Shown one piece after another: positions 1-64,000 of a DNA stretch of 64,000 nucleotides. Each line of letters opens with the position of its first letter. Position 1 is the first letter of the stretch. A program made the position numbers and the translations under genes. The notes beneath the pieces are model-generated. The model was given only the letters and a program-made list of their open reading frames with translations, made no database searches and had not been told where the DNA came from. Source of the DNA: Candidatus Saccharimonadota bacterium. GTDB taxonomy: Bacteria > Patescibacteriota > Saccharimonadia > Saccharimonadales > Saccharimonadaceae. The stretch is from NCBI GenBank assembly GCA_017619315.1, contig JAFZSN010000006.1, positions 38,281-102,280 on the forward strand. The letters run 5' to 3'.

Positions 1-206
1 TATTTAGTATTGTGGCGAGAGCCTACGATGGCGACCGATCTTATTCGCCCCTGTTTTTTCATTTTTGACACATTTTCCGGCAGTTTTCCACGAAAGTACA
101 ATAATTTAGGCTTAAGCGCAATAGCCTCTAACACCTCTGTATATTTGTGCTCTAGGGGTGAAATTTGATTGATTTTTATAAAAAAGTCTGTAAAAAGTGT
201 TGACAT
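1..206 (-). CDS. dprA: DNA-processing protein DprA, N-terminal part (cut by window edge)
   Basis: An open frame reads leftward from an ATG at 206 to the window edge (68 codons). The SD AGGAGA lies 5 nt before the ATG. The translation contains LLYFRGKLPE followed by VAIVGSRHNTK. This is the start of the DprA Rossmann domain, where the family has a 'L-Y-x-G' stretch and then VGSR-x-x-T. DprA loads RecA onto incoming single-stranded DNA during natural transformation, and Saccharibacteria commonly carry competence genes. The C-terminus lies outside the window. The start codon overlaps the -35 box of a divergent ncRNA promoter. The identification rests on about 30 diagnostic residues. Confidence 0.82.
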   Translation of the reverse strand, partial: MSTLFTDFFIKINQISPLEHKYTEVLEAIALKPKLLYFRGKLPENVSKMKKQGRIRSVAIVGSRHNTK

Positions 207-228
207 AGTATCTCCTGTGTGATATAAT
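200..228 (+). promoter_or_regulatory. Consensus sigma-70-type promoter of the ncRNA
   Basis: TTGACA (200-205), a 17-bp spacer, then TATAAT (223-228) preceded by TGA (extended -10). Predicted start near 235. The -35 overlaps the dprA start codon on the other strand, so the two transcription units may interfere. No start codon with an SD follows. The transcript reaches the terminator at 507-544. Confidence 0.8.
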
Positions 229-235
229 AAAGTCA

Positions 236-544
236 GTTGGAGCTTGAAAAAGTCTCCACACCGCACCTAAATAAATTATAATTTTGGCTATACTACTTGT
301 AGTGTAGCAGAAATTGCGAGCTTTTGAAACCCTTTCGACTTAAGAATTTCTTCATGGTTCTTAATGTTTATAAGTATTACCTCCACTTTGAAAGGATCAT
401 TTCGAAGGCTTAGCAATCCCTCTAACCGGCGGGCCCCTAGATGTGTGAGGTGGGCTATCGCTCCGGGGGTTACCCGGTAAATAAGGAAGCGTTAGAGGGC
501 CAAAATACCCTCAGGTGATGCCCACCCTTACCTGAGGGTTTTTT
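236..544 (+). ncRNA. Unassigned ~305-nt structured ncRNA with pseudoknot and terminator
   Basis: This stretch between dprA and the 880-codon gene has its own promoter and ends in a strong terminator (ACCCTCAGGT 507-516 with ACCTGAGGGT 530-539, then T6). Visible helices are GCTATACTAC/GTAGTGTAGC near 293-314, TTAAGAA/TTCTTAA near 339-363, and a closing stem CCCTCTAAC (418-426)/GTTAGAGGG (491-499) that encloses a CCGGG/CCCGG hairpin. GGTGGGC (449-455) is complementary to GCCCACC (520-526) in the terminator loop, forming a pseudoknot. I compared it from memory with tmRNA, RNase P RNA, SRP RNA, 6S RNA, T-box and common riboswitches. None of their diagnostic sequences is present. Function unknown. 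Confidence 0.7.
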
Positions 545-550
545 GGTGGT

Positions 551-3190
551 TTAAACGTTTGCGCCGTAGCGGCGGAGGATGTCTTGAGTTTCCTCATCGT
601 GAGCTACTAGACCTGGGTCTATGCTATCGATCAACAAATTAGGGTCCGCACCGCGCTCCAGCAGGGTTTCCAAGTTGATTTCGATCTCTTCTGGGCCGAG
701 CACCGAGACTAATTTGTTAATATCTAGATTATGTTTCAGAATTATTCCTAGAGCATAATCGTCGATTTCTCCTGGTTGGAGGTTTGAAACCAGTTCGTCA
801 ATATCTATTTTTGCTTTGTGTCTCAGGAGAACGTCTAAATTTCGGGTGATTTCTTCTGGCTGGAGATTTGAAACTAGTTCGTCGATGTCTATTTTTGCAT
901 TGTGACTCAGGAGGACGTCTAAATTCTGGGCGATTTCTGCTGGTTGGAGATTTGAAACTAGTTCGTTGATGTCAATTTTTGCGCCGTGGGAAATGAGTGT
1001 GTCTAGTTTTTCAGTGACATCTCCTGGCCGCATCATTGAGACTAGGTTATCGATATTTGCGCCGTGTTCAATAAGATTGTTTAATTGAAAATAGATATTG
1101 GTTGGACCAATTTTCGAAACTATAGCATCAATATCCGCACCGTGATCGATTAACGTATCTAGTCCTCTGATAACATCTGCTCCCCCTTGAAAGTTTTCTT
1201 TCGGTTTCGTGGCGTTAACTATAGTGTCTATATTTGCTCCATGAGAAATGAGGGTGTCTAGAATATAAATAGTGTCGGATAAATGTAGCTTTGAAATTAA
1301 TGCATCCATATCTATGCTCGCGCCATGAGAGATAAGGGCGTCTAGGTTTGTGGCAGTAACACGTGGGTCTAACCGTGAGACTAGGTCGTCTATGTCTATA
1401 TTTGCTCCGTGGGAAATGAGAGTGTCTAGGTTTCCAGCAATTTGATATAAATCTAGCCATGAAACTAGGCTATCTATATCTGCTCCGTGGGAAATGAGAG
1501 TGTCTAGGTTCTCAATAATGTCATATGCATCTAACCGTAAAACTAGGCTATCTATATCTGCCCCGTGGGAGAGAAGGGCGTCTAGGTTTTCGCTTATCTG
1601 AAATAGATTAAGACTTAAAACTAGATCATCGATATCTGCTCCGTGGGCAACAAGAGCGTCTAAGTTTTCGGCTATACTTCGTGGATCCAGATTTGAAACC
1701 AGGCCGTCAGCATTTACGCCATGATTCAGTGCGTACTCTACGGAATATTTTTCTCTTAATTCAGATACTCTTGGGTCATAACTATTATAGGTGTCCAGAG
1801 TGGCAATTTCACGATGAACCTCGTAGAGGAACTCCAATTCTTCTGTTGTTAGGTCTTCGCCATTTTCCATTTTGCGATCTAGGGCGATGAGGCGGTTCTT
1901 GTCAGCGAATTTAGGCAAGAATTCTTCGCCGCCAGGCAGGGATTTGATTTTTTCTTCTACGATGCCAACTATGGAATCGTGCAAAGCTTGGCCCTTTTTT
2001 AGGCCTGAGATTTCTGCGACGTTACCATCAGGATCAAGGCGAATGGAGGCGCAGCCATTCTTGGCTAGCTTACCAGTTTTTGGGTCTATGAGATGGAAAA
2101 GGATGAACTTGGCCTTGTTTTTGTTGCTTTCGTCTTCACTCTCATCTTCGTAGTAGTCATAGACATCGTCTTCAATCCAATCGTCGTCATCATGATCTTC
2201 GCCATCATCCTCAATCCAATCATCGTCGCCCCAATCATCGTCGTGGTCATCTGCGTCATTTCCGTATGTGCCGTATTTTAGGTAATGCCTGCCTACTGAA
2301 GAGGTGGCTACACACCAACCGGTACCTCTTGCGGCTCTTGCAATGTCGTCTTCTTCACCTAAGCCATATTCTACCCATTCACCTTTTACATCTTCGGCTC
2401 TTTCTGGCGGTTCTATGACTGGGGCGATGTCTTGCCTGATAGCGTTGTAGATTTTAGAGAAGTTACCGGATTGGACTACGTTTTCCAGGTTGATATTACG
2501 TTCGCCTTCTTCAGTGTAGAATTCTTTCTCGCCATTACCGTGGTAGCGGTTAACTACATCAAAGATGGCGGCCAATATTTCTGGGTCCGGGTCTGGGTAG
2601 GGAGCAACGGTGGTTTCGTTACGGGTTTCATACTTATTTTTTCCTTTATTGTAGACGCCCATTTTAGTCATACCATCCCAAGCATAGATCTTAAACCAGA
2701 GTGGGTAAGGGGAGTGCTCATCACCGAGATAGTTGGCCCATTTTTCTAGAGATTCTTTTTGGAACTCACGTTCTTTTTCGTAGTATTGATGTTTTAAATC
2801 TTCAGTCAGCTCAACGTTGCCATAGCCATTATCTCTAAGTTCTTGTTTTTTGGAGTCCCAATACGATTCTGTTATATTGTCGTATTCAATGAGAAGATTA
2901 TCTTTGATGGAAGCTTCCCAGAGTTTTTTCTCTGCGGCATTACCGTGTTTTTCAATGAGTTTTTCTAGGCGTGAGAGATAAGCGAAGGATCTTCTTTCGC
3001 CGTTTTTACCAGAGAGTTTTTCACCTTTTTTAAGAGCTTTATTGAAGCTGGAGTCTACGATTTTTTTGTTGCGTTCGTTGAAGCCTACTTGGCTGAGGGT
3101 TTTGGCGCCGAGCTCCTTAGATTGGGTCTTGGGGTCTTCGTTTTGCTCGTTGTGGTTGTCTTGTGGATTTTCTCCTGGGGTGTTTGGCAT
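551..3190 (-). CDS. Large protein with ankyrin-like HGADID repeats
   Basis: Unrecognised 879-residue protein. The N-terminal ~270 residues are charged. A segment with GTGWCVA and SVGRHYL follows, interrupted by an extremely acidic insert of D, E and W residues (about residues 310-360). After it comes a short beta-rich part (FILFHLIDPKTGKL...). The C-terminal half is about eleven repeats of ~34 residues with the core NLD-x-LI-x-HGADID, resembling the second half of an ankyrin repeat without the TPLH motif, so probably a helical protein-binding solenoid. I chose the start at 3190 because an upstream ATG at 3223 sits inside the -10 box TATAAT (3222-3227). The start at 3190 has AGGA upstream. No signal peptide is evident. 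Confidence 0.8.
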   Translation of the reverse strand: MPNTPGENPQDNHNEQNEDPKTQSKELGAKTLSQVGFNERNKKIVDSSFNKALKKGEKLSGKNGERRSFAYLSRLEKLIEKHGNAAEKKLWEASIKDNLLIEYDNITESYWDSKKQELRDNGYGNVELTEDLKHQYYEKEREFQKESLEKWANYLGDEHSPYPLWFKIYAWDGMTKMGVYNKGKNKYETRNETTVAPYPDPDPEILAAIFDVVNRYHGNGEKEFYTEEGERNINLENVVQSGNFSKIYNAIRQDIAPVIEPPERAEDVKGEWVEYGLGEEDDIARAARGTGWCVATSSVGRHYLKYGTYGNDADDHDDDWGDDDWIEDDGEDHDDDDWIEDDVYDYYEDESEDESNKNKAKFILFHLIDPKTGKLAKNGCASIRLDPDGNVAEISGLKKGQALHDSIVGIVEEKIKSLPGGEEFLPKFADKNRLIALDRKMENGEDLTTEELEFLYEVHREIATLDTYNSYDPRVSELREKYSVEYALNHGVNADGLVSNLDPRSIAENLDALVAHGADIDDLVLSLNLFQISENLDALLSHGADIDSLVLRLDAYDIIENLDTLISHGADIDSLVSWLDLYQIAGNLDTLISHGANIDIDDLVSRLDPRVTATNLDALISHGASIDMDALISKLHLSDTIYILDTLISHGANIDTIVNATKPKENFQGGADVIRGLDTLIDHGADIDAIVSKIGPTNIYFQLNNLIEHGANIDNLVSMMRPGDVTEKLDTLISHGAKIDINELVSNLQPAEIAQNLDVLLSHNAKIDIDELVSNLQPEEITRNLDVLLRHKAKIDIDELVSNLQPGEIDDYALGIILKHNLDINKLVSVLGPEEIEINLETLLERGADPNLLIDSIDPGLVAHDEETQDILRRYGANV
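580..1740 (-). repeat. Tandem ~102-bp coding repeats (HGADID solenoid)
   Basis: About eleven imperfect ~34-codon units repeat through the 3' half of the gene. They are recognisable on the plus strand by recurring words such as GAGTGTCTAGGTT and CCGTGGGA(A/G)A. Two neighbouring units near 790-1000 are almost identical, which suggests recent duplication and makes repeat-number variation likely. Confidence 0.8.
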
Positions 3191-3221
3191 GTATGATATT
3201 CCTAATTCGTTTATGGTTTTC

Positions 3222-3227
3222 ATTATA
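3222..3227 (-). promoter_or_regulatory. Extended -10 box for the repeat-protein gene
   Basis: Read on the minus strand, TGGTATAAT is an extended -10 element. It overlaps the upstream in-frame ATG at 3223, so transcription should begin around 3215 and the first usable start is 3190. Confidence 0.5.
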
Positions 3228-3287
3228 CCATATAGTATATATTCTGTTTAACTGCTTATGCTTGACCGTTATGATATCATAATATAT

Positions 3288-5618
3288 ATGGCAAAAAACT
3301 TAGTGATAGTAGAGAGCCCGGCGAAGGCACATACGATCGAGAAATATCTCGGGTCGGATTTTAAGGTGCTGGCGTCAGTGGGGCATATCAGGAAAGACAC
3401 CAAGGTGGATAAATCTACTTTTGATGTGACTTACGAAATTGATCCAGGGCATAAATCTATTATTACTGAGCTCAAAAAAGAGGCTAAAAGTGCTGACAAA
3501 ATCTGGCTCGCAACCGATGAAGACCGCGAAGGAGAATCTATTTCTTGGCATCTTTTGGAGGTTTTGGATTTGCCGGAGAACACAGCACGTATTACTTTTC
3601 ATGAAATCACAAAGTCGGCTCTAGAAGACGCCATCAAGAATCCGCGCGCAGTGGATATGGATATGGTGTCGTCGCAACAGGCGCGCCAGACTCTCGATAT
3701 GTTGGTGGGGTACGATTTATCTGACATCGTGAGACGCAAAGTCCCGGGTGCGATTTCGGCTGGGCGCGTGCAATCGCCAGCTCTACGCCTCATCGTGGAG
3801 CGCGAGAAGGAAATTGAAAAATTTGATTCAAAATTTAGTTTTAAGGTGACCGGTAAATTTGCTAAGGACGGGGCAGATTTTGACGCTGCGCTCGAAGGCG
3901 CCCAGCCGGGTTCCGAAGACGAGGCTAGAAGTCTTCTCGAAGAGTTGTCTGGGGCAAAATTCTCGGTCGAAGATGTCGAAGAAACAGAGGGGAGCAAAGC
4001 AAACCCGGTGCCATTTACGACTGCGGCTTTGCAGATTGAGGCAAACAGTAAGCTCGGATTCTCGTCACGCACAACGATGAGTGCAGCGCAAGGTTTGTAT
4101 CAGGCTGGTCTCATCACTTATCACAGAACAGACTCTTTGAATTTGTCTTCACAGGCGGTTAATGCGATTGCGAAATATATTGAAAGCGAATTCGGCAACC
4201 CATATCTCAAAGTTCGTCATTTCAAGACCAAAGATGCTCAGGCGCAAGAAGCGCACGAGGCGATTCGTCCGACCGATATTACGAAGATCGCGGCAGGGAA
4301 AAATGATTACGAAAAGAGACTTTATCGTTTGATTTGGGCACGGACGGTGGCGACTCAAATGGCGAATGCGAAAATCGCCAAAACCACCATTCGCATCAAG
4401 CATGGCTTCACAGCGAAGGGTGAAGTGGTGATTTTCGATGGTTTTCTTAAAGTATATGGCAAGAGTAAGGAGCTGGAGCTCCCGAAGGTTAAGAAGGGCG
4501 ACTCGCTAGATCTTCTGAGCTTGACCGCCAAGCAAACTTTTGCCAAACCGCCAGCCCGCTACACCGAAGGTTCTCTAGTGAAGAAGCTCGAAGAGCTCGG
4601 CATCGGGCGTCCATCCACCTATGCTTCAATTATGACTGCGATTCAGGCTCGCAAATACGTCGAGAAGGGCGAATCAGAGGGGCAGGAGCGCGAAGTGGTT
4701 GAGCTGACCGTCGAGCCAGCGTCCGCTAAAGGCGTGCAAAGGGAAGTAGTTAAGGAAAAATACGGCGCAAATAAAGGCAAGTTGCTCCCGACGCCGATTG
4801 GCGAGCTGGTTTCTGGTTTCCTTACTGATAATTTCAAAAACATCGTAGATTATAAATTTACCGCCAACATTGAAAAAGACCTAGATCTAGTGGCGGAAGC
4901 GAAATTGGAACGCGTAAAGATGCTAAAAGACTTTTACGGGCCATTCCGCGATACCGTACTTATGGCTAACGGGGTAGAACGCTATAATAATTCCAAACTC
5001 CTCGGTCACCACCCAGACAACGGTAAACCGATTTATGCGAAAGTTGGCAAAAATGGTGGCTTCATCCAGCTAGGTGATAACGAAAAAGAGGCTGGCGAGA
5101 AACCAAGATTTGCGCCACTTCCTAAGCGAAAATCAGTAAAAACTGTGACCCTGGAGCAAGCCTTGAAACAACTGGCTTTGCCGGCTCTCCCGAGAGAACT
5201 AGGCGAAGCACCGGATGGAGCGATGCTGATTGCCGCAAACGGGCCATTTGGACCATATCTTAAGGGCGGTAAATATAATATACCGATGAAAGACTGCGAT
5301 CCTTATACGGTGACGTTTGAGGAAGCCTTGCCGCTTTATCAGAAAAAACTCGATTCTATGGTGGCCGATTGGGGCGATGTGCAGATTATTATTGGCGCCT
5401 ACGGCCCATATGTAAAAGGCCCGGGCCGCAGGAATAATGTCAAAATCCCGAAAGATGTAGATCCTAAGACCATAACTGAGGAAGCAGCCCGCAAGATGCT
5501 TGAAGAAAAGCCTAAAACCACACGTCGTGGTACGCGTGGCGGCAGAAAAAAAGCAGCTACGAAGAAAACTGCCACGAAAAAGACAGCTACAAAGAAAAAA
5601 ACCACCACAAAAAAGTAG
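3288..5618 (+). CDS. topA: DNA topoisomerase I
   Basis: Type IA topoisomerase (776 residues) that relaxes negative supercoils. It begins MAKNLVIVESPAKAHTIEKY, the canonical Toprim start. TDEDREGE supplies the Toprim acidic residues. GLITYHRTDS carries the catalytic tyrosine (about residue 277). The C-terminus has GPYLKGG- and GPYVKGP-type topoisomerase C-terminal repeats without Cys4 zinc fingers, then a lysine/threonine-rich tail of repeated TKK units that probably binds DNA. An in-frame ATG at 3258 would add ten residues, but the alignment start is 3288. A TATCAT box at 3275-3280 lies 7 nt before 3288, which fits a leaderless mRNA. dprA and topA are neighbours in many bacteria and lie close here too, separated by one gene. 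Confidence 0.97.
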   Translation: MAKNLVIVESPAKAHTIEKYLGSDFKVLASVGHIRKDTKVDKSTFDVTYEIDPGHKSIITELKKEAKSADKIWLATDEDREGESISWHLLEVLDLPENTARITFHEITKSALEDAIKNPRAVDMDMVSSQQARQTLDMLVGYDLSDIVRRKVPGAISAGRVQSPALRLIVEREKEIEKFDSKFSFKVTGKFAKDGADFDAALEGAQPGSEDEARSLLEELSGAKFSVEDVEETEGSKANPVPFTTAALQIEANSKLGFSSRTTMSAAQGLYQAGLITYHRTDSLNLSSQAVNAIAKYIESEFGNPYLKVRHFKTKDAQAQEAHEAIRPTDITKIAAGKNDYEKRLYRLIWARTVATQMANAKIAKTTIRIKHGFTAKGEVVIFDGFLKVYGKSKELELPKVKKGDSLDLLSLTAKQTFAKPPARYTEGSLVKKLEELGIGRPSTYASIMTAIQARKYVEKGESEGQEREVVELTVEPASAKGVQREVVKEKYGANKGKLLPTPIGELVSGFLTDNFKNIVDYKFTANIEKDLDLVAEAKLERVKMLKDFYGPFRDTVLMANGVERYNNSKLLGHHPDNGKPIYAKVGKNGGFIQLGDNEKEAGEKPRFAPLPKRKSVKTVTLEQALKQLALPALPRELGEAPDGAMLIAANGPFGPYLKGGKYNIPMKDCDPYTVTFEEALPLYQKKLDSMVADWGDVQIIIGAYGPYVKGPGRRNNVKIPKDVDPKTITEEAARKMLEEKPKTTRRGTRGGRKKAATKKTATKKTATKKKTTTKK

Positions 5619-5806
5619 ACGAGAATTTAGGCAACTTATTGCCCCAATTTACTAGCTTTACCCCTAGTAATGGCTACTACAATATAATATAGTGACAAAA
5701 CAATTATTTCACCATTTTTTAGTGGTTATGTTTATGTTTTTAATATTATTTTTTATTTTTGTAAAAAGTGTGGTACAATATAAGTGAGATAAATGATAAT
5801 TCGTAG

Positions 5807-5835
5807 TTGACACAAAGTAAATACTATGATATTAT
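5807..5835 (+). promoter_or_regulatory. Promoter for the HARE-HTH regulator
   Basis: TTGACA (5807-5812), 17 bp, TATTAT (5830-5835). The predicted start near 5842 gives a ~40-nt leader with an AGAAAGG Shine-Dalgarno before the ATG at 5883. The rest of 5619-5882 is AT-rich. A second -10-like TACAAT lies at 5774-5779, and TTACTAG/CTAGTAA (5649-5670) may form a weak hairpin after topA. Confidence 0.65.
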
Positions 5836-5882
5836 ATGTAAAATTGATAATATTAACTGGGGTGGATTAAAGAAAGGTATCG

Positions 5883-6911
5883 ATGGAACAAAACGCCGAA
5901 ATCCTCAAAAAAGCAATACGTGGCAGTTTGAAAATTATCGAACAAGACCGCGAAAAAGAAATCATCTCCCGTCGTTTCGGACTGACTGGCAGGAAAGAAA
6001 CCTTGGAGCAGATTGGCGAAATGTTGTCGATCACAAGGGAAAGAGTCAGGCAGCTAGAGAAAGCGATTCTAATTAGGTTGCAAATTGCGGCAGAAGAGGG
6101 TCAAATTCCCGAACTCGCTCCAGCCGAAAAATTACTAATTCGCAATCTAACGGAAATGGGGAGAATTGCCAAGACTTCCGCTCTCGCCGACAAGGTGTAT
6201 GGGCGCAAAACCACCGCGTCTGAAAGGACCGGTATTACTTTTATTGCCACCTTTTCAAAAAGTCTAACGATTATTGAAGAGAACGATAAGTATTATGGCG
6301 CGATCGGAATCGCCGATTACGGAAATAGCTTGGATATCCGAATCAAGGTCGATGAAATCGTGAAAGTAATTCGCGAGAATAAGCAGCCAATGACGATTGA
6401 TGAGCTAGATGAAAAACTGAATTACGAGCACCCAGATCATATCAAGGCTATTGCTTCTGTTTCGAAATTACTTTCGACTTTGAACGGCCTTTGGGGTCTT
6501 GCAAAATGGCCTTCGGTCAATCCGAAGAATATCCGTGATAAGATTTTTGTGATTCTTGAAGCTCACAAGGAACCAATGCACTTCTCTGACATCGCAAAAG
6601 AGATCAAAGAGTCTAATTTCAAGCGTAAAAATGTCACCGTGCAGGCGATCCACAATGAGCTAATCAAGGATAGCCGTTTCGTATTAATTGGAAGAGGAAT
6701 TTATGCGCTTTCGAGCTGGGGTTATAAGAAGGGAACTATTTCCGATATAATCCGTTCGATCCTGGAGAAATCTGACGAGCCGCTGAGCCGCGAAGAAATC
6801 GTGAAGCAGGTCTTGAAGATGCGAAAAGTGAAAGAGACGACCGTATTGCTCAACTTGCAAAACAAAAAATTGTTTAAGAAAGTTGACAAGAATTTATATA
6901 CTCTCGTTTAA
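5883..6911 (+). CDS. Sigma-region-4-like HTH protein with HARE-HTH domains
   Basis: 342 residues, a predicted transcription factor. Residues ~20-65 (REKEIISRRFGL ... ITRERVRQLEKAIL) match sigma-70 region 4, the helix-turn-helix that binds -35 elements. No region 2 is present, so it cannot melt promoters by itself. The remainder holds tandem winged-helix HARE-HTH modules (for example IDELDEKLNYEHPDHIKAIA and IFVILEAHKEPMHFSDIAKE) like those of the RNA polymerase delta subunit RpoE. The ATG follows an AGAAAGG SD. The next gene starts 34 bp downstream with its own -10 box. It may steer or inhibit RNA polymerase, which is inference. Confidence 0.8.
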   Translation: MEQNAEILKKAIRGSLKIIEQDREKEIISRRFGLTGRKETLEQIGEMLSITRERVRQLEKAILIRLQIAAEEGQIPELAPAEKLLIRNLTEMGRIAKTSALADKVYGRKTTASERTGITFIATFSKSLTIIEENDKYYGAIGIADYGNSLDIRIKVDEIVKVIRENKQPMTIDELDEKLNYEHPDHIKAIASVSKLLSTLNGLWGLAKWPSVNPKNIRDKIFVILEAHKEPMHFSDIAKEIKESNFKRKNVTVQAIHNELIKDSRFVLIGRGIYALSSWGYKKGTISDIIRSILEKSDEPLSREEIVKQVLKMRKVKETTVLLNLQNKKLFKKVDKNLYTLV

Positions 6912-6945
6912 TCCGCTCAAGAAAAAAGTGTGATAGAATAATAGT

Positions 6946-9900
6946 ATGGATGCGATTATACATTTCGTTTTAATGCCGATTTTCTGGATACCGGTAGTAG
7001 GTGGGCTGGCCTATCTAACTTACAGAAATTACAAAAAACTAAACAAACTTAAGGTATTAAATGTTGATTCGGTGCTTCTCATGCTTGAGATTCCGAAAAC
7101 TAACGACAAAAAAGAGCTTGCAGCTGAGCAGCTTTTTGCTAGTCTTCATGGTATTTTGCGCGACAAAAGGGAACTAAAGAATTCCGGTGGGGTACAAGAG
7201 CATTTGTCTTTTGAAATCGTGGCGACGACCGGGCAAATCAGGTTTTATGTGTGGGTGCCAAAAGTTTTACAGAGTTTTGTTGAGGGACAAATCTATTCGC
7301 AGTATCCGACCGTGCAGATCTACAAGATGAATGAAGATTACGTGGATGATCGCACAAAATATCCGGTTTGCTATTCAACGGAGCTCGGACTAGTTGATAA
7401 TGAAGCATTGCCGATTAAGACATTTGAGAACTTTGAAGTGGATCCTTTGGCTGGTATCACTGGTACGCTAGCTAAGCTTAGTCCTGACAACACCGAAGAA
7501 TTGTGGGTGCAGATTTTAACTCGCCCGATTCCGGACGATTGGCACAAGGATACGACCGATAAATGGATCAAGAGAATTAAATCTGGGTCTAAGTCGCTAT
7601 TTTCGGGGAACGGAATTGACTGGTCTTGGATATCAGAAGTCTTCTTAGCTCTATTTCGTCCGCCAGCCGGAGGAACTGATTCTGAGGTTAAGATAGAGCT
7701 GTCTGAGCGCGATAAGAACCGCATCGCTAAGGCCGAGGAGAAGGCTACTAAGCTGGGTTACGAGGTTAAAATTCGCCTAGTTTATCTTGGGCAAAACGAA
7801 ACAGATGCGAAGCTCAATATGCAGGCGCTCGTCGGTACTTTCAAGCAGTACAACTCGACTAACCTCAACGGTTTCCGGCAGCTTGGTGGCAGCTTTAACA
7901 AAGACGACCTCGACGCGTACAAGATGCGCCAATTCTCCAATCGTGGCTTTATTCTTAATATTTCAGAGCTGGCTAGCGTTTATCATTTGCCGCATACTTC
8001 GGTGGAGACGCCAAATATCGTCTGGGCTTCATCAAAGACAGCCGAACCACCAGCCAAACTTCCTACCATAACCGGTAATCCTGAGACCGATGCAAATATT
8101 TCCGCTTTTGGCCTAACGAACTTCCGTGGGATCAACCACCAGTTTGGTTTGCTCCGTAGGGATCGTTCGCGTCACGTATATATTATTGGTCAGACCGGGG
8201 CAGGGAAAAGCGGCCTTCTAGAATTAATGGCGCTTTCTGATGTTTTTTATAATCAGGGTTATTGTATTATTGACCCGCATGGTGATTTCGCGATCGACAA
8301 TCTACGTTTCGTGCCAGAATCCAGAATTAAAGACGTGGTTTATTTCAACCCGGCAGACACGGCTTTCCCTGTTGCATTTAACCCGCTCGAAGTATCAGAT
8401 CCGGCCAAGAAACCAAATATCTGTTCTGAGGTAATTGGCGTCTTGAAGCGTATGTTCGGCGATTCTTGGGGCCCTAGGCTTGAACATATTTTAAGGTATA
8501 CACTACTAGCACTTCTCGACCGCCCTTCAACGACGCTGCTTGATATTTCAAGACTTCTGACCGACAAGGATTTCCGTAAAGAGACTTTGGAATACTGCCA
8601 GGACGTCACGGTTTTGCAGTTCTGGAAACACGAGTTCGGTCAATGGAATGAGAAGCAGGTTAACGAGTCCATCGCACCAGTCCTTAACAAGGTGGGTGCC
8701 TTTACGGCGAACCCGATCATTCGTAATATTATCGGTCAAGAGAAATCATCCTTTGATATCCGTAAAATCATGGATGAGGGTAAAATCTTGGTCGTTAATC
8801 TATCCAAAGGTTTAATCGGCGAGGATAATGCGGGGATTCTAGGGTCATTCCTCGTTACCAAAGTACAGCTTGCGGCAATGTCACGCTCCGACATCGATAG
8901 AATCGAAGACAGACGCCCGTTCTATCTTTACGTAGATGAGTTCCAGAACTTCGCGACGGAGTCATTCTCGGTGATTCTATCTGAGGCTCGTAAGTATGGT
9001 CTTAACCTTACCGTGGCTAACCAGTATGTCGCCCAGATGACCGACACCGTTCGCGATGCGGTGTTTGGTAACGTAGGTACGACTATTTCATTCCGTGTCT
9101 CGGCGGATGATGCACCGGTGCTAGTTAAGCAATTCGAACCGACTTTTGAAGAGTCTGATATTATCCAGCTAAACAACCGTCACTTTATTATTTCAATGAT
9201 TATCAACGGTGAAAAAGTGCCTGCCTTCTCTGCTACGACGTTACAAATTCCAGATACCCCAGCTGACAACTTCGATGCCATCGTGGCGCATTCTCGCGAG
9301 TACTTCGCTCGCCCAAGGCTGGAAGTCGAGAAAGAGATCCGTGAGACAATTGAGCAATCCGAAAAATACAAACGTGAGCTATCTGATTCTGGTAGACAGC
9401 CCGAACCTAAACTAGTCATAGACACTAACGAGAAGCCTGTATTTAGGCCTGTAAATACGAGAGACGACTCCAGGCGTTCTCGCGATAATAGTTTCTCTAT
9501 CCATCCCGAACATAAACCGAACGTAAGGTTTGTGCCTACACCACAGGCCGATCTCCGTAAATCGGGTCTCAGCCCGAATGCCGCCGAAGGTAAAGAGCGA
9601 CTAGGATTAAAGGATCTAGCTAAACTAGTAGGAGCGCAGGGAATCGATGACTCTCTAGAAGAAAAGGGAAAGAGTGCTCCTGGACATAAGGCTGACAGCA
9701 AGAAAGCTGCTAATAAAGCAAATAACAATGCCTTCAATAAGACCGCTGATAAGGCCATAGACAAGCCAGCCGACAAACCGTCCAAAAACAAAAAACGTAA
9801 CGCCAAAAAGCGTGATGCAGCCGCCAGGAAAGGGAAAAAGCACTCTGAAAAATCCTCAGAAACTCCTGTAGTTCCCTCTGGTGAGGCCAAAAATGCCCCC

Positions 9901-10137
9901 GTAAAGACTGGTAAGACCCCTGTTAAGGCTGCCCCCACTCATGATACCTCTGTTTCCGGGGACAAAAATGGTGTAGTTCCCGCCCCTGTTCGACCAGAGG
10001 TAGAATATCAGGAAAAAGACACTATCTCGATTCATCCGTCACACCACTCTCTACCCCTGTCCACCCCTGTTAAAAGGACTGAGGACTTCGCCGACAAAGA
10101 TAATTCAGTAGACGGATTCTTAAGCATTAAGCATTAA
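6946..10137 (+). CDS. VirD4/TraG-HerA-like type IV secretion ATPase
   Basis: 1063 residues. One N-terminal transmembrane segment (residues ~5-25) precedes a long membrane-proximal domain. An ATPase core follows with Walker A GQTGAGKS (about 415-422) and Walker B LYVDEFQNF (about 661-668), as in conjugative coupling proteins and HerA/VirB4-type motors. The last ~260 residues are a disordered tail rich in K, A, P and D with TPVK repeats. Such proteins usually pump DNA or protein across the membrane. No relaxase or other T4SS gene is adjacent, so here it is a lone motor. TAGAAT (6934-6939) lies 6 nt before the ATG, predicting a leaderless mRNA. Confidence 0.85.
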   Translation: MDAIIHFVLMPIFWIPVVGGLAYLTYRNYKKLNKLKVLNVDSVLLMLEIPKTNDKKELAAEQLFASLHGILRDKRELKNSGGVQEHLSFEIVATTGQIRFYVWVPKVLQSFVEGQIYSQYPTVQIYKMNEDYVDDRTKYPVCYSTELGLVDNEALPIKTFENFEVDPLAGITGTLAKLSPDNTEELWVQILTRPIPDDWHKDTTDKWIKRIKSGSKSLFSGNGIDWSWISEVFLALFRPPAGGTDSEVKIELSERDKNRIAKAEEKATKLGYEVKIRLVYLGQNETDAKLNMQALVGTFKQYNSTNLNGFRQLGGSFNKDDLDAYKMRQFSNRGFILNISELASVYHLPHTSVETPNIVWASSKTAEPPAKLPTITGNPETDANISAFGLTNFRGINHQFGLLRRDRSRHVYIIGQTGAGKSGLLELMALSDVFYNQGYCIIDPHGDFAIDNLRFVPESRIKDVVYFNPADTAFPVAFNPLEVSDPAKKPNICSEVIGVLKRMFGDSWGPRLEHILRYTLLALLDRPSTTLLDISRLLTDKDFRKETLEYCQDVTVLQFWKHEFGQWNEKQVNESIAPVLNKVGAFTANPIIRNIIGQEKSSFDIRKIMDEGKILVVNLSKGLIGEDNAGILGSFLVTKVQLAAMSRSDIDRIEDRRPFYLYVDEFQNFATESFSVILSEARKYGLNLTVANQYVAQMTDTVRDAVFGNVGTTISFRVSADDAPVLVKQFEPTFEESDIIQLNNRHFIISMIINGEKVPAFSATTLQIPDTPADNFDAIVAHSREYFARPRLEVEKEIRETIEQSEKYKRELSDSGRQPEPKLVIDTNEKPVFRPVNTRDDSRRSRDNSFSIHPEHKPNVRFVPTPQADLRKSGLSPNAAEGKERLGLKDLAKLVGAQGIDDSLEEKGKSAPGHKADSKKAANKANNNAFNKTADKAIDKPADKPSKNKKRNAKKRDAAARKGKKHSEKSSETPVVPSGEAKNAPVKTGKTPVKAAPTHDTSVSGDKNGVVPAPVRPEVEYQEKDTISIHPSHHSLPLSTPVKRTEDFADKDNSVDGFLSIKH

Positions 10138-10175
10138 AAGTAGAAATAAAAAGGAAAGAGCTAAGATTTAAAAAA

Positions 10176-10224
10176 GCCTTGGCAAAAAATGAACGCCAAG
10201 GCCCGAATGTTCGTGGGCCTTTCT
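10176..10224. terminator. Double hairpin terminator after the ATPase gene
   Basis: GCCTTGGC (10176-10183)/GCCAAGGC (10195-10202) is followed on the minus strand by a T6 run. GGCCC (10200-10204)/GGGCC (10215-10219) is followed on the plus strand by TTTCTTT. The two overlapping hairpins can stop transcription from both directions. Confidence 0.65.
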
Positions 10225-10362
10225 TTACATAGCTTTAACGTCGCACAATATGGATTTTAAGACATTATGCTTATGGTTAAAAGACGGTAACTTAATCGTC
10301 TTATATGGGGGTATATTTCTGGGTGGGCGGGAAATACTACATAATTGCATGATTCGTTGTTG

Positions 10363-10524
10363 TTTTGCTACACATATTTTTAGTAGTTGGACTTAAAATT
10401 TTAAGCACGTCATACACTGGGCGTCCGGGAAAGTTTGCCTTGTGGCAACTTTCTCGGCGCCGTCAGGAATATACGTGTTAAAATTTTAAATCATTTTACA
10501 CTACTAAAAATACGCATAGCAAAA
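10363..10524. repeat. Long imperfect hairpin (~160 nt)
   Basis: The outer arms are 10363-10387 and 10500-10524 (TTTTGCTA...TAGTAGT with its complement, 3 mismatches). The middle arms are 10393-10409 and 10474-10489 around TTAAAATTTTAA. A GC-rich apical stem pairs 10420-10439 with 10444-10461 across a TTGT loop. No ORF with an SD is present. It could be a folded RNA on either strand or a MITE-like element. It lies in a gene-free region between converging genes. Confidence 0.6.
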
Positions 10525-10618
10525 CCATAACAATTCGCTTTACAACATAACTGGAGTCTTGTAGGATTCACAACGGGCCAAATCATTTTTATTTTCTATA
10601 AGCCTTAGTTTTTAGCTA

Positions 10619-10790
10619 CCCCTGTTAAATGCCGCTTTTTGTGGGTTTTTGACCGGATTTTTGTCGATTTGACATTTCCCCACTTTATTTCCCTATTATG
10701 TGTTTTCCCCTGTTATTTTCTATATATTTCCCCACTTTATATATACGCCTTTCCTAAAAACCGAACTAAAACCGAACGGGAATAGGGCAT
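10619..10790. repeat. Cluster of short repeated motifs in the gene-free region
   Basis: Direct copies of ATTTCCCCACTTTAT (near 10675 and 10727), CCCCTGTT (10619-10626, 10707-10714) and AAAACCGAAC (two near 10758-10780) crowd this stretch. Similar CCGAAC and CCCCTGTT words recur at 18626-18690. No gene is visible. The function could be protein binding, or it may be a degraded repeat. Confidence 0.4.
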
Positions 10791-10852
10791 TATTGGAACT
10801 GCACTTAGGCTCTTTTTTCCCTGTTACATTAGGGGTAGTATTTAGCAAAAAT

Positions 10853-10880
10853 ACCACCCCTGTTAGTACAGGGGTGGTTT
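10853..10880. terminator. Bidirectional terminator containing CCCCTGTT
   Basis: ACCACCCCTGT (10853-10863) pairs perfectly with ACAGGGGTGGT (10868-10878). On the minus strand it is followed by ATTTTTG. It lies directly after the last codon of the ftsQ-like gene and closes the leftward division operon. Confidence 0.75.
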
Positions 10881-10890
10881 GGTTCCCTTT

Positions 10891-11496
10891 TTAGCGCCAG
10901 AAGGCGCGGCCGTCGATGCGTACGTCGATGTATTCGAACTCGGTTTTCCCCTGTTCGTCGAGGTAGCGAAGCATGCGATCGGCGTCTTCAACAGATACGC
11001 CGGCGCCGCGGTCAGTGATCATTTTAAAGTAGCCATTGTAGCCGTCTAGGTAGAAGTGGATCTCCCGGATGCTGCCGACTGGGATAACCGCCCTGATTGG
11101 CTTGTAGTCTTTTTCTTTGAAGGCAGTTTCGACCTGGCCGATGTATTCTTTCATGTGGCTGGTGATTTTGTCGTTGGATGACGAGGATTCATCGATAATC
11201 TCAATGGTTGGGTTGTAAGTGACAACGTACTCGCTAGGAGCGGGGGCAGAAGAATCTCCTCCGCCGCTGACGAATGTAATGACTAGTACGACAACAACGG
11301 CGACAAACACAGCAAAAAGAATAATCGAAGTGGTGACCCGCAGGGTCTTTTTGTGCTTGTCTTTTTTGCGAGCAGCGGCGCGCTCGTTGGCTGTTTCTAA
11401 ACGTTCGCGTTTAGCGCCAATAGTACGACCTTGCCTCAAGGTAGACTTCTTGTGCTCGCGGCGACTAACGAGTTTAGGCTGGCCACCCTCATTCAT
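10891..11496 (-). CDS. FtsQ/DivIB-like cell-division protein (divergent)
   Basis: 201 residues: a basic cytoplasmic N-terminus (~50 residues), one transmembrane segment (ITSIILFAVFVAVVVVLVI region, ~53-76), then a short extracytoplasmic domain. The end, EYIDVRIDGRAFW, matches the terminal beta-strand of FtsQ. The position after murG is where ftsQ normally lies in division clusters. The POTRA part seems shortened, since the whole protein is ~50 residues shorter than typical FtsQ. It probably tethers the divisome complex. The call rests on topology, C-terminal motif and synteny. It starts 1 bp after the murG stop. Confidence 0.6.
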   Translation of the reverse strand: MNEGGQPKLVSRREHKKSTLRQGRTIGAKRERLETANERAAARKKDKHKKTLRVTTSIILFAVFVAVVVVLVITFVSGGGDSSAPAPSEYVVTYNPTIEIIDESSSSNDKITSHMKEYIGQVETAFKEKDYKPIRAVIPVGSIREIHFYLDGYNGYFKMITDRGAGVSVEDADRMLRYLDEQGKTEFEYIDVRIDGRAFWR

Positions 11497-11497
11497 G

Positions 11498-12727
11498 CTA
11501 GGAGGCCTCTCCTAGGACAATGTCAGCAAGCAAAGCGGCGGATTCGGGCTTGGCTCTTTCGTGTAAGCGGTCTGCCATGTCAGCACGGAGACGTGGCGAG
11601 CGGACGAGACGATGGATTTCGCTTAGCAAGAGCTCTGGCTTTTCGATCATTTTGGAATCCATGATGACGGAGGCGGCTTCCTGCTTTTCAAGCTGTTCGG
11701 CGTTTTTGACTTGGTGGCTACCCGGTAAGCGTTCAAACGGAACCAAGATGACAGCTTTTTTGAGCGCAGCTAGCTCGGCAATAGTAGTAGCGCCAGCGCG
11801 AGACACGATGACGTCTGCGGCGCCCATTAATTCGTTCATTGTGGTGTTAAATTCCCACATGCGGAAGTTTGATTCGAGACTGGCTTTGTCCCAGTTTTCG
11901 TATTTTTTGAGGTCCACCATATTCTCGTAGTGCTTGCGACCAGCAACGAGGCCGACGGAAGTGAATTTAAGCAACTCCGGTAAAATGGTGCGGGTGGCTT
12001 CATTTAAATTCTCGGAGCCCTGAGAGCCACCAGTAATGACAACCAAAGGCTTTTCGGAATTAAAAGAAAAGGCTTTTTTGAGAGAAATCTGCTTGGTAGG
12101 GCTGACAGATTTGAAATCGTTGGAGATTGGAATGCCGGTCCAGACGTAGTTGGGGTGTTTTTCCTTAACCTCTTCTGACAAAGGCATACCGAAAGCGACT
12201 TTCTTGGCGTGGCGAATCAGGATGCGGTTTGCGAGTCCGAGAGTGGAATCGGATTCGTGGATGACGTAAGGGATCCTAAAAACCCTTGCCGCTAGACCGA
12301 CTGGTAAGCAGACAAAGCCGCCCTTCAAAAACATGACGTTTGGGCGATGAGATTTCGGGATTAGACGGAAGAATGCTGTAAATAGGCCAAAAATGAAGCC
12401 GAAGAAACCGACGATGTTGCCAAAAATAAAATCCTTCAATGTAACATCAAAATGGACAAAATAATCTTTGAATTTCCAGTTAGAATAGCGGTGAAATTTA
12501 CCGGCCGGAATACGACGCACGCGAATATATGGAGTCTTTTTGCGACGCTCTTCTTCGCCCCATTCTACGCCAAGCTCAGTAGTGAGTTTGGTGACATTTT
12601 TGTAATATTTGAAATCTGTCCAGAATTCAACGCCCGCGCGGGGCTTTTTTTCTAATATCTCATGAACTACGGCGACGGCTGGAGTTATGTGACCCCCGGA
12701 CCCGCCCCCGACTACTAATATCTTCAT
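11498..12727 (-). CDS. murG: MurG, UDP-GlcNAc:lipid I N-acetylglucosaminyltransferase
   Basis: Adds GlcNAc to lipid I to make lipid II at the inner face of the membrane. The 409-residue GT28 enzyme begins MKILVVGGGSGGHITPAVAV (donor/acceptor glycine loop). It carries GGSQGSENLNEA and SRAGATTIAELAAL in the C-terminal UDP-GlcNAc domain. It is ~50 residues longer than typical because of an insertion near residues 60-125 that includes a hydrophobic stretch (IFGNIVGFFGFIFGLFTAFF), perhaps for membrane contact. The start overlaps ftsW by 68 bp, so translation is coupled. Confidence 0.95.
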   Translation of the reverse strand: MKILVVGGGSGGHITPAVAVVHEILEKKPRAGVEFWTDFKYYKNVTKLTTELGVEWGEEERRKKTPYIRVRRIPAGKFHRYSNWKFKDYFVHFDVTLKDFIFGNIVGFFGFIFGLFTAFFRLIPKSHRPNVMFLKGGFVCLPVGLAARVFRIPYVIHESDSTLGLANRILIRHAKKVAFGMPLSEEVKEKHPNYVWTGIPISNDFKSVSPTKQISLKKAFSFNSEKPLVVITGGSQGSENLNEATRTILPELLKFTSVGLVAGRKHYENMVDLKKYENWDKASLESNFRMWEFNTTMNELMGAADVIVSRAGATTIAELAALKKAVILVPFERLPGSHQVKNAEQLEKQEAASVIMDSKMIEKPELLLSEIHRLVRSPRLRADMADRLHERAKPESAALLADIVLGEAS

Positions 12728-13889
12728 TCTTTATTACCTCTCTACTAGTATAACACGAAAGTTGCAAAACGAGGCCAATTGCAAAGGCGATGAAGACCAT
12801 ACTGGTGCCACCATACGAGATCAATGGCAGCGTAATACCAGTGACGGGCACTAGGCCAGTCATGGCCATGACATTAACCACTACGCCGGCTAAGAACCAG
12901 CAAAAGACGCCAACTACAATCAAACGATCGTCGTCCGCTCTGGTGTATTCAGCAACTTTCAGCATGCGAAGAAGTATAGCTACGAAGACTACTAAAATCA
13001 AGAATAGACCAATAAAGCCAAAGGTCTCGCCCATAATAGCAAAGACTGAGTCGTTAATTGACTCTGGCAAATAACCAGTGGCCTGAACCGAGTTGCCGAT
13101 CCCGACGCCAAAAAGCCCGCCGGTGCCGATAGCTAGCATGGCGTTGTCTACATGGTAGGTTGAGTCGGTTGATTCTCCGTTGGTTAAGGTGGTAATCCAG
13201 GCATCAACACGCTCCATACGGTGAGACGAAGTAACCACGGCGCCAACTGAAACACCCAGGACTAAAACTAGCATAATCAAATATTGACTAACCGGGATAC
13301 CGGAAACAAGTAACGTGCCAAATATAATCGCAATAAGTGTTACACCGGTGCCAAGGTCACCCTGAGCAATAACAACAAAGAATAATGACAGGCCGCACAC
13401 GATGAGGAGCGGAAGCCAGAACTCTTTCCATTTACCGAGGTTGCCCTCTTCTTTTTTGCGGGAAAGAAAATCTGCAAGATAAACGACTAGAGCAAGTTTG
13501 ACGATTTCTGCGGGTTGGAAGCTAAAACCACCGAGGTTAAACCAACGACACTCGCCTAGTTCGCATTTGGCTAGGCTAGATCCCGCCAAAGAGAGTACCC
13601 ATAGAAGAGCGGAAAGGATTAATGCAACAATCATGAAAGGCTTAGCGTATTTCTTGACGTATTTAGCCGGAATCCATTTGAAGGCAGCAAAGAAAGCTAT
13701 CAGAGACAAAGCGATTGAACGGAGTTGCCCGAGAAAGAAATAGTTAGACTCGTAATCAGTGCCGTAGGTGTTGTTCAGAACGTTGGCGCGCATAGGACCA
13801 ATGGCGTAAATGATAATTAAGCCGAGAGCCATTAAGGCTAGCGTCGCAAAAAGTATTACGAGGTCTGATTTATGTTTGCGATTCATCAT
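12660..13889 (-). CDS. ftsW: FtsW, SEDS-family septal peptidoglycan polymerase
   Basis: 409 residues with about ten transmembrane segments. It polymerises lipid II with a partner class B PBP at the septum. SEDS signatures are visible: GGLFGVGIGNSVQATGYLPE, and GLVPVTGITLPLISYGGTSM near the end. The serine/arginine-rich cytoplasmic tail (RGRVRGSHNSSRRRSS) is encoded in the region shared with murG. The ATG overlaps the mraY stop by 4 bp and is preceded by GGGTGG. Confidence 0.93.
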   Translation of the reverse strand: MMNRKHKSDLVILFATLALMALGLIIIYAIGPMRANVLNNTYGTDYESNYFFLGQLRSIALSLIAFFAAFKWIPAKYVKKYAKPFMIVALILSALLWVLSLAGSSLAKCELGECRWFNLGGFSFQPAEIVKLALVVYLADFLSRKKEEGNLGKWKEFWLPLLIVCGLSLFFVVIAQGDLGTGVTLIAIIFGTLLVSGIPVSQYLIMLVLVLGVSVGAVVTSSHRMERVDAWITTLTNGESTDSTYHVDNAMLAIGTGGLFGVGIGNSVQATGYLPESINDSVFAIMGETFGFIGLFLILVVFVAILLRMLKVAEYTRADDDRLIVVGVFCWFLAGVVVNVMAMTGLVPVTGITLPLISYGGTSMVFIAFAIGLVLQLSCYTSREVIKNEDISSRGRVRGSHNSSRRRSS

Positions 13890-14908
13890 ATGATGCCACC
13901 CGTTGCAGCGATAAAGATACCGATAATGGCAAAGACGCCGGCAACGATCCAGAAGCGCATGACGATTTTAGCTTCACCCCAACCGATAGCTTCGAGATGG
14001 TGGTGGAGTGGTGCGGAAATAAAGATTTTGCGATGGAAAAGCTTTTTGGAAGTAAGCTGGAGGAGTGATGAACCAGCTTCAATAACGAATGGTAGACCGA
14101 TGATAGGTAGAAGCAAGAATGCATTAGTCATCATAGCTACAACGCCTAATCCAGCGCCGAGAGCAAATGAACCGGTGTCGCCCATCATGAAACGAGCAGG
14201 TGGGACGTTGAACCAAATATACGAAAGCAACCAACCGACGACGGTAAGACAGAAGCCAAACAGAAGGATGTTGCCCTGAAGAAGGGCGATGATACCATAT
14301 GAGCCGTAGGCGATCATGGCGAGGCCACCAGAAAGGCCGTCTAGGCCATCAGAAATATTGACGGCGTTCGATGTGGCAACCACGGCAAAGGCGAAAATGA
14401 TCGTCATCCAAACTACACCAACGTTAAAGTCTCCTATAAATGGCACCCTGATGTCGGTCCAACCAAGTTTAACCGAGAAGAACCAACCAAGCAGTAATCC
14501 AACAATGGTGATAAGGGCAAATTTAACTGGACCGCGAAGGCCAGCTGCACCGCGACCAGAGCCAAAAATGTTAATAACGTCATCAATGACGCCGACAAGT
14601 GCACCGCCAAGAAAACCGACGAGCGGTAGCCAAGTTTGGCCACGATCGAAATTAAATACCCAGGTAACAACCGTTACGGCGATAACACCAATAAGGCCGG
14701 CCATGGTCGGGAAAGCGTGGTTGAATTTGTGAGCATGGAGCTTGCTCATGATCGGTAGAGCTTTACCGTCAACCGTGGTTTTCTTTTGCTTTTTCCAGAA
14801 TTTGTACTTGTATGCAACGTGTGTATAAAACGGAGTTAGAGCCATAGACAGCAAAAATCCGGTTAGTGCTAAGAGTAATCCGTGAAAAATCTCGTCATTT
14901 AATGCCAT
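13886..14908 (-). CDS. mraY: MraY, phospho-N-acetylmuramoyl-pentapeptide transferase
   Basis: Makes lipid I on the cytoplasmic membrane face. 340 residues, multi-spanning. Hallmarks are KKTTVDGKALP-type early residues, DDVINIFG, NAVNISDGLDGLSGG (the catalytic Asp/Asn loop) and HHHLEAIGW. I chose the ATG at 14908 (MALNDEIFHG): TATAAT lies at 14915-14920, exactly 6 nt upstream, inside the end of the PBP gene. An upstream in-frame ATG at 14926 would span this box. This gives the second half of the cluster its own leaderless promoter. Confidence 0.95.
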   Translation of the reverse strand: MALNDEIFHGLLLALTGFLLSMALTPFYTHVAYKYKFWKKQKKTTVDGKALPIMSKLHAHKFNHAFPTMAGLIGVIAVTVVTWVFNFDRGQTWLPLVGFLGGALVGVIDDVINIFGSGRGAAGLRGPVKFALITIVGLLLGWFFSVKLGWTDIRVPFIGDFNVGVVWMTIIFAFAVVATSNAVNISDGLDGLSGGLAMIAYGSYGIIALLQGNILLFGFCLTVVGWLLSYIWFNVPPARFMMGDTGSFALGAGLGVVAMMTNAFLLLPIIGLPFVIEAGSSLLQLTSKKLFHRKIFISAPLHHHLEAIGWGEAKIVMRFWIVAGVFAIIGIFIAATGGII

Positions 14909-14914
14909 ATCCAT

Positions 14915-14920
14915 ATTATA
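14915..14920 (-). promoter_or_regulatory. Internal -10 box for leaderless mraY
   Basis: TATAAT read on the minus strand, 6 nt before the mraY ATG. The box lies around the stop codon of the upstream PBP gene. It would uncouple mraY-ftsW-murG-ftsQ from the rsmH-ftsL-ftsI half. Confidence 0.6.
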
Positions 14921-16667
14921 CCGCACCTGGCTTTATTTTCATATAATCGATTAGGTAATTTGAAAGCGTGTCAAAAAGGTCCATAGCGTCGCTACTACTG
15001 ATGCTCTTTCCTTCCCCCCACATTTTGGTCATGATAATATATTCTGGCATTTCGCCGCTTGTAGCCACAAAGCCGATATAGGAACCGACTAGCTCGGAGA
15101 AAGAGTCGTCATAGGCGCCATCTCGGACAACCTGGGCGGTACCGGATTTACCACCAACGTCGTAGCCGGCGCGATCGATGCCGCCACGTTTCTTGTAGCT
15201 ACGGTTGTTAATGAGCATTTCACGCATCATGGCGGAGGTTTCGTCGGTGAGGATTTTGTCTTCGACTTTTTCGGTACTATCAATGATTTCTTTGTTTGAT
15301 TCGACGTCGGCGAGGACGGACGGCGTACGCCAAGTACCGCCGTTCACGACGGCTGAGAATGCGGTGGCGGTTTGAAGCATGGTGATACTGAGGTTCTGTC
15401 CGAAAGTGAGGTTGGCATAGGTGGAATCGCGGCCCCAGCCTTCGTTTGGATCAGGGATGAAACCTTCGGCTTCGGCTAACTCTACGCCAGTAACGTGGCC
15501 AAGGCGGAATTTATTGTAGTAGTAGTCAAATAGCTTTTCCCTGCCTTGTTGGTTGATGCGGGAGGGATCGTCACCGAGGAGTTTGAGCGCATAAATTGAG
15601 CCAGTGTTTAAGGACCAATACAGAGCGTCACGCATAGTAAGCGTGCCGTAAAGTTTGCTACGCTGCTCGGCGTTCCAAATTTTCCATTCGTCGACAATTT
15701 CGTAGTGCTGGTTAAAGTAGGTGGTGTCTGGGGTCATTTTACCCTCGTTGATGGCGGCAGAAAAAGCGAAGTTTTTACAGATAGAAGCCGGCTCGTATGG
15801 GATGTCGGTAACGTAGTTATTGAAGGCGGCGGCATCTTTGACGTTGCTGTAATTGTTTGGATCATAGTTTGGAAGATTGGCCATAGTGAGGATTTTGCCG
15901 GTGTTTGGGTCCATAACAAGGACAGATGCGTTGGTGGCGGCGGTTTTATCGATAGCTTCCGCAGTCAGTTCTTCGATGCCCTTCTCGAGGCTACGGTCGA
16001 TACTGAGGACGATATTTGCGCCGTCACTCGCGGGGATTTTGATATTATCGGTGCCGATTGAGAGAGCGACGTTGTTAACGTCTGAAGTGGTCTTAATGAG
16101 GCCGTCTTTACCAGCTAAGGCCTCATTTAGCGAGCCTTCGACGCCGTACTGCCCAAGACCTTCGTTGTTGACGAAGCCGAGCAGGCCCGAGGCGAATTCG
16201 CCTTCGGGGTAAACGCGCTGGTTGTTTTTCTTGAGCCAAATGGCGGGGATTTCGGATTTTGCGATTTCCTCGGCGGTCTCACGCGGGACGTTTTTGGCGA
16301 TAATGGCATAGCGTAATCCTTCCTGGTTATAAACTTCGTCTAGATTTGCCACTTGATAGTCCTTAGCGTAAGTGTTCATAACTTTTTCGGCATCCTCTTT
16401 TTTGGTGACGGTTGGGTCGATCACTATCTGATAGGCGGCCTGGTTCAGTACGACCGCAACCGGCTCGTCGTGGTCCATCATATAGATTTCGCCACGTTTT
16501 GCGGTGATGGTTTCGAGGAGCGTGTGCTGCTCGTTGGCTTTGGCCACCCACGCATCGTGCTCAAAAATTTGGATGAAAAATAGTCGCGCAGTGATAATCA
16601 CCAAAGCGACTAAGGTAATATTTCGTAAAATAGTTAATCTGTGTTTGACTTGTTTATTCTGTGGCAT
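14916..16667 (-). CDS. FtsI/PBP2b-like class B penicillin-binding protein
   Basis: Septal D,D-transpeptidase that cross-links peptidoglycan with FtsW. 583 residues from the ATG at 16667 (MPQNKQVKHR). One N-terminal transmembrane helix is followed by a dimerisation domain with RGEIYMMD. The transpeptidase domain has SxxK as SICK in EPASICKNF (about residue 294), SxN as SLN (about 350) and KSGT in VGGKSGTAQV (about 508). The usual motif around the active serine is EPGSTFK, so Ile-Cys at SxxK is unusual. An upstream ATG at 16703 exists but overlaps ftsL further. The 16667 start has AGG upstream and overlaps ftsL by 14 bp. Confidence 0.92.
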   Translation of the reverse strand: MPQNKQVKHRLTILRNITLVALVIITARLFFIQIFEHDAWVAKANEQHTLLETITAKRGEIYMMDHDEPVAVVLNQAAYQIVIDPTVTKKEDAEKVMNTYAKDYQVANLDEVYNQEGLRYAIIAKNVPRETAEEIAKSEIPAIWLKKNNQRVYPEGEFASGLLGFVNNEGLGQYGVEGSLNEALAGKDGLIKTTSDVNNVALSIGTDNIKIPASDGANIVLSIDRSLEKGIEELTAEAIDKTAATNASVLVMDPNTGKILTMANLPNYDPNNYSNVKDAAAFNNYVTDIPYEPASICKNFAFSAAINEGKMTPDTTYFNQHYEIVDEWKIWNAEQRSKLYGTLTMRDALYWSLNTGSIYALKLLGDDPSRINQQGREKLFDYYYNKFRLGHVTGVELAEAEGFIPDPNEGWGRDSTYANLTFGQNLSITMLQTATAFSAVVNGGTWRTPSVLADVESNKEIIDSTEKVEDKILTDETSAMMREMLINNRSYKKRGGIDRAGYDVGGKSGTAQVVRDGAYDDSFSELVGSYIGFVATSGEMPEYIIMTKMWGEGKSISSSDAMDLFDTLSNYLIDYMKIKPGAV

Positions 16668-17001
16668 AACCTGATACCGTAGCATGCTCCATGTTGGCCG
16701 CAACGGTACTGTTTTTTGCTGTGGCCACCGAGTTAAGACGTGCCCTTTCTACTGCGAGATCATCTTTTTTGACGTTCATTTCGGTAATTTCGGATTCAAC
16801 GGAGGAAATTTCGTAATCAAAGCTGGTGGCTTTGGTGCCTTCAGCGACATAAATAAGCCCAAAAACGAGGGTAAGCATACAAATAATAGCGATCTGAGAG
16901 ATGGAACCAAGGCTGCGCTTGGTATGACGGACTGTGTTTCGATTTCTGACAAAGCTCTGAGACATGGGCTCTCTTCTTGTCACGTAGGTTTGATTAAACA
17001 T
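16654..17001 (-). CDS. FtsL-like division protein
   Basis: 115 residues: a basic N-terminus, a single transmembrane helix (IAIICMLTLVFGLIYVA, ~37-55) and an extracytoplasmic heptad-like coiled coil. This is the FtsL/DivIC plan. The position between rsmH and the class B PBP gene is the standard ftsL position. FtsL links FtsQ/FtsB to FtsWI. The primary sequence is too divergent to call on motifs alone. GAGG lies ~11 nt before the ATG at 17001. A second ATG 12 codons in (MSQSFVRN) is possible. Confidence 0.75.
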   Translation of the reverse strand: MFNQTYVTRREPMSQSFVRNRNTVRHTKRSLGSISQIAIICMLTLVFGLIYVAEGTKATSFDYEISSVESEITEMNVKKDDLAVERARLNSVATAKNSTVAANMEHATVSGYATE

Positions 17002-17067
17002 TTTTGATTTTTCCTCGCTTATTGTTTATTTTTATTTTTTATCAATTCTTTTTATTCTTGTCTTAGT

Positions 17068-17244
17068 CCGGGGGCTTTTCAAAAGCAGAGCTATAAGTAA
17101 CTTTTGATAGTGTCCCCGGGAAGGTCATACATGTTTCACACACTCTGTGAAAACTCTTTTTGGCGGACCACACTCTGGTCCATGTCAGCTAGTCCCGGAA
17201 TACTCTCGGGCTCGTGTTAACTCACCCGAGAGCTAAGGGGGAGA
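17068..17244 (-). ncRNA. Structured intercistronic RNA between rsmH and ftsL
   Basis: Read on the minus strand this gap folds into consecutive hairpins. GCTAGTC...GACTAGC surrounds GCTCTCGGG/CCCGAGAG (17203-17233). GGACCA-GAGTG-TGGTCC lies at 17165-17181, TTTCACA-GAGTG-TGTGAAA at 17134-17152, and a CCGGGG/CCCCCGG stem at 17068-17119. Two hairpins share the loop GAGTG closed by CA/TG. The linker CATGTATGACCTT (17121-17133) also occurs in the ncRNA at 48.1 kb. I see no independent promoter and no T-run. It may be a processing or regulatory element within the division operon mRNA. Confidence 0.6.
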
Positions 17245-17310
17245 CTAGCGGAAATTTACCTTAACAGTTTGTTTGCGGGACTTGTTCGCAACAACGATTT
17301 GTTTTGGCAT
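17245..17310 (-). CDS. 21-residue basic peptide downstream of rsmH
   Basis: Small ORF with a perfect SD: AGGAGG, four bases, ATG at 17310. It encodes a 21-residue peptide with net positive charge (begins MPKQIVVANKSR, ends TVKVNFR) and stops with TAG directly before the structured RNA. The QTVKVNFR end faintly resembles the TVKL core of the two antisense-paired peptides at 25.3 and 34.2 kb. The similarity is too short to prove kinship. It could also be a leader peptide for the RNA fold that follows. Confidence 0.45.
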   Translation of the reverse strand: MPKQIVVANKSRKQTVKVNFR

Positions 17311-17341
17311 TTTGCCTCCTTTTTTTATGTTTTTATTTTTA

Positions 17342-18217
17342 TCAATTCCGCTTTGCCACTCGCAGTTTTGCGCTTCTGGCTCGCGGGTTGATAACTAACT
17401 CCTGTTCCTCCGCAATGATTGGTTTTTTGTTAACGATAGTAAGTTCTGACTCTTCGCCGAAGCTTGATGCTGTTTTGAAATAATCCTTGACTAACCTATC
17501 TTCTAGACTATGGAAGGTGATGATTCCGAGGCGGCCGTTTTTGTTCAGTAGTTTAGGTAAATACGGGAGGGTTCTTTCGATCTGGCCGAGTTCATCGTTC
17601 ACCGCGATACGAATGGCCTGGAAGGCCTTAGTGGCGGGATGAACTTTGGAATGCCCGCGGGTTTTTGATTTTATCAAATCTGCAAGCTCCGTGGTGGTAT
17701 TAATGGGGCGATGATGCACAATTTCTCTTGCCAGCATCGCAGCGCGACCAGGGTTTTCTTCGCCATACTTTACTAATATCGTCACTAATTCTTTCTCACT
17801 GCTATGATTCACAATATCCGCTGCTGTTCTTTTTTGCCTTTGGTCCATCCGCATATCCAACGGGGCTTCATTTTTGAATGAAAAACCACGCTCTTCCTTG
17901 TCTAATTGCGGAGAAGAAACTCCAAAATCCGCAAGTATTATATCAAAAGTCTTTCCACACTCGAAAAGCTGTAACACCGCATTATAAAAATCTGTATGCA
18001 TTATGGTGATATCGTGCGGGAATTTCTGCTTTAAATTACTAACAGCAAATTCATCACGATCCACAAGGCATGAATCCTTATAATTCTGTGTCACATCCAA
18101 AATCTTACTAGCGTGACCCCCGTAGCCGGCAGTTAAATCTAGATATTTATCTCCGGGATGCGGTTCTAGGGTCGCTAGGACTTCCGATAACAATACTGGG
18201 GTATGTAATTTCTCCAT
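17342..18217 (-). CDS. rsmH: RsmH, 16S rRNA (cytosine-1402-N4)-methyltransferase
   Basis: SAM-dependent methyltransferase modifying C1402 in the decoding centre. 291 residues beginning MEKLHTPVLLSEVLATLEPH. The SAM loop is LDLTAGYGGHA. DFGVSSPQLD and GRLGIITFHSLEDRLVKDYF are MraW family motifs. First gene of the leftward division cluster. TATAAT at 18224-18229 lies 6 nt before the ATG, predicting a leaderless transcript. Confidence 0.96.
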   Translation of the reverse strand: MEKLHTPVLLSEVLATLEPHPGDKYLDLTAGYGGHASKILDVTQNYKDSCLVDRDEFAVSNLKQKFPHDITIMHTDFYNAVLQLFECGKTFDIILADFGVSSPQLDKEERGFSFKNEAPLDMRMDQRQKRTAADIVNHSSEKELVTILVKYGEENPGRAAMLAREIVHHRPINTTTELADLIKSKTRGHSKVHPATKAFQAIRIAVNDELGQIERTLPYLPKLLNKNGRLGIITFHSLEDRLVKDYFKTASSFGEESELTIVNKKPIIAEEQELVINPRARSAKLRVAKRN

Positions 18218-18223
18218 GTATAT

Positions 18224-18229
18224 ATTATA
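18224..18229 (-). promoter_or_regulatory. -10 box for leaderless rsmH operon
   Basis: TATAAT on the minus strand, 6 nt from the ATG. The rest of 18230-18800 holds no gene I can support. It is AT-rich with near-repeats (ACAAAAAA-A/G-TCGT at ~18435 and ~18505 on the minus strand). At 18626-18690 there is a group of CCCCTGTT and AAAACCGAACA words like those at 10.6-10.8 kb. Confidence 0.6.
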
Positions 18230-18803
18230 ATATGTCGTTTGAGACCGTTCAACTAGAAACTTCAGCGGTTTTGTTTCTGCTTTGATTTTTGTTTTAAGAA
18301 CACAAGTTGTCCACCACGATTTACCAGCGCGAAGCTAATCTTACAATCGCAGCCGTTGAGAGACTTATTGTGTTTAGACCATATAGAGTTTTATTGGGAG
18401 GTGTGTTAGGGAAAGAACGCACGATTTTTTTGTCGCATCTCGCTTGAATTTTAATGCGCGCGAAGCTCCTAGATGGTCGATCTCAAACTTTTTAAAGGTA
18501 CGACTTTTTTGTTTAGCGTTTTTGTTTATTGTTCGCTGAATTCAGTTTATTATAATTTTTCAAAAAATGCAAGTGCTTTTTTAAAGATTTTTTAAGTTTT
18601 TTGTTTTACACAATTGTGGAAAACTCCCCTGTTAAATTCCCGAACATTTGGTGCTCTAAAAACCGAACACGATTTTTTACTGGGGTGGCAAAAACCGAAC
18701 ATGTGGGGTTGATTTTTTGCTGGGTTGTGGTGTGGTATTTATTTTTTGAGGGCTTTGGCTTATCTGGTGTTTCCCTGTTTCTCTTTGGGTGTTTTCCCTG
18801 TTC

Positions 18804-18832
18804 TTGACGTTGTACTATTTTTGTTATATAAT
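18804..18832 (+). promoter_or_regulatory. Promoter for the 79-residue gene
   Basis: TTGACG (18804-18809), 17 bp, TATAAT (18827-18832). The leader of ~48 nt carries GAGAGGTGA as SD ahead of the ATG at 18887. It is one of the minority leadered promoters. Confidence 0.7.
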
Positions 18833-18886
18833 ACTGGTTATGTAGACAGTTTGCCATCTGCAAAAAATGAAAGAGAGGTGAGTTTA

Positions 18887-19126
18887 ATGGCAAAGGATCC
18901 TTATGAAGAAGCAAATAAAATGTTGGAGTCATTGGAGAAAGATTATTTCCCTACCCTTCACGAGTATAGGGAAAAACAGGGAGATATTGACGTCTTTGCC
19001 GATTTCCAGAATAGATTGCTGGAACTCGAAGACTTTATCGATGAACTCCCCACCACTGATCGGCAGTTTGAAATCTTGAACGAGATCGTTATGTTCAAGA
19101 ACGCGATAAATTCATTGATGCACTAA
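18887..19126 (+). CDS. Small acidic hypothetical protein
   Basis: 79 residues beginning MAKDPYEEANKML, acidic and predicted all-helical, with no recognised motif. The start is set by GAGAGGTGA and by the promoter at 18804-18832; longer in-frame extensions upstream would include the promoter. A terminator follows, so it is monocistronic. It immediately precedes the KwaB-like gene, but no functional link is shown. Confidence 0.7.
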   Translation: MAKDPYEEANKMLESLEKDYFPTLHEYREKQGDIDVFADFQNRLLELEDFIDELPTTDRQFEILNEIVMFKNAINSLMH

Positions 19127-19132
19127 TTATTG

Positions 19133-19156
19133 AGCCGGCCTATGGGCCGGCTTTTT
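19133..19156 (+). terminator. Rho-independent terminator
   Basis: AGCCGGCC (19133-19140), TATG loop, GGCCGGCT (19145-19152), then T5. It ends the 79-residue gene. Confidence 0.85.
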
Positions 19157-19227
19157 ACTGTTTTTTGGGTGTTTTTTCTTGTTTTGATAGTGTGTGATAT
19201 AATGATAAAAACTAAGTGAGGTATAAA

Positions 19228-20205
19228 ATGGATAATACAGAATTTGATGTTTTCTTGTGGGCAAACGAGATCGACGAGGTTAAGAACAATGTCTCGGCGG
19301 AGTTGTTTTTGTTTAACAAAAACTATACGCCGTATAAGATCAAGTATTCCGATAAATTGACTGGCGCCGTGAAAGCGATGTTTATGCAAGAGGCGGTTTC
19401 TTACATTATCACAGAGGCAGATAAGGGCTTGGAGTGCCGCGAATACGAGAAGGCCGACGGCGAGGATAAAGTGATTTATCGCACTTCCCTTTCCAAGGTG
19501 GGGCGAGCGGAGACTTTGATTCATTTGATTGAAAACGAGTACAAGGATATCGATTATTTTTCCGAAAACGAGTATGATTTTAAGAAGGTAAAAGGTATTA
19601 TTGCAAAGTTTACCTACCCAGGCGAAGAAGGTATGAAGACTTTTTATATCGCGAAGATTTTGCCAGCTTCGGCGGCGCTTAAGGGCGCGACCTCTTGGGA
19701 AATTAACGGCGAATCGTTTGAGCCGTTCTCGGCCGAGATCGCTCTTAAGATGCCGGACGACAACCAAGTGGCGATCGTGGATGGCAATATTGTGGTGTTT
19801 AACCAGGCAAAGTTTGAGAATTTGTTCCAGTATGATTACAAATCTCAGGTGATTGCAGAGGCCAAGGCTAAGGAGTTAACCGAGAAGTACAAATTATCGT
19901 TTGCGGAGGGCCTGACGCTTGATTCCCTCCTTGCAGATAAGAAGCCAATTCTAAAAAAGGTCCAGGCGATGGATATTGCAGAAGAAATGCCGCAAGATAA
20001 ATTACTCGATTACGCAGACGAGATGCAGCTTGAGCTGATGACCGATGATGATGGTTCGATCATTATCATGGATGACAAGGATTTGACGATGTTTGTGAAT
20101 TTACTCAATGAAGATTATTATGTTTCACCAGTGAATGGACGCCGCTATGAGATTAAGTCCAAGAAGTTACTCGGTGAGCCGGATGGCGAACCACCGAGAG
20201 GATAA
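19228..20205 (+). CDS. KwaB-like protein (DUF4868-type)
   Basis: 325 residues. The arrangement is a variable N-terminal half, FYIAKILPASAALK, then VVFNQAKFENLFQYDYKSQVI, LDSLLADKKPILKKVQAM, DDDGSIIIMDDKDLTMFVNLLNEDYY and a final KKLLGE. This follows the pattern I associate with DUF4868, the family of KwaB. KwaB is the DNA-binding subunit of the Kiwa anti-phage system, in which KwaA is a membrane sensor. No KwaA-like membrane protein is adjacent. The assignment is from remembered family pattern. TATAAT at 19198-19203 with extended TGA, plus a GTGAGGT SD, set the start at 19228 rather than an ATG four codons upstream. Confidence 0.5.
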   Translation: MDNTEFDVFLWANEIDEVKNNVSAELFLFNKNYTPYKIKYSDKLTGAVKAMFMQEAVSYIITEADKGLECREYEKADGEDKVIYRTSLSKVGRAETLIHLIENEYKDIDYFSENEYDFKKVKGIIAKFTYPGEEGMKTFYIAKILPASAALKGATSWEINGESFEPFSAEIALKMPDDNQVAIVDGNIVVFNQAKFENLFQYDYKSQVIAEAKAKELTEKYKLSFAEGLTLDSLLADKKPILKKVQAMDIAEEMPQDKLLDYADEMQLELMTDDDGSIIIMDDKDLTMFVNLLNEDYYVSPVNGRRYEIKSKKLLGEPDGEPPRG

Positions 20206-20214
20206 ACCTGTTTA

Positions 20215-20511
20215 TTACAGTATCGGAAATCCCTCTTCAATATACTGTTTTGCGCTATCTGGTTTTTCTCTTAATGTAACCATGAAATTATAAACGCCAG
20301 TGCCGTCCATGAACGGCGCCATTTTGGCGATATCTTTTGCGGTATATCCAGATATAGTAAGCGGATTATCAAAATCAAAGTTGCGAGCCTCTAGCCATTT
20401 TAGGAACTCGTTTTTGATGTCCTCGTACCTGCAAAGTTTTTCTGCAACCATTTGGGCAACTACTGGAGTTTTGTTTTTTTCTTGAGTTAAATAATCTATG
20501 ATGTCATCCAT
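20215..20511 (-). CDS. Hypothetical protein
   Basis: 98 residues from the ATG at 20511 (MDDIIDYLTQEKNKTPVVAQ), with GGAGAAGAAAAA upstream. The C-terminal half (ISGYTAKDIAKMAPFMDGTG ... TLREKPDSAKQYIEEGF) looks like a small conserved helical domain. I do not recognise its function. It overlaps the end of the upstream metallopeptidase-like gene by 8 bp and is probably translated from the same mRNA. Confidence 0.65.
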   Translation of the reverse strand: MDDIIDYLTQEKNKTPVVAQMVAEKLCRYEDIKNEFLKWLEARNFDFDNPLTISGYTAKDIAKMAPFMDGTGVYNFMVTLREKPDSAKQYIEEGFPIL

Positions 20512-21940
20512 TCTTTTTTCTTCTCCGTTTTTTAAGTGACCGAGTTGGCATTTTCTCGACAAGAGTCCTGATTGTCTTTTTGACGTGGTTTCTCGTTATT
20601 AATTTAGCGCCCTTTATAGATTCTTTTTTGATGTATCCTTTTTCTCTTAAAATTCTGTCGCATTCATTTTCGAAAAAAGCTGAAGCAAGTTTCGCATCTT
20701 GTTCGAGTATCTGGTTTTCATAACCCTCATAATCATCTTCGGGGTTAATATAATACATTCTATTAATTGAATACTTATCGCGTAGTGGATGCGACTCCGG
20801 CCCATTAATCCGGATATCGGCTTGATGGAAATGCCACATTTCATGAGCAATAAGCCCGATCCACATTTGCGCTTCAACTCTTTTTTTGAAGTAGTCGGGA
20901 ATATCTTCGCCTAGTTCATTATCTATAAATTCCCTATGTTTTTTTACGCTATTAGTATTAAAAAAAATTTTGTTATCATAGTAATTTGCTTGGCCCAAAT
21001 AACCATGGTCCTCGATGTAGAAAATTTCTGGCGGAGGGTCTATATTTATTGCTCCTGAAAGAAGCCGTACGAGTTCTATATTACCGGTTTCACAACCTTC
21101 TTTCTGATATGTTACTAGGATATTGTGTATTTTTCGCGAATCGATTTTTCCCATAACTTTCTCGATTTCCTTTTTCATCAGTTCTTCGTTTGGATTCACG
21201 AAAATCTCCGGGTACTCTACTTCCAATCCTTTCCTTCGCTGTTTGCTCTGCAGCTGGCTGAGTTCTTTAAAGTATTCGCTAACCCCTGGTAAGAGATGAT
21301 TGGGATATGGTTCCCCTGTTTTTTCGTCGATTCTTGGAGGATTAACGTACGCACCACGGATAGAATAGTATGCCCAGGCTTCGGAACTCATATTATCATT
21401 CTTGAGGTGCCAGAACTCCCACCATGCTCTACCGTTACCGCTGAGGGCACAATCATAATCGCCCCCTTTATCTTTATAAATAGTGAGGTACTTCATGTCG
21501 AGCTGATCTTCATTTGCTCGAAGATAGTTGACTATCTCTAGGCCGACACCACGTTTTTCTTCGTCGGTAAAAGACGAGATATCAAGCTTCTCCATCTGCT
21601 CTGATATTGCTATTGCTTTTTTAAGTTTAGACAATCTGGTCCTCGCCTCTTCAACGGAGGTGCAATCATACACATTTCCCATACTCGGATAAGCAAGCGG
21701 ACCACGATAATACCAAGAAGAACGTAACTGGGCTTGATCCAACTGCTCCATGATATCATCATATTGTTGCCTAAGATCATCGAGAGTCTCTGCCGTGGCT
21801 GCTGATTCGCCTAGTTTTCTGTTTCTTTCTTCTTCTTTTGGGTCATTTTCTTTGTTTTCATATCCATTATCGCCATTATCGCTATATTCGAGCGGTTTAT
21901 TGTTATTTGAAATCGGCGGTTTAATAATTTCTCTGTTCAC
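20504..21940 (-). CDS. Putative HExxH metallopeptidase
   Basis: 478 residues with a GTG start at 21940. TATAAT at 21947-21952 sits exactly 6 nt upstream. The N-terminal ~60 residues are low complexity (N, E, K, D). Around residue 364, GLIAHEMWHFHQADIR gives an HExxH zinc site. A later acid such as the E in EQDAKLASAFFENECDR could be the third ligand (gluzincin pattern). No signal peptide or transmembrane segment is evident, so it is probably cytosolic. It is followed by the 98-residue gene. Substrate unknown; assignment by motif only. Confidence 0.6.
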   Translation of the reverse strand: MNREIIKPPISNNNKPLEYSDNGDNGYENKENDPKEEERNRKLGESAATAETLDDLRQQYDDIMEQLDQAQLRSSWYYRGPLAYPSMGNVYDCTSVEEARTRLSKLKKAIAISEQMEKLDISSFTDEEKRGVGLEIVNYLRANEDQLDMKYLTIYKDKGGDYDCALSGNGRAWWEFWHLKNDNMSSEAWAYYSIRGAYVNPPRIDEKTGEPYPNHLLPGVSEYFKELSQLQSKQRRKGLEVEYPEIFVNPNEELMKKEIEKVMGKIDSRKIHNILVTYQKEGCETGNIELVRLLSGAINIDPPPEIFYIEDHGYLGQANYYDNKIFFNTNSVKKHREFIDNELGEDIPDYFKKRVEAQMWIGLIAHEMWHFHQADIRINGPESHPLRDKYSINRMYYINPEDDYEGYENQILEQDAKLASAFFENECDRILREKGYIKKESIKGAKLITRNHVKKTIRTLVEKMPTRSLKKRRRKKNG

Positions 21941-21980
21941 TCTATCATTATAGCATGAACATAATAATCTGAGTTACTGG

Positions 21981-22634
21981 TTATTTAAGATATTTGCCTG
22001 GGCTATTGAGTAGTTCTTGGATTTTGTTGAAGGCCATGGCGAGTGGGTAGCCGTCTACGAACATGTGGTCTACGGTGATACTCATAGTGAGCTCGTATTT
22101 GCCGTCCTTTTCGGTGTATTTGCCCCAACATACGCGAGGGATGCTGGCTGAAGATTTGTCGTCTGGGATTGGGTCTTTAAACGAAGTGAAATCTGCCCAT
22201 GGTACACAAGTAATATAGTACTCGCTATAGCAATTCTCGGGGTTGTAGTTTTCTTTTTTGATTTCTGATTGTTTCTTGGCGCTCTCGATTTCTCGGGATG
22301 CTATTTCGTAGAATTCTTTGAAACTGTTGCCTTTTTCGTGGCGGACGTTTTCAAAAACACCAGCCTCGGTCATAACCGTATAAGCAGGAGTGACATCGTC
22401 ATAAATAACTGGCTCGCCGTCAACGAGGCGCATGCGCATTTCTTCGACACTGTCGAGACTTTTGACCACGATATAGAGTAAATCGATGAAAAATGATTCC
22501 TTTTTCTCTCTTGTGTGTTTCAATAATTTGGTGACATCTATGCGGACATTCATGCCGTATGTGCTATTAGAAAATTCCTTAAACCAGAGGTAGGTTTTTT
22601 GTCTTTCCCATTGATTTATGTCAATTGTCTGCAT
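21981..22634 (-). CDS. Chloramphenicol acetyltransferase-like protein
   Basis: 217 residues, the usual CAT (type A) length, beginning IDINQWERQKTYLWFKEF like CAT's WxRxxHF-type start. The active-site motif near the C-terminus is VDHMFVDGYPLA. The catalytic histidine (~190) and the structural Asp-Gly are kept; the first His of HHxxxDG is Asp. CAT enzymes acetylate chloramphenicol with acetyl-CoA, but CAT-fold members may use other acceptors. It starts 10 bp after the CYTH gene. Confidence 0.8.
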   Translation of the reverse strand: MQTIDINQWERQKTYLWFKEFSNSTYGMNVRIDVTKLLKHTREKKESFFIDLLYIVVKSLDSVEEMRMRLVDGEPVIYDDVTPAYTVMTEAGVFENVRHEKGNSFKEFYEIASREIESAKKQSEIKKENYNPENCYSEYYITCVPWADFTSFKDPIPDDKSSASIPRVCWGKYTEKDGKYELTMSITVDHMFVDGYPLAMAFNKIQELLNSPGKYLK

Positions 22635-22644
22635 TTTTTAGCTC

Positions 22645-23181
22645 TTACTGTTGTAGTTCGAAGTATGGACTGTCGGTGAAGTTAGATTCGCCGAGGGTGA
22701 AGAAGGTTTTCTCGAGGTCGTCTTTAGCGGACTGAACGGAATCGCTCGGGTCGAGGGTGGATTCGATTTTGGCGAAATAGCCTGGGATGTTGTCGATTTT
22801 ATCTAGGTAAATCTCTGTTCCTTCGCCCATACTAAGCCTCTGGCGGCGGCGGGAAACTTCGGCAATCGGCTTGAAACCGAGTTGCAAGATGATGTTTACC
22901 AATTTCTCATAGTCGCTAACTGCGGTCTCTTCAACGATATCTACGCCAGAATCTTCGATATGGCGGCGCAAGATGAAGAAATATTTCGGTGGTTTATCGA
23001 CGGATTTCATCTCGGTGCGCATAATGAGGCGCGGGAAGTTGGAGTTTGGGGCGTAGTTACGGGGGACGTAAATACGGTCATGCTGCCAATAAATTGGTGA
23101 AAAATCTAGATCAATGTCGCTAAGCTTATCTTCGAAAGCATCGCGGCTTTTTAGTTTGCATTTAAGGATGACTTTCTTCAT
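22645..23181 (-). CDS. CYTH-domain protein (CyaB/ThTPase-like)
   Basis: 178 residues. The CYTH superfamily hydrolyses or cyclises triphosphates in a beta-tunnel with Mg2+. Visible features are alternating charged strands, RLIMRTEMK, KYFFILRRH, VEETAVSDYEKLVNIILQLGF, EVSRRRQRL and EIYLDKIDNIPGYFAKIE. The typical N-terminal ExExK is replaced by KKVILKCKLK, so activity may be altered. The ATG overlaps the recJ stop by 4 bp. TATAAT lies 6 nt before the ATG within the last recJ codons, so it has its own leaderless promoter. Confidence 0.75.
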   Translation of the reverse strand: MKKVILKCKLKSRDAFEDKLSDIDLDFSPIYWQHDRIYVPRNYAPNSNFPRLIMRTEMKSVDKPPKYFFILRRHIEDSGVDIVEETAVSDYEKLVNIILQLGFKPIAEVSRRRQRLSMGEGTEIYLDKIDNIPGYFAKIESTLDPSDSVQSAKDDLEKTFFTLGESNFTDSPYFELQQ

Positions 23182-24797
23182 AAAATAATTATATCACAAA
23201 TGCGGGCCTCGATAGATTTGACACCGTTAAAATCATTTTCAGTGAATGTAACTAGGGGTTCGATCTGGTCGATGGCGGGATCGAGGTTTAGCCATTCTTC
23301 AGGGGCGAAGAAGGCGACGAGCTTCATGGTTTTTCCTTGTTTGTCGCGAAGATCAAGCCTCAAGTGATTGCGGTCGGCGCCCATGCGGGTGACGTTGATG
23401 AGCTCGACGTTCTTTAGCCGGAAAATAGGCTCTTCGTTCCCTGGTCCGAAGGGTTCGAGCTGCTTTAATTCGTTAAGAAAGTCGAGATTTAGTTCTGAAA
23501 AATCATTTAGATCTAGGTCGGCGTGTTTTTTGAGGTAGCTTTCTTGGTTTTTAAGATGGAGTGAGCGATAGTATTCATTAATTTGTTCACGGAATTTATA
23601 GAGGTTTTTGCCATCAATTCTGACGCCGGCTGCAGCGGCGTGGCCACCGCCACTAATGATCGAATCCTTTGCGAAATCCAGTGCATCGGAGAGAATGAAG
23701 TCACCAAAACTGCGGCCCGACCCCTTATAGGTGCCGTTTTCTAGCTCGGTCAAGACAAAGGCAGGCTTCTTGTATTCTTCGACCAGGCAGCCGGCAACAA
23801 TGCCAAGAATGCCTTCATGCCAATGGCCAGATTCGATAATAACTGGGTCGTCCTTTGGACCGGCTTTTTCGATCTCCTTTACAATAGAATTTTGTTCAAC
23901 GCGACGTTTTTTGTTCAGGTTTTCGAGCTTAGTTACGAGTGGAGCTGCCTCGACCGGATCCTTCGCGCGAAGGAGATTTAAAGAGGTGTCGGCGGTGTCT
24001 AGGCGCCCTGCGGCGTTGAGGCGTGGGCCGATTTGGAAACCAATAGACTCAGCGTTCAAACTTTTTATGCCGGATGAGCGCATTAATTCTAGGAGGCCGG
24101 GGCGGCGAGTTTTTTCTAGAACTTTGATGCCGTAAAACCCGAGACGACGATTCTCGCCGGTGAGGAGCATGCTGTCACAAATGGTGCCAAGCACGACGAG
24201 GTCAAGGAGCCATTTTTCCTGACCTTCTTTGATCAGTTTCTCTTGGACCAGGGCCTCGGCAAGTTTAAAAGCGACGCCAACCCCAGCAAGATTCTGCAAA
24301 GATTCGGTGGGAGAATCCTTGCGGTGCGGGTTAATAACAGCGGTAGCTGCAGGCATTTCGTCGGCGGTTTCGTGATGGTCGGTAACTATGGTATCGATGC
24401 CGAGCGTATTTAATTCGTCAATGATCTCGTGGTTGCGAGAACCGCAGTCCACGGTGATGACTAGGGTGATTTTGTGATCTTTTGCTCTTTTTATGAGCCT
24501 TGGGCTCATGCCGTAACCGTCAGCAAAACGGTCCGGGAGCATGATCTCAAGATCGTTTTCCTCGACGCCAGCCAGGGTTAAAGTATCCGCCATTAAGGTA
24601 CTTGCAGTGACCCCGTCTACATCATAGTCGCCGTAAATTAGGATCTTTTCCCTGTTCTTGATGGCTTTTTTGATGCGTTGGACCGCTTTATTCATGTCGG
24701 TGAGGTCATATGGGTCTACTGCCTCCTCATATTTTGGATGCAAGAAACTCTCATCAAACCCACGTTTTTCAAGTAATTGTTCAAATATTTTACTCAA
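23178..24797 (-). CDS. recJ: RecJ single-strand-specific 5'-3' exonuclease
   Basis: 539 residues, DHH-family nuclease in recombination and mismatch repair. Motifs are LIYGDYDVDGVTAST, VITVDCGSRNHE, IVTDHHETADEMP (DHH), NLAGVGVAFKLAEAL and the DHHA1 part SGGGHAAAAGVRIDG, then a C-terminal OB-like domain. The start is TTG at 24797 with GGGGTAG a few bases before it. The CCCCTGTT octamer sits just upstream. It follows the winged-helix gene by 12 bp. Confidence 0.95.
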   Translation of the reverse strand: MSKIFEQLLEKRGFDESFLHPKYEEAVDPYDLTDMNKAVQRIKKAIKNREKILIYGDYDVDGVTASTLMADTLTLAGVEENDLEIMLPDRFADGYGMSPRLIKRAKDHKITLVITVDCGSRNHEIIDELNTLGIDTIVTDHHETADEMPAATAVINPHRKDSPTESLQNLAGVGVAFKLAEALVQEKLIKEGQEKWLLDLVVLGTICDSMLLTGENRRLGFYGIKVLEKTRRPGLLELMRSSGIKSLNAESIGFQIGPRLNAAGRLDTADTSLNLLRAKDPVEAAPLVTKLENLNKKRRVEQNSIVKEIEKAGPKDDPVIIESGHWHEGILGIVAGCLVEEYKKPAFVLTELENGTYKGSGRSFGDFILSDALDFAKDSIISGGGHAAAAGVRIDGKNLYKFREQINEYYRSLHLKNQESYLKKHADLDLNDFSELNLDFLNELKQLEPFGPGNEEPIFRLKNVELINVTRMGADRNHLRLDLRDKQGKTMKLVAFFAPEEWLNLDPAIDQIEPLVTFTENDFNGVKSIEARICDIIIL

Positions 24798-24809
24798 TTT
24801 CTACCCCTG

Positions 24810-25100
24810 TTAGCCGATAGTTTTTGATGGTTTGCTGCCCTTTTGACTTTTGATTACAATGCTTTGGAGTTCCTTCAAAATAGGATATTGTTTGTTGGTT
24901 TGATAAACCTTAGTTTTGCCTTTTTTGGTCACAATTAGAAAGTCACCTTTTGCCATGCGCTCTAATTCCCTCTGGATATTGCCGGGGTCTTCTTTGATGA
25001 GCTTTGCTAGACCTCTGACGTGGGTCTTAAAATCAGGATATTTTGCAAAAACGACCAGAATTTTACGGCGCACCCTAGATGTGACAAATATTTCTAACAT
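24810..25100 (-). CDS. Winged-helix DNA-binding protein
   Basis: 96 residues. RVRRKILVVFAKYPDFKTHVRGLAKLIKEDPGNIQRELERM is an HTH with a wing around FLIVTKKGKTKVYQTN, as in ArsR/MarR-like nucleotidyltransferase-linked regulators. It ends in a lysine-rich tail. An SD GCGAGG precedes the ATG, and TATAAT lies ~30 bp upstream on the minus strand. As first gene of the wHTH-recJ unit it may be autoregulatory. Confidence 0.75.
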   Translation of the reverse strand: MLEIFVTSRVRRKILVVFAKYPDFKTHVRGLAKLIKEDPGNIQRELERMAKGDFLIVTKKGKTKVYQTNKQYPILKELQSIVIKSQKGSKPSKTIG

Positions 25101-25239
25101 ATTACCTCGCTTATACTCAGCTCATTATATATGATAATTGTAAAAAACACAACACTAAAATGCGACGAGATGGAAACCACCCGAGCGGATCTGCTTTGCC
25201 CTCTCGGGTGGCTATCTAGCGGGTTAGACGACTCTTGGC

Positions 25240-25268
25240 TTGACTTTTGTGGTTGGAAGGCTTAAAAT
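25240..25268 (+). promoter_or_regulatory. Promoter of antisense sRNA, locus 1
   Basis: TTGACT (25240-25245), 17 bp, TAAAAT (25263-25268) on the plus strand. The -10 sits within a palindrome (AAGGCTTAAAA...TTTTAAGCCTT) that can also act as a hairpin at the end of the minus-strand peptide mRNA. Confidence 0.6.
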
Positions 25269-25273
25269 ACAGT

Positions 25274-25345
25274 AAAGTTTTAAGCCTTACAGTTTAGAAT
25301 TTATAGGGTAAATTGATTATCGCTTCCTCCTGGGAGCGATTTTCA
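25274..25345 (+). ncRNA. Candidate antisense sRNA opposite the 24-residue peptide gene
   Basis: A predicted ~70-nt transcript from the 25240 promoter ends at the hairpin ATCGCTTCC (25319-25327)/GGGAGCGAT (25332-25340), followed by TTTC. It is antisense to the last nine codons and 3' UTR of the minus-strand peptide gene at 25317-25391. The same arrangement occurs at 34.1 kb. The T-run is short, so termination is plausible but not strong. Confidence 0.5.
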
Positions 25346-25391
25346 ATTTCACTGTAAGGCGTAAACGTCCCAGATTGATTGAAAGTTTCAT
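25317..25391 (-). CDS. 24-residue highly basic peptide, locus 1
   Basis: Small ORF with a strong SD (AAAGGAGG, 8 nt before ATG 25391). The peptide begins MKLSINLGRLRLTVKL and ends IAPRRKR, with nine basic residues and no acidic ones. Its SI-x-x-x-RL-x-x-TVKL...RRK pattern matches the 30-residue peptide at 34.2 kb. A minus-strand promoter TTGAAA-17-TAAGAT lies ~100 bp upstream, with the hairpin GCCCCA/TTGGGGC between. Downstream hairpins at 25258-25290 and ~25183-25215 (CCACCCGAG/CTCGGGTGG) can end the mRNA. Function unknown; toxin, leader or nucleic-acid binder are all possible. Confidence 0.6.
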   Translation of the reverse strand: MKLSINLGRLRLTVKLKIAPRRKR

Positions 25392-25550
25392 CAAAGAACC
25401 CTCCTTTCCACCGCTAGATTATTAAGGTAAATTCTACTCCTTTCTGCCCCAAGTATCGTCTGGGGCGCATCTTATTACAACTTAAAAATTATTTCAACCC
25501 CAATAATTCGAAGTGTCTGCATAAGTATTATGGGGTGATATAATATAGAT

Positions 25551-27506
25551 ATGTTTTATGAGGTAATTCCCGAGGGGAAAGTGGAGGCGTTCGTCTATGA
25601 TTATGACGATTCCCTTTTGCCGGGCACGGTTGTGACGGTGCCGGTAGGACAAAGGGTTTTGCCGGGTGTGGTTGTTAAAAAAGTTGCGCAACCGGATTTT
25701 AAAACTAAATCGATTCTTAAAGTTTTGTATTCAAGGCCGTTGCCGCGGCATTTACTCGAAACCGTGAAGTTTGTACACGAGTATTATCTGACTGCGTCCG
25801 GAGCAGCGCTCTCGCTGGTGCTCCCTAGAGGGGTTGAGAAGAAGCGTCGAAAAACCGAACAGATGTTCGGAATCCTTGGCGAACAGGGGTCGGACGGGGC
25901 TAGTGCCACAGAACGTGTGTCGGAGGCCGATATACCACTTAATACTGCCCAAAAAAATGCGCTTAAAGCCCTCCAGAAGGCCGCAGGAGCTACAAAACTG
26001 CTTTATGGCGTTACTGGTAGTGGTAAAACTAATGTGTACCTTAAAATGGCAGATAATGCCCTTTCAGAGCAAAAGTCTGTCGTGCTTTTGGTGCCGGAAA
26101 TAGCTCTTACCGGGCAACTCGTGAAGGTGTTTCAGGATACCTTTGGTAACAGGGTAGTCCTAATGCATTCGGGACAGACCGAAGCGGAGAGGCATTTGAT
26201 ATTTGAGGCGATTCTAGGGTCCGAGGAGCCACTGATTGTAGTGGGACCGAGGTCGGCGCTATTTGCACCACTTGCGAATCTGGGGCTCATAATTATCGAT
26301 GAGGAGCATGATGGGGCCTACCACCAGGATAATGCGCCAAGATACTCTGCTATTAGGGTGGCGAGCTTCATGGCGAAAGCTGCCGGTTGCCAGCTGATAT
26401 TAGGGTCGGCCACACCGATGGTTGAGGATTTTTATCTTGCTTCGACAAGAGATTCGGTGATCCGCTTGACCAAGAAAGCAAAAACTGAGGCGATGAAGCC
26501 AAAAATTGAGGTGATTGATTTTACTAACAGGGATAATTTTACCAAAAACAAATATTTGTCTAATTCCCTCCTTGCGGCGATCGCCCAGAATTTGGAGCAT
26601 AAGCGGCAGACTTTGATTTTCCATAACCGACGGGGGTCAAGCCCACTAACAATTTGCGAAAACTGCGGAGAGGAGCTGCTTTGTCCCAAGTGCTATTTGC
26701 CACTGACTTTGCATGCGGATACCTATGAGCTGGTTTGCCATACCTGTGAGCACCGGGAAAAAGTCCCTACTTCTTGTCCTAATTGCGGGTCGCCGGGTCT
26801 GATTCATAAGGGGTTCGGAACCAAGCTGATTGAGTCGGAGCTCAAGAAACTGTTCCCGGAGGCGAGGATTCGGCGGTTTGATGCTGATAACAAGAAGGGC
26901 GAGGGGATGGACGCGATTTATCCAGAGGTGAAGAGGGGCGAAGTTGATATATTGGTTGGGACGCAGACTATCGTAAAGGGGTTGGACCTACCTAAACTGT
27001 CCACCGTAGGGGTGGTACAGGCGGATGCGGGGCTGAATCTCCCTGATTATATGGCGGAGGAGCGCTCGTTTCAGCTGCTAACTCAGGTGATTGGCCGGGT
27101 CGGGAGGGGGCATATCGATAAGGCCGAGGTGTTTATCCAGACTTTTCGGCCGGATCACCCCGTGATAGAGTTTGCAACAGATGAGGATTATTTGGGTTTT
27201 TATGAATATACCATTGGAAAAAGGCAGAAGTCAGGCTTCCCGCCGTTTAGGTTTGTGATGAAGCTTGAAATCGCGCTCAAAACAGAGGCGCTAGCGGTCA
27301 AAAAGATCCAAGGGTTGGCGGCTAAGCTAAAGTGCGACAAGAGGTTTATCGTTTCCCCGCCCCAGCCGTCGTTCCACGAGCGGACGAGTAAGGGGTATTC
27401 GTGGCAAATTGTGGTGAGGAGCCGATCGAGGAAGGCTCTAATCGAGGTCTGCGATGGGTTAGATAAGAATTTCAAAATTACTTTGGATCCGCCAGGGCTA
27501 CTTTAG
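25551..27506 (+). CDS. priA: PriA, primosomal helicase
   Basis: Restarts stalled replication forks by loading the helicase. 651 residues: an N-terminal DNA-binding domain, Walker A GVTGSGKT (~152-159), DEEH (~250), eight-cysteine zinc module (CENCGEELLCPKC, CHTC, CPNCG, ~365-412), then LVGTQTIVKGLDLP and the GRVGRG helicase motif. TATAAT at 25539-25544 (extended TGA) lies 6 nt before the ATG, giving a leaderless mRNA. The gene contains one copy of the recurrent octamer (AACAGGGG at 25882). Confidence 0.96.
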   Translation: MFYEVIPEGKVEAFVYDYDDSLLPGTVVTVPVGQRVLPGVVVKKVAQPDFKTKSILKVLYSRPLPRHLLETVKFVHEYYLTASGAALSLVLPRGVEKKRRKTEQMFGILGEQGSDGASATERVSEADIPLNTAQKNALKALQKAAGATKLLYGVTGSGKTNVYLKMADNALSEQKSVVLLVPEIALTGQLVKVFQDTFGNRVVLMHSGQTEAERHLIFEAILGSEEPLIVVGPRSALFAPLANLGLIIIDEEHDGAYHQDNAPRYSAIRVASFMAKAAGCQLILGSATPMVEDFYLASTRDSVIRLTKKAKTEAMKPKIEVIDFTNRDNFTKNKYLSNSLLAAIAQNLEHKRQTLIFHNRRGSSPLTICENCGEELLCPKCYLPLTLHADTYELVCHTCEHREKVPTSCPNCGSPGLIHKGFGTKLIESELKKLFPEARIRRFDADNKKGEGMDAIYPEVKRGEVDILVGTQTIVKGLDLPKLSTVGVVQADAGLNLPDYMAEERSFQLLTQVIGRVGRGHIDKAEVFIQTFRPDHPVIEFATDEDYLGFYEYTIGKRQKSGFPPFRFVMKLEIALKTEALAVKKIQGLAAKLKCDKRFIVSPPQPSFHERTSKGYSWQIVVRSRSRKALIEVCDGLDKNFKITLDPPGLL

Positions 27507-27525
27507 AACGTACTTCTGTTGATGA

Positions 27526-28092
27526 TTATTTAAGCGGTAAAAGCTTCTTTCTGGAGACTTTAGTAAGATACAAAACATCATTTAGGGTGCGTTCGAGAAC
27601 TTTGTCGGTGAAGTTCTGTTGGCTCCAAAACTCGATAACGGCAAGTACTTCATTGGTGTAGATATTGTACATTTTGTCCAGATTACCAGAGAGGTGCCAC
27701 TCCTTAACGATTATTCTAGCTTTCAAAAGGCCAACCATGCTTTTGACTACCTCTTTGCGATCTTCTTTAAATAGAGCCCTAAAGACACGCCTGTGCGCCA
27801 TAATAAAAACCAAAGTGCGAAGATAAATTACCCTTATTTCGGCATTTTTTTCGATCAGTTTATTGATAGTTTTAGCGTAGTCGTGGAGTAGGTATTTTTC
27901 GTAATCAACAGAGATAGCCTGGACTTTTTTGTGGTGTCGATAGAGGGTGGAGCGAGAGATTCTGGCGGTTTTAGCAATCTTCTTAGCGCTGGGGTAGCTT
28001 TTTAGTTTATAGTAGGCAAAAAATATAGCATACTCAGTTTTGCGGAATCTTTTGTCTGCCATGTTTTTATCTGTTAACCCACTGGTTTTCAT
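27526..28092 (-). CDS. TetR-like transcriptional regulator
   Basis: 188 residues from the ATG at 28092 (MKTSGLTDKN), with TATAAT exactly 6 nt upstream; a longer frame runs to 28200. KRFRKTEYAIFFAYYKLKSY then IAKTARISRSTLYRHHKKV is the TetR-type N-terminal helix-turn-helix, followed by a helical ligand domain. It is divergent from the choloylglycine-hydrolase-like gene with ~100 bp between starts, so that gene is its most likely target. Confidence 0.75.
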   Translation of the reverse strand: MKTSGLTDKNMADKRFRKTEYAIFFAYYKLKSYPSAKKIAKTARISRSTLYRHHKKVQAISVDYEKYLLHDYAKTINKLIEKNAEIRVIYLRTLVFIMAHRRVFRALFKEDRKEVVKSMVGLLKARIIVKEWHLSGNLDKMYNIYTNEVLAVIEFWSQQNFTDKVLERTLNDVLYLTKVSRKKLLPLK

Positions 28093-28192
28093 GGCAAAAT
28101 TATATGGATTTTTCATGCTTCTGACAAGACGCGCGTATTTTAAAAACGTGTTATAATTTGAGTAAATAAACGTAAGCATTAAGGAGGAATAT

Positions 28193-29140
28193 ATGTGCAC
28201 AGGTGTACGGTTTAGCGACGAATCTCAGAATATGTATTTTGGGCGTAATTTGGATTGGTCGGTAGGCTACGGGCAGAAGGTGGTGATTACACCGAGGGGC
28301 TATAAATACAAATCTGCATTTCTTGGCGAAATGGCGAATTCGCCGGCATTGATCGGTATGGGAATCATCGCGGAAAATGTACCTCTGTATTTTGACTGCG
28401 CAAACGAGCACGGACTAGCGATTGCGGGGCTCAACTTCCCTGGTTACGCTGATTACGCCAAAGAGGCCGTGGATGGCAAAACTAATGTGGCGGCTTATGA
28501 GTTTCCTCTGTGGGTGGCTTTGAATTTTACTTCTGTTGATGAGGTTGAGAAAGTACTTCCTGAGGTCGCGATTGTGGCAAAGCCTATCAATGATCAGTAC
28601 CCGGTGTCCGAGCTCCACTGGTTAATTGGGGATGCTAAGAGATCAATTGTAGTAGAGTATACTGCCTCCGGGATGGAAATCTTTAAGAATGACGTAGATA
28701 TTTTGACCAACCAACCTGGGTATGGCTGGCATAAAGAAAATTTGAGAAATTATATGAATCTGTTTCCTCAGATGCCAAAAGAGGTGAAATGGGATAAGGC
28801 TAAGATGACAGCGTTCGGAAGCGGTTCTCTGATGCGCGGGCTTCCTGGCGGTTTTTATTCCACGGATCGCTTTATTCGGGTGGCGTATCTCAATACGCAT
28901 TACCCAGTGCAATCTGATGAAGTGTCAAATGTATCGCGTTTATTCCATACTTTGACAGGGGTGGCGATGATCGACGGCGCAGCCGCAATGGCAGATGGCC
29001 AGTTCGAGAAAACAGTTTATACGGGTGGGTATTCTACGGCGACGCAAACTTACTACTACAATACCTACGAAGATCCGGCGATCAAGAGCGTCGCGCTTCA
29101 AGATTATGAGCTTGATTCTGATAAGCTTATTACAGCTTAG
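28193..29140 (+). CDS. Choloylglycine hydrolase family protein (Ntn amidase)
   Basis: 315 residues. The family hydrolyses linear amides: conjugated bile salts, penicillin V or N-acyl homoserine lactones. The nucleophile Cys2 follows the initiator Met (MCTGVRF). R18 and D21 lie in GRNLDW. The Asn in LTNQPGYGWHKENLRNY and the Arg in STDRFIRVAYL complete the active site. No signal peptide, so cytoplasmic. The mRNA has a leader: TATAAT at ~28151 and AAGGAGG before the ATG. The partner regulator is divergent. The sequence does not separate bile-salt from penicillin acylase activity. Confidence 0.88.
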   Translation: MCTGVRFSDESQNMYFGRNLDWSVGYGQKVVITPRGYKYKSAFLGEMANSPALIGMGIIAENVPLYFDCANEHGLAIAGLNFPGYADYAKEAVDGKTNVAAYEFPLWVALNFTSVDEVEKVLPEVAIVAKPINDQYPVSELHWLIGDAKRSIVVEYTASGMEIFKNDVDILTNQPGYGWHKENLRNYMNLFPQMPKEVKWDKAKMTAFGSGSLMRGLPGGFYSTDRFIRVAYLNTHYPVQSDEVSNVSRLFHTLTGVAMIDGAAAMADGQFEKTVYTGGYSTATQTYYYNTYEDPAIKSVALQDYELDSDKLITA

Positions 29141-29154
29141 AAAGATAAACATAT

Positions 29155-29348
29155 AGGGGATAAAACTTCTCTGGGCTCGCGGTTGGCTGCTCGCCATGTT
29201 AATTTTCACAACATTTCACTTAATCTTCGCCTCGATCAAGTTGACTCGCCCGAAATCTCGCTCGCAACTTTACTCGTCTCAGATAAGGAAAGGTTGTCAA
29301 AATTAACTGGGTTTGCCAAATGCTCGCCTAAGGGAAGTTTTATCCCCT
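29155..29348. repeat. 195-nt nested inverted repeat
   Basis: A perfect 15-bp outer repeat, AGGGGATAAAACTTC (29155-29169)/GAAGTTTTATCCCCT (29334-29348), encloses an inner 20-bp repeat (29198-29217/29288-29307, two mismatches). The core holds several CTCGCC-like words. On the plus strand the outer stem is followed by TTTTATTT, so it can end transcripts of the upstream hydrolase gene. It may be a folded RNA or a small non-autonomous element. Confidence 0.6.
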
Positions 29349-29382
29349 TTTATTTACCTCTTTAGCGTGGTATAATAGGCTT

Positions 29383-29955
29383 ATGAAAATTATCACAACG
29401 CCGGATGCGCGTCTCAGGGAGAAGTCAGAGAAGGTTCACGAAATAGATGACGAAGTTCGTGATATTATTTCTGAGATGCGAAAATTGTCGCTTGATTGGG
29501 AGAAAGAGCACCCTTATGAGCTGTCAGCAGCGATGGCTGCACCTCAGATGGGGGTTCTTAAACGAATCATTATCATCAGGGATGATATGGAGAACAAGAG
29601 TAATGCTTCGTTTACTGCTTTGATAAATCCAGAGGTGATTCGTGCCGAAGGCAAAATCAAGTCCGACTACGAGGGCTGCCTATCAGTCCCTTCAATTTAC
29701 GGGATGGTACCTAGAGCCACAAAAGTTAAAGTCAAGGCGAAGCTTGAAGATGGTACAGAGGTACGCATTAAAGCGACTGACGAACTGGCGCGGACGCTTT
29801 TACACGAAATCGACCATTTAAATGGTGTTCTCTTTATTGATCATATCAAGGGCGTAAAAGGCGCATTTTACGAGATGGACGATAAAGGCGACCTAATACC
29901 GGTGGATTACGATAAGAAAATCGATGGAAATGAGAAACTCTGGGGTGAAAAATAA
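29383..29955 (+). CDS. def: Peptide deformylase
   Basis: Removes formyl from N-terminal Met. 190 residues. The three motifs are AAMAAPQMG (52-55 AAPQ, with Ala replacing the usual Gly of GLAAPQ), EGCLS (97-101) and HEIDH (141-145), whose Cys and His residues bind the metal. TATAAT at 29371-29376 sits 6 nt before the ATG (leaderless). fmt overlaps its end, forming the usual def-fmt pair. Confidence 0.95.
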   Translation: MKIITTPDARLREKSEKVHEIDDEVRDIISEMRKLSLDWEKEHPYELSAAMAAPQMGVLKRIIIIRDDMENKSNASFTALINPEVIRAEGKIKSDYEGCLSVPSIYGMVPRATKVKVKAKLEDGTEVRIKATDELARTLLHEIDHLNGVLFIDHIKGVKGAFYEMDDKGDLIPVDYDKKIDGNEKLWGEK

Positions 29956-30724
29956 GGTAATTTTCTTTGGCAATGGTCTGCTTGCGGAATATGCATTAGC
30001 AGTTCTAGAGCGAGAGTGCCAGGTGATTTTTCACGCCCGCACCAAGGATGATCTAGAGAAGGTCAAAGAGTTAAAACTAGAGAATCCGGATGCTTTTGGG
30101 GTGCTTGCATCGTTTGGTGTTATTATAAAAAAGGATGTGTTAGAGCTATTTGAGCCTGAAGGAATCCTCAACATTCATCCTTCCCTACTTCCTGCATACA
30201 GGGGTGCATCCCCAATTGAATCAGCAATTTTGGCTGGTGATTCTGAGTTCTCCGTATCCGTAATGAAGCTTGCCCCCGAGATGGACGCGGGGCCGATTTA
30301 CTATCAAACCACGCTTCAAGGTCTCCCAATTTGTAAAAATGATATTTACAAAGCATTAGCGGAATCAGGGGCGGAATGGATAGTAGCACATCTTAATAAT
30401 TTGCCAAATCCCGTTTTACAAAATGACGATGAGGCGACTTTTTGCGGAAAACTTGAGAAATCTATGGGCGAGCTTACTCCGGAGTCAGACACGGCAGAGC
30501 AAACTCTCCGTAAAATTGTGGCCTATCAGGGGTTCCCGAAACCGAAATTTAGCTTCTTTGGCCTAAAATGCATCATTTTAGAGGCGCACATATGTGGGCC
30601 GGGTGAGACGGCACTTCTTACGATCCCCTGTTCTGACGGCGTTTCGGTAGCCATTGACAGATTGCAGCCAGAGGGTCGCAAGGCCATGGACGCAAAAAGC
30701 TTCGTTAATGGGTACAAGAAATAA
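29945..30724 (+). CDS. fmt: Methionyl-tRNA formyltransferase (short form)
   Basis: Formylates initiator Met-tRNA using 10-formyl-THF. About 259 residues, against ~310 in most bacteria. Visible are VIFFGNGLLAEY, VLASFGVIIKKDVLELF, and NIHPSLLPAYRGASPIESAI, which has the catalytic Asn/His and the SLLPxxRG loop, then an AGPIYYQ-type strand. The reduced C-terminal tRNA-binding domain accounts for the shortness. I prefer GTG 29945, which starts the Rossmann strand directly; ATGs at 29924 and 29930 are in frame. It overlaps def. Confidence 0.9.
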   Translation: MKNKVIFFGNGLLAEYALAVLERECQVIFHARTKDDLEKVKELKLENPDAFGVLASFGVIIKKDVLELFEPEGILNIHPSLLPAYRGASPIESAILAGDSEFSVSVMKLAPEMDAGPIYYQTTLQGLPICKNDIYKALAESGAEWIVAHLNNLPNPVLQNDDEATFCGKLEKSMGELTPESDTAEQTLRKIVAYQGFPKPKFSFFGLKCIILEAHICGPGETALLTIPCSDGVSVAIDRLQPEGRKAMDAKSFVNGYKK

Positions 30725-31708
30725 TTAGTGGGCTTTATCTAGTTTCAAGCCGTCGACCAGATTAACGATTATTCTCATGTCGTCTATAACTTTGTTGATT
30801 TCGGCCTGCTCATTGATAGGGGTAGAGGCATCAGGTGGCTCGAAGGCGTCGCTGTTGTCATTTAAGCCAACATATAGTTTATTATCAGAAAAATACAGAG
30901 ACAAGGCATTGCCATATTTTTGCCCCAGCTTTTCGAGATTTTCTATGACGGTCGGGCTCAAAATATAGAAGGCCTCAAACCCATCTCCAGCGTAGGTGTT
31001 AAACATTTTATTAAAGCTGGTCGATTCAGTTTCAACCTTAGAAAGCTCGCGGCCTGTTTTCGTGTCAACATAGTTATAGTAGGAGCTTTCAGGGGTAATA
31101 ATCATTTTGAAATCAAATTTCTTCGGGAATTCAAAAATCAAATATCGGCCCTTGAAGACCGTAACATACGTAGTCGTCTCACGACCGTCTTTATCTTTTT
31201 CCTTCACGATATCGGTAACCTCGACGTCGGCTTGAAGAAAATTGGTGTTTTTATATTTCGCGATAATGAGATCATTTGATTTGAAAATATCGCCAGTATG
31301 GATCATCCTGGTCTCATCTAGAAGATTCTTATTGAGGCCCCGTTCGTGGCTATACTGAAGATTAGTGAAGAATTTAGCGAGCTGTTGTTGGACGAAATAG
31401 CCCTTGTAGGCACGCTTGTAGGCCGCAAATAATTCAGTCTTTATGGAATTGTCCTTTGCGGTGGCTGCTACTGAAATAAAGGAAAAAATAGCTAGCTGGA
31501 GAGCTCCAAGTATAAAAGCCGGTATTATAGTCATGGCCAGAGATTCAAATGACGTGTCAGGCTTGGGCAAGAAAAGGGTCGCAAGGACTATCTCTATAGG
31601 GAAAACAATTGCACAAATGATTAAGGTGATTTTGACACGCTTTTTCTCGATTTCTATTTTTTTAGCATAATACTTTTGTCTTGCAGCTTCGACGTCCTCA
31701 AATCTCAT
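30725..31708 (-). CDS. DUF3137-like membrane protein
   Basis: 327 residues. It has two transmembrane helices near the N-terminus (~26-46, ~62-82), then a cytoplasmic or extracytoplasmic domain with FKGRYLIFEFPKKF, NKMFNTYAGDGFEAFYILSP and YFSDNKLYVGLN. This pattern matches the DUF3137 family as I remember it. Function unknown. It is 1 bp after the DUF5663-like gene, so the two are co-transcribed, and it converges on fmt. Confidence 0.65.
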   Translation of the reverse strand: MRFEDVEAARQKYYAKKIEIEKKRVKITLIICAIVFPIEIVLATLFLPKPDTSFESLAMTIIPAFILGALQLAIFSFISVAATAKDNSIKTELFAAYKRAYKGYFVQQQLAKFFTNLQYSHERGLNKNLLDETRMIHTGDIFKSNDLIIAKYKNTNFLQADVEVTDIVKEKDKDGRETTTYVTVFKGRYLIFEFPKKFDFKMIITPESSYYNYVDTKTGRELSKVETESTSFNKMFNTYAGDGFEAFYILSPTVIENLEKLGQKYGNALSLYFSDNKLYVGLNDNSDAFEPPDASTPINEQAEINKVIDDMRIIVNLVDGLKLDKAH

Positions 31709-31709
31709 G

Positions 31710-32006
31710 TTAGGCTGCCCCGACGAGCTTGCTGCGGTTGGCGCGGATTTCTTCTTTCATTTCTTCGATGGTACGGTTAACAATTTCGCGGTAATCCGGG
31801 CGATTCTTTTCGAGCCATTTGGCGGCTTCAGCGGGGTCGGTAATCATATCAAACTCGTTGAGCTGGACCTCGGTAAGCCCTCTTGAGATACGTTCGCCGA
31901 TGCGAACTTCGAGCTCTTCCTGGATATAATCTAAGAATTGTTGTTTTTGGTTCTCCGGCATTGCCGCGAGCCCCATATCTACTAAAAATTTCTCGTCAAA
32001 TTGCAT
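31710..32006 (-). CDS. DUF5663-like small protein (paralogue 1)
   Basis: 98 residues, helical and acidic. It begins MQFDEKFLVDMGLAAMPENQ and is organised as repeated amphipathic helices with LEVRIGERISRGLTEVQLNEF. A related 101-residue protein lies at 44868-45173, and each is directly followed by a larger gene in the same operon. I associate the pattern with DUF5663, common in Patescibacteria. Function unknown. AAGGAG is the SD. Confidence 0.6.
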   Translation of the reverse strand: MQFDEKFLVDMGLAAMPENQKQQFLDYIQEELEVRIGERISRGLTEVQLNEFDMITDPAEAAKWLEKNRPDYREIVNRTIEEMKEEIRANRSKLVGAA

Positions 32007-32096
32007 TTAAATTACTCCTTATAGTTATTGTAACATAAAAAAAGAAAAGCAGAATAAAAACTCTGTGTCTTTTGTTTTTTGATGAGGGTTGAGCGA

Positions 32097-33863
32097 TTAA
32101 AGCGTGCGCTTCTTGGATTCGCGAGTAAAGAAGACGAGACGATCGCCAACTTCAAGGTCAATTTTCTGAGTGGTTTTAAGAGCTAAGCCGCCAGTCTCAC
32201 CAGCGATAAGCTCTTTTACGTCGATCTTTTCTTTTTGGACACTGGTAACTTCTGCTTCACCGAGATATTTCTTGTTGCGGACGATGCGGGCTAGATAACC
32301 AACTTTGATGTCGCCCTTCAACACTTCGCCGCCGGCAATAATTGAGGTTTTCTCGGTGCGGAATACGCCGAGAACCTTGAGTTCACCCTTGTCTTCCTCG
32401 ACGATTTCGGCATCAAGGAGATTTTCCATCTCGTGTTTGGCGTCATCTAGGAGTTCATAAATAACTTTGTAAGTGCGGATCGGGACATTGTCGCGTGCGG
32501 CCATTTTGCTGATGTTAATTGGGACGTTTACATTAAAGCCATAAACAACAGTGTTCTCGCCGGCAGCCATGTAGACATCATTCTCATTAATGTCGCCAAC
32601 ACCGGTAGAAACAATGTTAAGGGTAATTTCGCCCTTGGTGTCGATGAGGCGGAGACTGTCTACGACGCTAGTGACGGAGCCAAGCACGTCGCCTTTTACG
32701 ATAACGTTGAAGGTCTTCGTGTTGTCGGCAACATTCATCATGCGAAGAAGATCGGAGCTGGTCACATTGGCGTCAGCGGATTCATTAGCGATAGCTTGAG
32801 CGTTAAGGAGCGCCATCTTGCGCGCGGTTTTTTCATCTTTGGCTTCGATAAATCTATCACCGAAGCTTGGAAGCTCCTTAAAACCAGTGATGGTAACTGG
32901 AGTAGAAGGAGTAGCTTTGCCCTTTGGCTTGCCTCGCCAGTCAAGCATGGTGCGCACTTTGCCGTAGGCAGAACCGGCTACGATGAACTCGCCAGTTTTA
33001 AGCTCACCACCGGTGACAAGGAGGTTCACGACTGAGCCTTTCCCTGTCTCCATATGGGACTCAATCACCAAACCTTCGGCTGGGATATCGACGTCGGCTT
33101 TTAGTTCCTCGATGTCTGCAGTAAGGAGGATCATGTCGAGAAGTTTATCGAGATTTTGATTCTGCTTGGCCGAGATTGGTACTACGATAGTATCACCACC
33201 CCATTCCTCTGGCTGAAGGCCGTTTTGACTGAGGTCAGCCATAGTGCGCGGAATATCGGCACCTTCGCGGTCGATCTTGTTGATGGCGACGATAATCTTG
33301 GCGTTGGCGGATTTGGCAAAGTTGATTGCCTCGATAGTCTGCGGCTTCACGCCATCATCGGCAGCTACCACGATCACTACGATATCGGTAAGCATGGCAC
33401 CGTGCTGGCGAATGGCGGCAAAGGCTTCGTGCCCAGGGGTATCCAGGAAAGTGATGAGGCGCCCCTCGTGTTCTAGCTGATAAGCTGAGATATGCTGAGT
33501 GATACCACCTGCTTCTTTCTCTACGGTCTTTTTGTTTAGCAAAGTGTCAAGAAGGGTGGTTTTACCGTGGTCGACGTGACCCATTACGGCAACAACCGGT
33601 GGCCTAAGAACCGCTTTATCGGATAATTCCCTATGAAAATCAGAAGTCTTAGTGGAAGTATTTTTGCGTTCCAACTTGACGTTTTTTAAGCCTAATTCTT
33701 CAATAATGATACTGGCGGTTTCGTAGTCTAAGCGCTGGTTGATGGTAGCAACGATACCGTTTTTGAAGAGCGTGCCGATTAATTCGGTAACAGAAAGGCC
33801 GAGGGCTTTAGAAAGCTCGTCAACGGTAATGGAACCAGCGATTTGAATTGTCTTTTCTTCCAT
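32097..33863 (-). CDS. infB: Translation initiation factor IF-2 (short form)
   Basis: Delivers fMet-tRNA to the 30S subunit. 588 residues; the long variable N-terminus of E. coli IF-2 is absent, leaving a small IF2_N domain (1-60). G motifs are GHVDHGKT (95-102), DTPGHE, NKID and SAK, followed by domains II-IV. AAAGGAG is the SD. It is divergent from tRNA-Asn. Confidence 0.96.
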
Positions 33864-33942
33864 CCTACTCCTTTCTGTTTCAAGTGTGACATAAAAAATA
33901 TAAATATCTCGTTTAATTTTACCACAAATTGAGAAAATATGC

Positions 33943-33948
33943 TATAAT
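33943..33948 (+). promoter_or_regulatory. -10 box for tRNA-Asn
   Basis: TATAAT ending 13 bp before the tRNA 5' end, with a GC dinucleotide directly upstream. No clear -35. Confidence 0.5.
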
Positions 33949-33961
33949 GGGGATACATTAA

Positions 33962-34036
33962 TCCCGGGTAGCTCAATGGTGGAGCAAGAAGCTGTTAACT
34001 TCGAGGTTGCTGGTTCGAGTCCAGTCCCGGGAGCCA
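33962..34036 (+). tRNA. tRNA-Asn(GTT)
   Basis: Acceptor TCCCGGG (33962-33968)/CCCGGGA (34026-34032). The D arm contains AGCTCAATGGTGGAGC. The anticodon loop CTGTTAA gives GTT. The T arm is GGTTCGAGTCC. Discriminator G and an encoded CCA (34034-34036). Confidence 0.95.
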
Positions 34037-34038
34037 TT

Positions 34039-34058
34039 GACCCAAGAGGGTCTTTTTT
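34039..34058 (+). terminator. Terminator of tRNA-Asn
   Basis: GACCC-AAGA-GGGTC followed by T6 (34053-34058). Confidence 0.85.
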
Positions 34059-34083
34059 GATGCCTGGACTCGGACCTTCGGTG

Positions 34084-34096
34084 CGAGTCCAGTCCC
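34084..34096 (+). repeat. 13-bp copy of the tRNA-Asn 3' part (att-like)
   Basis: CGAGTCCAGTCCC repeats 34016-34028 of the tRNA T arm. It sits within a hairpin GGACTCG...CGAGTCC just after the tRNA terminator. Duplicated tRNA 3' segments often mark integration sites. Only 68 bp separate the copies, so this may instead be a short remnant. Confidence 0.35.
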
Positions 34097-34125
34097 TTGA
34101 CAGCGCCAATTATCTATCATAGAAT
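34097..34125 (+). promoter_or_regulatory. Promoter of antisense sRNA, locus 2
   Basis: TTGACA (34097-34102), 17 bp, TAGAAT (34120-34125). It directly precedes the repeat-encoded sRNA. Confidence 0.65.
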
Positions 34126-34219
34126 AAAAACATAACCAGTGCAGTTCTAGAATTACACTGGAATAGGTTGGTCTAGTTCGCTACCCGCGAACTAGATTTT
34201 TTCTTCGGCATACTCGCCG
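34123..34219 (+). repeat. Direct repeat copy A
   Basis: 34123-34161 is identical to 35192-35230 (39 bp). 34174-34219 matches 35245-35290 at 42 of 46 positions. The spacer between the two blocks differs. The repeat covers the sRNA and the 3' end of the peptide gene. Confidence 0.9.
34132..34203 (+). ncRNA. Repeat-encoded antisense sRNA, copy A
   Basis: Predicted ~70-nt RNA with two hairpins, CCAGTG...CACTGG (34136-34161) and CTAGTTCGC (34173-34181)/GCGAACTAG (34187-34195), then ATTTTTT. It is antisense to the last codons and 3' UTR of the 30-residue peptide gene (34181-34273). A near-identical copy lies at 35201-35274, and both keep a promoter and terminator. Confidence 0.6.
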
Positions 34220-34273
34220 AAAAGAAAGTTTTACGGTGATTTGCAATCTCCATATTGAAAATCGTACACCCAT
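34181..34273 (-). CDS. 30-residue highly basic peptide, locus 2
   Basis: Small ORF with SD AAAGGAG 4 nt before ATG 34273. The peptide begins MGVRFSIWRLQITVKLSF and continues RRVCRRKNLVRG, with ten basic and no acidic residues. It shares SI...RL-x-x-TVKL...RRK with the locus 1 peptide. The stop TAG lies inside the sRNA terminator stem. A possible minus-strand promoter, TTGAAA-17-TAAACA, is ~140 bp upstream, a spacing similar to locus 1. The minus-strand hairpin CCAGTG/CACTGG followed by TTATGTTTTTATT can terminate the mRNA. Confidence 0.6.
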   Translation of the reverse strand: MGVRFSIWRLQITVKLSFRRVCRRKNLVRG

Positions 34274-34275
34274 CT

Positions 34276-34519
34276 TACTCCTTTCCGAACTTCTGGCATG
34301 TCTAGAATAGCTGTTTAATGAAGCTCCACACCCTCACGAACATAGGCTCGTGCTAGACCACACTAAACACCGAAGTCAACCCACCGATATGTTTAGCACT
34401 ATAAAGAATTATTTTCAACCGCGTTTTTATAAGATATTTGCATAAACACGAAAATCGAGAATGTTTATGGCATAAAATAGGGAGACTTCCACAGTCTCCC
34501 TATTAGTGTTGCATGGACT
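34276..34519. other. Leader region of the locus 2 peptide and terminator of the next gene
   Basis: 34276-34430 is the predicted 5' leader of the peptide mRNA (minus strand), with hairpin-forming words such as CACGAG...CTCGTG. TAGGGAGACT (34478-34487)/AGTCTCCCTA (34493-34502) is a strong hairpin followed on the minus strand by TTTTAT, and terminates the gene at 34520-35065. No further gene seen. Confidence 0.5.
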
Positions 34520-35065
34520 CTAAGGTGCTCGTTTTGCCGTTTGAAGGATCGCCCTCAGTTGTTCTATCGCTCTTTCAGAGCGGATATTGGTAAGTGATTG
34601 ATCGTATTTGGCTTCTATCGGCCTTTGCCACACTTCTGTTAAGAGTTGGCAATAATGAGGAACATATTTTGCTAGCTCGCTCAAGGAGTAAATAGCATCA
34701 TTTGTTGAAATCCCGGAATATAGAATAAAGATAACATTCTCTTTTGAAGCGAAATGCCGAAAAATCTCATAGTAAAGATTGCTGGAGTTTTGCCAATAAT
34801 AATCGCAGAGAACGATTCTTTTGGTCGATATCGGTAAATCAATATCTGGGATGTTTATCTTTTCCGAATTAAACCACCCCACATCAGACTCTTCCCAGCC
34901 ACCGCCGCGTGCCATTGTCTTATAATGGTGCTCCATTCCCTCTTCGTAAAAGAACCAACTCCTCGTAATGGTCTCGTGGAGTATATCTTCTGCAAGCACT
35001 ACGATCTGTTGAAGCAAGGCGTCATTTATGGTTTCCACACGATCTTCAAATAACAATAGTTCCAT
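34520..35065 (-). CDS. Hypothetical protein
   Basis: 181 residues, not recognised. An acidic helical N-terminus is followed by a mixed alpha/beta core (KRIVLCDYYWQNSSNLYYEI, ENVIFILYSGISTNDAIYSL) and a basic C-terminus. SD GAGGGGGG precedes the ATG. It lies between the two sRNA repeats (34.1 and 35.2 kb), so it may be cargo of a small mobile or duplicated segment. Confidence 0.65.
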   Translation of the reverse strand: MELLLFEDRVETINDALLQQIVVLAEDILHETITRSWFFYEEGMEHHYKTMARGGGWEESDVGWFNSEKINIPDIDLPISTKRIVLCDYYWQNSSNLYYEIFRHFASKENVIFILYSGISTNDAIYSLSELAKYVPHYCQLLTEVWQRPIEAKYDQSLTNIRSERAIEQLRAILQTAKRAP

Positions 35066-35165
35066 ACTATCCCCCCTCTCTTAAAAGGTACATTGTTCAA
35101 ACAGTTTTGGTATATTTTAACATAATTTTGAAAGAATAAAAATGAAGCACCTACTCCTGACCCCC

Positions 35166-35194
35166 TTGTGCCAAACCAACTTTTGATATAAAAT
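35166..35194 (+). promoter_or_regulatory. Promoter of the second sRNA copy
   Basis: TTGTGC (35166-35171), 17 bp, TAAAAT (35189-35194). It differs in sequence from the copy A promoter but sits at the same place. Confidence 0.5.
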
Positions 35195-35290
35195 AAAAAC
35201 ATAACCAGTGCAGTTCTAGAATTACACTGGTTGTGGGTTTGGGCTAGTCCGCTACTCGCGAGCTAGCTTTTTTCTTCGGCATACTCGCCG
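35192..35290 (+). repeat. Direct repeat copy B
   Basis: Second copy of the 34.1-kb repeat (39 bp identical, then 42/46). On the minus strand it keeps codons for RRVCRRKKLARE and a stop, but an in-frame TAA lies just upstream and no start remains. The peptide half is therefore a 5'-truncated remnant. Confidence 0.85.
35201..35274 (+). ncRNA. Repeat-encoded sRNA, copy B
   Basis: Predicted ~73-nt RNA with the same first hairpin (CCAGTG/CACTGG) as copy A and a terminator GCTAG...CTAGC followed by T6. It has no complete peptide gene opposite, so it could act in trans on the locus 2 peptide mRNA. Confidence 0.55.
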
Positions 35291-35355
35291 GATCGCTTGT
35301 GCTTACCCTTATTTTTCGTGCTATACTATTACTATAACGTAAAGGATTAAACAGG

Positions 35356-35643
35356 ATGGGGATTAATAGAAAATGTCCTAAATGTGGCAGTACGAAAGTG
35401 CAGCTATCGAACGAGCGAAATAAGCACGGTTTTTTGTGGCTCATTCTTTTTGGAACGGCCTATGTTATTTGGTGGTTCTTTAAACTGTCGATCGCTATCG
35501 CAGTACTTATCTGTTGGGATTGGTGGTTTGCTATTATCCAGGTTAGTCTTGGTAAGGGTTACGTATGGGTCAGTAAACGTATAATTGAGAATCGCACAAA
35601 AATCTACTATTGCCACGGTTGTGGGCACAACTTTCGCGCTTAG
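35356..35643 (+). CDS. Zinc-ribbon membrane protein
   Basis: 95 residues. CPKC near the N-terminus and CHGC near the C-terminus form a split zinc ribbon around one or two hydrophobic segments (FLWLILFGTAYVIWWFFKLS; IAIAVLICWDWWFAIIQVSL). AAAGGATT upstream could be the SD. Function unknown. It converges with the ABC permease gene. Confidence 0.7.
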   Translation: MGINRKCPKCGSTKVQLSNERNKHGFLWLILFGTAYVIWWFFKLSIAIAVLICWDWWFAIIQVSLGKGYVWVSKRIIENRTKIYYCHGCGHNFRA

Positions 35644-35649
35644 TTTTTA

Positions 35650-36849
35650 CTATTTTCTCTTGAGTAGCTTCGGCTTTACGATGCCGAAGTTGATGGCGTT
35701 TTTCTGGAAGGTACGGATGGTAATCCAGATTATACCGTATGCCAAGATTGCAATCTCAACGCAGCCGATGATAAACTCAGGTGTACTAAGAGTACCAAAG
35801 GCAGTGCGGAGCATCAGAGCGATTGGGGCCGAGAATGGGAAGTAGGTTAAGAATTGGACTAAGAAGTTTGGCTCTGCTGCCATAAAGAAACTCATGAAGT
35901 AGAGTGGGAATACCAAGCCGATAATAATCGGGCCAATAAACTGAGAGGCTTCCTTGGCGGTCGGGGTGATGGCACCAATGTAGGTACAGAGGCCGATTAC
36001 CAGAGCGACGGAAATCACGAAGAGGATGACGTTCTCAATAATACTAACCGGGTTGATCTCGACGGTAGACAGGATACCGCTGACCATAGGATTGTCACGA
36101 TAGATAAACACTGCGACGACCAGGGGTAGAATAAAGGTTAGCATCTGGATGATACCGAGCAGCATCATGGCGATGATTTTGCCAACAATGAGATGTTTAG
36201 CTGATACGCTGGTTAGGATCATCTCGGAAATGCGGTTTTCTTTCTCTTCGACTACGGTCATGAGGAAGCGGCTGCCGAAGAGGACGATAAAGAGGAAGAA
36301 GATGACCAAGAAAACTAGCGGTACCACAATCTTGCCAACTGCGTTAGCGTTCTCACCCGTGGAAGTCAACTTGTTGTCTACAACATCGAAATTGCCGGTG
36401 AGCGCGATGATGTCTAGATCATCAAAATGCGAGGATACGGTTTGGTTTAAGATTGCTTTAATGACTGAGCCATCGGTATTAAAGATGTCTAGCTCTTCGG
36501 AGATATGATAGAGTTCGACCTTTTTGGTTTCTTCGAAATCGCTTGGGATGTAGAAGTACAAATCGGCGTCGCCGTTTTTGACCATTTCGATCCCCTGCTC
36601 CTTATCTTCCTTAGTAAGAAATGGAGAGTCGGAAGGCAAAATACCAGATTCATCAGAAATGACAATCTTGGTGTTCTCGTCAATCTGGGCTGGGCCAGCG
36701 TCTTTGCTGCTTGATGCGAGCATCGATATAAGGAACATACCGATAATAAAAGCTGGCATCAGCAAGATCGAAATCCAAAAAGATGGTTTTTTGATTTGGC
36801 GTACAAATTCAAATTTTACAACTGTAGAAAACTGTTTACTGCTCATCAT
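35650..36849 (-). CDS. ABC-2 type permease (NatB-like)
   Basis: 399 residues from ATG 36849 (MMSSKQFSTVVKFEF), preceded by GGAGG. One N-terminal transmembrane helix, a large extracytoplasmic domain, then five to six C-terminal helices: the NatB/YhaP plan for Na+ or peptide export. It overlaps the ATPase gene by 14 bp and forms an exporter with it. Confidence 0.85.
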   Translation of the reverse strand: MMSSKQFSTVVKFEFVRQIKKPSFWISILLMPAFIIGMFLISMLASSSKDAGPAQIDENTKIVISDESGILPSDSPFLTKEDKEQGIEMVKNGDADLYFYIPSDFEETKKVELYHISEELDIFNTDGSVIKAILNQTVSSHFDDLDIIALTGNFDVVDNKLTSTGENANAVGKIVVPLVFLVIFFLFIVLFGSRFLMTVVEEKENRISEMILTSVSAKHLIVGKIIAMMLLGIIQMLTFILPLVVAVFIYRDNPMVSGILSTVEINPVSIIENVILFVISVALVIGLCTYIGAITPTAKEASQFIGPIIIGLVFPLYFMSFFMAAEPNFLVQFLTYFPFSAPIALMLRTAFGTLSTPEFIIGCVEIAILAYGIIWITIRTFQKNAINFGIVKPKLLKRK

Positions 36850-37561
36850 TACCTCCATATACATCAACAAAGATTTGTTCTAGGGATTTACCTTTGTGCT
36901 GTTTCTTGATTTCGCTAATGGTGCCGTAAGCGTGAGCTACACCGTCTTTCAATAGGATGGCGCGGTCGCAGAGCTTCTCGACTTCGTCCATATAGTGCGT
37001 AATCATGATAACTGCAGTGCCTTTCTTGTGCAGCTCCTCGATAATCTCCATGAGAAGGCGCCGGTTCATCGGGTCAAAACCCTTGGTAGGCTCGTCTAGA
37101 ATTAGGAGCTTAGGTTCATTCATGATCGTAACGCCTAGCTGGATTTTTTGCTGCTGGCCGCCGGATAGTTTTTCGAGCTTCTCGTCCATTTTGGTGTCGA
37201 GCTTAACGCGTTTTAGATATTTGATGGCCCATTCTCTAGGGTCTTTGAGGCCTTTTAGTTCGCCAAAATAAACGAGGTTGTCGATGACTTTTTCCTTGCG
37301 GTATAGGCCACGTTCTTCTGGTAGGTAGCCGACCGTGACGGAGCCGTCTTCCGGGTCATATGGCTTACCGTCAATTAGTAATTCCCCGCTGGTGGGAGTG
37401 TAAAAGCCGAGCAAGGCCCTCAAAGTAGTAGTCTTGCCGGAGCCGTTGCTGCCGAGCAGCCCGAAAATCTCGCCCGCACGCACTTCAAATGACAAGTCTT
37501 TGATGACCGTCTTCCTCCCAAAGTCCATGCGGAAATTCTTAATCTCTACAATGTTCTTCAT
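36836..37561 (-). CDS. ABC transporter ATPase (NatA-like)
   Basis: 241 residues. Walker A GLLGSNGSGKTT, signature LSGGQQQKIQLG, Walker B LLILDEPTKGFDP, H-loop MITHYMDE. The C-terminal KQHKGKSLEQIFVDVY extension is typical of NatA-type exporters. TATAAT lies 6 nt before the ATG on the minus strand (leaderless). Energises the permease encoded next. Confidence 0.93.
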   Translation of the reverse strand: MKNIVEIKNFRMDFGRKTVIKDLSFEVRAGEIFGLLGSNGSGKTTTLRALLGFYTPTSGELLIDGKPYDPEDGSVTVGYLPEERGLYRKEKVIDNLVYFGELKGLKDPREWAIKYLKRVKLDTKMDEKLEKLSGGQQQKIQLGVTIMNEPKLLILDEPTKGFDPMNRRLLMEIIEELHKKGTAVIMITHYMDEVEKLCDRAILLKDGVAHAYGTISEIKKQHKGKSLEQIFVDVYGGNDEQ

Positions 37562-37578
37562 GGTTTTATTATACTACA

Positions 37579-38079
37579 CTATTCGGCGATTTTGACATAA
37601 GCGCCGTCAGGGTGATAGGACGCGTCATCGTGATACGAAAAGGCGTGAGAATAAGTACCGCGTTCGTTATCTTTCCAGAAGTAGATAATTGCATGTCGTG
37701 TTTCGCCATCTGGTACACGATTATAATTCTCGACAGTGTAAGGAGTAAAATCAAACGTAATATAAAATACACCGTCTTCGTCTGAGACGCCGTAGCCCGT
37801 CATGGTTTTGGTGGTTGGCTGGTTGTCTTCACCTACGGTGAAGTCCATACTCTCGATGTAGCTGTCGGCGATGTGATCAAATACTTCGATTTTGGAAACT
37901 CCAACAATACCTCCTAGTCCTCTCAAAGTCTGAGTGGTAACGACGCTAACGGTGACGGCAACAATGAGGGCGATGATCAAAAGAAAGACTACGCAGTAGG
38001 ACGCCCTGATACCCTGTGATTCATAGTTCTTTTTCGTTTTCTTGGTTTTGGTTTTAGGTTTGGTGCTGGTTTTTGCCAT
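37579..38079 (-). CDS. Membrane-anchored hypothetical protein
   Basis: 166 residues. A lysine/threonine-rich cytoplasmic N-terminus (TKPKTKTKKTKK), one transmembrane helix (VVFLLIIALIVAVTVSVV, ~30-48), and an extracytoplasmic beta-rich domain (VFYITFDFTPYTVENYNRV). SD AGGAGG lies before the ATG. Not recognised; perhaps an envelope protein. It ends 17 bp before the natA start. Confidence 0.7.
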   Translation of the reverse strand: MAKTSTKPKTKTKKTKKNYESQGIRASYCVVFLLIIALIVAVTVSVVTTQTLRGLGGIVGVSKIEVFDHIADSYIESMDFTVGEDNQPTTKTMTGYGVSDEDGVFYITFDFTPYTVENYNRVPDGETRHAIIYFWKDNERGTYSHAFSYHDDASYHPDGAYVKIAE

Positions 38080-38122
38080 TTTGGCCTCCTTTTTTATAAA
38101 TAATACTTTAATGGATCAAAAC

Positions 38123-38611
38123 TTAACCCCCAAAGAGGACTTTAAATAATCCGAGCGAGACGGCTAACATGATAAGGCCAGCCACTAGGACACCTGCGAC
38201 AACTGCAATCATGGTTTTCTTGAAATCTAAGTTGAGAATGCTGGCTGCTAGGGTGCCTGTCCAGGCGCCAGTGCCTGGGATCGGGATAGCGACAAAGAGG
38301 AATAGCGCAAAGTAGGCGCCATATTTTCCGGTTTTCTTGAGTAGTTTTTGGCCACCTTTTTCCCCTTTCTTAAGACAGAAGACGCAGAATTTCTTGAATG
38401 GTTTCCATTTGCATTTACTACCCCATTCGAGAACTTTACGAGCAAAGAAATAGATGAGCGGAACTGGAATAATGTTGCCAATGATGGCGATGATTAGGAC
38501 CAGCCACTCTGGAAGGCCTAAATCCATCCCTACTGCAACCGGAATAGCACCACGAAGTTCGATAAGCGGAACCATTGATATCAATAAAACTATAAGGACT
38601 TTCCAGAACAT
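38123..38611 (-). CDS. Small multidrug-export-like membrane protein (COG2426)
   Basis: 162 residues, four or five helices. The pattern SMVPLIELRGAIPVAVGMDL, IIGNIIPVPLIYFFARK and FVAIPIPGTGAWTGTLAA matches the Sm_multidrug_ex family. The 'export' name is historic; the substrate is not established. TAAAAT lies 6 nt before the ATG on the minus strand. Confidence 0.85.
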   Translation of the reverse strand: MFWKVLIVLLISMVPLIELRGAIPVAVGMDLGLPEWLVLIIAIIGNIIPVPLIYFFARKVLEWGSKCKWKPFKKFCVFCLKKGEKGGQKLLKKTGKYGAYFALFLFVAIPIPGTGAWTGTLAASILNLDFKKTMIAVVAGVLVAGLIMLAVSLGLFKVLFGG

Positions 38612-38691
38612 ACTTGTATTTTACCATATTTTAATGTCGCTCATGGCTACTTTTCATCAAAAAAGTTGGGTTGTTTTGCTATAATACAGAT

Positions 38692-39621
38692 ATGGTAAAG
38701 CTTTCGATCATTATTCCCGTTTATAACGCTGAGCGTTATTTGGGGCGTTGCCTAGACTCGGTTATCCGAGCCCTTAAAGGTATTTCCGGAGAAATCATCG
38801 CAGTAAATAACAATTCTGGTGATGGTTCAATGGCGATTCTGGAAGGATACCAGAAAAAACACCCCAAGCTGATTTCTGTATTACAATGTAATACAGCAGG
38901 GGCTGCGGCGGTTAGGAATTTCGGGGCTGAAAAAGCCAAGGGTGAATATATTTGGTTTATCGATGCGGATGACGAGATCTCTGAAACGTCAATCGAGAAA
39001 CTACTTCAGGCGACTAACAAAACTAAACCTGATCTCATAATGATTGGGGCTACACGGATATATCCGGATGGGCATACAGATCATTTGTCTCCTGTTTCAT
39101 CGAAGGAAAAGAATTATAAAAGTAGATTTGTGAGGTACGGGATGGGTCCGTGGCAAGTGATTATTGGGCGAGAATGGTGGAGGGAGCATAATTTTAAATT
39201 CAAAGAGGGTATGATCCATGAAGATATGGAGATGATGTCGACGCTAATCCTCTATACGGATAAATATGCTTATATAGATGAGCCTCTGTATTTGTACTAT
39301 CAAAACCCAGAATCAGTACTACATAAAAGCAGGTTTAACCCCCACATCTTTGATATTTTCCCAGCGCTTGAAGGACTGTATCAGAGATTTGTTGATGCGG
39401 GTGCCGAAAAAAAATACCACGATGAACTGGAGTGGTTCTTTATCTGGAATCTACTGATTGATTCCGCCAAAGATTTTGGAATGTTCCCGGAAGGCAGGGT
39501 TGGCTTCTCGCGGTCCCGAGAAATGCTGAAGCAGTATTTCCCTGGCTGGAGAAAGAATCAGTTTTTGAAACAAAAATCGTTGAAGTTACGGATAAGAGTG
39601 CGGCTTGATTATCACAAATAA
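38692..39621 (+). CDS. Family 2 glycosyltransferase
   Basis: 309 residues from ATG 38692 (MVKLSIIIPVYNAERYLGRC). GT-A fold with AVNNNSGDGS, NFGAEKAKGEYIWFIDADDE (DxD-type metal site) and HEDMEMM. No transmembrane segment. Likely transfers a sugar to surface polysaccharide. TATAAT at 38680-38685 is 6 nt upstream (leaderless). Confidence 0.92.
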   Translation: MVKLSIIIPVYNAERYLGRCLDSVIRALKGISGEIIAVNNNSGDGSMAILEGYQKKHPKLISVLQCNTAGAAAVRNFGAEKAKGEYIWFIDADDEISETSIEKLLQATNKTKPDLIMIGATRIYPDGHTDHLSPVSSKEKNYKSRFVRYGMGPWQVIIGREWWREHNFKFKEGMIHEDMEMMSTLILYTDKYAYIDEPLYLYYQNPESVLHKSRFNPHIFDIFPALEGLYQRFVDAGAEKKYHDELEWFFIWNLLIDSAKDFGMFPEGRVGFSRSREMLKQYFPGWRKNQFLKQKSLKLRIRVRLDYHK

Positions 39622-39642
39622 CCTGTGGCTGGACCGCAAAAA

Positions 39643-39670
39643 CCGCACCAGGCTAATGCTGGTGCGGACA
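39643..39670. terminator. Bidirectional terminator
   Basis: CCGCACCA (39643-39650)/TGGTGCGG (39660-39667) between converging genes. On the minus strand it is followed by TTTTTGCGG, on the plus strand by ACATTTTG. Confidence 0.65.
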
Positions 39671-39691
39671 TTTTGCTTTACTTATTCGGGG

Positions 39692-41419
39692 TTATTGTTT
39701 GCCTTTTTCTTCTTTTTCGAGTTCGCGGAAAGCAACCTTACCAACCTTGGTGGTAGGAAGCTTGTCGCGGAATTCATAAGCTGCCGGGAGAGCATAGACT
39801 GGAACGTTTCGCTCTAGTAGTTCCCTGATTTCGCGCTCTAAGCGCTTGCTTGGCTTGTAGCCTGGCTTCAAAACGACGAAAGCTTTCGGTACCTGACCCT
39901 TGTAGTGGTGGTCAATACCGATTACTGTAGAGGTAAGCACCGCCTCGTGCGAGTTGATTACGGATTCGAGATGGGTCGGGTAGATGTTGTAGCCAGAAGA
40001 GATAATGATTCTCTTGAGACGCTGTGCGAAGTAGATGAGGCCATCCTCGCCGAGATAGCCGATATCACCGGTGTGGAGCCAAAGTTTGCCGTCGTCGTGG
40101 AGACGTATAGCTTGAGCAGTCTCTGCTTCGTCACCAAGATACCCCATCATTACTAGAGGGCCAGAGATACAAATCTCACCTTCTTCTTTTACTGCGAGCT
40201 CTTTGAAGGTATCGTTCTTGACGATCTTGAATTCCATATCTGGCAACGGAACGCCAATAATGCTGTCAGCAAAGGTGTTCTCGGGTGAAAGACAAACTGC
40301 GCCTGAGCCTTCAGTGAGCCCATAACCAACACGAATCTTAGCAGAAGAGCCATGCGCAGACAGGAAGCCGTTTACCTTGTCACGCAAAGTTTGGTTCAAG
40401 GCATCGCCGCCACAGATAACTGCGGTGACCGACTTAAGGTCATCGGGCTTTAATTTGGTGTTAACAAGGGCTTCAAACAGGGTGGGAACGCCAACGATGA
40501 AGTTGGGCTCGTTTTTCTTGATGATGTCAGCAAATTGCTTGTGCGAAAAGGCCGGGATCAAGATACAACCCATACCCTTACAGAGAGGGGTATGAATACA
40601 GACGCCAAGGCCAAAGCAGTGGAACAAAGGCAGAATCGAAAGGATTGTAGCGCCTGGCTCAACTTGGCGAATCATAACGCTGTCACACATAGACTCGGCG
40701 TTAATGTTGCGGTTTGAAAGCATCACGGCTTTTGGAGCCCCTGTGGTGCCGCCTGAATACATTATCACAGCGAGGTCGTCGCCACCGCGTTCCTCGTGAT
40801 AATTCCCTTGATAGAAATAGGAGTTAGCAATGAAATCTTCCCAAAGAACGACACGATTGTCGTTGGCTGGGAGCCTAACTTTTTTGACATGCAAAGTGTT
40901 GTAGAGTTTCTTCTTGAGGAAGCCGAGGCCGTCTGAAGGCCTAACTACAATGATGCGCTCAAGGCTAGCAGTGTCCCGTAATTTGTAAACTTTGTCAAAA
41001 ACCGCGTCAATGACGAGGACATATTTAGACTCGGCGACCTTGATGTAATATTCGAGCTCTTTCTCGGATGACAGTGGGTGCACCATGTTACAGATAGCTC
41101 CTACCATGTTTACAGCGTAAACCATAGTGATACCCTCTGGGGTATTAGGCATACAAATAGTAACGCGATCACCTTCTTTGACGCCGTAATTCTTGAGGGC
41201 GCGGGCGGTTTTCTCAATCTTGCGGACGAAGTTTTTATAAGAAACCTTGTGTCCGTAATAATAATATGCGGTGTTGTCTGGCCATTTCTCGGCAGACTGC
41301 ATAATCATATCAACCATGGAACAATCCGGGTACTCGATGTGGCTCGGGATGTCGTCTTCTTTATAGTATTTTGACCATGGAAAATCTTTTGATTTTTTAG
41401 TTTTAGAATTCTTTTTCAC
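39692..41419 (-). CDS. Long-chain acyl-CoA ligase (AMP-forming)
   Basis: 575 residues. Activates fatty acids to acyl-CoA through acyl-AMP. P-loop VIMYSGGTTGAPKAVMLS, YGLTEGSGAV (A5-like), WLHTGDIGYLGEDG and KRIIISSGYNIYP, then the C-terminal lid with a terminal catalytic Lys (KVGKVAFRE). GTG start with AAGGAG. Saccharibacteria generally lack fatty-acid synthesis, so this may activate host-derived acids (inference). Confidence 0.93.
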   Translation of the reverse strand: MKKNSKTKKSKDFPWSKYYKEDDIPSHIEYPDCSMVDMIMQSAEKWPDNTAYYYYGHKVSYKNFVRKIEKTARALKNYGVKEGDRVTICMPNTPEGITMVYAVNMVGAICNMVHPLSSEKELEYYIKVAESKYVLVIDAVFDKVYKLRDTASLERIIVVRPSDGLGFLKKKLYNTLHVKKVRLPANDNRVVLWEDFIANSYFYQGNYHEERGGDDLAVIMYSGGTTGAPKAVMLSNRNINAESMCDSVMIRQVEPGATILSILPLFHCFGLGVCIHTPLCKGMGCILIPAFSHKQFADIIKKNEPNFIVGVPTLFEALVNTKLKPDDLKSVTAVICGGDALNQTLRDKVNGFLSAHGSSAKIRVGYGLTEGSGAVCLSPENTFADSIIGVPLPDMEFKIVKNDTFKELAVKEEGEICISGPLVMMGYLGDEAETAQAIRLHDDGKLWLHTGDIGYLGEDGLIYFAQRLKRIIISSGYNIYPTHLESVINSHEAVLTSTVIGIDHHYKGQVPKAFVVLKPGYKPSKRLEREIRELLERNVPVYALPAAYEFRDKLPTTKVGKVAFRELEKEEKGKQ

Positions 41420-41512
41420 TCAAATAACTCCTTAAAGTAATAGCTTTAATTATATCATAAGCGAGTAGCTTTTGGAAGCTAGATTTGTGAGATTTATTAG
41501 CTTAATAGGCCT

Positions 41513-44500
41513 TTATTCCCCTTCTTGCTGCGAGGGCGTGTCAGCCATCGTGCCTTCTGTCAGGGTCCTTTTAACCCACTCTCTGAACTCTTTCCCTTCT
41601 GGGATATCAAGGCCATCGACGGTTTTTACGGCGGTTTCGACGGCTTCCCTCTGTGTCGGGGTTAGGTTGAGCCAGACCCTCGAGAAGCGTTCGTCGGGAT
41701 TTGGGTCGCTACCTGGTTTTTCTAGAAGTACCTTAACGGCATCTTCGCCAATAAATGAGAAATCATTGTTTAGCAAGTTAGTATAATAATCTCTTCTTGC
41801 TTTCCTGATCTTCTCAGCCTCTTCGTCGGCTTGATCGTTCTTTCCACTATTGCCCGCCTGTTCACCGCCTGCTTGGCCATCGTCTTGCGGTGGTGTAGGC
41901 TGGTCGGCGTCTGGGTTGGGCTGCTCAGTAGCGGGTGGGGTTGGCTGGGTTGGCTCGCCATCGCCCGACTCACCCTCTGTCGCTGGTGGGGTTGGCCCAC
42001 CATCGCCCGACTCACCCTCTGTCGCTGGTGGGGTTGGCTGGGTTGGCTCGCCACCTTGGTCAGGTGTTTTTTCTGCCGCTGTGCCATTACCTATACCGAC
42101 ACGAGCAGACATGGCTGGGAGAACAACGCCATCATAGATGGTCCCGCCCGTCGGCAATTCGAAGTTGTAGATTGCCGGTTTAGTGATAACCTCCTCTACA
42201 GACTCCTGGAACATACCCGTGAACGGACCACCACTTAGATTACCCACGCTGGTAGCCATTGGCACAAATTCTGTCAAACCAGTGCTTGCATCTTTGCCAA
42301 ATGTTGCACCAATTTCAAAGTATTCATATAGTTTGTTTCCAGCCGAGTCGACAGCTTGAATGATATCCCCACTAGTCGTAGTGATCATGCCATTTTGGAT
42401 AAACGTGATCTGACCGTTAGCGGCAGGGATTCCTTGCGCCTCAAAGCGTACGCCATTAATAGTGACAAACCCTTTAATTCTATTCTCTTGGACGAGGTTC
42501 TCGAAGTTCAAAGTTCTGCCGCTAATTGGAGCAATGGAATCACCATGCATAGCAGTAGTCATAGTATAAGCGCCATCACCCGAGACGCGTAACTCGTTAC
42601 CATCGTAGGCCTCGGTGCCGTTATTGGCCCATTCTCTCACGAATACCTTAGCCGCGTGAGGCGAGGTGGCAGGATCACCATCAATGTATGTCTTGCGCGT
42701 AGTGATAACTTCGTCAGAAACTTTGGTTCCTCTGTACCCGCTTCGTCTAAGGCTCTCCATCTCATCGACTCTATCTGCAGAAATACCTTTAATAGCGCCT
42801 GGGCTCCTAGACTTGATCAATGAAGCTATCATGGTTTCTTTAGCATTAGCCTGGTTTTGAGTCTTGAAAACACCAAGTTTCTCAAGGGCACCGATCTTAT
42901 TCTCGCTCACTAACGCAGCCCCTTCCTGAGACAAGAAGAAGCCAACTCCACTAAAGAGGGCTGCCCTCCCTGATGCCTTAAGCGTCTGGAGCAAACGGAC
43001 ACGCTTGAATTCTTCGTCGCCTTTGTCGACATCTTTCGTGATCTTAGAAAGAAGCGTTTTTCGCATCTCGGCTAGTGTAGCTTGGTTTTCAGGTTTAACA
43101 ACACGTCGTTTTGCCTCAGCGAGCGCGATATCTAAAGCAAGTCTCTCATCACCCTCATTGAATTCTGATGAGGATGAGATGAGCCCTTTCTCTTCGGAGT
43201 CTGAGAAGTCGACACGAACCCTGGCGGCCGTGTAAGCTCTCATGATTTTTTCCTCATCACCACTCTCTATAGCGCTGTTAATGTTCGCGATAAGCTCTGA
43301 GGTTGACTCTAGACCATAAGTCGTGCCTGCGATTTTTTCTTCGAGTTTAGCGCGTTTCTTTGCAAACCTAGATTCTGCTTCATCTGGGTTGTCTTCATAT
43401 TTTCGGCCTTTCTCCATGTTTCGCATCATTACTTCGCGTTCGTTGGTGACCCTTCTTCTCTCTCTTGCACCAGCCAGAGCGCTCGAAACCAAAACGCCGC
43501 CTACTGGGATCAACAATCTGGCAGCCCTATTCGCGCCGGATTTAGCAAAGAGCGAAACGACGCTTGTCGCTATTGCGACAGTTTCTGGACTGATAAAGCG
43601 CGAAAGACTACTCTTCTCCCATTTATCAATCAATTGATCCAGTTTACCTCGGCTGACCTTGGAGCGTTCTGAGTCGCGCACATCTGCATTATACACGGCA
43701 AACTTTTCTAGAACCTTGTCCATTGATACCTTGCCACGCATTAACTCCTTAACTTTGATAGCATTCTCTGCTACTTCGAAGTAATTGTTCATGTAGTCAG
43801 GATTATCAAAATTGCCTTCTTGCTTCAGTTTAGCCATCTCTTCTTTAAGCATGGCAGTAAATTGCTTTTCGTCTGCCGCGTCGCCCCTTGCTTCTGCATA
43901 TTTCATGATCGCATTACGAATTGCTTCAGTTTTCTCCTTGTCTGCTTCTGTGCGGCTCTCGCCAAAAGCTTGGTGGATATAATCCATCTCGTTTTCAGTC
44001 ACGCTTCTAACGACACGGCCAATACCGCCTTTAATATTCCTTTCCATAATCGTGTCAAGGCTAATTTGTTCGCCATCTCTGTTGAGCTTTCGGCCCTCTG
44101 TTAGGAATTCTCTCTTATATTTCGTCTTGTAATACTTTTCGAAATAATTCATCCAGAGGCGCTTAAAGAATTTCGCATTTTTTGTTTGAATACCGAATTC
44201 CTCTTCGGCAAGTTGGGTTGCGCGAACGTCTCGATCGTAGCTAGTGTTGGCCTCAACGGCAACAAGTGCACTTGAGCCGGCCAGTTCTTCGAGCATAGCA
44301 TCGATTTCCTCGATCCTTTCGTTGCTTTTTTCTATGATTTGATCTTCCACTTCCGTTGCTTTTTTGTCCATGTCTTCCAATTTTTCGATCTCAAGGGTGT
44401 CCAGCTTTTCGCCGTCCAATGCATCTTTAGCCCTATCGAGATTGATAAGTTCTTCTGTGTCCGGGTCGAAAGAAACATCAGTTTTGTCATCGGGGCTATT

Positions 44501-44866
44501 GTTGGTCTTGTCTTCAGGAATATCCTCGGGAGTATCATCAGAATCAGACGGAAAGTCCTCGTCCATATTCTTGTAGAAGGTTTTCCATTGCTCTTCCGTT
44601 TCATCTTTGGACGGATCAGAGTATTGCTCGGCTGAATCTGGAAACTGATAGTCTGCCCAAGCCTTTTTAATTGCTTCTGCAGCTTCTTTTCTGACAAATT
44701 GTTCTGGGTCCATCGTGGGGCTCTGCTCTGAGGTAGCAGTCAGGTCCTGGGCTTCTTTGGGAGAACTAATATCCTGAAGGATTTTCCACTGATTATCGAG
44801 GCTAGCCTCATTTTGTACTCCGTTCTCTACGCTTTCCGTGTTGCTTCCTGAAAGTGTTTCTGTCAT
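41513..44866 (-). CDS. 1117-residue unknown protein with repeat-rich C-terminus
   Basis: Not recognised. An acidic N-terminus (~170 residues) is followed by long charged helices and a hydrophobic stretch near 420-470 (ETVAIATSVVSLFAKSGANR and LLIPVGGVLVSSALAGA). A second weaker hydrophobic segment lies near 635. A beta-rich domain (~720-950) precedes a P/T/E/G/D linker with tandem PATEGESGDG units and a short helical C-terminus. It may span the membrane and present the linker region outside. It follows the DUF5663-like gene by 1 bp and has SD CCGGAGGA. Confidence 0.75.
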   Translation of the reverse strand: MTETLSGSNTESVENGVQNEASLDNQWKILQDISSPKEAQDLTATSEQSPTMDPEQFVRKEAAEAIKKAWADYQFPDSAEQYSDPSKDETEEQWKTFYKNMDEDFPSDSDDTPEDIPEDKTNNSPDDKTDVSFDPDTEELINLDRAKDALDGEKLDTLEIEKLEDMDKKATEVEDQIIEKSNERIEEIDAMLEELAGSSALVAVEANTSYDRDVRATQLAEEEFGIQTKNAKFFKRLWMNYFEKYYKTKYKREFLTEGRKLNRDGEQISLDTIMERNIKGGIGRVVRSVTENEMDYIHQAFGESRTEADKEKTEAIRNAIMKYAEARGDAADEKQFTAMLKEEMAKLKQEGNFDNPDYMNNYFEVAENAIKVKELMRGKVSMDKVLEKFAVYNADVRDSERSKVSRGKLDQLIDKWEKSSLSRFISPETVAIATSVVSLFAKSGANRAARLLIPVGGVLVSSALAGARERRRVTNEREVMMRNMEKGRKYEDNPDEAESRFAKKRAKLEEKIAGTTYGLESTSELIANINSAIESGDEEKIMRAYTAARVRVDFSDSEEKGLISSSSEFNEGDERLALDIALAEAKRRVVKPENQATLAEMRKTLLSKITKDVDKGDEEFKRVRLLQTLKASGRAALFSGVGFFLSQEGAALVSENKIGALEKLGVFKTQNQANAKETMIASLIKSRSPGAIKGISADRVDEMESLRRSGYRGTKVSDEVITTRKTYIDGDPATSPHAAKVFVREWANNGTEAYDGNELRVSGDGAYTMTTAMHGDSIAPISGRTLNFENLVQENRIKGFVTINGVRFEAQGIPAANGQITFIQNGMITTTSGDIIQAVDSAGNKLYEYFEIGATFGKDASTGLTEFVPMATSVGNLSGGPFTGMFQESVEEVITKPAIYNFELPTGGTIYDGVVLPAMSARVGIGNGTAAEKTPDQGGEPTQPTPPATEGESGDGGPTPPATEGESGDGEPTQPTPPATEQPNPDADQPTPPQDDGQAGGEQAGNSGKNDQADEEAEKIRKARRDYYTNLLNNDFSFIGEDAVKVLLEKPGSDPNPDERFSRVWLNLTPTQREAVETAVKTVDGLDIPEGKEFREWVKRTLTEGTMADTPSQQEGE
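41930..42050 (-). repeat. Tandem repeats encoding PATEGESGDG linker
   Basis: Near-identical 40-50 bp units (plus-strand words TCACCCTCTGTCGCTGGTGG) repeat two to three times in the 3' part of the 1117-codon gene, giving a flexible, variable-length linker. Confidence 0.75.
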
Positions 44867-44867
44867 T

Positions 44868-45173
44868 TTATTCCTCCGGTTCTAGATAATAGTCGCGGAA
44901 CCTCACCATGGTGTCTATTGTTACTTGTGTCAAATCGACTCCTGATTGTTGCATAAATTCGGTCATTTTTTCATTGGTAAATTCTGGATCGTCGAGCTTT
45001 TTGGTTAGTTCGTCAACTTTATCGTCGGGAAGCTGCATGATAGCGGCTCTGTCGATTTGATCTAGGAGGCGTGTTTTCATTTCTTCCACGAGCTCCTTTT
45101 TGACTTCGGGGTCCTGATTAGTAATACCCTTGTCAACGAGTAATTGTTCGATGAATTCGTCGATGCTTTGCAT
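44868..45173 (-). CDS. DUF5663-like small protein (paralogue 2)
   Basis: 101 residues, acidic and helical (MQSIDEFIEQLLVDKGITNQ ... LLDQIDRAAIMQLPDDKVDE). Similar in size, layout and operon position to the protein at 31710-32006. The SD region reads GAAAGGTCATAC before the ATG. Eleven of its bases (45177-45187) are complementary to linkers in two ncRNAs. First gene of the unit with the 1117-residue protein. Confidence 0.6.
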   Translation of the reverse strand: MQSIDEFIEQLLVDKGITNQDPEVKKELVEEMKTRLLDQIDRAAIMQLPDDKVDELTKKLDDPEFTNEKMTEFMQQSGVDLTQVTIDTMVRFRDYYLEPEE

Positions 45174-45244
45174 TTTTGTATGACCTTTCAGTTAAGTTTA
45201 AGCGCTTTTGCTTATTATAAGGCTTTTTCCGAAATAATGCAAGA

Positions 45245-45270
45245 AAAAATAGCCCCGCGGGGCTATTTTT
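45245..45270. terminator. Bidirectional terminator after rpsA
   Basis: The palindrome AAAAATAGCCCCGCGGGGCT continues to TATTTTT. It lies 9 bp after the rpsA stop and upstream of the DUF5663-like gene, so it ends the rpsA transcript. Confidence 0.85.
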
Positions 45271-45278
45271 CTGCCTTA

Positions 45279-46349
45279 CTATTTCTTGGCGATTGAAAGC
45301 GAGATCTTGCGACCTTCTTTGTCGATGTCTAGAACCTTAAATTCCTTGCGTTCGTTTAAGGTGAAGATCTTCTCTGGGTCAACATCTGAACCCTCACCAA
45401 GCTCGGAGACGTGAACAAGTGCCTCGACAGCAGGTGAAATTTGGACGAATGCGCCAAATGGGGTGATTCTGGTGACAGTGCCTTCAACTTTAGAACCCTT
45501 CTTCAAAGACTCAACTTCTGAGACCCATGGGTCTTCGACGAGTTGCTTCATTGAAAGTGACAAGCGCTCCTTGTCGATAGCGATGATCTTAGCTTCGATG
45601 GTATCACCAACCTTTACGTAATCAGATGGGTTGCTGACGCGCTCCCATGAAATTTCGGAAATGTGGATCAAGCCTTCGATACCGTCAACATTCACGAATA
45701 CACCAAAGTCTACTACGCCGGTGACTACGCCCTTGACGACGTCGCCAACTTTGAGCTCGGCAAATCTAGCAGCAAGACCGTCCTTAATTGCTTCTTTTTC
45801 GGAGAAGATAAGTTTGTTCTCTTTCTTGTTAGCATCAAGTACGCGTGCTTTGATGGTTTTGCCTACAAGAGAGTTCAATCTTTGAAGGATTTCTTCCTTG
45901 TCGGATGAACCTACTCTCGGGTAGTGTTCGGCTGATAATTGAGAAACTGGTAGGAAGCCACGAATGCCTTCATATTCAACCAATAACCCGCCGCGGTTAG
46001 CGTCAAACGGAGTAATTTCGACCGTTTCGCTATCCTCTAGCTTGGACAATACTTCGTCCCAACCCTTGTCTTTGACTGCCTTGCGGAGTGACAAGAGGAC
46101 ATAGCCATCATCCATTTCTGCCTCGATGACAGATGCGGTAACTTCGTCACCTTTCTTTAGATTTTTAGAAAATGAAGCCTCACGACGTGGGACCAGGCCA
46201 ACACCTTGGGCGCCGAGGTCGATTAAGATTTCATGTTTCTTAACAGACAACACTGTCCCCTGAACAGTATCCCCTGCGATTGCTTTCTTGAATGATTCCT
46301 CGTTATCTTTTAGGAGATCATCCATAGTAATTTTTGCGGCTTTTGCCAT
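45279..46349 (-). CDS. rpsA: 30S ribosomal protein S1
   Basis: 356 residues, start ATG 46349 (MAKAAKITMDDLL). Four S1/OB repeats, ending in the clear motifs GVVDFGVFVNVDGIEGLIHI and RITPFGAFVQISPAVEALVH. This is shorter than the six-domain proteobacterial form. It holds mRNA on the 30S. SD AAGGAAGG. A leaderless-rich genome (see findings) would rely less on S1 for initiation. Confidence 0.93.
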   Translation of the reverse strand: MAKAAKITMDDLLKDNEESFKKAIAGDTVQGTVLSVKKHEILIDLGAQGVGLVPRREASFSKNLKKGDEVTASVIEAEMDDGYVLLSLRKAVKDKGWDEVLSKLEDSETVEITPFDANRGGLLVEYEGIRGFLPVSQLSAEHYPRVGSSDKEEILQRLNSLVGKTIKARVLDANKKENKLIFSEKEAIKDGLAARFAELKVGDVVKGVVTGVVDFGVFVNVDGIEGLIHISEISWERVSNPSDYVKVGDTIEAKIIAIDKERLSLSMKQLVEDPWVSEVESLKKGSKVEGTVTRITPFGAFVQISPAVEALVHVSELGEGSDVDPEKIFTLNERKEFKVLDIDKEGRKISLSIAKK

Positions 46350-46494
46350 AATTATAATTATTCCTTCCTTAGGCCCATTCATTGGATTCCATTAATGCCC
46401 CTTTATGCGGGGCTACTTTAAGAATTACTCAAGAACCCAGTGAATGAGCCTAAACTTACCTAATTATAGCAAAATTTCATGATATAATCAAGAT

Positions 46495-47295
46495 ATGTAT
46501 CTAGCTGTAGACATTGGAGGCACAAAAACACTGATCGCTCTATTCTCGCAACGCGGAAGAGTGATTAAGCGGTTCAAGTTTAAGACCGCCCATGGATATA
46601 AAACCTTTATCCAGGATTTAGTTGAGGCTTTGAAGCCATTTCAAAAATACAAAATCAAGTCAATTGTCGTAGCTATACCGGGTTCTGTACAAAAAAATTA
46701 CTCAGTCCATTTTGGCAATCGGAATTGGGACGATATTGATATTTTTACCCCTATAAATGAATTATTCGATGTAAAAATAACTTTTGAAAATGATGCCAAT
46801 TTGGCTACTCTTTATGAAGGTCATGGCATTCCCGGCAAGACGATTTTCCTGACATTTTCGACCGGGATTGGTGGCGGTATTGTGGAACATAATCAGATTT
46901 TGCCCGAATCGAAGAAGTTCGAACCTGGCCACGTACATTATGAATACCTTGGCAAGAAGGCTGAGTGGGAGGACATCGCCGCCGCTAGCGCCCTTGAGAA
47001 GTATTACCACATTGACCAAGCCACCGATATTAGAAAGAAAGAAGAGCTCCAAGATGTCGCAAGGCGAGTGTATCTTGGTTTACCGGATATCGTAAAGAGA
47101 TACCACCCAGACACAATTGTTCTCGGTGGTCCACTTGGCAAGATATTCAAATCTTATTCAAAGTATTTACCGCAAGATTTAGGCATCAAACTGAGGCGCC
47201 CTAAGCGACCTAATGAATCGGTGATATATGGTTGTTTTCTCCTCGCAAAGAAGACCAAAGGAGACCATACCGTAAATGGGAAAAAGCATTCTTGA
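46495..47295 (+). CDS. ROK-family sugar kinase-like protein
   Basis: 266 residues. AVDIGGTKTLIALF is the ATP phosphate loop; ENDANLATLYEG and STGIGGGIV are ROK motifs. The HVHYEYLGKKAEWEDIAAAS segment replaces the CxCGxxGCxE zinc site of typical ROK kinases. A similar layout occurs in polyphosphate glucokinases. Probably phosphorylates glucose or another hexose. TATAAT at 46483-46488, 6 nt before the ATG. The next gene overlaps its end by 20 bp. Confidence 0.85.
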   Translation: MYLAVDIGGTKTLIALFSQRGRVIKRFKFKTAHGYKTFIQDLVEALKPFQKYKIKSIVVAIPGSVQKNYSVHFGNRNWDDIDIFTPINELFDVKITFENDANLATLYEGHGIPGKTIFLTFSTGIGGGIVEHNQILPESKKFEPGHVHYEYLGKKAEWEDIAAASALEKYYHIDQATDIRKKEELQDVARRVYLGLPDIVKRYHPDTIVLGGPLGKIFKSYSKYLPQDLGIKLRRPKRPNESVIYGCFLLAKKTKGDHTVNGKKHS

Positions 47296-47677
47296 ACGAC
47301 TAGAGGAAGACTACCCGGATCTGAAGTTTGTAGCTGGGAAAAAGTTTGCTTTCCGCCCGCCCCGGACCATTGTGTTTGAGGAGGGGTCAGATAGTTTTGA
47401 TCTATTACTACTACATGAGGTGGGGCATGCTCTCAGCGGCCATAAGACTTTCGGGATGAATATCGAGAGACTAAAGATGGAGGTTGAGGCCTGGGGAAAA
47501 GCGCGAGAGCTAGCCGATACGTATGCTGTTCCCTTTGATGAAGATGTTGTCGAGAGCGAGCTGGACACTTATAGAAACTGGGTGCATCAAAAATCGCGTT
47601 GCCCGAAATGTGGACTAACGCGATTTGAGACGCCTGAGGGCAACTATCGTTGCCCTCAATGCGATTATTTCAATTAG
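47276..47677 (+). CDS. Small HExxH protein with C-terminal zinc ribbon
   Basis: 133 residues. LLLHEVGHALSGH (HExxH at 47-51) followed by EVEAWGKARELA resembles the ImmA/IrrE zincin arrangement, in which a downstream Glu is the third ligand. The C-terminus ends with two cysteine pairs, CPKC and CPQC (zinc ribbon). ImmA/IrrE peptidases often cleave a repressor. No HTH partner is adjacent. Overlaps the ROK gene, so co-transcribed. Confidence 0.7.
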   Translation: MGKSILERLEEDYPDLKFVAGKKFAFRPPRTIVFEEGSDSFDLLLLHEVGHALSGHKTFGMNIERLKMEVEAWGKARELADTYAVPFDEDVVESELDTYRNWVHQKSRCPKCGLTRFETPEGNYRCPQCDYFN

Positions 47678-47877
47678 GCAGCTTTCTTAGCTGGACCACG
47701 GCGGGAAATACGACCGCCCTTAGCACCAGCAATACGAGCTAACGCAGGGTTAGCAGCGAAACCACCGGTGTGACCATTTTGGCCACCTTTTTTGCCGATA
47801 CGAGCATAGAATACTTTGCCGTATTTAGCTTTGTTGGTTGCAGCAGCTTTCATGCCGCCAGCTTTGGTTCCAGACAT
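47674..47877 (-). CDS. KGG-motif stress-type small protein
   Basis: 67 residues, Gly/Ala/Lys-rich. GKKGGQNGHTGGFAANPALA and GAKGGRISRRG are KGG repeats as in GsiB/Con-10 stress proteins, which are disordered and hydrophilic. Overlaps the end of the HEVGH gene by 4 bp, convergent. SD TAGGAG; -10 TATAAT ~75 bp upstream. May protect macromolecules during stress (inference). Confidence 0.75.
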   Translation of the reverse strand: MSGTKAGGMKAAATNKAKYGKVFYARIGKKGGQNGHTGGFAANPALARIAGAKGGRISRRGPAKKAA

Positions 47878-48061
47878 TCTAGAACTCCTATTCTGCCCAC
47901 CAAATTCTTAATTAATAACACCACCTCGAAAGATGTATGTGCTTATTATATCATAGTGCTTATTATTTGTCAATACGCTAATTCTAAAAAATATGTTTTA
48001 ATATTTTTATATTTCCCGAACAGATTTTTTAATGGTTATGCACAAAATGTGGAAAAAGGTG

Positions 48062-48090
48062 TTGACAATATTCATTTCGTGAGATAAAAT
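48062..48090 (+). promoter_or_regulatory. Promoter of small ncRNA
   Basis: TTGACA (48062-48067), 17 bp, TAAAAT (48085-48090). Near-consensus. Predicted start ~48097. Confidence 0.75.
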
Positions 48091-48096
48091 AGAGGT

Positions 48097-48184
48097 AGTT
48101 TTGAGCAGATTAAACTGCGAGGCTGCTCAAAATCCATGTATGACCTTGGAATCGCCCACAATCGTGTGGCGATTCCCCTTTTTT
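48097..48184 (+). ncRNA. ~88-nt small RNA with shared linker motif
   Basis: Hairpin TTTTGAGCAG (48099-48108)/CTGCTCAAAA (48123-48132), linker with CATGTATGACCTT (48135-48147), then terminator GGAATCGCC (48148-48156)/GGCGATTCC (48168-48176) with C2T6. No SD-ATG. The 13-nt linker is identical to one in the rsmH-ftsL RNA. Its bases TGTATGACCTT can pair with the SD region of the gene at 45173. Regulatory sRNA is the simplest reading. Confidence 0.7.
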
Positions 48185-48214
48185 ATTCCGATTTTTTGGT
48201 GGTATAATAAGGCC

Positions 48215-48922
48215 ATGATTAAGATTAAAAACGTAAGTAAACTATATGGGGACAAAAAAGCCCTAGATAACGTATCTTTTGAGGTGAAGAAGGGTGAAAT
48301 ATTTGCTTTTATCGGGCATAATGGTGCCGGCAAGACTACACTGATTAAATCTATCTGCGGGATCCTAGACTTCGATAAGGGTGACATCTTGATAGATGGC
48401 TGCTCAATAAAAGAGGAGCCCATGAAATGTAAGAAAAAGATGGCGTACATCTCTGATGACCCAGAGCTCTATGAGGACATGAAGGCGATTTCGTTTATCA
48501 ATTTCGTATGCGATATGTACGATGTGCCAACAGAGGTCAGGGATAAGAATATCAAGCGTTATGCTGAGATGTTTGGGATGGAGAATGAACTAGGAAGCGA
48601 GATAAAGTCATTCTCGCACGGTATGAAGCAAAAGGTCGCCCTGATGGCTGCTCTTTCCCATGAGCCGAAGATTCTAATTATGGATGAGCCGTTCGTAGGG
48701 CTGGACCCGAAGGCGATTTTTGATATGAAAGAGGTGATGAAAGATATCGTAAAGAAGGGCGGGACGATCTTCTTCTCTACCCATATCCTAGATGTGGCGG
48801 AGAAGCTATGCGACAGGGTAGCGATCGTAAAGAAGGGGCGGATCGTTAAGGTAGGAGACATGAAAGAAATCCGTGGTGATAAATCGCTCGAAAAGGTATT
48901 CTTGGAGCTCGAAGAAAAATGA
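48215..48922 (+). CDS. ABC transporter ATPase
   Basis: 235 residues from ATG 48215 (MIKIKNVSKLYGDKKALDNV). Walker A GHNGAGKTT, signature SHGMKQKVAL (less canonical than LSGGQ), Walker B ILIMDEPFVGLDP, H-loop STHILDVAEK. TATAAT at 48203-48208, 6 nt upstream. The permease gene overlaps by 4 bp. Confidence 0.94.
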   Translation: MIKIKNVSKLYGDKKALDNVSFEVKKGEIFAFIGHNGAGKTTLIKSICGILDFDKGDILIDGCSIKEEPMKCKKKMAYISDDPELYEDMKAISFINFVCDMYDVPTEVRDKNIKRYAEMFGMENELGSEIKSFSHGMKQKVALMAALSHEPKILIMDEPFVGLDPKAIFDMKEVMKDIVKKGGTIFFSTHILDVAEKLCDRVAIVKKGRIVKVGDMKEIRGDKSLEKVFLELEEK

Positions 48923-50532
48923 GTAAGTTCTTTTCCCTGCTTAAGGCGTCAATGTCAGGCGGGATACAGATGTTTAACTACCACGGTAAGACCAAGCGAT
49001 CTAGATGGACGGTGCCACTACTCTTGGCTACGTTTGTCGGTGTAATGATGCTATTTAGTGCGAGCGCGATGACCGCAGAGCTTAAAACCGAGGGCGGCGA
49101 GTCCGCTATATTATCTATATATGTACTAATAACGGCGGCCATAATCCTCATGGAAGGCGTTTATAAATGTGGTGACTTATTGTTTAAGCCAAGGGACAAC
49201 GATATGCTGCTTGCGATGCCAGTTAAACGTTCTGTGATTGTGTCGACGAGGATAATTAAGCTTTACGTGTTTGAACTGCTTTACTGTATGATTTTCCTCT
49301 TGCCGGCTATTATTGCTTATGCGATAAATACTGAGGTGGGGGCTTCTTTTTACCTGACGTCGGTCACCATGCTAATCCTTGTACCGGTTATTCCGATTGC
49401 GATTTCCTGCGTGATTGGCCTTATTACGTCAGCCTTGTCGGCTAGGTTTAGGCACAAAACGATTCTGCAGGTAATCTTTTCGTTTATAATCTTGTTTGCT
49501 TTTGCGGCGATCGTTCTAGCGGTAAATACGCGCTCTGATATTGATGGGCACATGATATCGATGACCGGCGACAAGATAAACCAATTCTTTTATCCGGCAG
49601 CTGCATTCGTGAACCTGGCGACGGATTTCAACATTTGGCAGTATCTGTTATTTGTAGCGATTAATTTAGCTGTCATCGTAGTCGCAGTTCTCTTGATTGG
49701 GAAGTTTTACTTCCAAACCATTAACCGTATGAACATCGTGAAAAGAGGTGCAAATAAAGAGGTAAAATACAAATCTGCAAGACATAGCCAAACCTCTGCA
49801 ATGGTGAGAAAAGAGCTAACTAAGTATTTTAACACGCCAGTTCTTTTGACAAATACCGCTGTAGGGTTAGTATTGTTTATCGTGGCTGCTGGGGCGCTTT
49901 GCTTCAACTACGATGGGCTAGTGGAATCACTCACGACATCTCTTGAGAATTTCCCTTTGACCGCCGAGGAGATACACTCACTTATGCCGAGTGTCGCCTT
50001 TGGCCTAGTGGCGTTCGCCAGCTTGATGACATTTATTACAGCTACCATGATTTCGCTTGAAAGGAAGTCTTTTAACCTGTTAAAATCGATGCCGATCAGT
50101 GGCAGGAAGATTATTATGACCAAGGTACTTACTGCGATGCTACTAATTGTGCCGGTAACTCTACTTGGGGCGGTCGTGATGGCTATCCGGTTCCAATTCG
50201 GGATTATCGATACGCTACTGGTGATAGTCGGCGTTATTGCGCTACCGCTCGTGACGGAGCTGATTGGAATACTGATTGACTTGAAATATGCGCGTTTCGA
50301 TGCCGAGACAGACGCTGTAGTGGTGAAGCAGAGCGCCGGCGTGATGGTAGCGACATTCCTCGGGCTCGGGATGGTGCTTACAACCATTTCCCTGACCTTC
50401 GGGGCAGTGTTTTTGGCCGGCCAAACTGTAGGGCTCCTGATAATGGACGCGGTCTTTGCAGTTGTAGCATTGTTCCTATATTTCGTAATCGCGGCGCGCG
50501 GTGAAGAAAAAATACTGAAACTAACAGCATAA
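48919..50532 (+). CDS. ABC-2-like permease
   Basis: 537 residues with about twelve transmembrane segments, in two halves separated by a cytoplasmic stretch (RMNIVKRGANKEVKYKSARH). PRDNDMLLAMPVKRSVIVST is the typical coupling region of large YhaP/EcsB-like exporters. Substrate unknown. Translationally coupled to the ATPase. Confidence 0.85.
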   Translation: MSKFFSLLKASMSGGIQMFNYHGKTKRSRWTVPLLLATFVGVMMLFSASAMTAELKTEGGESAILSIYVLITAAIILMEGVYKCGDLLFKPRDNDMLLAMPVKRSVIVSTRIIKLYVFELLYCMIFLLPAIIAYAINTEVGASFYLTSVTMLILVPVIPIAISCVIGLITSALSARFRHKTILQVIFSFIILFAFAAIVLAVNTRSDIDGHMISMTGDKINQFFYPAAAFVNLATDFNIWQYLLFVAINLAVIVVAVLLIGKFYFQTINRMNIVKRGANKEVKYKSARHSQTSAMVRKELTKYFNTPVLLTNTAVGLVLFIVAAGALCFNYDGLVESLTTSLENFPLTAEEIHSLMPSVAFGLVAFASLMTFITATMISLERKSFNLLKSMPISGRKIIMTKVLTAMLLIVPVTLLGAVVMAIRFQFGIIDTLLVIVGVIALPLVTELIGILIDLKYARFDAETDAVVVKQSAGVMVATFLGLGMVLTTISLTFGAVFLAGQTVGLLIMDAVFAVVALFLYFVIAARGEEKILKLTA

Positions 50533-50556
50533 CCTAGGGCGATGAAAGGATAAGGA

Positions 50557-51090
50557 ATGCCCGGGATCTCAATACATCTAGCCGTAGCAAACAAACATCT
50601 AGAAACCCACAAGATAAAGGATAAGGATGCCTTCATGCTCGGTTCGGTTTCTCCCGATTTGGAAGACGGCGGGAAGAATCGGCATCATCCTTCGCCTGGT
50701 TTTAGAGATAGTGTAATCAGCTTCCTCAAGGGAAAGGTCAACTTAAAGGAGTGTTTGCCTGATTTTGATATTAATACTGATTTTGGCAAGGGGTATTTTC
50801 TTCATCTCGTTACGGACTATGAGTTTTCTCGCGCTCTGTTAAAGAATGAGGACAAATACCGTGATTTGTCGTACCGTGAGTTTAAAGACCTACTATATCA
50901 TGATTACGCCGTGACAAATAGGTACTTTATAGATAAGTATAGTGTGGTTTTCCCTGAGGTGGTGGAAGAGTTTAGTGCATCAGAAGACGGCACTCCTGCA
51001 ATTCTCGATCTAGAGGAAATCGACAAAATCATTGAGTGGCTTGGTGCCCTAGATTTGGACGAGTATCTTAGTAGTTATCTAACGCCCTAG
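50557..51090 (+). CDS. Zinc-dependent phospholipase C-like protein
   Basis: 177 residues. An N-terminal PGISIHLAVANK, then FMLGSVSPDLEDGG, HH(P), GYFLHLVTDYEF and YHDYAV place metal-binding His/Asp as in the zinc-dependent PLC/S1-P1 nuclease fold. No signal peptide is apparent. Substrate unknown. It starts 24 bp after the permease and overlaps the convergent HD gene by 23 bp. Confidence 0.65.
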   Translation: MPGISIHLAVANKHLETHKIKDKDAFMLGSVSPDLEDGGKNRHHPSPGFRDSVISFLKGKVNLKECLPDFDINTDFGKGYFLHLVTDYEFSRALLKNEDKYRDLSYREFKDLLYHDYAVTNRYFIDKYSVVFPEVVEEFSASEDGTPAILDLEEIDKIIEWLGALDLDEYLSSYLTP

Positions 51091-51730
51091 TGTTAGTTTC
51101 TTTTAAACAATCAAGCAAATCAGCGAAATTATCGTCATCTTCAAATAGTGACTTGGTGGCTCCATACCAAATATCAAACACTGTTTCTGCCCCCTCTTTA
51201 ATCATTTGCTGGACGTGTTTATCTTTGATGACGACGTTCCCTTCCTGGTCGTCAAGTGGGTGTTGGTGACCCGCATCTTGATAAATTTTGGCTTGGATGT
51301 TTGCTTCTAACTTGTCACAATGATAGGCGAAAACTGCTTCTTTTGTTTTTCTTTCGTTAAACTCAAGGAGCAAATCGCAGTACTCTTTCTCTTTTACCAG
51401 CCCTTCAAGCATCCTTTCGATCGCTGCCTGTTCTATCTTGGTTTTCTCTGCGAGAGAAATACCGTCGTAAGGGGTAATGTCACCAATTTCAACTTCCCCT
51501 AGCTCGTGAAGAACTAGCATCATTATCACTTTCTCAATATTTACGTCCGTTTTGTACTCCGAGTCTATTGCGATAGCCAGAATACATGCACCGTAGATGT
51601 GCTCAGCGATGCTTTCGCGCCTCTCTTTAGAAATATTCCAATGCTCGTCGTCCCAACCACTTCTAATTCTGTCTTTCAGTTGTGCGGCTAAGAGGTAGAA
51701 TCTCAGCGCTTTTTCTGCTTTTTCGCTCAT
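51068..51730 (-). CDS. HD-domain hydrolase (YfbR/HDDC2-like)
   Basis: 220 residues. H in AEHIYGACILAIA, HE in LVLHELGEVEIGDITPYDG and a later D form the HD metal site. This fits 5'-deoxynucleotidases, which dephosphorylate dNMPs. It begins inside the last codons of the deoxyribosyltransferase-HD gene (4-bp overlap), so both act together in nucleotide turnover. Confidence 0.8.
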   Translation of the reverse strand: MSEKAEKALRFYLLAAQLKDRIRSGWDDEHWNISKERRESIAEHIYGACILAIAIDSEYKTDVNIEKVIMMLVLHELGEVEIGDITPYDGISLAEKTKIEQAAIERMLEGLVKEKEYCDLLLEFNERKTKEAVFAYHCDKLEANIQAKIYQDAGHQHPLDDQEGNVVIKDKHVQQMIKEGAETVFDIWYGATKSLFEDDDNFADLLDCLKETNTRALDNY

Positions 51731-52854
51731 TTTTGCTCCTGTTTTTTAGTTAGATTCTTAATGTAGTCTTTCTGGGTTTTAATAAACAGATCTTTGTCGG
51801 CTAATAGTTTTCTGAGCTCTGATAAGAAATTCTCATATTCCTCATCTTCAAAGAAGAACTTGGCGTAGCCCTTCTCGCCAAATTTCTCGCTGAGGTGTTT
51901 GTGGGCACGGTCAAACAGTTCCTCGTCGCTATAGTCCGGGTGTCGTCTCTTGCCGTAGTCGTAACTTCTAAATAGGCAGGACTCCACCGAATTATCCCTG
52001 TCAGCAGTTGAGACAATTTTGCCGTAGATACTTCTCGGTTCATGGTCGGAAGACGCCCTGTGGTCTTCTATGGCCTCTTTGATTGTTTTTAGTTCGCTCC
52101 TTGAAAAGAATTGTTCAAGGTTTTTGTCTTTTTGCATCATCTCAGCGGACACGATCTCGTGTCTCTTCGCATCAATGTGGTGCCCAATATCATGGTATGC
52201 CGCGACGGTGAACACGATGTCGTAATTCGCATCTGGGATAGTATCAGCAAATTTGAAGCTTCTTTTGATGACGTTTTTGATATGGGGGAGACTATGCGCC
52301 GGTTCGTTCTTCTGGTACTCTGGGAAGATGTTCTTTTCGATATATTCTCGTAGTTCGGGGTTGACGCGACGCTCGGGCGAGCTGAATTCCTTTGCGATCT
52401 TTCTAAATGGCTCCGTTAGATCCTCTGGGGCGTCATAAAAGATGACATTGGTCGCAAGGTTTGCTATGGTGGTCGAAATATCACTGCCGGTTTTTGCTAT
52501 GACGAAGATTGGTTTTCCGATCGCATAGCAGTATCCGGCGTTGATACCGAGACCGACGCCTTTTTCGCTAAATTCAATAATATTGCAATCGCACTCTCGC
52601 ATAGCGGGAAAAGCATAGTCGGTCATGAGGGTCTTTCCTTTTGGGATATCTGCTTTGCCCCATTTTTCGACGTCGCGAGCCATGAGAGTGATGGTGATGC
52701 CGGCTTTATTTAAAGCCTTCTCGATCGCCTCGACTTTGGCTTTGTCTTCATCCCCTTCGTGGAATTTGAGCGCAAAGAACGAATGCAGTGTCCCAGGCTT
52801 CCTGCTTTTGGGGATCTTTGCTGGCCTCGCTAGCTCACGTGTTTCACTCTTCAT
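51727..52854 (-). CDS. Nucleoside deoxyribosyltransferase-like/HD phosphohydrolase fusion
   Basis: 375 residues. Residues ~25-165 resemble the nucleoside 2-deoxyribosyltransferase/Rcl fold (FFALKFHEGDEDKAKVEAIE, DYAFPAMRECDCNIIEFSEK, GLGINAGYCYAIGKPIFVIA). Residues ~170-370 form an HD domain: H in AHSLPHIKNV, HD in AAYHDIGHHIDA, EDHRAS and DRDNS. The HD half is paralogous to the stand-alone protein at 57509-58177. The fusion suggests base release coupled to phosphate removal from damaged or surplus nucleotides (inference). TATAAT with a 7-nt gap lies before the ATG. Confidence 0.75.
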   Translation of the reverse strand: MKSETRELARPAKIPKSRKPGTLHSFFALKFHEGDEDKAKVEAIEKALNKAGITITLMARDVEKWGKADIPKGKTLMTDYAFPAMRECDCNIIEFSEKGVGLGINAGYCYAIGKPIFVIAKTGSDISTTIANLATNVIFYDAPEDLTEPFRKIAKEFSSPERRVNPELREYIEKNIFPEYQKNEPAHSLPHIKNVIKRSFKFADTIPDANYDIVFTVAAYHDIGHHIDAKRHEIVSAEMMQKDKNLEQFFSRSELKTIKEAIEDHRASSDHEPRSIYGKIVSTADRDNSVESCLFRSYDYGKRRHPDYSDEELFDRAHKHLSEKFGEKGYAKFFFEDEEYENFLSELRKLLADKDLFIKTQKDYIKNLTKKQEQK

Positions 52855-52895
52855 TAGATAAATTATAGCATAGCGCTGCGTGATATAATTAGGGC

Positions 52896-53474
52896 ATGAG
52901 TAAGATTGTTTATTTAACCACCAATAAGTTTAAAGCCCGCGAAGCGAAGATCGTGCTGGGAGACAAGTATGGCCTTGATATCGAAATCGTAGATCCTGAT
53001 TTCGAAATCTATGAAATACAGGCCAAAACTTGCGCCGAGGTGGCGGCTTTCTCCGCGAAATACGCCGCTAATACCCTGGGTAAGCCTTGTCTCAAATCTG
53101 ATACCGGCCTTTATCTCGAAGCTCTTGGCGGGTTACCGGGGCCATATAATGCCTACTTTGATAAACAGCTTGGTGTAGAGAAATTCCTGAACATGATTAA
53201 AGACGAGACGAATCGTAAAGCTACGATCGAGCACTGTTTCGCATTTTGCGAACCTGGCAAGGAGCCGATTGTTTTCATCGGTAAGGGCCATGGTACGATC
53301 GCGAAAGAGGCGCGCGGGAATGATGGGCGTTGGCACGATTTCTTCTTTGTCCCGGATGGAGAGACACGAACGCTGGCCGAAATTGGTGACGTCGACCCAG
53401 CGGAAAAAGAGAGCAAATACGGTGACGCCATAGATCAATTCGCCAAGTGGGCTAAAGAAAACTTGAATCAATAA
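52896..53474 (+). CDS. RdgB/HAM1-like dITP/XTP pyrophosphatase
   Basis: 192 residues. Removes non-canonical purine triphosphates from the pool. TTNKFKAREAKIVLG, then SDTGLYLEALGGLPGPYNAY and GRWHDFFFVPDGETRTLAE match HAM1 motifs (substrate and Mg2+ sites). TATAAT (extended TGA) at 52884-52889, 6 nt before the ATG. Divergent from the deoxyribosyltransferase-HD gene. Confidence 0.9.
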   Translation: MSKIVYLTTNKFKAREAKIVLGDKYGLDIEIVDPDFEIYEIQAKTCAEVAAFSAKYAANTLGKPCLKSDTGLYLEALGGLPGPYNAYFDKQLGVEKFLNMIKDETNRKATIEHCFAFCEPGKEPIVFIGKGHGTIAKEARGNDGRWHDFFFVPDGETRTLAEIGDVDPAEKESKYGDAIDQFAKWAKENLNQ

Positions 53475-54059
53475 TTAGATATTGTCAATTATGATCCCAT
53501 CCCCATCATACAGGATGTAAGTTTTTCCGTTCCATGTGTCGAGCCAGGCATTGTAGGCGTCGGTTTTTTGATTCATGTGAGGGATGATTGCTCCATCTAT
53601 TATGCCAAGGCCGCGATAGTCTGGCTTGTCGGTAACAGGTTCGTCTCCGAAGATCTCAGCCGGCTGGAGCGTTGTTCCGAGGATAATAGAGCCCGCGCTA
53701 GATCCGATATACAAAACGCCTGCTTTTATGGCTTCCTTAAGCTGTTTATCGAAGCTAGTTTTAAATATTTTGTCCATTAGATAAAAAGTATTGCCGCCAA
53801 TAACATAGATAACGTCAAAAGCATTCAAGTCAATCTCGCCATTTCCGATTTTGTACTCATAGATGTTTTCTTCTGGGATGCCGAGCGCTAGAATGCTTTT
53901 ATACTCTGCGTCCACCCATGATTTACTGCCCTTTTCACCGTCTAGTGCGGTCGTGATGTATAGAAGCTTCAAGGCCGCCATTGGTTTATTGAACAACTTT
54001 AGTACCCGCTCCTTGAAGCTGGGTTCTATTACTCCGCAGGATGTTAGTACGATAGCCAT
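53475..54059 (-). CDS. Peptidase S51 (dipeptidase E/cyanophycinase-like)
   Basis: 194 residues. VIYVIGGNTFYLMD and the nucleophile elbow GSSAGSIILG are S51 hallmarks; IIPHMNQ and ILYDGDGIII follow. Hydrolyses Asp-X dipeptides or similar. No signal peptide. TATAAT lies 6 nt before the ATG on the minus strand. Confidence 0.88.
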   Translation of the reverse strand: MAIVLTSCGVIEPSFKERVLKLFNKPMAALKLLYITTALDGEKGSKSWVDAEYKSILALGIPEENIYEYKIGNGEIDLNAFDVIYVIGGNTFYLMDKIFKTSFDKQLKEAIKAGVLYIGSSAGSIILGTTLQPAEIFGDEPVTDKPDYRGLGIIDGAIIPHMNQKTDAYNAWLDTWNGKTYILYDGDGIIIDNI

Positions 54060-54128
54060 ATTAGTATTATAAATCCTTTTTCTGAATTTTGGCCTTTATT
54101 ATAGTTCTGGATTATAATAAGAGGTAGA

Positions 54129-54818
54129 ATGATTGATGATTATGCTGAACTGAAAAACAAACTAGAACAGCACGCTGACGAGAAGTCCCGCGATTTTACG
54201 ATGAAAATTTGTTCGACTGGGCACCCTGTCCTGGGAGTTAAAGTGCCACAAATACGGGAATACGCCAAAAAAGTCCCGCCGGAGAAGATTAATGAATTTA
54301 TTGCGATCCGTCCTTCTACTTATGAGGAAGTACTCCTTCGTGGATTTTTGATTGCGAGGTTGCCATATGAAGAAATGCTAAAAGAATTTGATACCCAGGT
54401 AAAGTTTATTGACGATTGGAGCACCTGCGACCTTTTTTGCTCGGCTGTGGGCAAAAATGTGAAGAAAAATAGGGATGATTTTCTCGAGAAAAAGGTGAAG
54501 AAGCTTCTTAGTAGTAAAAAGGAGTTCACCACGCGGGTAGGAGTAGTTCTTCTTAAATGCTGCTATGTAGAGTCTGATTATTTGGGGTTTATTTTCGGCA
54601 CCACCGACGAGCTATCTAATCGCGAGGAATACTATGTGAAGATGGGGCTGGCCTGGCTTATTTCGGAATGCTTCATTAAGTTCCCTACGGCGACGATGGA
54701 ATATCTCCTAAGGAGCAAGCTCCCGAAATGGACTTTCAATAAGACCATTTCAAAGATTTGCGATTCATACCGAGTAGATAAAGAGACGAAAAAACTTTTA
54801 AGGGCCATTAAAAAATAG
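54129..54818 (+). CDS. AlkD-like DNA alkylation repair protein
   Basis: 229 residues, all-helical HEAT-like. LGVKVPQIREYAK, DDWSTCDLFCSAV, VLLKCCYVES, YYVKMGLAWLISECFIKFP and FNKTISKICDSYRV follow the AlkD family. AlkD excises bulky or charged alkyl purines. The start has AGAGGTAGA as SD and a -10 TATAAT 10 nt upstream. Confidence 0.88.
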   Translation: MIDDYAELKNKLEQHADEKSRDFTMKICSTGHPVLGVKVPQIREYAKKVPPEKINEFIAIRPSTYEEVLLRGFLIARLPYEEMLKEFDTQVKFIDDWSTCDLFCSAVGKNVKKNRDDFLEKKVKKLLSSKKEFTTRVGVVLLKCCYVESDYLGFIFGTTDELSNREEYYVKMGLAWLISECFIKFPTATMEYLLRSKLPKWTFNKTISKICDSYRVDKETKKLLRAIKK

Positions 54819-54842
54819 CCCTCATTACGAGAGCTATTTTTA
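54812..54842 (+). terminator. Terminator overlapping the alkD stop
   Basis: AAAAATAGCCCTC/GAGAGCTATTTTT hairpin with a TTTTT run; the stop codon lies inside the 5' arm. Confidence 0.75.
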
Positions 54843-54854
54843 ATGTGCTTGCTG

Positions 54855-55790
54855 TCAGATTCTGATCACTGTGCCGGGTTTTACCCAAATGCACTCGTGA
54901 CCGGCCATCTCGAATCCCATTGCAGCGGGATACGGTGTCATCCTGTCATCGTTGACTCCCAAGTGGATATGGCCAAAATAGAATTTGGCGTTTTGATCCA
55001 ACTTGATTCTGCCCACGATTGACCTCAGCATGCTAGAGCGTTCATTGTCGGTTTGATTGGGTGTCCAAAAACCGAATGCGCCGCGGACAGGCTCTATCTC
55101 GGGAGGATAATGAGCTATGACAGTCTTAAACGCATCATCCTCTGAAACGTGTTGTCTCAGTAACTCGGATACTTCCTCAACACTCAAGTCAAGCGCGTTG
55201 GCGCTGATAAGAATGCGCCCGTCGATCTCAGCGACATACGGCACATATTCAATGCCGTACTTTTCGAAGAAGCCTTCGCGATGGAGCTTCTGGTAGAACC
55301 GTTTTTCCGGCTCAACCGCAATTTCCCTCGTGTAGACTTCTGTCGAGAAATCATTTGGCGTTATTTCCCCGTTGCCGGGCAAATACACTAACTTCACTCC
55401 CCGTTTTGACACCGCTTCCGATAACGGTTCCAGTGTCTCTTTTAGGGCGTTTTTTAACTCAATCTCCAGACATTCAGCGAAAGCCTTATAACGCTCGGCC
55501 AGAAGCGCGCGGAATAATCCACCGTGGACCGTGTCATAAACCCACTCTTTGGGAAATTCCGGCTTCTCGCCGATGATCGCCTCAACGGTGTCAAACAACA
55601 TGGCCTCGTCGGTCTCGCCACGTCTCACCTCATAGAATACCTTGATGAGGTTATTCATGACAGGACCTCTGGCTCCGGCGCCGTCACCGTTGATAATCAG
55701 GATATCGTTTCGCCTCATCCGGCTAATCGCCTTGACAGTTTCGTTAGTGAGGGTCTTATCCCCGTGCAAATCATTTACGATGTATATCAT
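54855..55790 (-). CDS. Metallophosphoesterase (calcineurin-like)
   Basis: 311 residues from ATG 55790 (MIYIVNDLHGD). DLHGD, NGDGAG, PGNGE (normally GNHE), AHYPPE and GHIHLG give most of the dinuclear metal site; the His of GNHE is absent. Probably hydrolyses a phosphodiester or nucleotide. SD AAGGGGGTGGG. 55800-55920 upstream holds no gene. Confidence 0.8.
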   Translation of the reverse strand: MIYIVNDLHGDKTLTNETVKAISRMRRNDILIINGDGAGARGPVMNNLIKVFYEVRRGETDEAMLFDTVEAIIGEKPEFPKEWVYDTVHGGLFRALLAERYKAFAECLEIELKNALKETLEPLSEAVSKRGVKLVYLPGNGEITPNDFSTEVYTREIAVEPEKRFYQKLHREGFFEKYGIEYVPYVAEIDGRILISANALDLSVEEVSELLRQHVSEDDAFKTVIAHYPPEIEPVRGAFGFWTPNQTDNERSSMLRSIVGRIKLDQNAKFYFGHIHLGVNDDRMTPYPAAMGFEMAGHECIWVKPGTVIRI

Positions 55791-55923
55791 AAACAACCCA
55801 CCCCCTTTCTGATTTTATATGTACACGAACCCTTTGTTATTTTATACCATATTTTTTATATTCTGCCAAGGCTGCCGTCTTGGCCCTAGCCTGTACGACG
55901 ATGCCTTTTAGCTAGTTTCCGTT

Positions 55924-56433
55924 TTATATTCTAATCCGATATCTAGCCAGCTTTTCACCGTCGGCAGCAACAACCGTATCCCAATACTCGCCACCGGATT
56001 TTTCTATCATGCTTCGGCTGGCCGTATTATCCGGGAGTGCCATTATGATTATCTCCTTGATCCCATATTCGTTTTTTGCTATTTCGCACATTTTTTTAAA
56101 TGCCTCCGTGCCGTGACCATGGCCCCTCAATGGCTTATCTATAGCAATGCCAATATGGCCGGCATTATGTAGCCAAAACTCGTTGAGGGCAGGCCTCAGA
56201 GTGGTGACACCTATGGGGCGGTCATCTTCTAGTACCCAATAAAACTTTCGCTCGTATGGGTTGTTGTCCGTTAAATCTTTCAATTCTTTGATTCGAGTGC
56301 GCATCTGCTCCACTGTTTTAACTTTTTCGAATGCGCCAACAATATTAAAGCCGCGCGCTTTAAGGTCGGCGTGTTCAAGGAAATCTAGTTTTCCCTGGTC
56401 ATCTTCTGAGCTAAACTCTTGGAGGCGCGTCAT
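55924..56433 (-). CDS. GNAT-family N-acetyltransferase
   Basis: 169 residues. IGIAIDKPLRGHGHGTEAFK is the acetyl-CoA loop (R-x-x-G-x-G/A type), followed by IKEIIIMALPDNTASRSMIE and GGEYWDTVV. RimJ/RimL-like. Substrate unknown. Begins 23 bp after the upstream membrane-protein gene. Confidence 0.87.
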   Translation of the reverse strand: MTRLQEFSSEDDQGKLDFLEHADLKARGFNIVGAFEKVKTVEQMRTRIKELKDLTDNNPYERKFYWVLEDDRPIGVTTLRPALNEFWLHNAGHIGIAIDKPLRGHGHGTEAFKKMCEIAKNEYGIKEIIIMALPDNTASRSMIEKSGGEYWDTVVAADGEKLARYRIRI

Positions 56434-56456
56434 AGCCTTTTAAGCTCCTGCGTTAT

Positions 56457-57350
56457 TTAATTTGTTTTTTCAACATCTGTGAGTACGTAGCTGCCACCAT
56501 ACGGCGATAATGTAAACTCATAGATCGACATGCTGTCTATCATTTTGTTTACGGTATCGTTTGTCACGCCTAGCCCTCCACTTAGCGATGTGGGGCCACA
56601 AATTCCTGAAGCAAGTTCTACGTCAGTATTCAGCTCTGCAAAAATCAAAGATACAACCATTTTTTCGTTGTCTTTCTTTACTGATGCAACCTTATGGGCC
56701 GCCACGATCGGAGACATCCCCCCACCAGGCAATATAAACTCTCTGTACGCATTGATATTGTCGTCATAGACTAGGTAGAAGAAATCCTGGAATGTATAGT
56801 TTTTCTTCTCGATGGAGCTATAATCTCCGAATAGCGACTGGTATTCTTTGCTCATCAAATCGTAACTTATACTTTTACCGGTGCACTCGCCGTGCTCATA
56901 TCGTTCTTCTACGCAACTAACAGCCTCCTTTTCGTCTTCATTTATTGAGCTATACGCCAGGAATGCTTCCTGTTGTTCGTCAAAATCTGAGGTAAAGGTC
57001 TCATAGAAAGCGTTTAACCCAAAAGCCATTGTGCTATTACCTTCGCCTATATATTTCGCTAGTATTTTTTCTGCTTCGGTAACCGATATAGCTTCATTGT
57101 CTAGATTCGAGTCAGTAGTGTTGTCTTGGCCTGTAGTACTTTGCGTTGATTCTTTCTCTTTTAGTTTAGCGATTTCGGAGTCTTTTTGCATACTCTGCCA
57201 GAGTTCAAAACCGCCAAAAGCGCAACTACCCACAAGCAGTATTGCTAAAACTATAATAATAGGCACGTGTTTGCATTTTTTCTGCTCTGCCCCTGGAGTT
57301 GGCTGGATAACTGGTTCAGCAACAGTTTGGTTTTGACTCTGTGGTTCCAT
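56457..57350 (-). CDS. Membrane-anchored extracytoplasmic hypothetical protein
   Basis: 297 residues. Disordered N-terminus, one transmembrane helix (~28-49: VPIIIVLAILLVGSCAFGGF), a short coiled linker rich in S/T/D/E, then a ~200-residue soluble domain with one Cys pair region (SCVEERYEHGECTG) and a late Cys in SGICGPTSL. Not recognised. TATAAT ~30 bp and AAAGGAT upstream of the ATG. Confidence 0.7.
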   Translation of the reverse strand: MEPQSQNQTVAEPVIQPTPGAEQKKCKHVPIIIVLAILLVGSCAFGGFELWQSMQKDSEIAKLKEKESTQSTTGQDNTTDSNLDNEAISVTEAEKILAKYIGEGNSTMAFGLNAFYETFTSDFDEQQEAFLAYSSINEDEKEAVSCVEERYEHGECTGKSISYDLMSKEYQSLFGDYSSIEKKNYTFQDFFYLVYDDNINAYREFILPGGGMSPIVAAHKVASVKKDNEKMVVSLIFAELNTDVELASGICGPTSLSGGLGVTNDTVNKMIDSMSIYEFTLSPYGGSYVLTDVEKTN

Positions 57351-57508
57351 ATCAATAATCCTTTACTTTATTTATTACCATTATAGCATAACCATTATTG
57401 TAAAATCCACGTTCCTGAATAGCTCTATGAGCATATCGTCGTACTTAGTGACCGCCGTGTCGAAATAAATCCCCAAGAGGAAATATACTAAAATGCTATA
57501 ATGTAATT

Positions 57509-58177
57509 ATGAGCCTAAATAGAGAGTTGGTGCAATACATTACTGATATTATTTTTCCCAAGTATGAAAAATATTATTCACATGGCATGATTCATATAAA
57601 TAATGTGATCGAGAATATGATGATGCTAGCCGATTATTATGGCTTAGATAAAGACATGGCCTACACAATAGCTAGCTATCACGACATTGGACTAAATGTC
57701 GATCGCGAGAACCACGAGAAAGAATCTGCGAAGATTTTGAAGAGTGATAAAAAGCTGAGGGAGTTCTTTACCGAACCCCAGATTGAAATAATGGCGATAG
57801 CAATTGAGGATCATAGAGGTTCAAGGAGAGAAAAGCCTCACAACATCTATGGAGAATGTATTTCTGATTCTGATAGAGATTTTGACGTTTTGACTTTGGC
57901 GAAAAGACAATTGGCTACAACTCTTAAAAACTATCCAGATTTAGAGACTTTTGATGAACATTTTAATAGGTGTTACGAATACATTTGTGAGCGAATCAAC
58001 GAAAACGGCGTATTTAACCTCTGGACCAATAACCCCGTCCTGATAAAGCGAAGAGATAAATTCCAGAAAGAGTATCTAGATAAAGATTATACTCGAGGCA
58101 TTTATAAAAAAGAGTGGGACAAGATTTCTAGCGATGGGACGAAAGAAAAAATTATTACCTATTATGAAGATTATTGA
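57509..58177 (+). CDS. HD-domain phosphohydrolase
   Basis: 222 residues. H in YSHGMIHINNVIENMM, HD in ASYHDIGLNVDRENH, EDHRGSRRE and SDSDRDFD. Collinear with the HD half of the fusion at 51727-52854 (HDIG, EDHR, DRD), so a paralogue by duplication. TATAAT at 57497-57502, 6 nt upstream of the ATG. Confidence 0.85.
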   Translation: MSLNRELVQYITDIIFPKYEKYYSHGMIHINNVIENMMMLADYYGLDKDMAYTIASYHDIGLNVDRENHEKESAKILKSDKKLREFFTEPQIEIMAIAIEDHRGSRREKPHNIYGECISDSDRDFDVLTLAKRQLATTLKNYPDLETFDEHFNRCYEYICERINENGVFNLWTNNPVLIKRRDKFQKEYLDKDYTRGIYKKEWDKISSDGTKEKIITYYEDY

Positions 58178-58253
58178 TTAAAGAGTGGCGCATCAAAAAC
58201 CTAAATTGGTTTGAGATTCTTAGAGCGTGATTTTGAGTGCTATAATATAGGAT

Positions 58254-58910
58254 ATGAGTGAAGAATCCCAGCGCGATAGCGCCGGTCGAAATGCGCTTTC
58301 GTCCAGTCTCTCGGATGATTATAATTTTGTGATCCTGCATGGGTATACTGAGCACAACAATACGGAATTCTTCCCGTGGCTAAAAAACCAATTGGAGCGT
58401 TTAGGGTACAAAGTGCAACTTCCAGAGCTACCTGATACCGATGCGCCATTAGAGCACAAACAAGTTGAGTATGTAGTAAAAAACATTATATTTAACGAAA
58501 AGACCATTTTGATAGGGCATAGTCTTGGTGGAGCGGTAGCGATGAAGACGCTAGAAAAACTCCCCTCAGGAATTTTTGGCCTGGGACTGGTAGCGCCGGG
58601 TGGTCTAGAGAAACAATTTTGGACAGAAGATTTTGAGTTTGATCGCCGTACTGGTGCGCAAAAACAATATTTGGCGGGGTTTGATTTTGAATATGATTAT
58701 ACGCAGATTACGCCAAAATTTAAAAGATGTACAATCTTGGGGTCAGATAATGACTCCGAGTACAGGCTGCCGTGGATGAAATACCTCGCAAAAAAACTAA
58801 ATGGTCAGTTACGAATGGAGCAGGCTAGAGGGTTTCATTTTACTGCAAGTGAGGAACCCGAAGTTCTGAAGATGGCCCTTGATTTTGTCGGGAGACATGA
58901 GGATTGCTAG
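58254..58910 (+). CDS. Alpha/beta hydrolase (RBBP9/YdeN-like)
   Basis: 218 residues. VILHGYTEHNNTEFFPWLKN, the nucleophile elbow GHSLGGAVAM and a late FHFTASEEPEVL (catalytic His) fit the small serine hydrolase family. Substrate unknown. TATAAT at 58241-58246 with a 7-nt gap to the ATG. Confidence 0.87.
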   Translation: MSEESQRDSAGRNALSSSLSDDYNFVILHGYTEHNNTEFFPWLKNQLERLGYKVQLPELPDTDAPLEHKQVEYVVKNIIFNEKTILIGHSLGGAVAMKTLEKLPSGIFGLGLVAPGGLEKQFWTEDFEFDRRTGAQKQYLAGFDFEYDYTQITPKFKRCTILGSDNDSEYRLPWMKYLAKKLNGQLRMEQARGFHFTASEEPEVLKMALDFVGRHEDC

Positions 58911-58937
58911 ATACTTAACGGATGTTTACCACTAAAA

Positions 58938-58958
58938 ATCGGCCTTTTTGCCGATTTG
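58938..58958 (+). terminator. Terminator after the alpha/beta hydrolase
   Basis: ATCGGC (58938-58943)/GCCGAT (58950-58955), then TTGAA; the T-run is partly in the loop, so it is moderate. Confidence 0.5.
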
Positions 58959-59053
58959 AATGAAGCCTGGTGGGGGCGAATTGTTCAGGCATTAACACTA
59001 TATCATCAAAGTATGCGAGCAAAACTAATCGATGAATATGCTATAATTAAAGT

Positions 59054-59944
59054 ATGAGAAGTATGGAGCGTTCACATAGTCGTGGGATAGATCAGGCTCA
59101 TGTGGCCGATGATCGCAATAACATTGAAACTCGCAAGCATGGTGGCGGAACCACTTGGGACGATTTGATAAACGTACCTTTTGGTGGTAACCGGAGCAAT
59201 AGTTCAATGATCTCAAAAGATGCAGTGAGCGATGTAAAGGCAATGAAAGCCTTAATTGATAGTTTGCCGACCGATATAGATGATGAAATTGAACAGGCCG
59301 CTGCTGCCGTAAAAGCAGAGCAACAAATGCAAACAGCCACAGTTGCTGACGCACGCGAACAAGTTCTAAATGCTTATTCTGGCGATCATGGAGCGGAAAA
59401 GACCTCTGAGGCTGATCGTGTAGCCGCCCTTGAAAGAGTTGATCGGCTACGCCTACCTGACAATGAACTAATTGAGTTGACTGCTGAGTGGGGTGATGTA
59501 GAGATAAACCAAGAAGTCTTGAAAGAGGCAACTGAAAAAAATGGAAACCCAAACATACATGGCAAAGGTCTATTCTTTGGGAGTGGCAATTTGCCGATGA
59601 GCAACGACAGCGTATATCGCCATGTGGGATCGTCTGCGGTTGTTGACCTGATGATCCAGGGATTTGTAAGGAATAAGCGTGAAGCTGCCGACGCTCTAGA
59701 TATACCTGGCAAACGTGGTTTTGGCACAGAGGGTGCTGGAGTGTATTGGTACGATGGTGACAGCCAAAAACGCGAAAAAGCCGACTTAGTTATTCAGGCA
59801 AGCAAAGCTGCCGCTGAAAGAGGGTACGTCACAAAAGATGACGTTCAAGGCATTTGGGTTACTGATAAAAACACAGGACAACCAGTAAATCTTATAGACG
59901 GACAAGACCATACTGGTTTAGAAATGACAGATCATAAACAATAA
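59054..59944 (+). CDS. Putative ADP-ribosyltransferase-like toxin
   Basis: 296 residues. The N-terminal ~160 are helical and hydrophilic without a signal peptide. The C-terminal domain holds SVYRHVGSSAVVDLMIQGFV (188-206) and GFGTEGAGVYWYDG (222-235). This spacing recalls PARP/ART-fold toxins (an early R/H-x-G/T strand and a G-x-GVYW strand). The assignment is pattern-based. The next gene, 21 bp on, resembles an immunity protein. TATAAT at 59042-59047 lies 6 nt before the ATG. Could act on competitors or the host cell; delivery unknown. Confidence 0.5.
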   Translation: MRSMERSHSRGIDQAHVADDRNNIETRKHGGGTTWDDLINVPFGGNRSNSSMISKDAVSDVKAMKALIDSLPTDIDDEIEQAAAAVKAEQQMQTATVADAREQVLNAYSGDHGAEKTSEADRVAALERVDRLRLPDNELIELTAEWGDVEINQEVLKEATEKNGNPNIHGKGLFFGSGNLPMSNDSVYRHVGSSAVVDLMIQGFVRNKREAADALDIPGKRGFGTEGAGVYWYDGDSQKREKADLVIQASKAAAERGYVTKDDVQGIWVTDKNTGQPVNLIDGQDHTGLEMTDHKQ

Positions 59945-59965
59945 TAAAAGAGGAGGCTTAATAAC

Positions 59966-60218
59966 ATGGAATTAAACTTTAATGTAGCAAAAGGCATGGC
60001 GACAGAGTACGCCAAAAAGTTTAACAAGCAGATCGTTGGCGCTAAAGAGAACGCAGAGTACTGGTTTTTTTGAGGCCGACAACGATGAACACCCTATTGA
60101 CGATGGTGCTGGCTCTTGCTATATTAGCAAAAAAGACGGATCGCTTAGACAATTAAATCTGATCGATATGGAGTTTAATTCAAATTTTAGCCAAACTGCT
60201 GTGAATATTGATAATTAG
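59966..60218 (+). pseudogene. Immunity-protein-like gene with a T7 frameshift
   Basis: From ATG 59966 (SD AGGAGG) the frame reads MELNFNVAKGMATEYAKKFN and onward to EYWFF, then stops at TGA 60071-60073. Reading one T fewer in the seven-T run (60065-60071) continues WFFEADNDEHPIDDGAG and SCYISKKDGSLRQL to TAG 60216-60218, an 83-residue protein. The joined product (W-x-FF...DDGAG-x-Y-I-x-KKDG) resembles the YrhB/Imm35 immunity pattern. Options are sequencing error, slippage or phase variation, or a disabled gene. Confidence 0.65.
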
Positions 60219-60247
60219 GGTATTAACAGACAAATTTATATGGGTAA

Positions 60248-60274
60248 AGTGGCAAATTTTGCCCCATTTTTTTA
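60248..60274 (+). terminator. Terminator of the toxin-immunity unit
   Basis: GGCAA/TTGCC short stem (60251-60263) followed by CCATTTTTTT. Weak stem, good T-run. Confidence 0.5.
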
Positions 60275-60335
60275 TGTAAAATTGACATAAAATAACATAC
60301 TAAAACCAGCAGGGTACTTAACAGAAAAATACTAC

Positions 60336-60358
60336 TAAAAAATCGGCCAAAATGCCGA
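60336..60358 (-). terminator. Terminator of the tRNA transcript
   Basis: On the minus strand TCGGC (60358-60354)/GCCGA (60347-60343) is followed by T6; it lies just 3' of tRNA-Ile. Confidence 0.65.
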
Positions 60359-60371
60359 GTTAGATATAATC

Positions 60372-60448
60372 TGGTGGGGTTATGTGGACTTGAACCACAG
60401 ACCTCGTCATTATCAGTGACGCGCTCTAACCAGCTGAGCTATAACCCC
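60372..60448 (-). tRNA. tRNA-Ile(GAT)
   Basis: Minus strand GGGGTTATAGCTCAGCTGGT start. The anticodon loop CTGATAA gives GAT; T arm GTGGTTCAAGTCCAC; acceptor TAACCCC, discriminator A, encoded CCA. Confidence 0.95.
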
Positions 60449-60460
60449 TTAGGATCGGTC

Positions 60461-60611
60461 GACTTTTCTAATATAAAAGTCGTCCATTTGGCGTCGCCTC
60501 GGAAAAGAAAGTGAACTTTCTTTTCGTAAACTCTCTTTTTCTAAAATTAATATGGATATTAATTTTAGAAAAGAAATCGTTTACTCGAAAAGTAAACAAG
60601 TTTACTTTTCG
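60461..60611. repeat. Four consecutive perfect hairpins between two tRNAs
   Basis: GACTTTT/AAAAGTC (60461-60481); GAAAAGAAAGT-GA-ACTTTCTTTTC (60502-60525); TTTTCTAAAATTAATAT-GG-complement (60537-60572, 17-bp arms); CGAAAAGTAAA-CAAG-TTTACTTTTCG (60586-60611). No ORF. Between tRNA-Ala and tRNA-Ile on the same strand, so part of a tRNA precursor or a hairpin-rich element. Confidence 0.75.
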
Positions 60612-60625
60612 CTCGGTTCCTTGAA

Positions 60626-60702
60626 TGGTGGAGTAACTGGGACTCAAACCCAGGACCTCTGCCTTGCAAAGGCAGCGCTCTAATCAGCTGAGCTATTACC
60701 CC
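60626..60702 (-). tRNA. tRNA-Ala(TGC)
   Basis: Minus strand GGGGTAATAGCTCAGCTGAT start. The anticodon loop TTTGCAA gives TGC; T arm CTGGGTTTGAGTCCCAG; encoded CCA. Ala and Ile tRNAs usually lie in the rRNA spacer; here they stand alone. Confidence 0.95.
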
Positions 60703-60762
60703 TTATTTTAATTTGCCGTGTAACTATTTTACACCAAATCGGGTAAAATGTAAAGGCTAACC

Positions 60763-61284
60763 TTATAATATTACCTGGCGAGTGTATTCATACATCGCGA
60801 TAGCAGCAGCAGCGCCAACGTTGACGGAGCGGGTGGAGCCAAATGACTCAATAAAGCGGACATCGGCGGCGGCGGCAAGAAGCTCATCGGAGATACCGTT
60901 ATTCTCAGAGCCAAAAATCAAGGTAGTGTTCTCTTTGAATTTCTTCCCGTGGAGCTCTTTGGCGCGAGGGGTGTTATTCTCGATAGCGACTAATTCCCTG
61001 TCTTCCTGGGTCTTCAGGAATTCCTCTAAACTCGGGTGATGGAGAATCTCGAGGTATTTATCGGTACACATGGCGCCGCGACGATTGTACTTCTTGCGAC
61101 CAATAATGTGGACTTTTTTTACATTAAACGAGTTTGCAGTACGAACAATAGAACCGATATTAAAATCGTGTTCAACGTTTTCGATGGCGATTTCTAGGGG
61201 ACTTCGTTTTTTATCTAGCTCATCAAAAACCTGCTCATTACTGAGGCCTTTGTATTTATCAACCAAATTTCTAGTATCTTCCAT
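60763..61284 (-). CDS. TrmH/SpoU family RNA 2'-O-methyltransferase
   Basis: 173 residues from ATG 61284 (MEDTRNLVDKYKG). SPOUT motifs: NIGSIVRTANSFNV (motif 1), LIFGSENNGISDELL (motif 2) and STRSVNVGAAAAIAMYEY (motif 3), forming the knotted SAM site. It methylates tRNA or rRNA; the target is uncertain. Confidence 0.92.
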   Translation of the reverse strand: MEDTRNLVDKYKGLSNEQVFDELDKKRSPLEIAIENVEHDFNIGSIVRTANSFNVKKVHIIGRKKYNRRGAMCTDKYLEILHHPSLEEFLKTQEDRELVAIENNTPRAKELHGKKFKENTTLIFGSENNGISDELLAAAADVRFIESFGSTRSVNVGAAAAIAMYEYTRQVIL

Positions 61285-61316
61285 CTGTGCTATAATTGTA
61301 CCATAAAGGAGGTAGA

Positions 61317-61658
61317 ATGAACCTGGATAAGTACCAGAAACAGTCGGCAAAGTACGATCTGTTTGAGACTTCGATTAATTTGGAGTCGCCGGGCTTCCTA
61401 GAGAAAGTGCTCGGTCTGGTGGGCGAAGCTGGTGAAACGGCAGATAAAATCAAAAAGATTATACGTGACAAAGGTGGTCACGCCTCAGAGGAGGACCGCG
61501 AATCTATTGTAAAAGAATTGGGAGATACGCTGTGGTATTTGGCAGGGGTAGCCAGGTACTTAGGTGTCCCATTGTCAGAGGTAGCAAAGGGCAATATTAA
61601 GAAGCTAGAAAGCCGTTACAAGAGAAACAAGTTGCACGGTGAAGGTGACAACAGATAA
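61317..61658 (+). CDS. MazG-like nucleotide pyrophosphohydrolase
   Basis: 113 residues. LGLVGEAGETADKIKK (EAGE), KELGDTLWYLAGVARYLG (ELGD) give the metal site of MazG/RS21-C6 proteins, which hydrolyse NTPs and dNTPs. GGAGGTAG is the SD; TATAAT ~25 bp upstream. Divergent from the trmH-like gene. Adds to the nucleotide-pool enzymes at 51-53 kb. Confidence 0.92.
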   Translation: MNLDKYQKQSAKYDLFETSINLESPGFLEKVLGLVGEAGETADKIKKIIRDKGGHASEEDRESIVKELGDTLWYLAGVARYLGVPLSEVAKGNIKKLESRYKRNKLHGEGDNR

Positions 61659-61661
61659 GAA

Positions 61662-61683
61662 AACGCCCCTTATGGGGCGTTGT
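61662..61683. terminator. Terminator between mazG-like and HNR-like genes
   Basis: AACGCCCC (61662-61669)/GGGGCGTT (61674-61681), flanked by AAAA on the left and TGTTC on the right; serves convergent genes. Confidence 0.75.
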
Positions 61684-61684
61684 T

Positions 61685-62341
61685 CTATTTTTCGCTAGAG
61701 GCGTGATTGTCGTATTCCTTGATGATTTCTAGCCAATGATCTCTGGTGCCGAAGAGCTGAAGCATCTTAGTGTCAGACGGCAAACCGTGTGAGTGCATAT
61801 TGCAGTCTGCCACAGACGGCAAATGACAGTCGTTCGCATAGTAAAACTCTGACAGTTTCACTATTACCTCTTCTCTCTTATACTTAACCCTCGATGGGTT
61901 GGGGTTACTGGGAGGCTCCTTCTTTGTTGGCGCTCTTCTTTTTTTCTCCCATGGGCTGCTTCTTTGCGCCCAGCTTAAGAAGTGGGGCGGCCTTTGCCGT
62001 GGTTTCTCTTGTTTTTGCTCCTCCAGTTCCCCTTTTTCCTTTCGGCGCGCCCTCATTTCTTCGAGTCTTGCTGCGGGGATTTTAACGATGTTATTCTCGT
62101 CGTCATCGTCCTCCATAGCTTCTTGGACTTCTCTCCAAGCCATCTCTGCAGCCTTATCAAAAGAGCCGAAGAAATATGCGTATTGGTTAGGGTGCACCAT
62201 TTCCGGGTCACTAATTGCTTCTTTGAAAGACATTTTGTGCCCCAGCTTCCTGGTTTTCTCTTTGAGCAATTCATAAATCGCTGTTTTGGCATCTTCTCCT
62301 ACGAAGAAGAGTTCCCCGTTGTTTAAGGGTAAGAAGCTCAT
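61685..62341 (-). CDS. Protein with two homing-endonuclease-associated-repeat-like modules
   Basis: 218 residues. Two related helical modules flank a basic P/K/R-rich linker: residues ~15-70 (AIYELLKEKTRKLGHKMSFK ... YAYFFGSFDKAAEMAW) and ~155-210 (VIVKLSEFYYANDCHLPSVA ... KMLQLFGTRDHWLEII). The L-P-S...FG(S/T)-x-x-x-AL/W pattern recalls the homing-endonuclease-associated repeat, a DNA-binding HTH. No nuclease domain. SD AGAAAGGTGG. Possibly a DNA-binding protein. Confidence 0.6.
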   Translation of the reverse strand: MSFLPLNNGELFFVGEDAKTAIYELLKEKTRKLGHKMSFKEAISDPEMVHPNQYAYFFGSFDKAAEMAWREVQEAMEDDDDENNIVKIPAARLEEMRARRKEKGELEEQKQEKPRQRPPHFLSWAQRSSPWEKKRRAPTKKEPPSNPNPSRVKYKREEVIVKLSEFYYANDCHLPSVADCNMHSHGLPSDTKMLQLFGTRDHWLEIIKEYDNHASSEK

Positions 62342-62486
62342 AATATCACCACCTTTCTAGCCCTTAATCTGCTTTACTCCCATTCCAGTAACACCCTCAT
62401 TGTACCACAGTTTAAGAGATGGGCAAATTTTTCCCTGGGGTACTGACGAAATGCTCGTGGTATAATTGTAAGGAAAAGGAGGCAAA

Positions 62487-63206
62487 ATGAAGATATTACA
62501 GTTAAATGCATGGACCGGGAGGATGAAGGGAGCGTTGAAAAAATTCTTTGCGGAAAATGAGTTCGATGTGATTTGCCTACAAGAGGCGGTTTGGTGCGAT
62601 GATAAGCTCCTGGAGGAGTTTACCGTTACCGCTGATCAGATAAAGGAGCTCTCTGGGTTAAAACATGATATTAGGGGCGCAAATTATGCGTTCGGGGCTT
62701 TTGGCACCAAGGTGATGCAGGGCAACGTAATCTTAAGCCGCGAGGAGATCGTTGAGGGCAGGATAGAAGTGGTGCATGGTGAATTCTTGAAACTCCAATC
62801 GCCGGAGGACGTCAAGCGACAGGGGTATACTCTGGAATTTGCGAAGCTAAAAAGCGGGGTGACTATCGTTTGCCACCATGGCTATTGGTTACCCACCCCT
62901 GTGGGAGACGAGGTGACCGTCAAGGTTATGAAGAAAGTGGCTGGTCTTATAAAAGAGGTAGACGGGCCCCTAGTGATGTGCGGAGACCTTAACATTATCC
63001 ATGATTCCCCGGCGATGCGTGAACTGGATTTCTTGAGAGATTTAACAGATGAATATAAGATAGATAACACTCTTACCGGTCTAAAATTCGATGGTAAAGT
63101 GGCCTGCGACCATATCTTGGTTAGTGACGACGTGAAGGTTAAAAGCTTCGGTACTCTTCCAGATTTAATTTCTGATCATAAGCCTCTTGTTGTTGAGACC
63201 CATTAA
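62487..63206 (+). CDS. Endonuclease/exonuclease/phosphatase family protein
   Basis: 239 residues. KILQLNAWTG (metal Asn), VICLQEAVW (Glu), CHHGYWLP (His), VMCGDLNI (Asp/Asn) and ISDHKPLVVE (Asp-His) form the EEP active site. Could act on DNA or phosphoesters such as inositol phosphates or lipids; not a clear ExoIII. SD AGGAGG; TATAAT ~25 bp upstream. Carries a CCCCTGTG near-copy of the octamer. Confidence 0.9.
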   Translation: MKILQLNAWTGRMKGALKKFFAENEFDVICLQEAVWCDDKLLEEFTVTADQIKELSGLKHDIRGANYAFGAFGTKVMQGNVILSREEIVEGRIEVVHGEFLKLQSPEDVKRQGYTLEFAKLKSGVTIVCHHGYWLPTPVGDEVTVKVMKKVAGLIKEVDGPLVMCGDLNIIHDSPAMRELDFLRDLTDEYKIDNTLTGLKFDGKVACDHILVSDDVKVKSFGTLPDLISDHKPLVVETH

Positions 63207-63216
63207 GGGGCCAAAA

Positions 63217-63244
63217 AATACCCCCGGCAAATGAGCCGAGGGTT
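63217..63244 (-). terminator. Terminator, minus strand
   Basis: GGG-GCCGGG-type stem: CCCCCGGC (63221-63228)/GCCGAGGG (63235-63242); on the minus strand followed by TATTTTTTGG. Confidence 0.75.
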
Positions 63245-63262
63245 AGAGCATATGATTTTTCT

Positions 63263-63613
63263 TTAGTAGCCTATTGTGGCATACCCTGAGCATCTAAACC
63301 CGCAGTATGCCTTTTTCAGGCCTAAGAATTTGTCGGGGTCAAGCTCTTTGCCGTTCTCGAGCCTAATGCTCAAACTCGCGAACGTCACATCATGATATTC
63401 GTCGTAAGGTTGTCCACCTTCCTGGCCGAGGATCTCGAATTTCTTCGAGCCATCCTCCAGAAAGACCGTCCCCTTCGCTTGAATGAGGCTACCCACCGTC
63501 CCCCAGGGGACGATGTCTCCTCCTTCATGGTTGAAGCTATTGACTAATGAGTCAATGGTCTTTGTGTCATCAATATCGACTACTTTCAGCCGATAAAAAT
63601 TGTATTTCTCCAT
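63263..63613 (-). CDS. Hypothetical protein
   Basis: 116 residues from ATG 63613 (MEKYNFYRLKVVDIDD), SD AAGGAGG. Mostly beta, ending KKAYCGFRCSGYATIGY with two cysteines close together. Not recognised. The region 63614-63960 upstream has no other gene I can support. Confidence 0.65.
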   Translation of the reverse strand: MEKYNFYRLKVVDIDDTKTIDSLVNSFNHEGGDIVPWGTVGSLIQAKGTVFLEDGSKKFEILGQEGGQPYDEYHDVTFASLSIRLENGKELDPDKFLGLKKAYCGFRCSGYATIGY

Positions 63614-63893
63614 ATTACCTCCTTGGGGCCTTGCCCCTATCTCTCCGCCCGTCGGCATGGGTTGTTTACCTAAGCCGAGGGCGTCCCCTTGACTAATTTC
63701 GAGATACAAGCTAGATCATTTTCGCTTTTATCTCCAGATTAGCCAAGGGAGGAAGATAATATCGGATTTAAATTATAAATGTTCTGTTCTTGCATTAACG
63801 AATCTTTGTCTGATTCTTGCTATTATTATACCAAAATTCTTATGTTTTGTCAATATGTCCGTAATAACTCAACACCTTCGCAACAAACATTTG

Positions 63894-63963
63894 CAAACAA
63901 AAAGGTAGTCCTCTAAACTGTAGATATAAAAGCAAAATAAATCACAGAAAGGAGGGACTACCT
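63894..63963 (+). promoter_or_regulatory. Leader hairpin that can hide the SD of the last gene
   Basis: AGGTAGTCC (~63903-63911) is the exact complement of GGACTACCT (63955-63963). The 3' arm directly follows AAAGGAGG and runs to the ATG at 63964, so pairing would hinder initiation. A TATAAA box lies between the arms, so promoter read-in makes the closed form while a local transcript would not. This is a known logic in transposase leaders. Confidence 0.5.
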
Positions 63964-64000
63964 ATGTCCTATAATAATACAAAACTACAAGAAAAAGCTA
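63964..64000 (+). CDS. Start of an unidentified gene (cut by window edge; transposase possible)
   Basis: ATG after a strong SD (AAAGGAGG). Only MSYNNTKLQEKA is visible. The SD-masking leader suggests a transposase, but no family can be assigned from 12 residues. Confidence 0.5.
   Translation, partial: MSYNNTKLQEKA

Follow-up and report, generated by a model that had tools for sequence, protein, structure and literature searches.

In the hok/Sok system, the antisense RNA Sok acts near the leader of the toxin mRNA and Hok is a membrane toxin; a 1997 paper by Gultyaev is said, from its title, to report coupled covariations in hok mRNA. In the aapA/IsoA systems of Helicobacter, as described in the sections of the sources used here, a contact between the 5' and 3' ends of the mRNA sequesters the Shine-Dalgarno with an anti-Shine-Dalgarno sequence and the toxin is a transmembrane helix (PMC6733600, PMC8309996). 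For aapA/IsoA and hok alike, the same sections describe a closed mRNA that stays inert as long as its 3' end is untrimmed (PMC6733600), and membrane-associated type I toxins are there given a hydrophobic alpha-helical transmembrane domain (PMC8309996). In Bacillus subtilis, according to excerpts of a further source, the antisense RNA of yonT/SR6 overlaps the 3' end of the mRNA by ~65 nt, with decay by RNase III, and BsrG (bsrG/SR4) acts at the membrane (PMC5848175). In the literature that we searched, no type I toxin system or small RNA of Saccharibacteria or Patescibacteria was found.

The locus studied here (locus 2) lies in a 64,000-nucleotide stretch of DNA, the window, on contig 9 of the 11 contigs of an 848-kb Candidatus Saccharimonadota genome. 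We think it likely that locus 2 is a chromosomal type I toxin-antitoxin-like cassette, in which an mRNA closed by kissing loops is silenced by an antisense sRNA that overlaps its 3' end. The cassette is real and recurs in gut Saccharibacteria. Compared by description of features and not by peptide sequence, it resembles aapA/IsoA, as far as the excerpted sources go, in its ~30-residue peptide with a basic C-terminus, its several chromosomal copies, its antisense RNA and its 5'-3' long-distance contact (PMC6733600, PMC8309996). It differs in that the contact is between loops and leaves Shine-Dalgarno access unchanged in silico, that the sRNA overlaps the mRNA 3' end and that the peptide has beta periodicity. 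As in yonT/SR6, bsrG/SR4 and txpA/RatA, the two genes are convergent, but the excerpts of PMC5848175 describe no closure comparable to the kissing one for these systems, and no Rfam or Pfam hit is shared with them. Like hok mRNA in the part of PMC6733600 used here, the mRNA would be folded 5' to 3'; unlike in hok/Sok, it is the 3' end over which the sRNA lies, and Pfam gave no match for the peptide.

The locus 2 element spans positions 34097-34418 of the window, beyond the 34097-34273 covered by an earlier note on this DNA, which had overlooked that the leader is structured, that loops pair between 5' and 3' and that further peptide types and sRNA-only copies exist. The ORF that this note had described is present on the minus strand (34181..34273, ATG start) and encodes a basic 30-residue peptide, MGVRFSIWRLQITVKLSFRRVCRRKNLVRG, which we call type A, behind the Shine-Dalgarno AAAGGAG (34278..34284, minus strand), which is mostly kept, with small changes, among aligned copies (alignment A3, see below). 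Copy alignments place the mRNA leader at 34274..34389 (minus strand, 5' end presumed). The minus-strand promoter proposed for it, TTGAAA (34418-34413)-17-TAAACA (34395-34390; 34390..34418), can be read in the sequence but is weak and is absent from the list of a consensus promoter scan, so that we keep it as a candidate.

The peptide belongs to a family that recurs within the genus and is maintained at the protein level. A profile of 16 members matched 31 of 175 genus genomes at E 0.01 (26 at E 0.001 or less, the best E of the other 5 lying above 0.001), some of them with several copies; it matched 6 of 199 genomes in a family sample and, in a wider version, 12 of 294 in an order sample, with one genome outside the genus each time. 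The exact leader motif occurred in 19 stretches of a genome collection, all from Candidatus Saccharibacteria, of which 10 came from sheep or goat gut by their titles. Listed copies are 20-31 residues long, within the limit of fewer than 60 residues for type I toxins. Over codons 2-18 of 29 copies, type A had a pN/pS of 0.385, and in a subset of 10 copies the value was 0.391 against a mean of 0.925 for column shuffles, none of 300 being as low. The type A peptide is thus under purifying selection at the codon level, and conservation as a mere DNA repeat with frame-breaking changes, which the earlier note had named as a refuting outcome, is not what we found, even if two copies are broken (a premature stop in G036, a lost start codon in one G162 copy) and others consist of the sRNA only. 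None of the 16 members matched a family in Pfam, PADLOC or NCBIfam at E 1, and no match to the sequences of solved structures was seen at E 1. A phage, plasmid or viral origin was also considered and set aside: in collections from which records of the same genomes may be missing, the sRNA DNA and the type B peptide (below) had no phage match, the type A peptide had no plasmid match and two exact leader patterns had none in viral contigs.

In hydrophobic moment calculations, all 11 segments tested (residues 2-18) favoured a beta arrangement, with moments of 0.46-0.76 at 160-170 degrees against 0.09-0.30 at the helix angle and a phase shift near residues 8-9. AlphaFold modelled the peptide as a helix (pLDDT 74), at a pTM of 0.28 on which we do not rely. 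Judged from the moments, and with the AlphaFold helix as the opposing model, the peptide appears to lack a hydrophobic transmembrane helix of the usual kind; our tentative reading is an amphipathic peptide of beta type whose tail is basic.

A second peptide of the window, at locus 1 (type B, MKLSINLGRLRLTVKLKIAPRRKR, 25317..25391, minus strand), shares with locus 2 the RL-x-x-TVKL core and the RRK motif, as had been observed before. The core is encoded by different codons at the two loci, which argues for a kinship of proteins and not of DNA alone. Type B had a pN/pS of 0.443 (7 sequences, no shuffle control), and its antisense promoter TTGACT-17-TAAAAT (25240..25268, plus strand) is kept in G001 and G056. 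Besides locus 1, the genome holds three full copies of the element (in the window and on contigs 3 and 4) and one sRNA-only copy, which has TTGTGC-17-TAAAAT and both hairpins without a peptide start (35166..35275, plus strand, also delimited as 35189-35275; found with the model R1 described below and by sequence).

The plus strand carries what appears to be a separate sRNA gene, complete with promoter and terminator. The promoter TTGACA (34097-34102)-17-TAGAAT (34120-34125; 34097..34125), which has 11 of 12 consensus matches and is conserved over copies, and the two-hairpin RNA ending in ATTTTTT within the peptide ORF (34196-34202) are both there as first described. Placing the start from the promoter and the end from the T-run gives a predicted RNA of ~73 nt (34130..34202), whose terminator hairpin and T-run (34170..34202; from folding and a terminator scan) overlap the 3' end of the ORF. 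Folding of positions 34120-34225 yields -35.4 kcal/mol (z -5.69), lower than for any of 200 shuffles, whose mean is -18.15. At locus 2 the consensus scan lists a single site resembling a promoter and a single one resembling a terminator, compared with 0.9 and 0.4 in shuffles, so that the sites taken alone do not exceed chance; our confidence in them is raised by their recurrence in copies of the same genome and of sister species and by the promoter scores. These averaged 10.1 of 12 over 38 sRNA copies (7.5 for shuffles) and reached at least 10 in 29 of the 38, compared with 1.9% of shuffles; one copy (G096a) was mis-anchored in the scoring and by eye has TTGACA-17-TAGAAT, and some copies with an ORF have a weak -35 (own_C3, own_C4 and G160a, 8 of 12). 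The layout is type I-like as first proposed, combining a small basic peptide under purifying selection with a predicted antisense sRNA that has a promoter and a terminator of its own.

To follow the sRNA by itself, we used a covariance model (R1) built from 29 copies, with rough E-values and hits that were read in part. R1 matched 59 of 172 genus genomes at E 0.001; in a family set of 246 genomes, its matches at E 0.0001 fell in 11 genomes within the genus and in 9 from a single sister genus. Every type A ORF locus whose 3' side is complete (28 loci) was matched as well, an agreement that is partly circular because most of these loci trained the model; the divergent ORF of G069 had no match. 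Above a threshold of our own choice (at least 65 bits), we read the loci of the 41 hits: the ORF is intact in 26, interrupted by a nonsense stop in 1 and lacking its start in 12, and 2 loci lie at contig edges. An asymmetry of this kind, in which the peptide is lost and the RNA retained, would be expected of a harmful peptide. Rfam models found only tRNAs in the window at gathering score; a full-length match of 34120-34202 (plus strand) to CyaR, at 25.5 bits (gathering score 47) and E 0.016, was judged coincidental.

The mRNA itself would be closed by a long-distance interaction between its 5' and 3' parts. Type A leaders share GGGUUGGCUUCGG, GUUUAGUG and an invariant GGGUGUGGAG, followed by a hairpin directly before the Shine-Dalgarno, with a loop UUCUAGR or a variant of it; the loop of a hairpin in the 3' UTR is complementary. 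At locus 2 (minus strand), the leader hairpin pairs GAGCUUC (34326-34320) with GAAGUUC (34293-34287) and encloses the loop UCUAGA (34301..34306; hairpin 34287..34326), and the 3' UTR loop lies at 34146..34151 within a hairpin (34136..34161) that is read on both strands, as the first hairpin of the sRNA and as the 3' UTR hairpin, a possible terminator, of the mRNA. We measured these pairings in an alignment of 27 copies (A3), which omits G054a and G160b (contig edges) and G069, G240 and L145 (divergent). The two loops pair in 161 of 162 cells, 26 cells and 4 of the 6 pairs being changed on both sides, and the sole unpaired cell belongs to G036, the copy with the premature stop. Neither the percentage paired nor the covariation score was equalled in any of 500 shuffles, while 24 of the shuffles reached the count of two-sided pairs and 146 that of further pair types; partners slid out of register paired in 22-56% of cells. 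Since the copies are related by descent, the cells are not independent events; the loop pairs, however, vary between species and partly between copies of one genome (G160, G157), and such different pair types within a genome make pure descent unlikely as the cause.

The hairpins that present the loops are conserved as well. In the 3' UTR hairpin (helix 296-303/313-320), 95.2% of cells are paired and 5 of 8 pairs are changed on both sides; in the leader hairpin (helix 108-114/144-150), the figures are 98.9% and one pair. A possible second leader stem, between GUUUAGUG (34368-34361) and CAUUAAAC (34320-34313; 34313..34368, minus strand; helix 19-25/115-123), is less well supported, with 91.2% of cells paired and one two-sided pair change. 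Taken jointly, the thirty proposed mRNA pairs are formed in 96.2% of cells and 12 of them are changed on both sides. The 3' UTR also contains CCAACC (34166..34171, minus strand), which shows a conserved complementarity, without covariation, to GGGUUG at the leader 5' end. As a covarying second closure GGGUUGG/CCAACCC was rejected: in 39 of 40 elements (one lacking the searched motif dropped out), the longest run was 6.26 against 5.11 for shuffled linkers, but swapped partners scored equally well (6.22), and we claim no covariation.

Type B has a leader unrelated to that of type A, yet it too is complementary between 5' and 3': across 13 copies, a 7-base stretch before the Shine-Dalgarno and another further downstream are complementary in 88 of 91 cells, 9 of which are changed on both sides, although 101 and 96 of 500 shuffles did as well on the counts of two-sided pairs and of further pair types. 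These 13 copies (alignment A4) are drawn from 15 type B loci, G008 (contig edge) and G041 (divergent) being omitted; G050 is in neither A3 nor A4.

We propose that the parts work together as follows. The minus-strand mRNA would encode a small cationic amphipathic peptide that is probably harmful when freely made, and would close on itself as the leader loop, just upstream of the Shine-Dalgarno, kisses the 3' hairpin loop; this closure may block translation or may permit it. The strongly promoted sRNA would overlie the 3' UTR together with the final codons, an overlap that gives ~73 nt of complementarity. Given this overlap and the better promoter, the long duplex should silence or destroy the mRNA, as has been reported for SR6 and yonT (PMC5848175). 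The 5' loop of the sRNA, being the complement of the 3' loop, is nearly identical in sequence to the leader loop, so that the two would be rivals for the 3' loop. Kissing of the leader with the sRNA was rejected as a control step: it would form 4 or 5 of 6 pairs in 13 of 27 sequences, against 6 of 6 in 26 of 27 for the leader with its own 3' UTR. A closed mRNA that stays inert until 3' trimming, as in aapA/IsoA and hok, may hold here. Sequestration of the Shine-Dalgarno by the 3' end, however, was not retained: computed without pseudoknots or kissing over the 27 sequences, access was 0.42 in the full mRNA and 0.44 after an in silico 3' cut, so that an aapA-like switch is not seen.

The most durable alternative keeps the antisense control but makes the peptide harmless to its producer, either as a secreted or surface cationic peptide directed at neighbours or host cells, or as a small regulator. 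Cationic amphipathic beta-type peptides do resemble some antimicrobial peptides, Saccharibacteria live on other bacteria, and the RNA control is maintained around peptides that vary widely, all of which would suit such a role. Yet no signal peptide, exporter or immunity gene was noticed beside the copies in an unsystematic view, and an sRNA maintained where the ORF start is lost, as in 12 of the 41 strong hits, fits an antitoxin better. We regard a harmless peptide as unlikely, and prefer a toxin-antitoxin-like cassette.

Searching with R1 further revealed the same scaffold around other, mostly basic, peptides in the genus and in one sister genus. Twenty loci around R1 hits comprised 12 with an ORF of a third kind (type C), 1 in which its start codon is lost and 7 without such an ORF. 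Type C ORFs, mostly like MTIEINLLCIVFRRRKNRRSKKSTR, stand behind a Shine-Dalgarno-like stretch and have a pN/pS of 0.246 (12 sequences, no shuffle control); a profile of them had hits in 41 of 172 genomes at E 0.01, and two copies lie in the same genome outside the window (contig 2:1191-1262 and contig 4:15447-15591; L203, L187). Further scaffold loci encode other peptides, for example MSVRITIMGVSVEFGIRFPKFKKIRR and MVQFALIIVNHNKRDDEPEKKVTK. Among 25 additional elements, 24 have all six loop pairs intact in a hairpin context, a count that leans towards success because the script picks the best site. Sorted by eye, the peptides fall into types A, B and C and about eight further groups, some of which may be distant relatives of type A.

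With somewhat less than even confidence, we suggest that this amounts to an RNA chassis of Saccharibacteria, in which a kissing-closed mRNA and an sRNA that mimics the leader loop are fitted with many small, mostly basic peptides, in two genera so far and with another leader in type B, the sRNA half being perhaps re-used upstream of surface-protein genes. If true, the chassis would define a superfamily of RNA-controlled toxin-antitoxin systems in the candidate phyla radiation, both its control principle, by loop mimicry and competition, and its class of toxins, amphipathic beta peptides, being undescribed in the literature searched; a beta-type toxin would also extend the chemistry known among type I toxins. 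Because loop pairs differ between species and copies, their specificity could be tested with swapped loops. It would then have to be asked what the cassettes protect or police in genomes of ~0.8 Mb that keep several of them.

Copies reduced to the sRNA also bear on a second alternative, in which the sRNA is the main player, in trans or as the leader of surface-protein genes, and the peptide mRNA is one of its targets or a sponge. Some sRNA-only copies have good promoters, and at 5 of 12 examined loci the sRNA lies just upstream of, and codirectional with, genes for exported-looking proteins. Such a role leaves both the codon-level selection on the peptide and the covariation between leader and 3' UTR unexplained, and we hold it to be improbable beside a cassette with a harmful peptide. 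The five loci (L174, L053, L049, L097 and L098) could be cases of re-use of the sRNA as a leader or attenuator. Two other sRNA-only copies (L100, L176) face, in convergent orientation, the 3' ends of genes whose products are repeat proteins resembling Fibrobacter-type FISUMP domains.

Locus 2 adjoins a tRNA-Asn gene, and the duplicated 3' segment of this tRNA had been taken as a hint of mobility. The duplication is real: the 3' end of tRNA-Asn is repeated in tandem, together with a terminator, in the window (33962-34097) and at L148, L149, L150, L158, L159 and L099. Mobility, in contrast, is not supported, since the repeats also occur in relatives that lack the element there. Among eight relatives in which the infB-tRNA-Asn neighbourhood is kept, five (G025, G004, G007, G006 and G020) have tRNA 3' repeats downstream, no element being present in the ~375 downstream bases that were read. 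G133 has two repeats and the element, while the window's genome has one repeat, cut off at the element. The repeats are thus part of the tRNA site. The two genomes further share the tRNA-Asn place, locus 1 and the sRNA-only copy, which argues for descent and not for recent movement. A repeat or miniature mobile element with an incidental ORF, as the multiple copies per genome and the patchy distribution across the genus might suggest, is therefore very improbable in view of the codon-level selection, the tRNA repeats without an element, the places shared with G133 and the 0 matches of two exact leader patterns in viral contigs, among which records of the same genomes may be absent. Elsewhere in the window, direct repeats of 78 and 84 bases lie at 764-1669, which by eye and on the minus strand we presume to be akin to ankyrin repeats, and tandem repeats of 42 and 37 bases at 41924-42053 may encode a low-complexity protein stretch.
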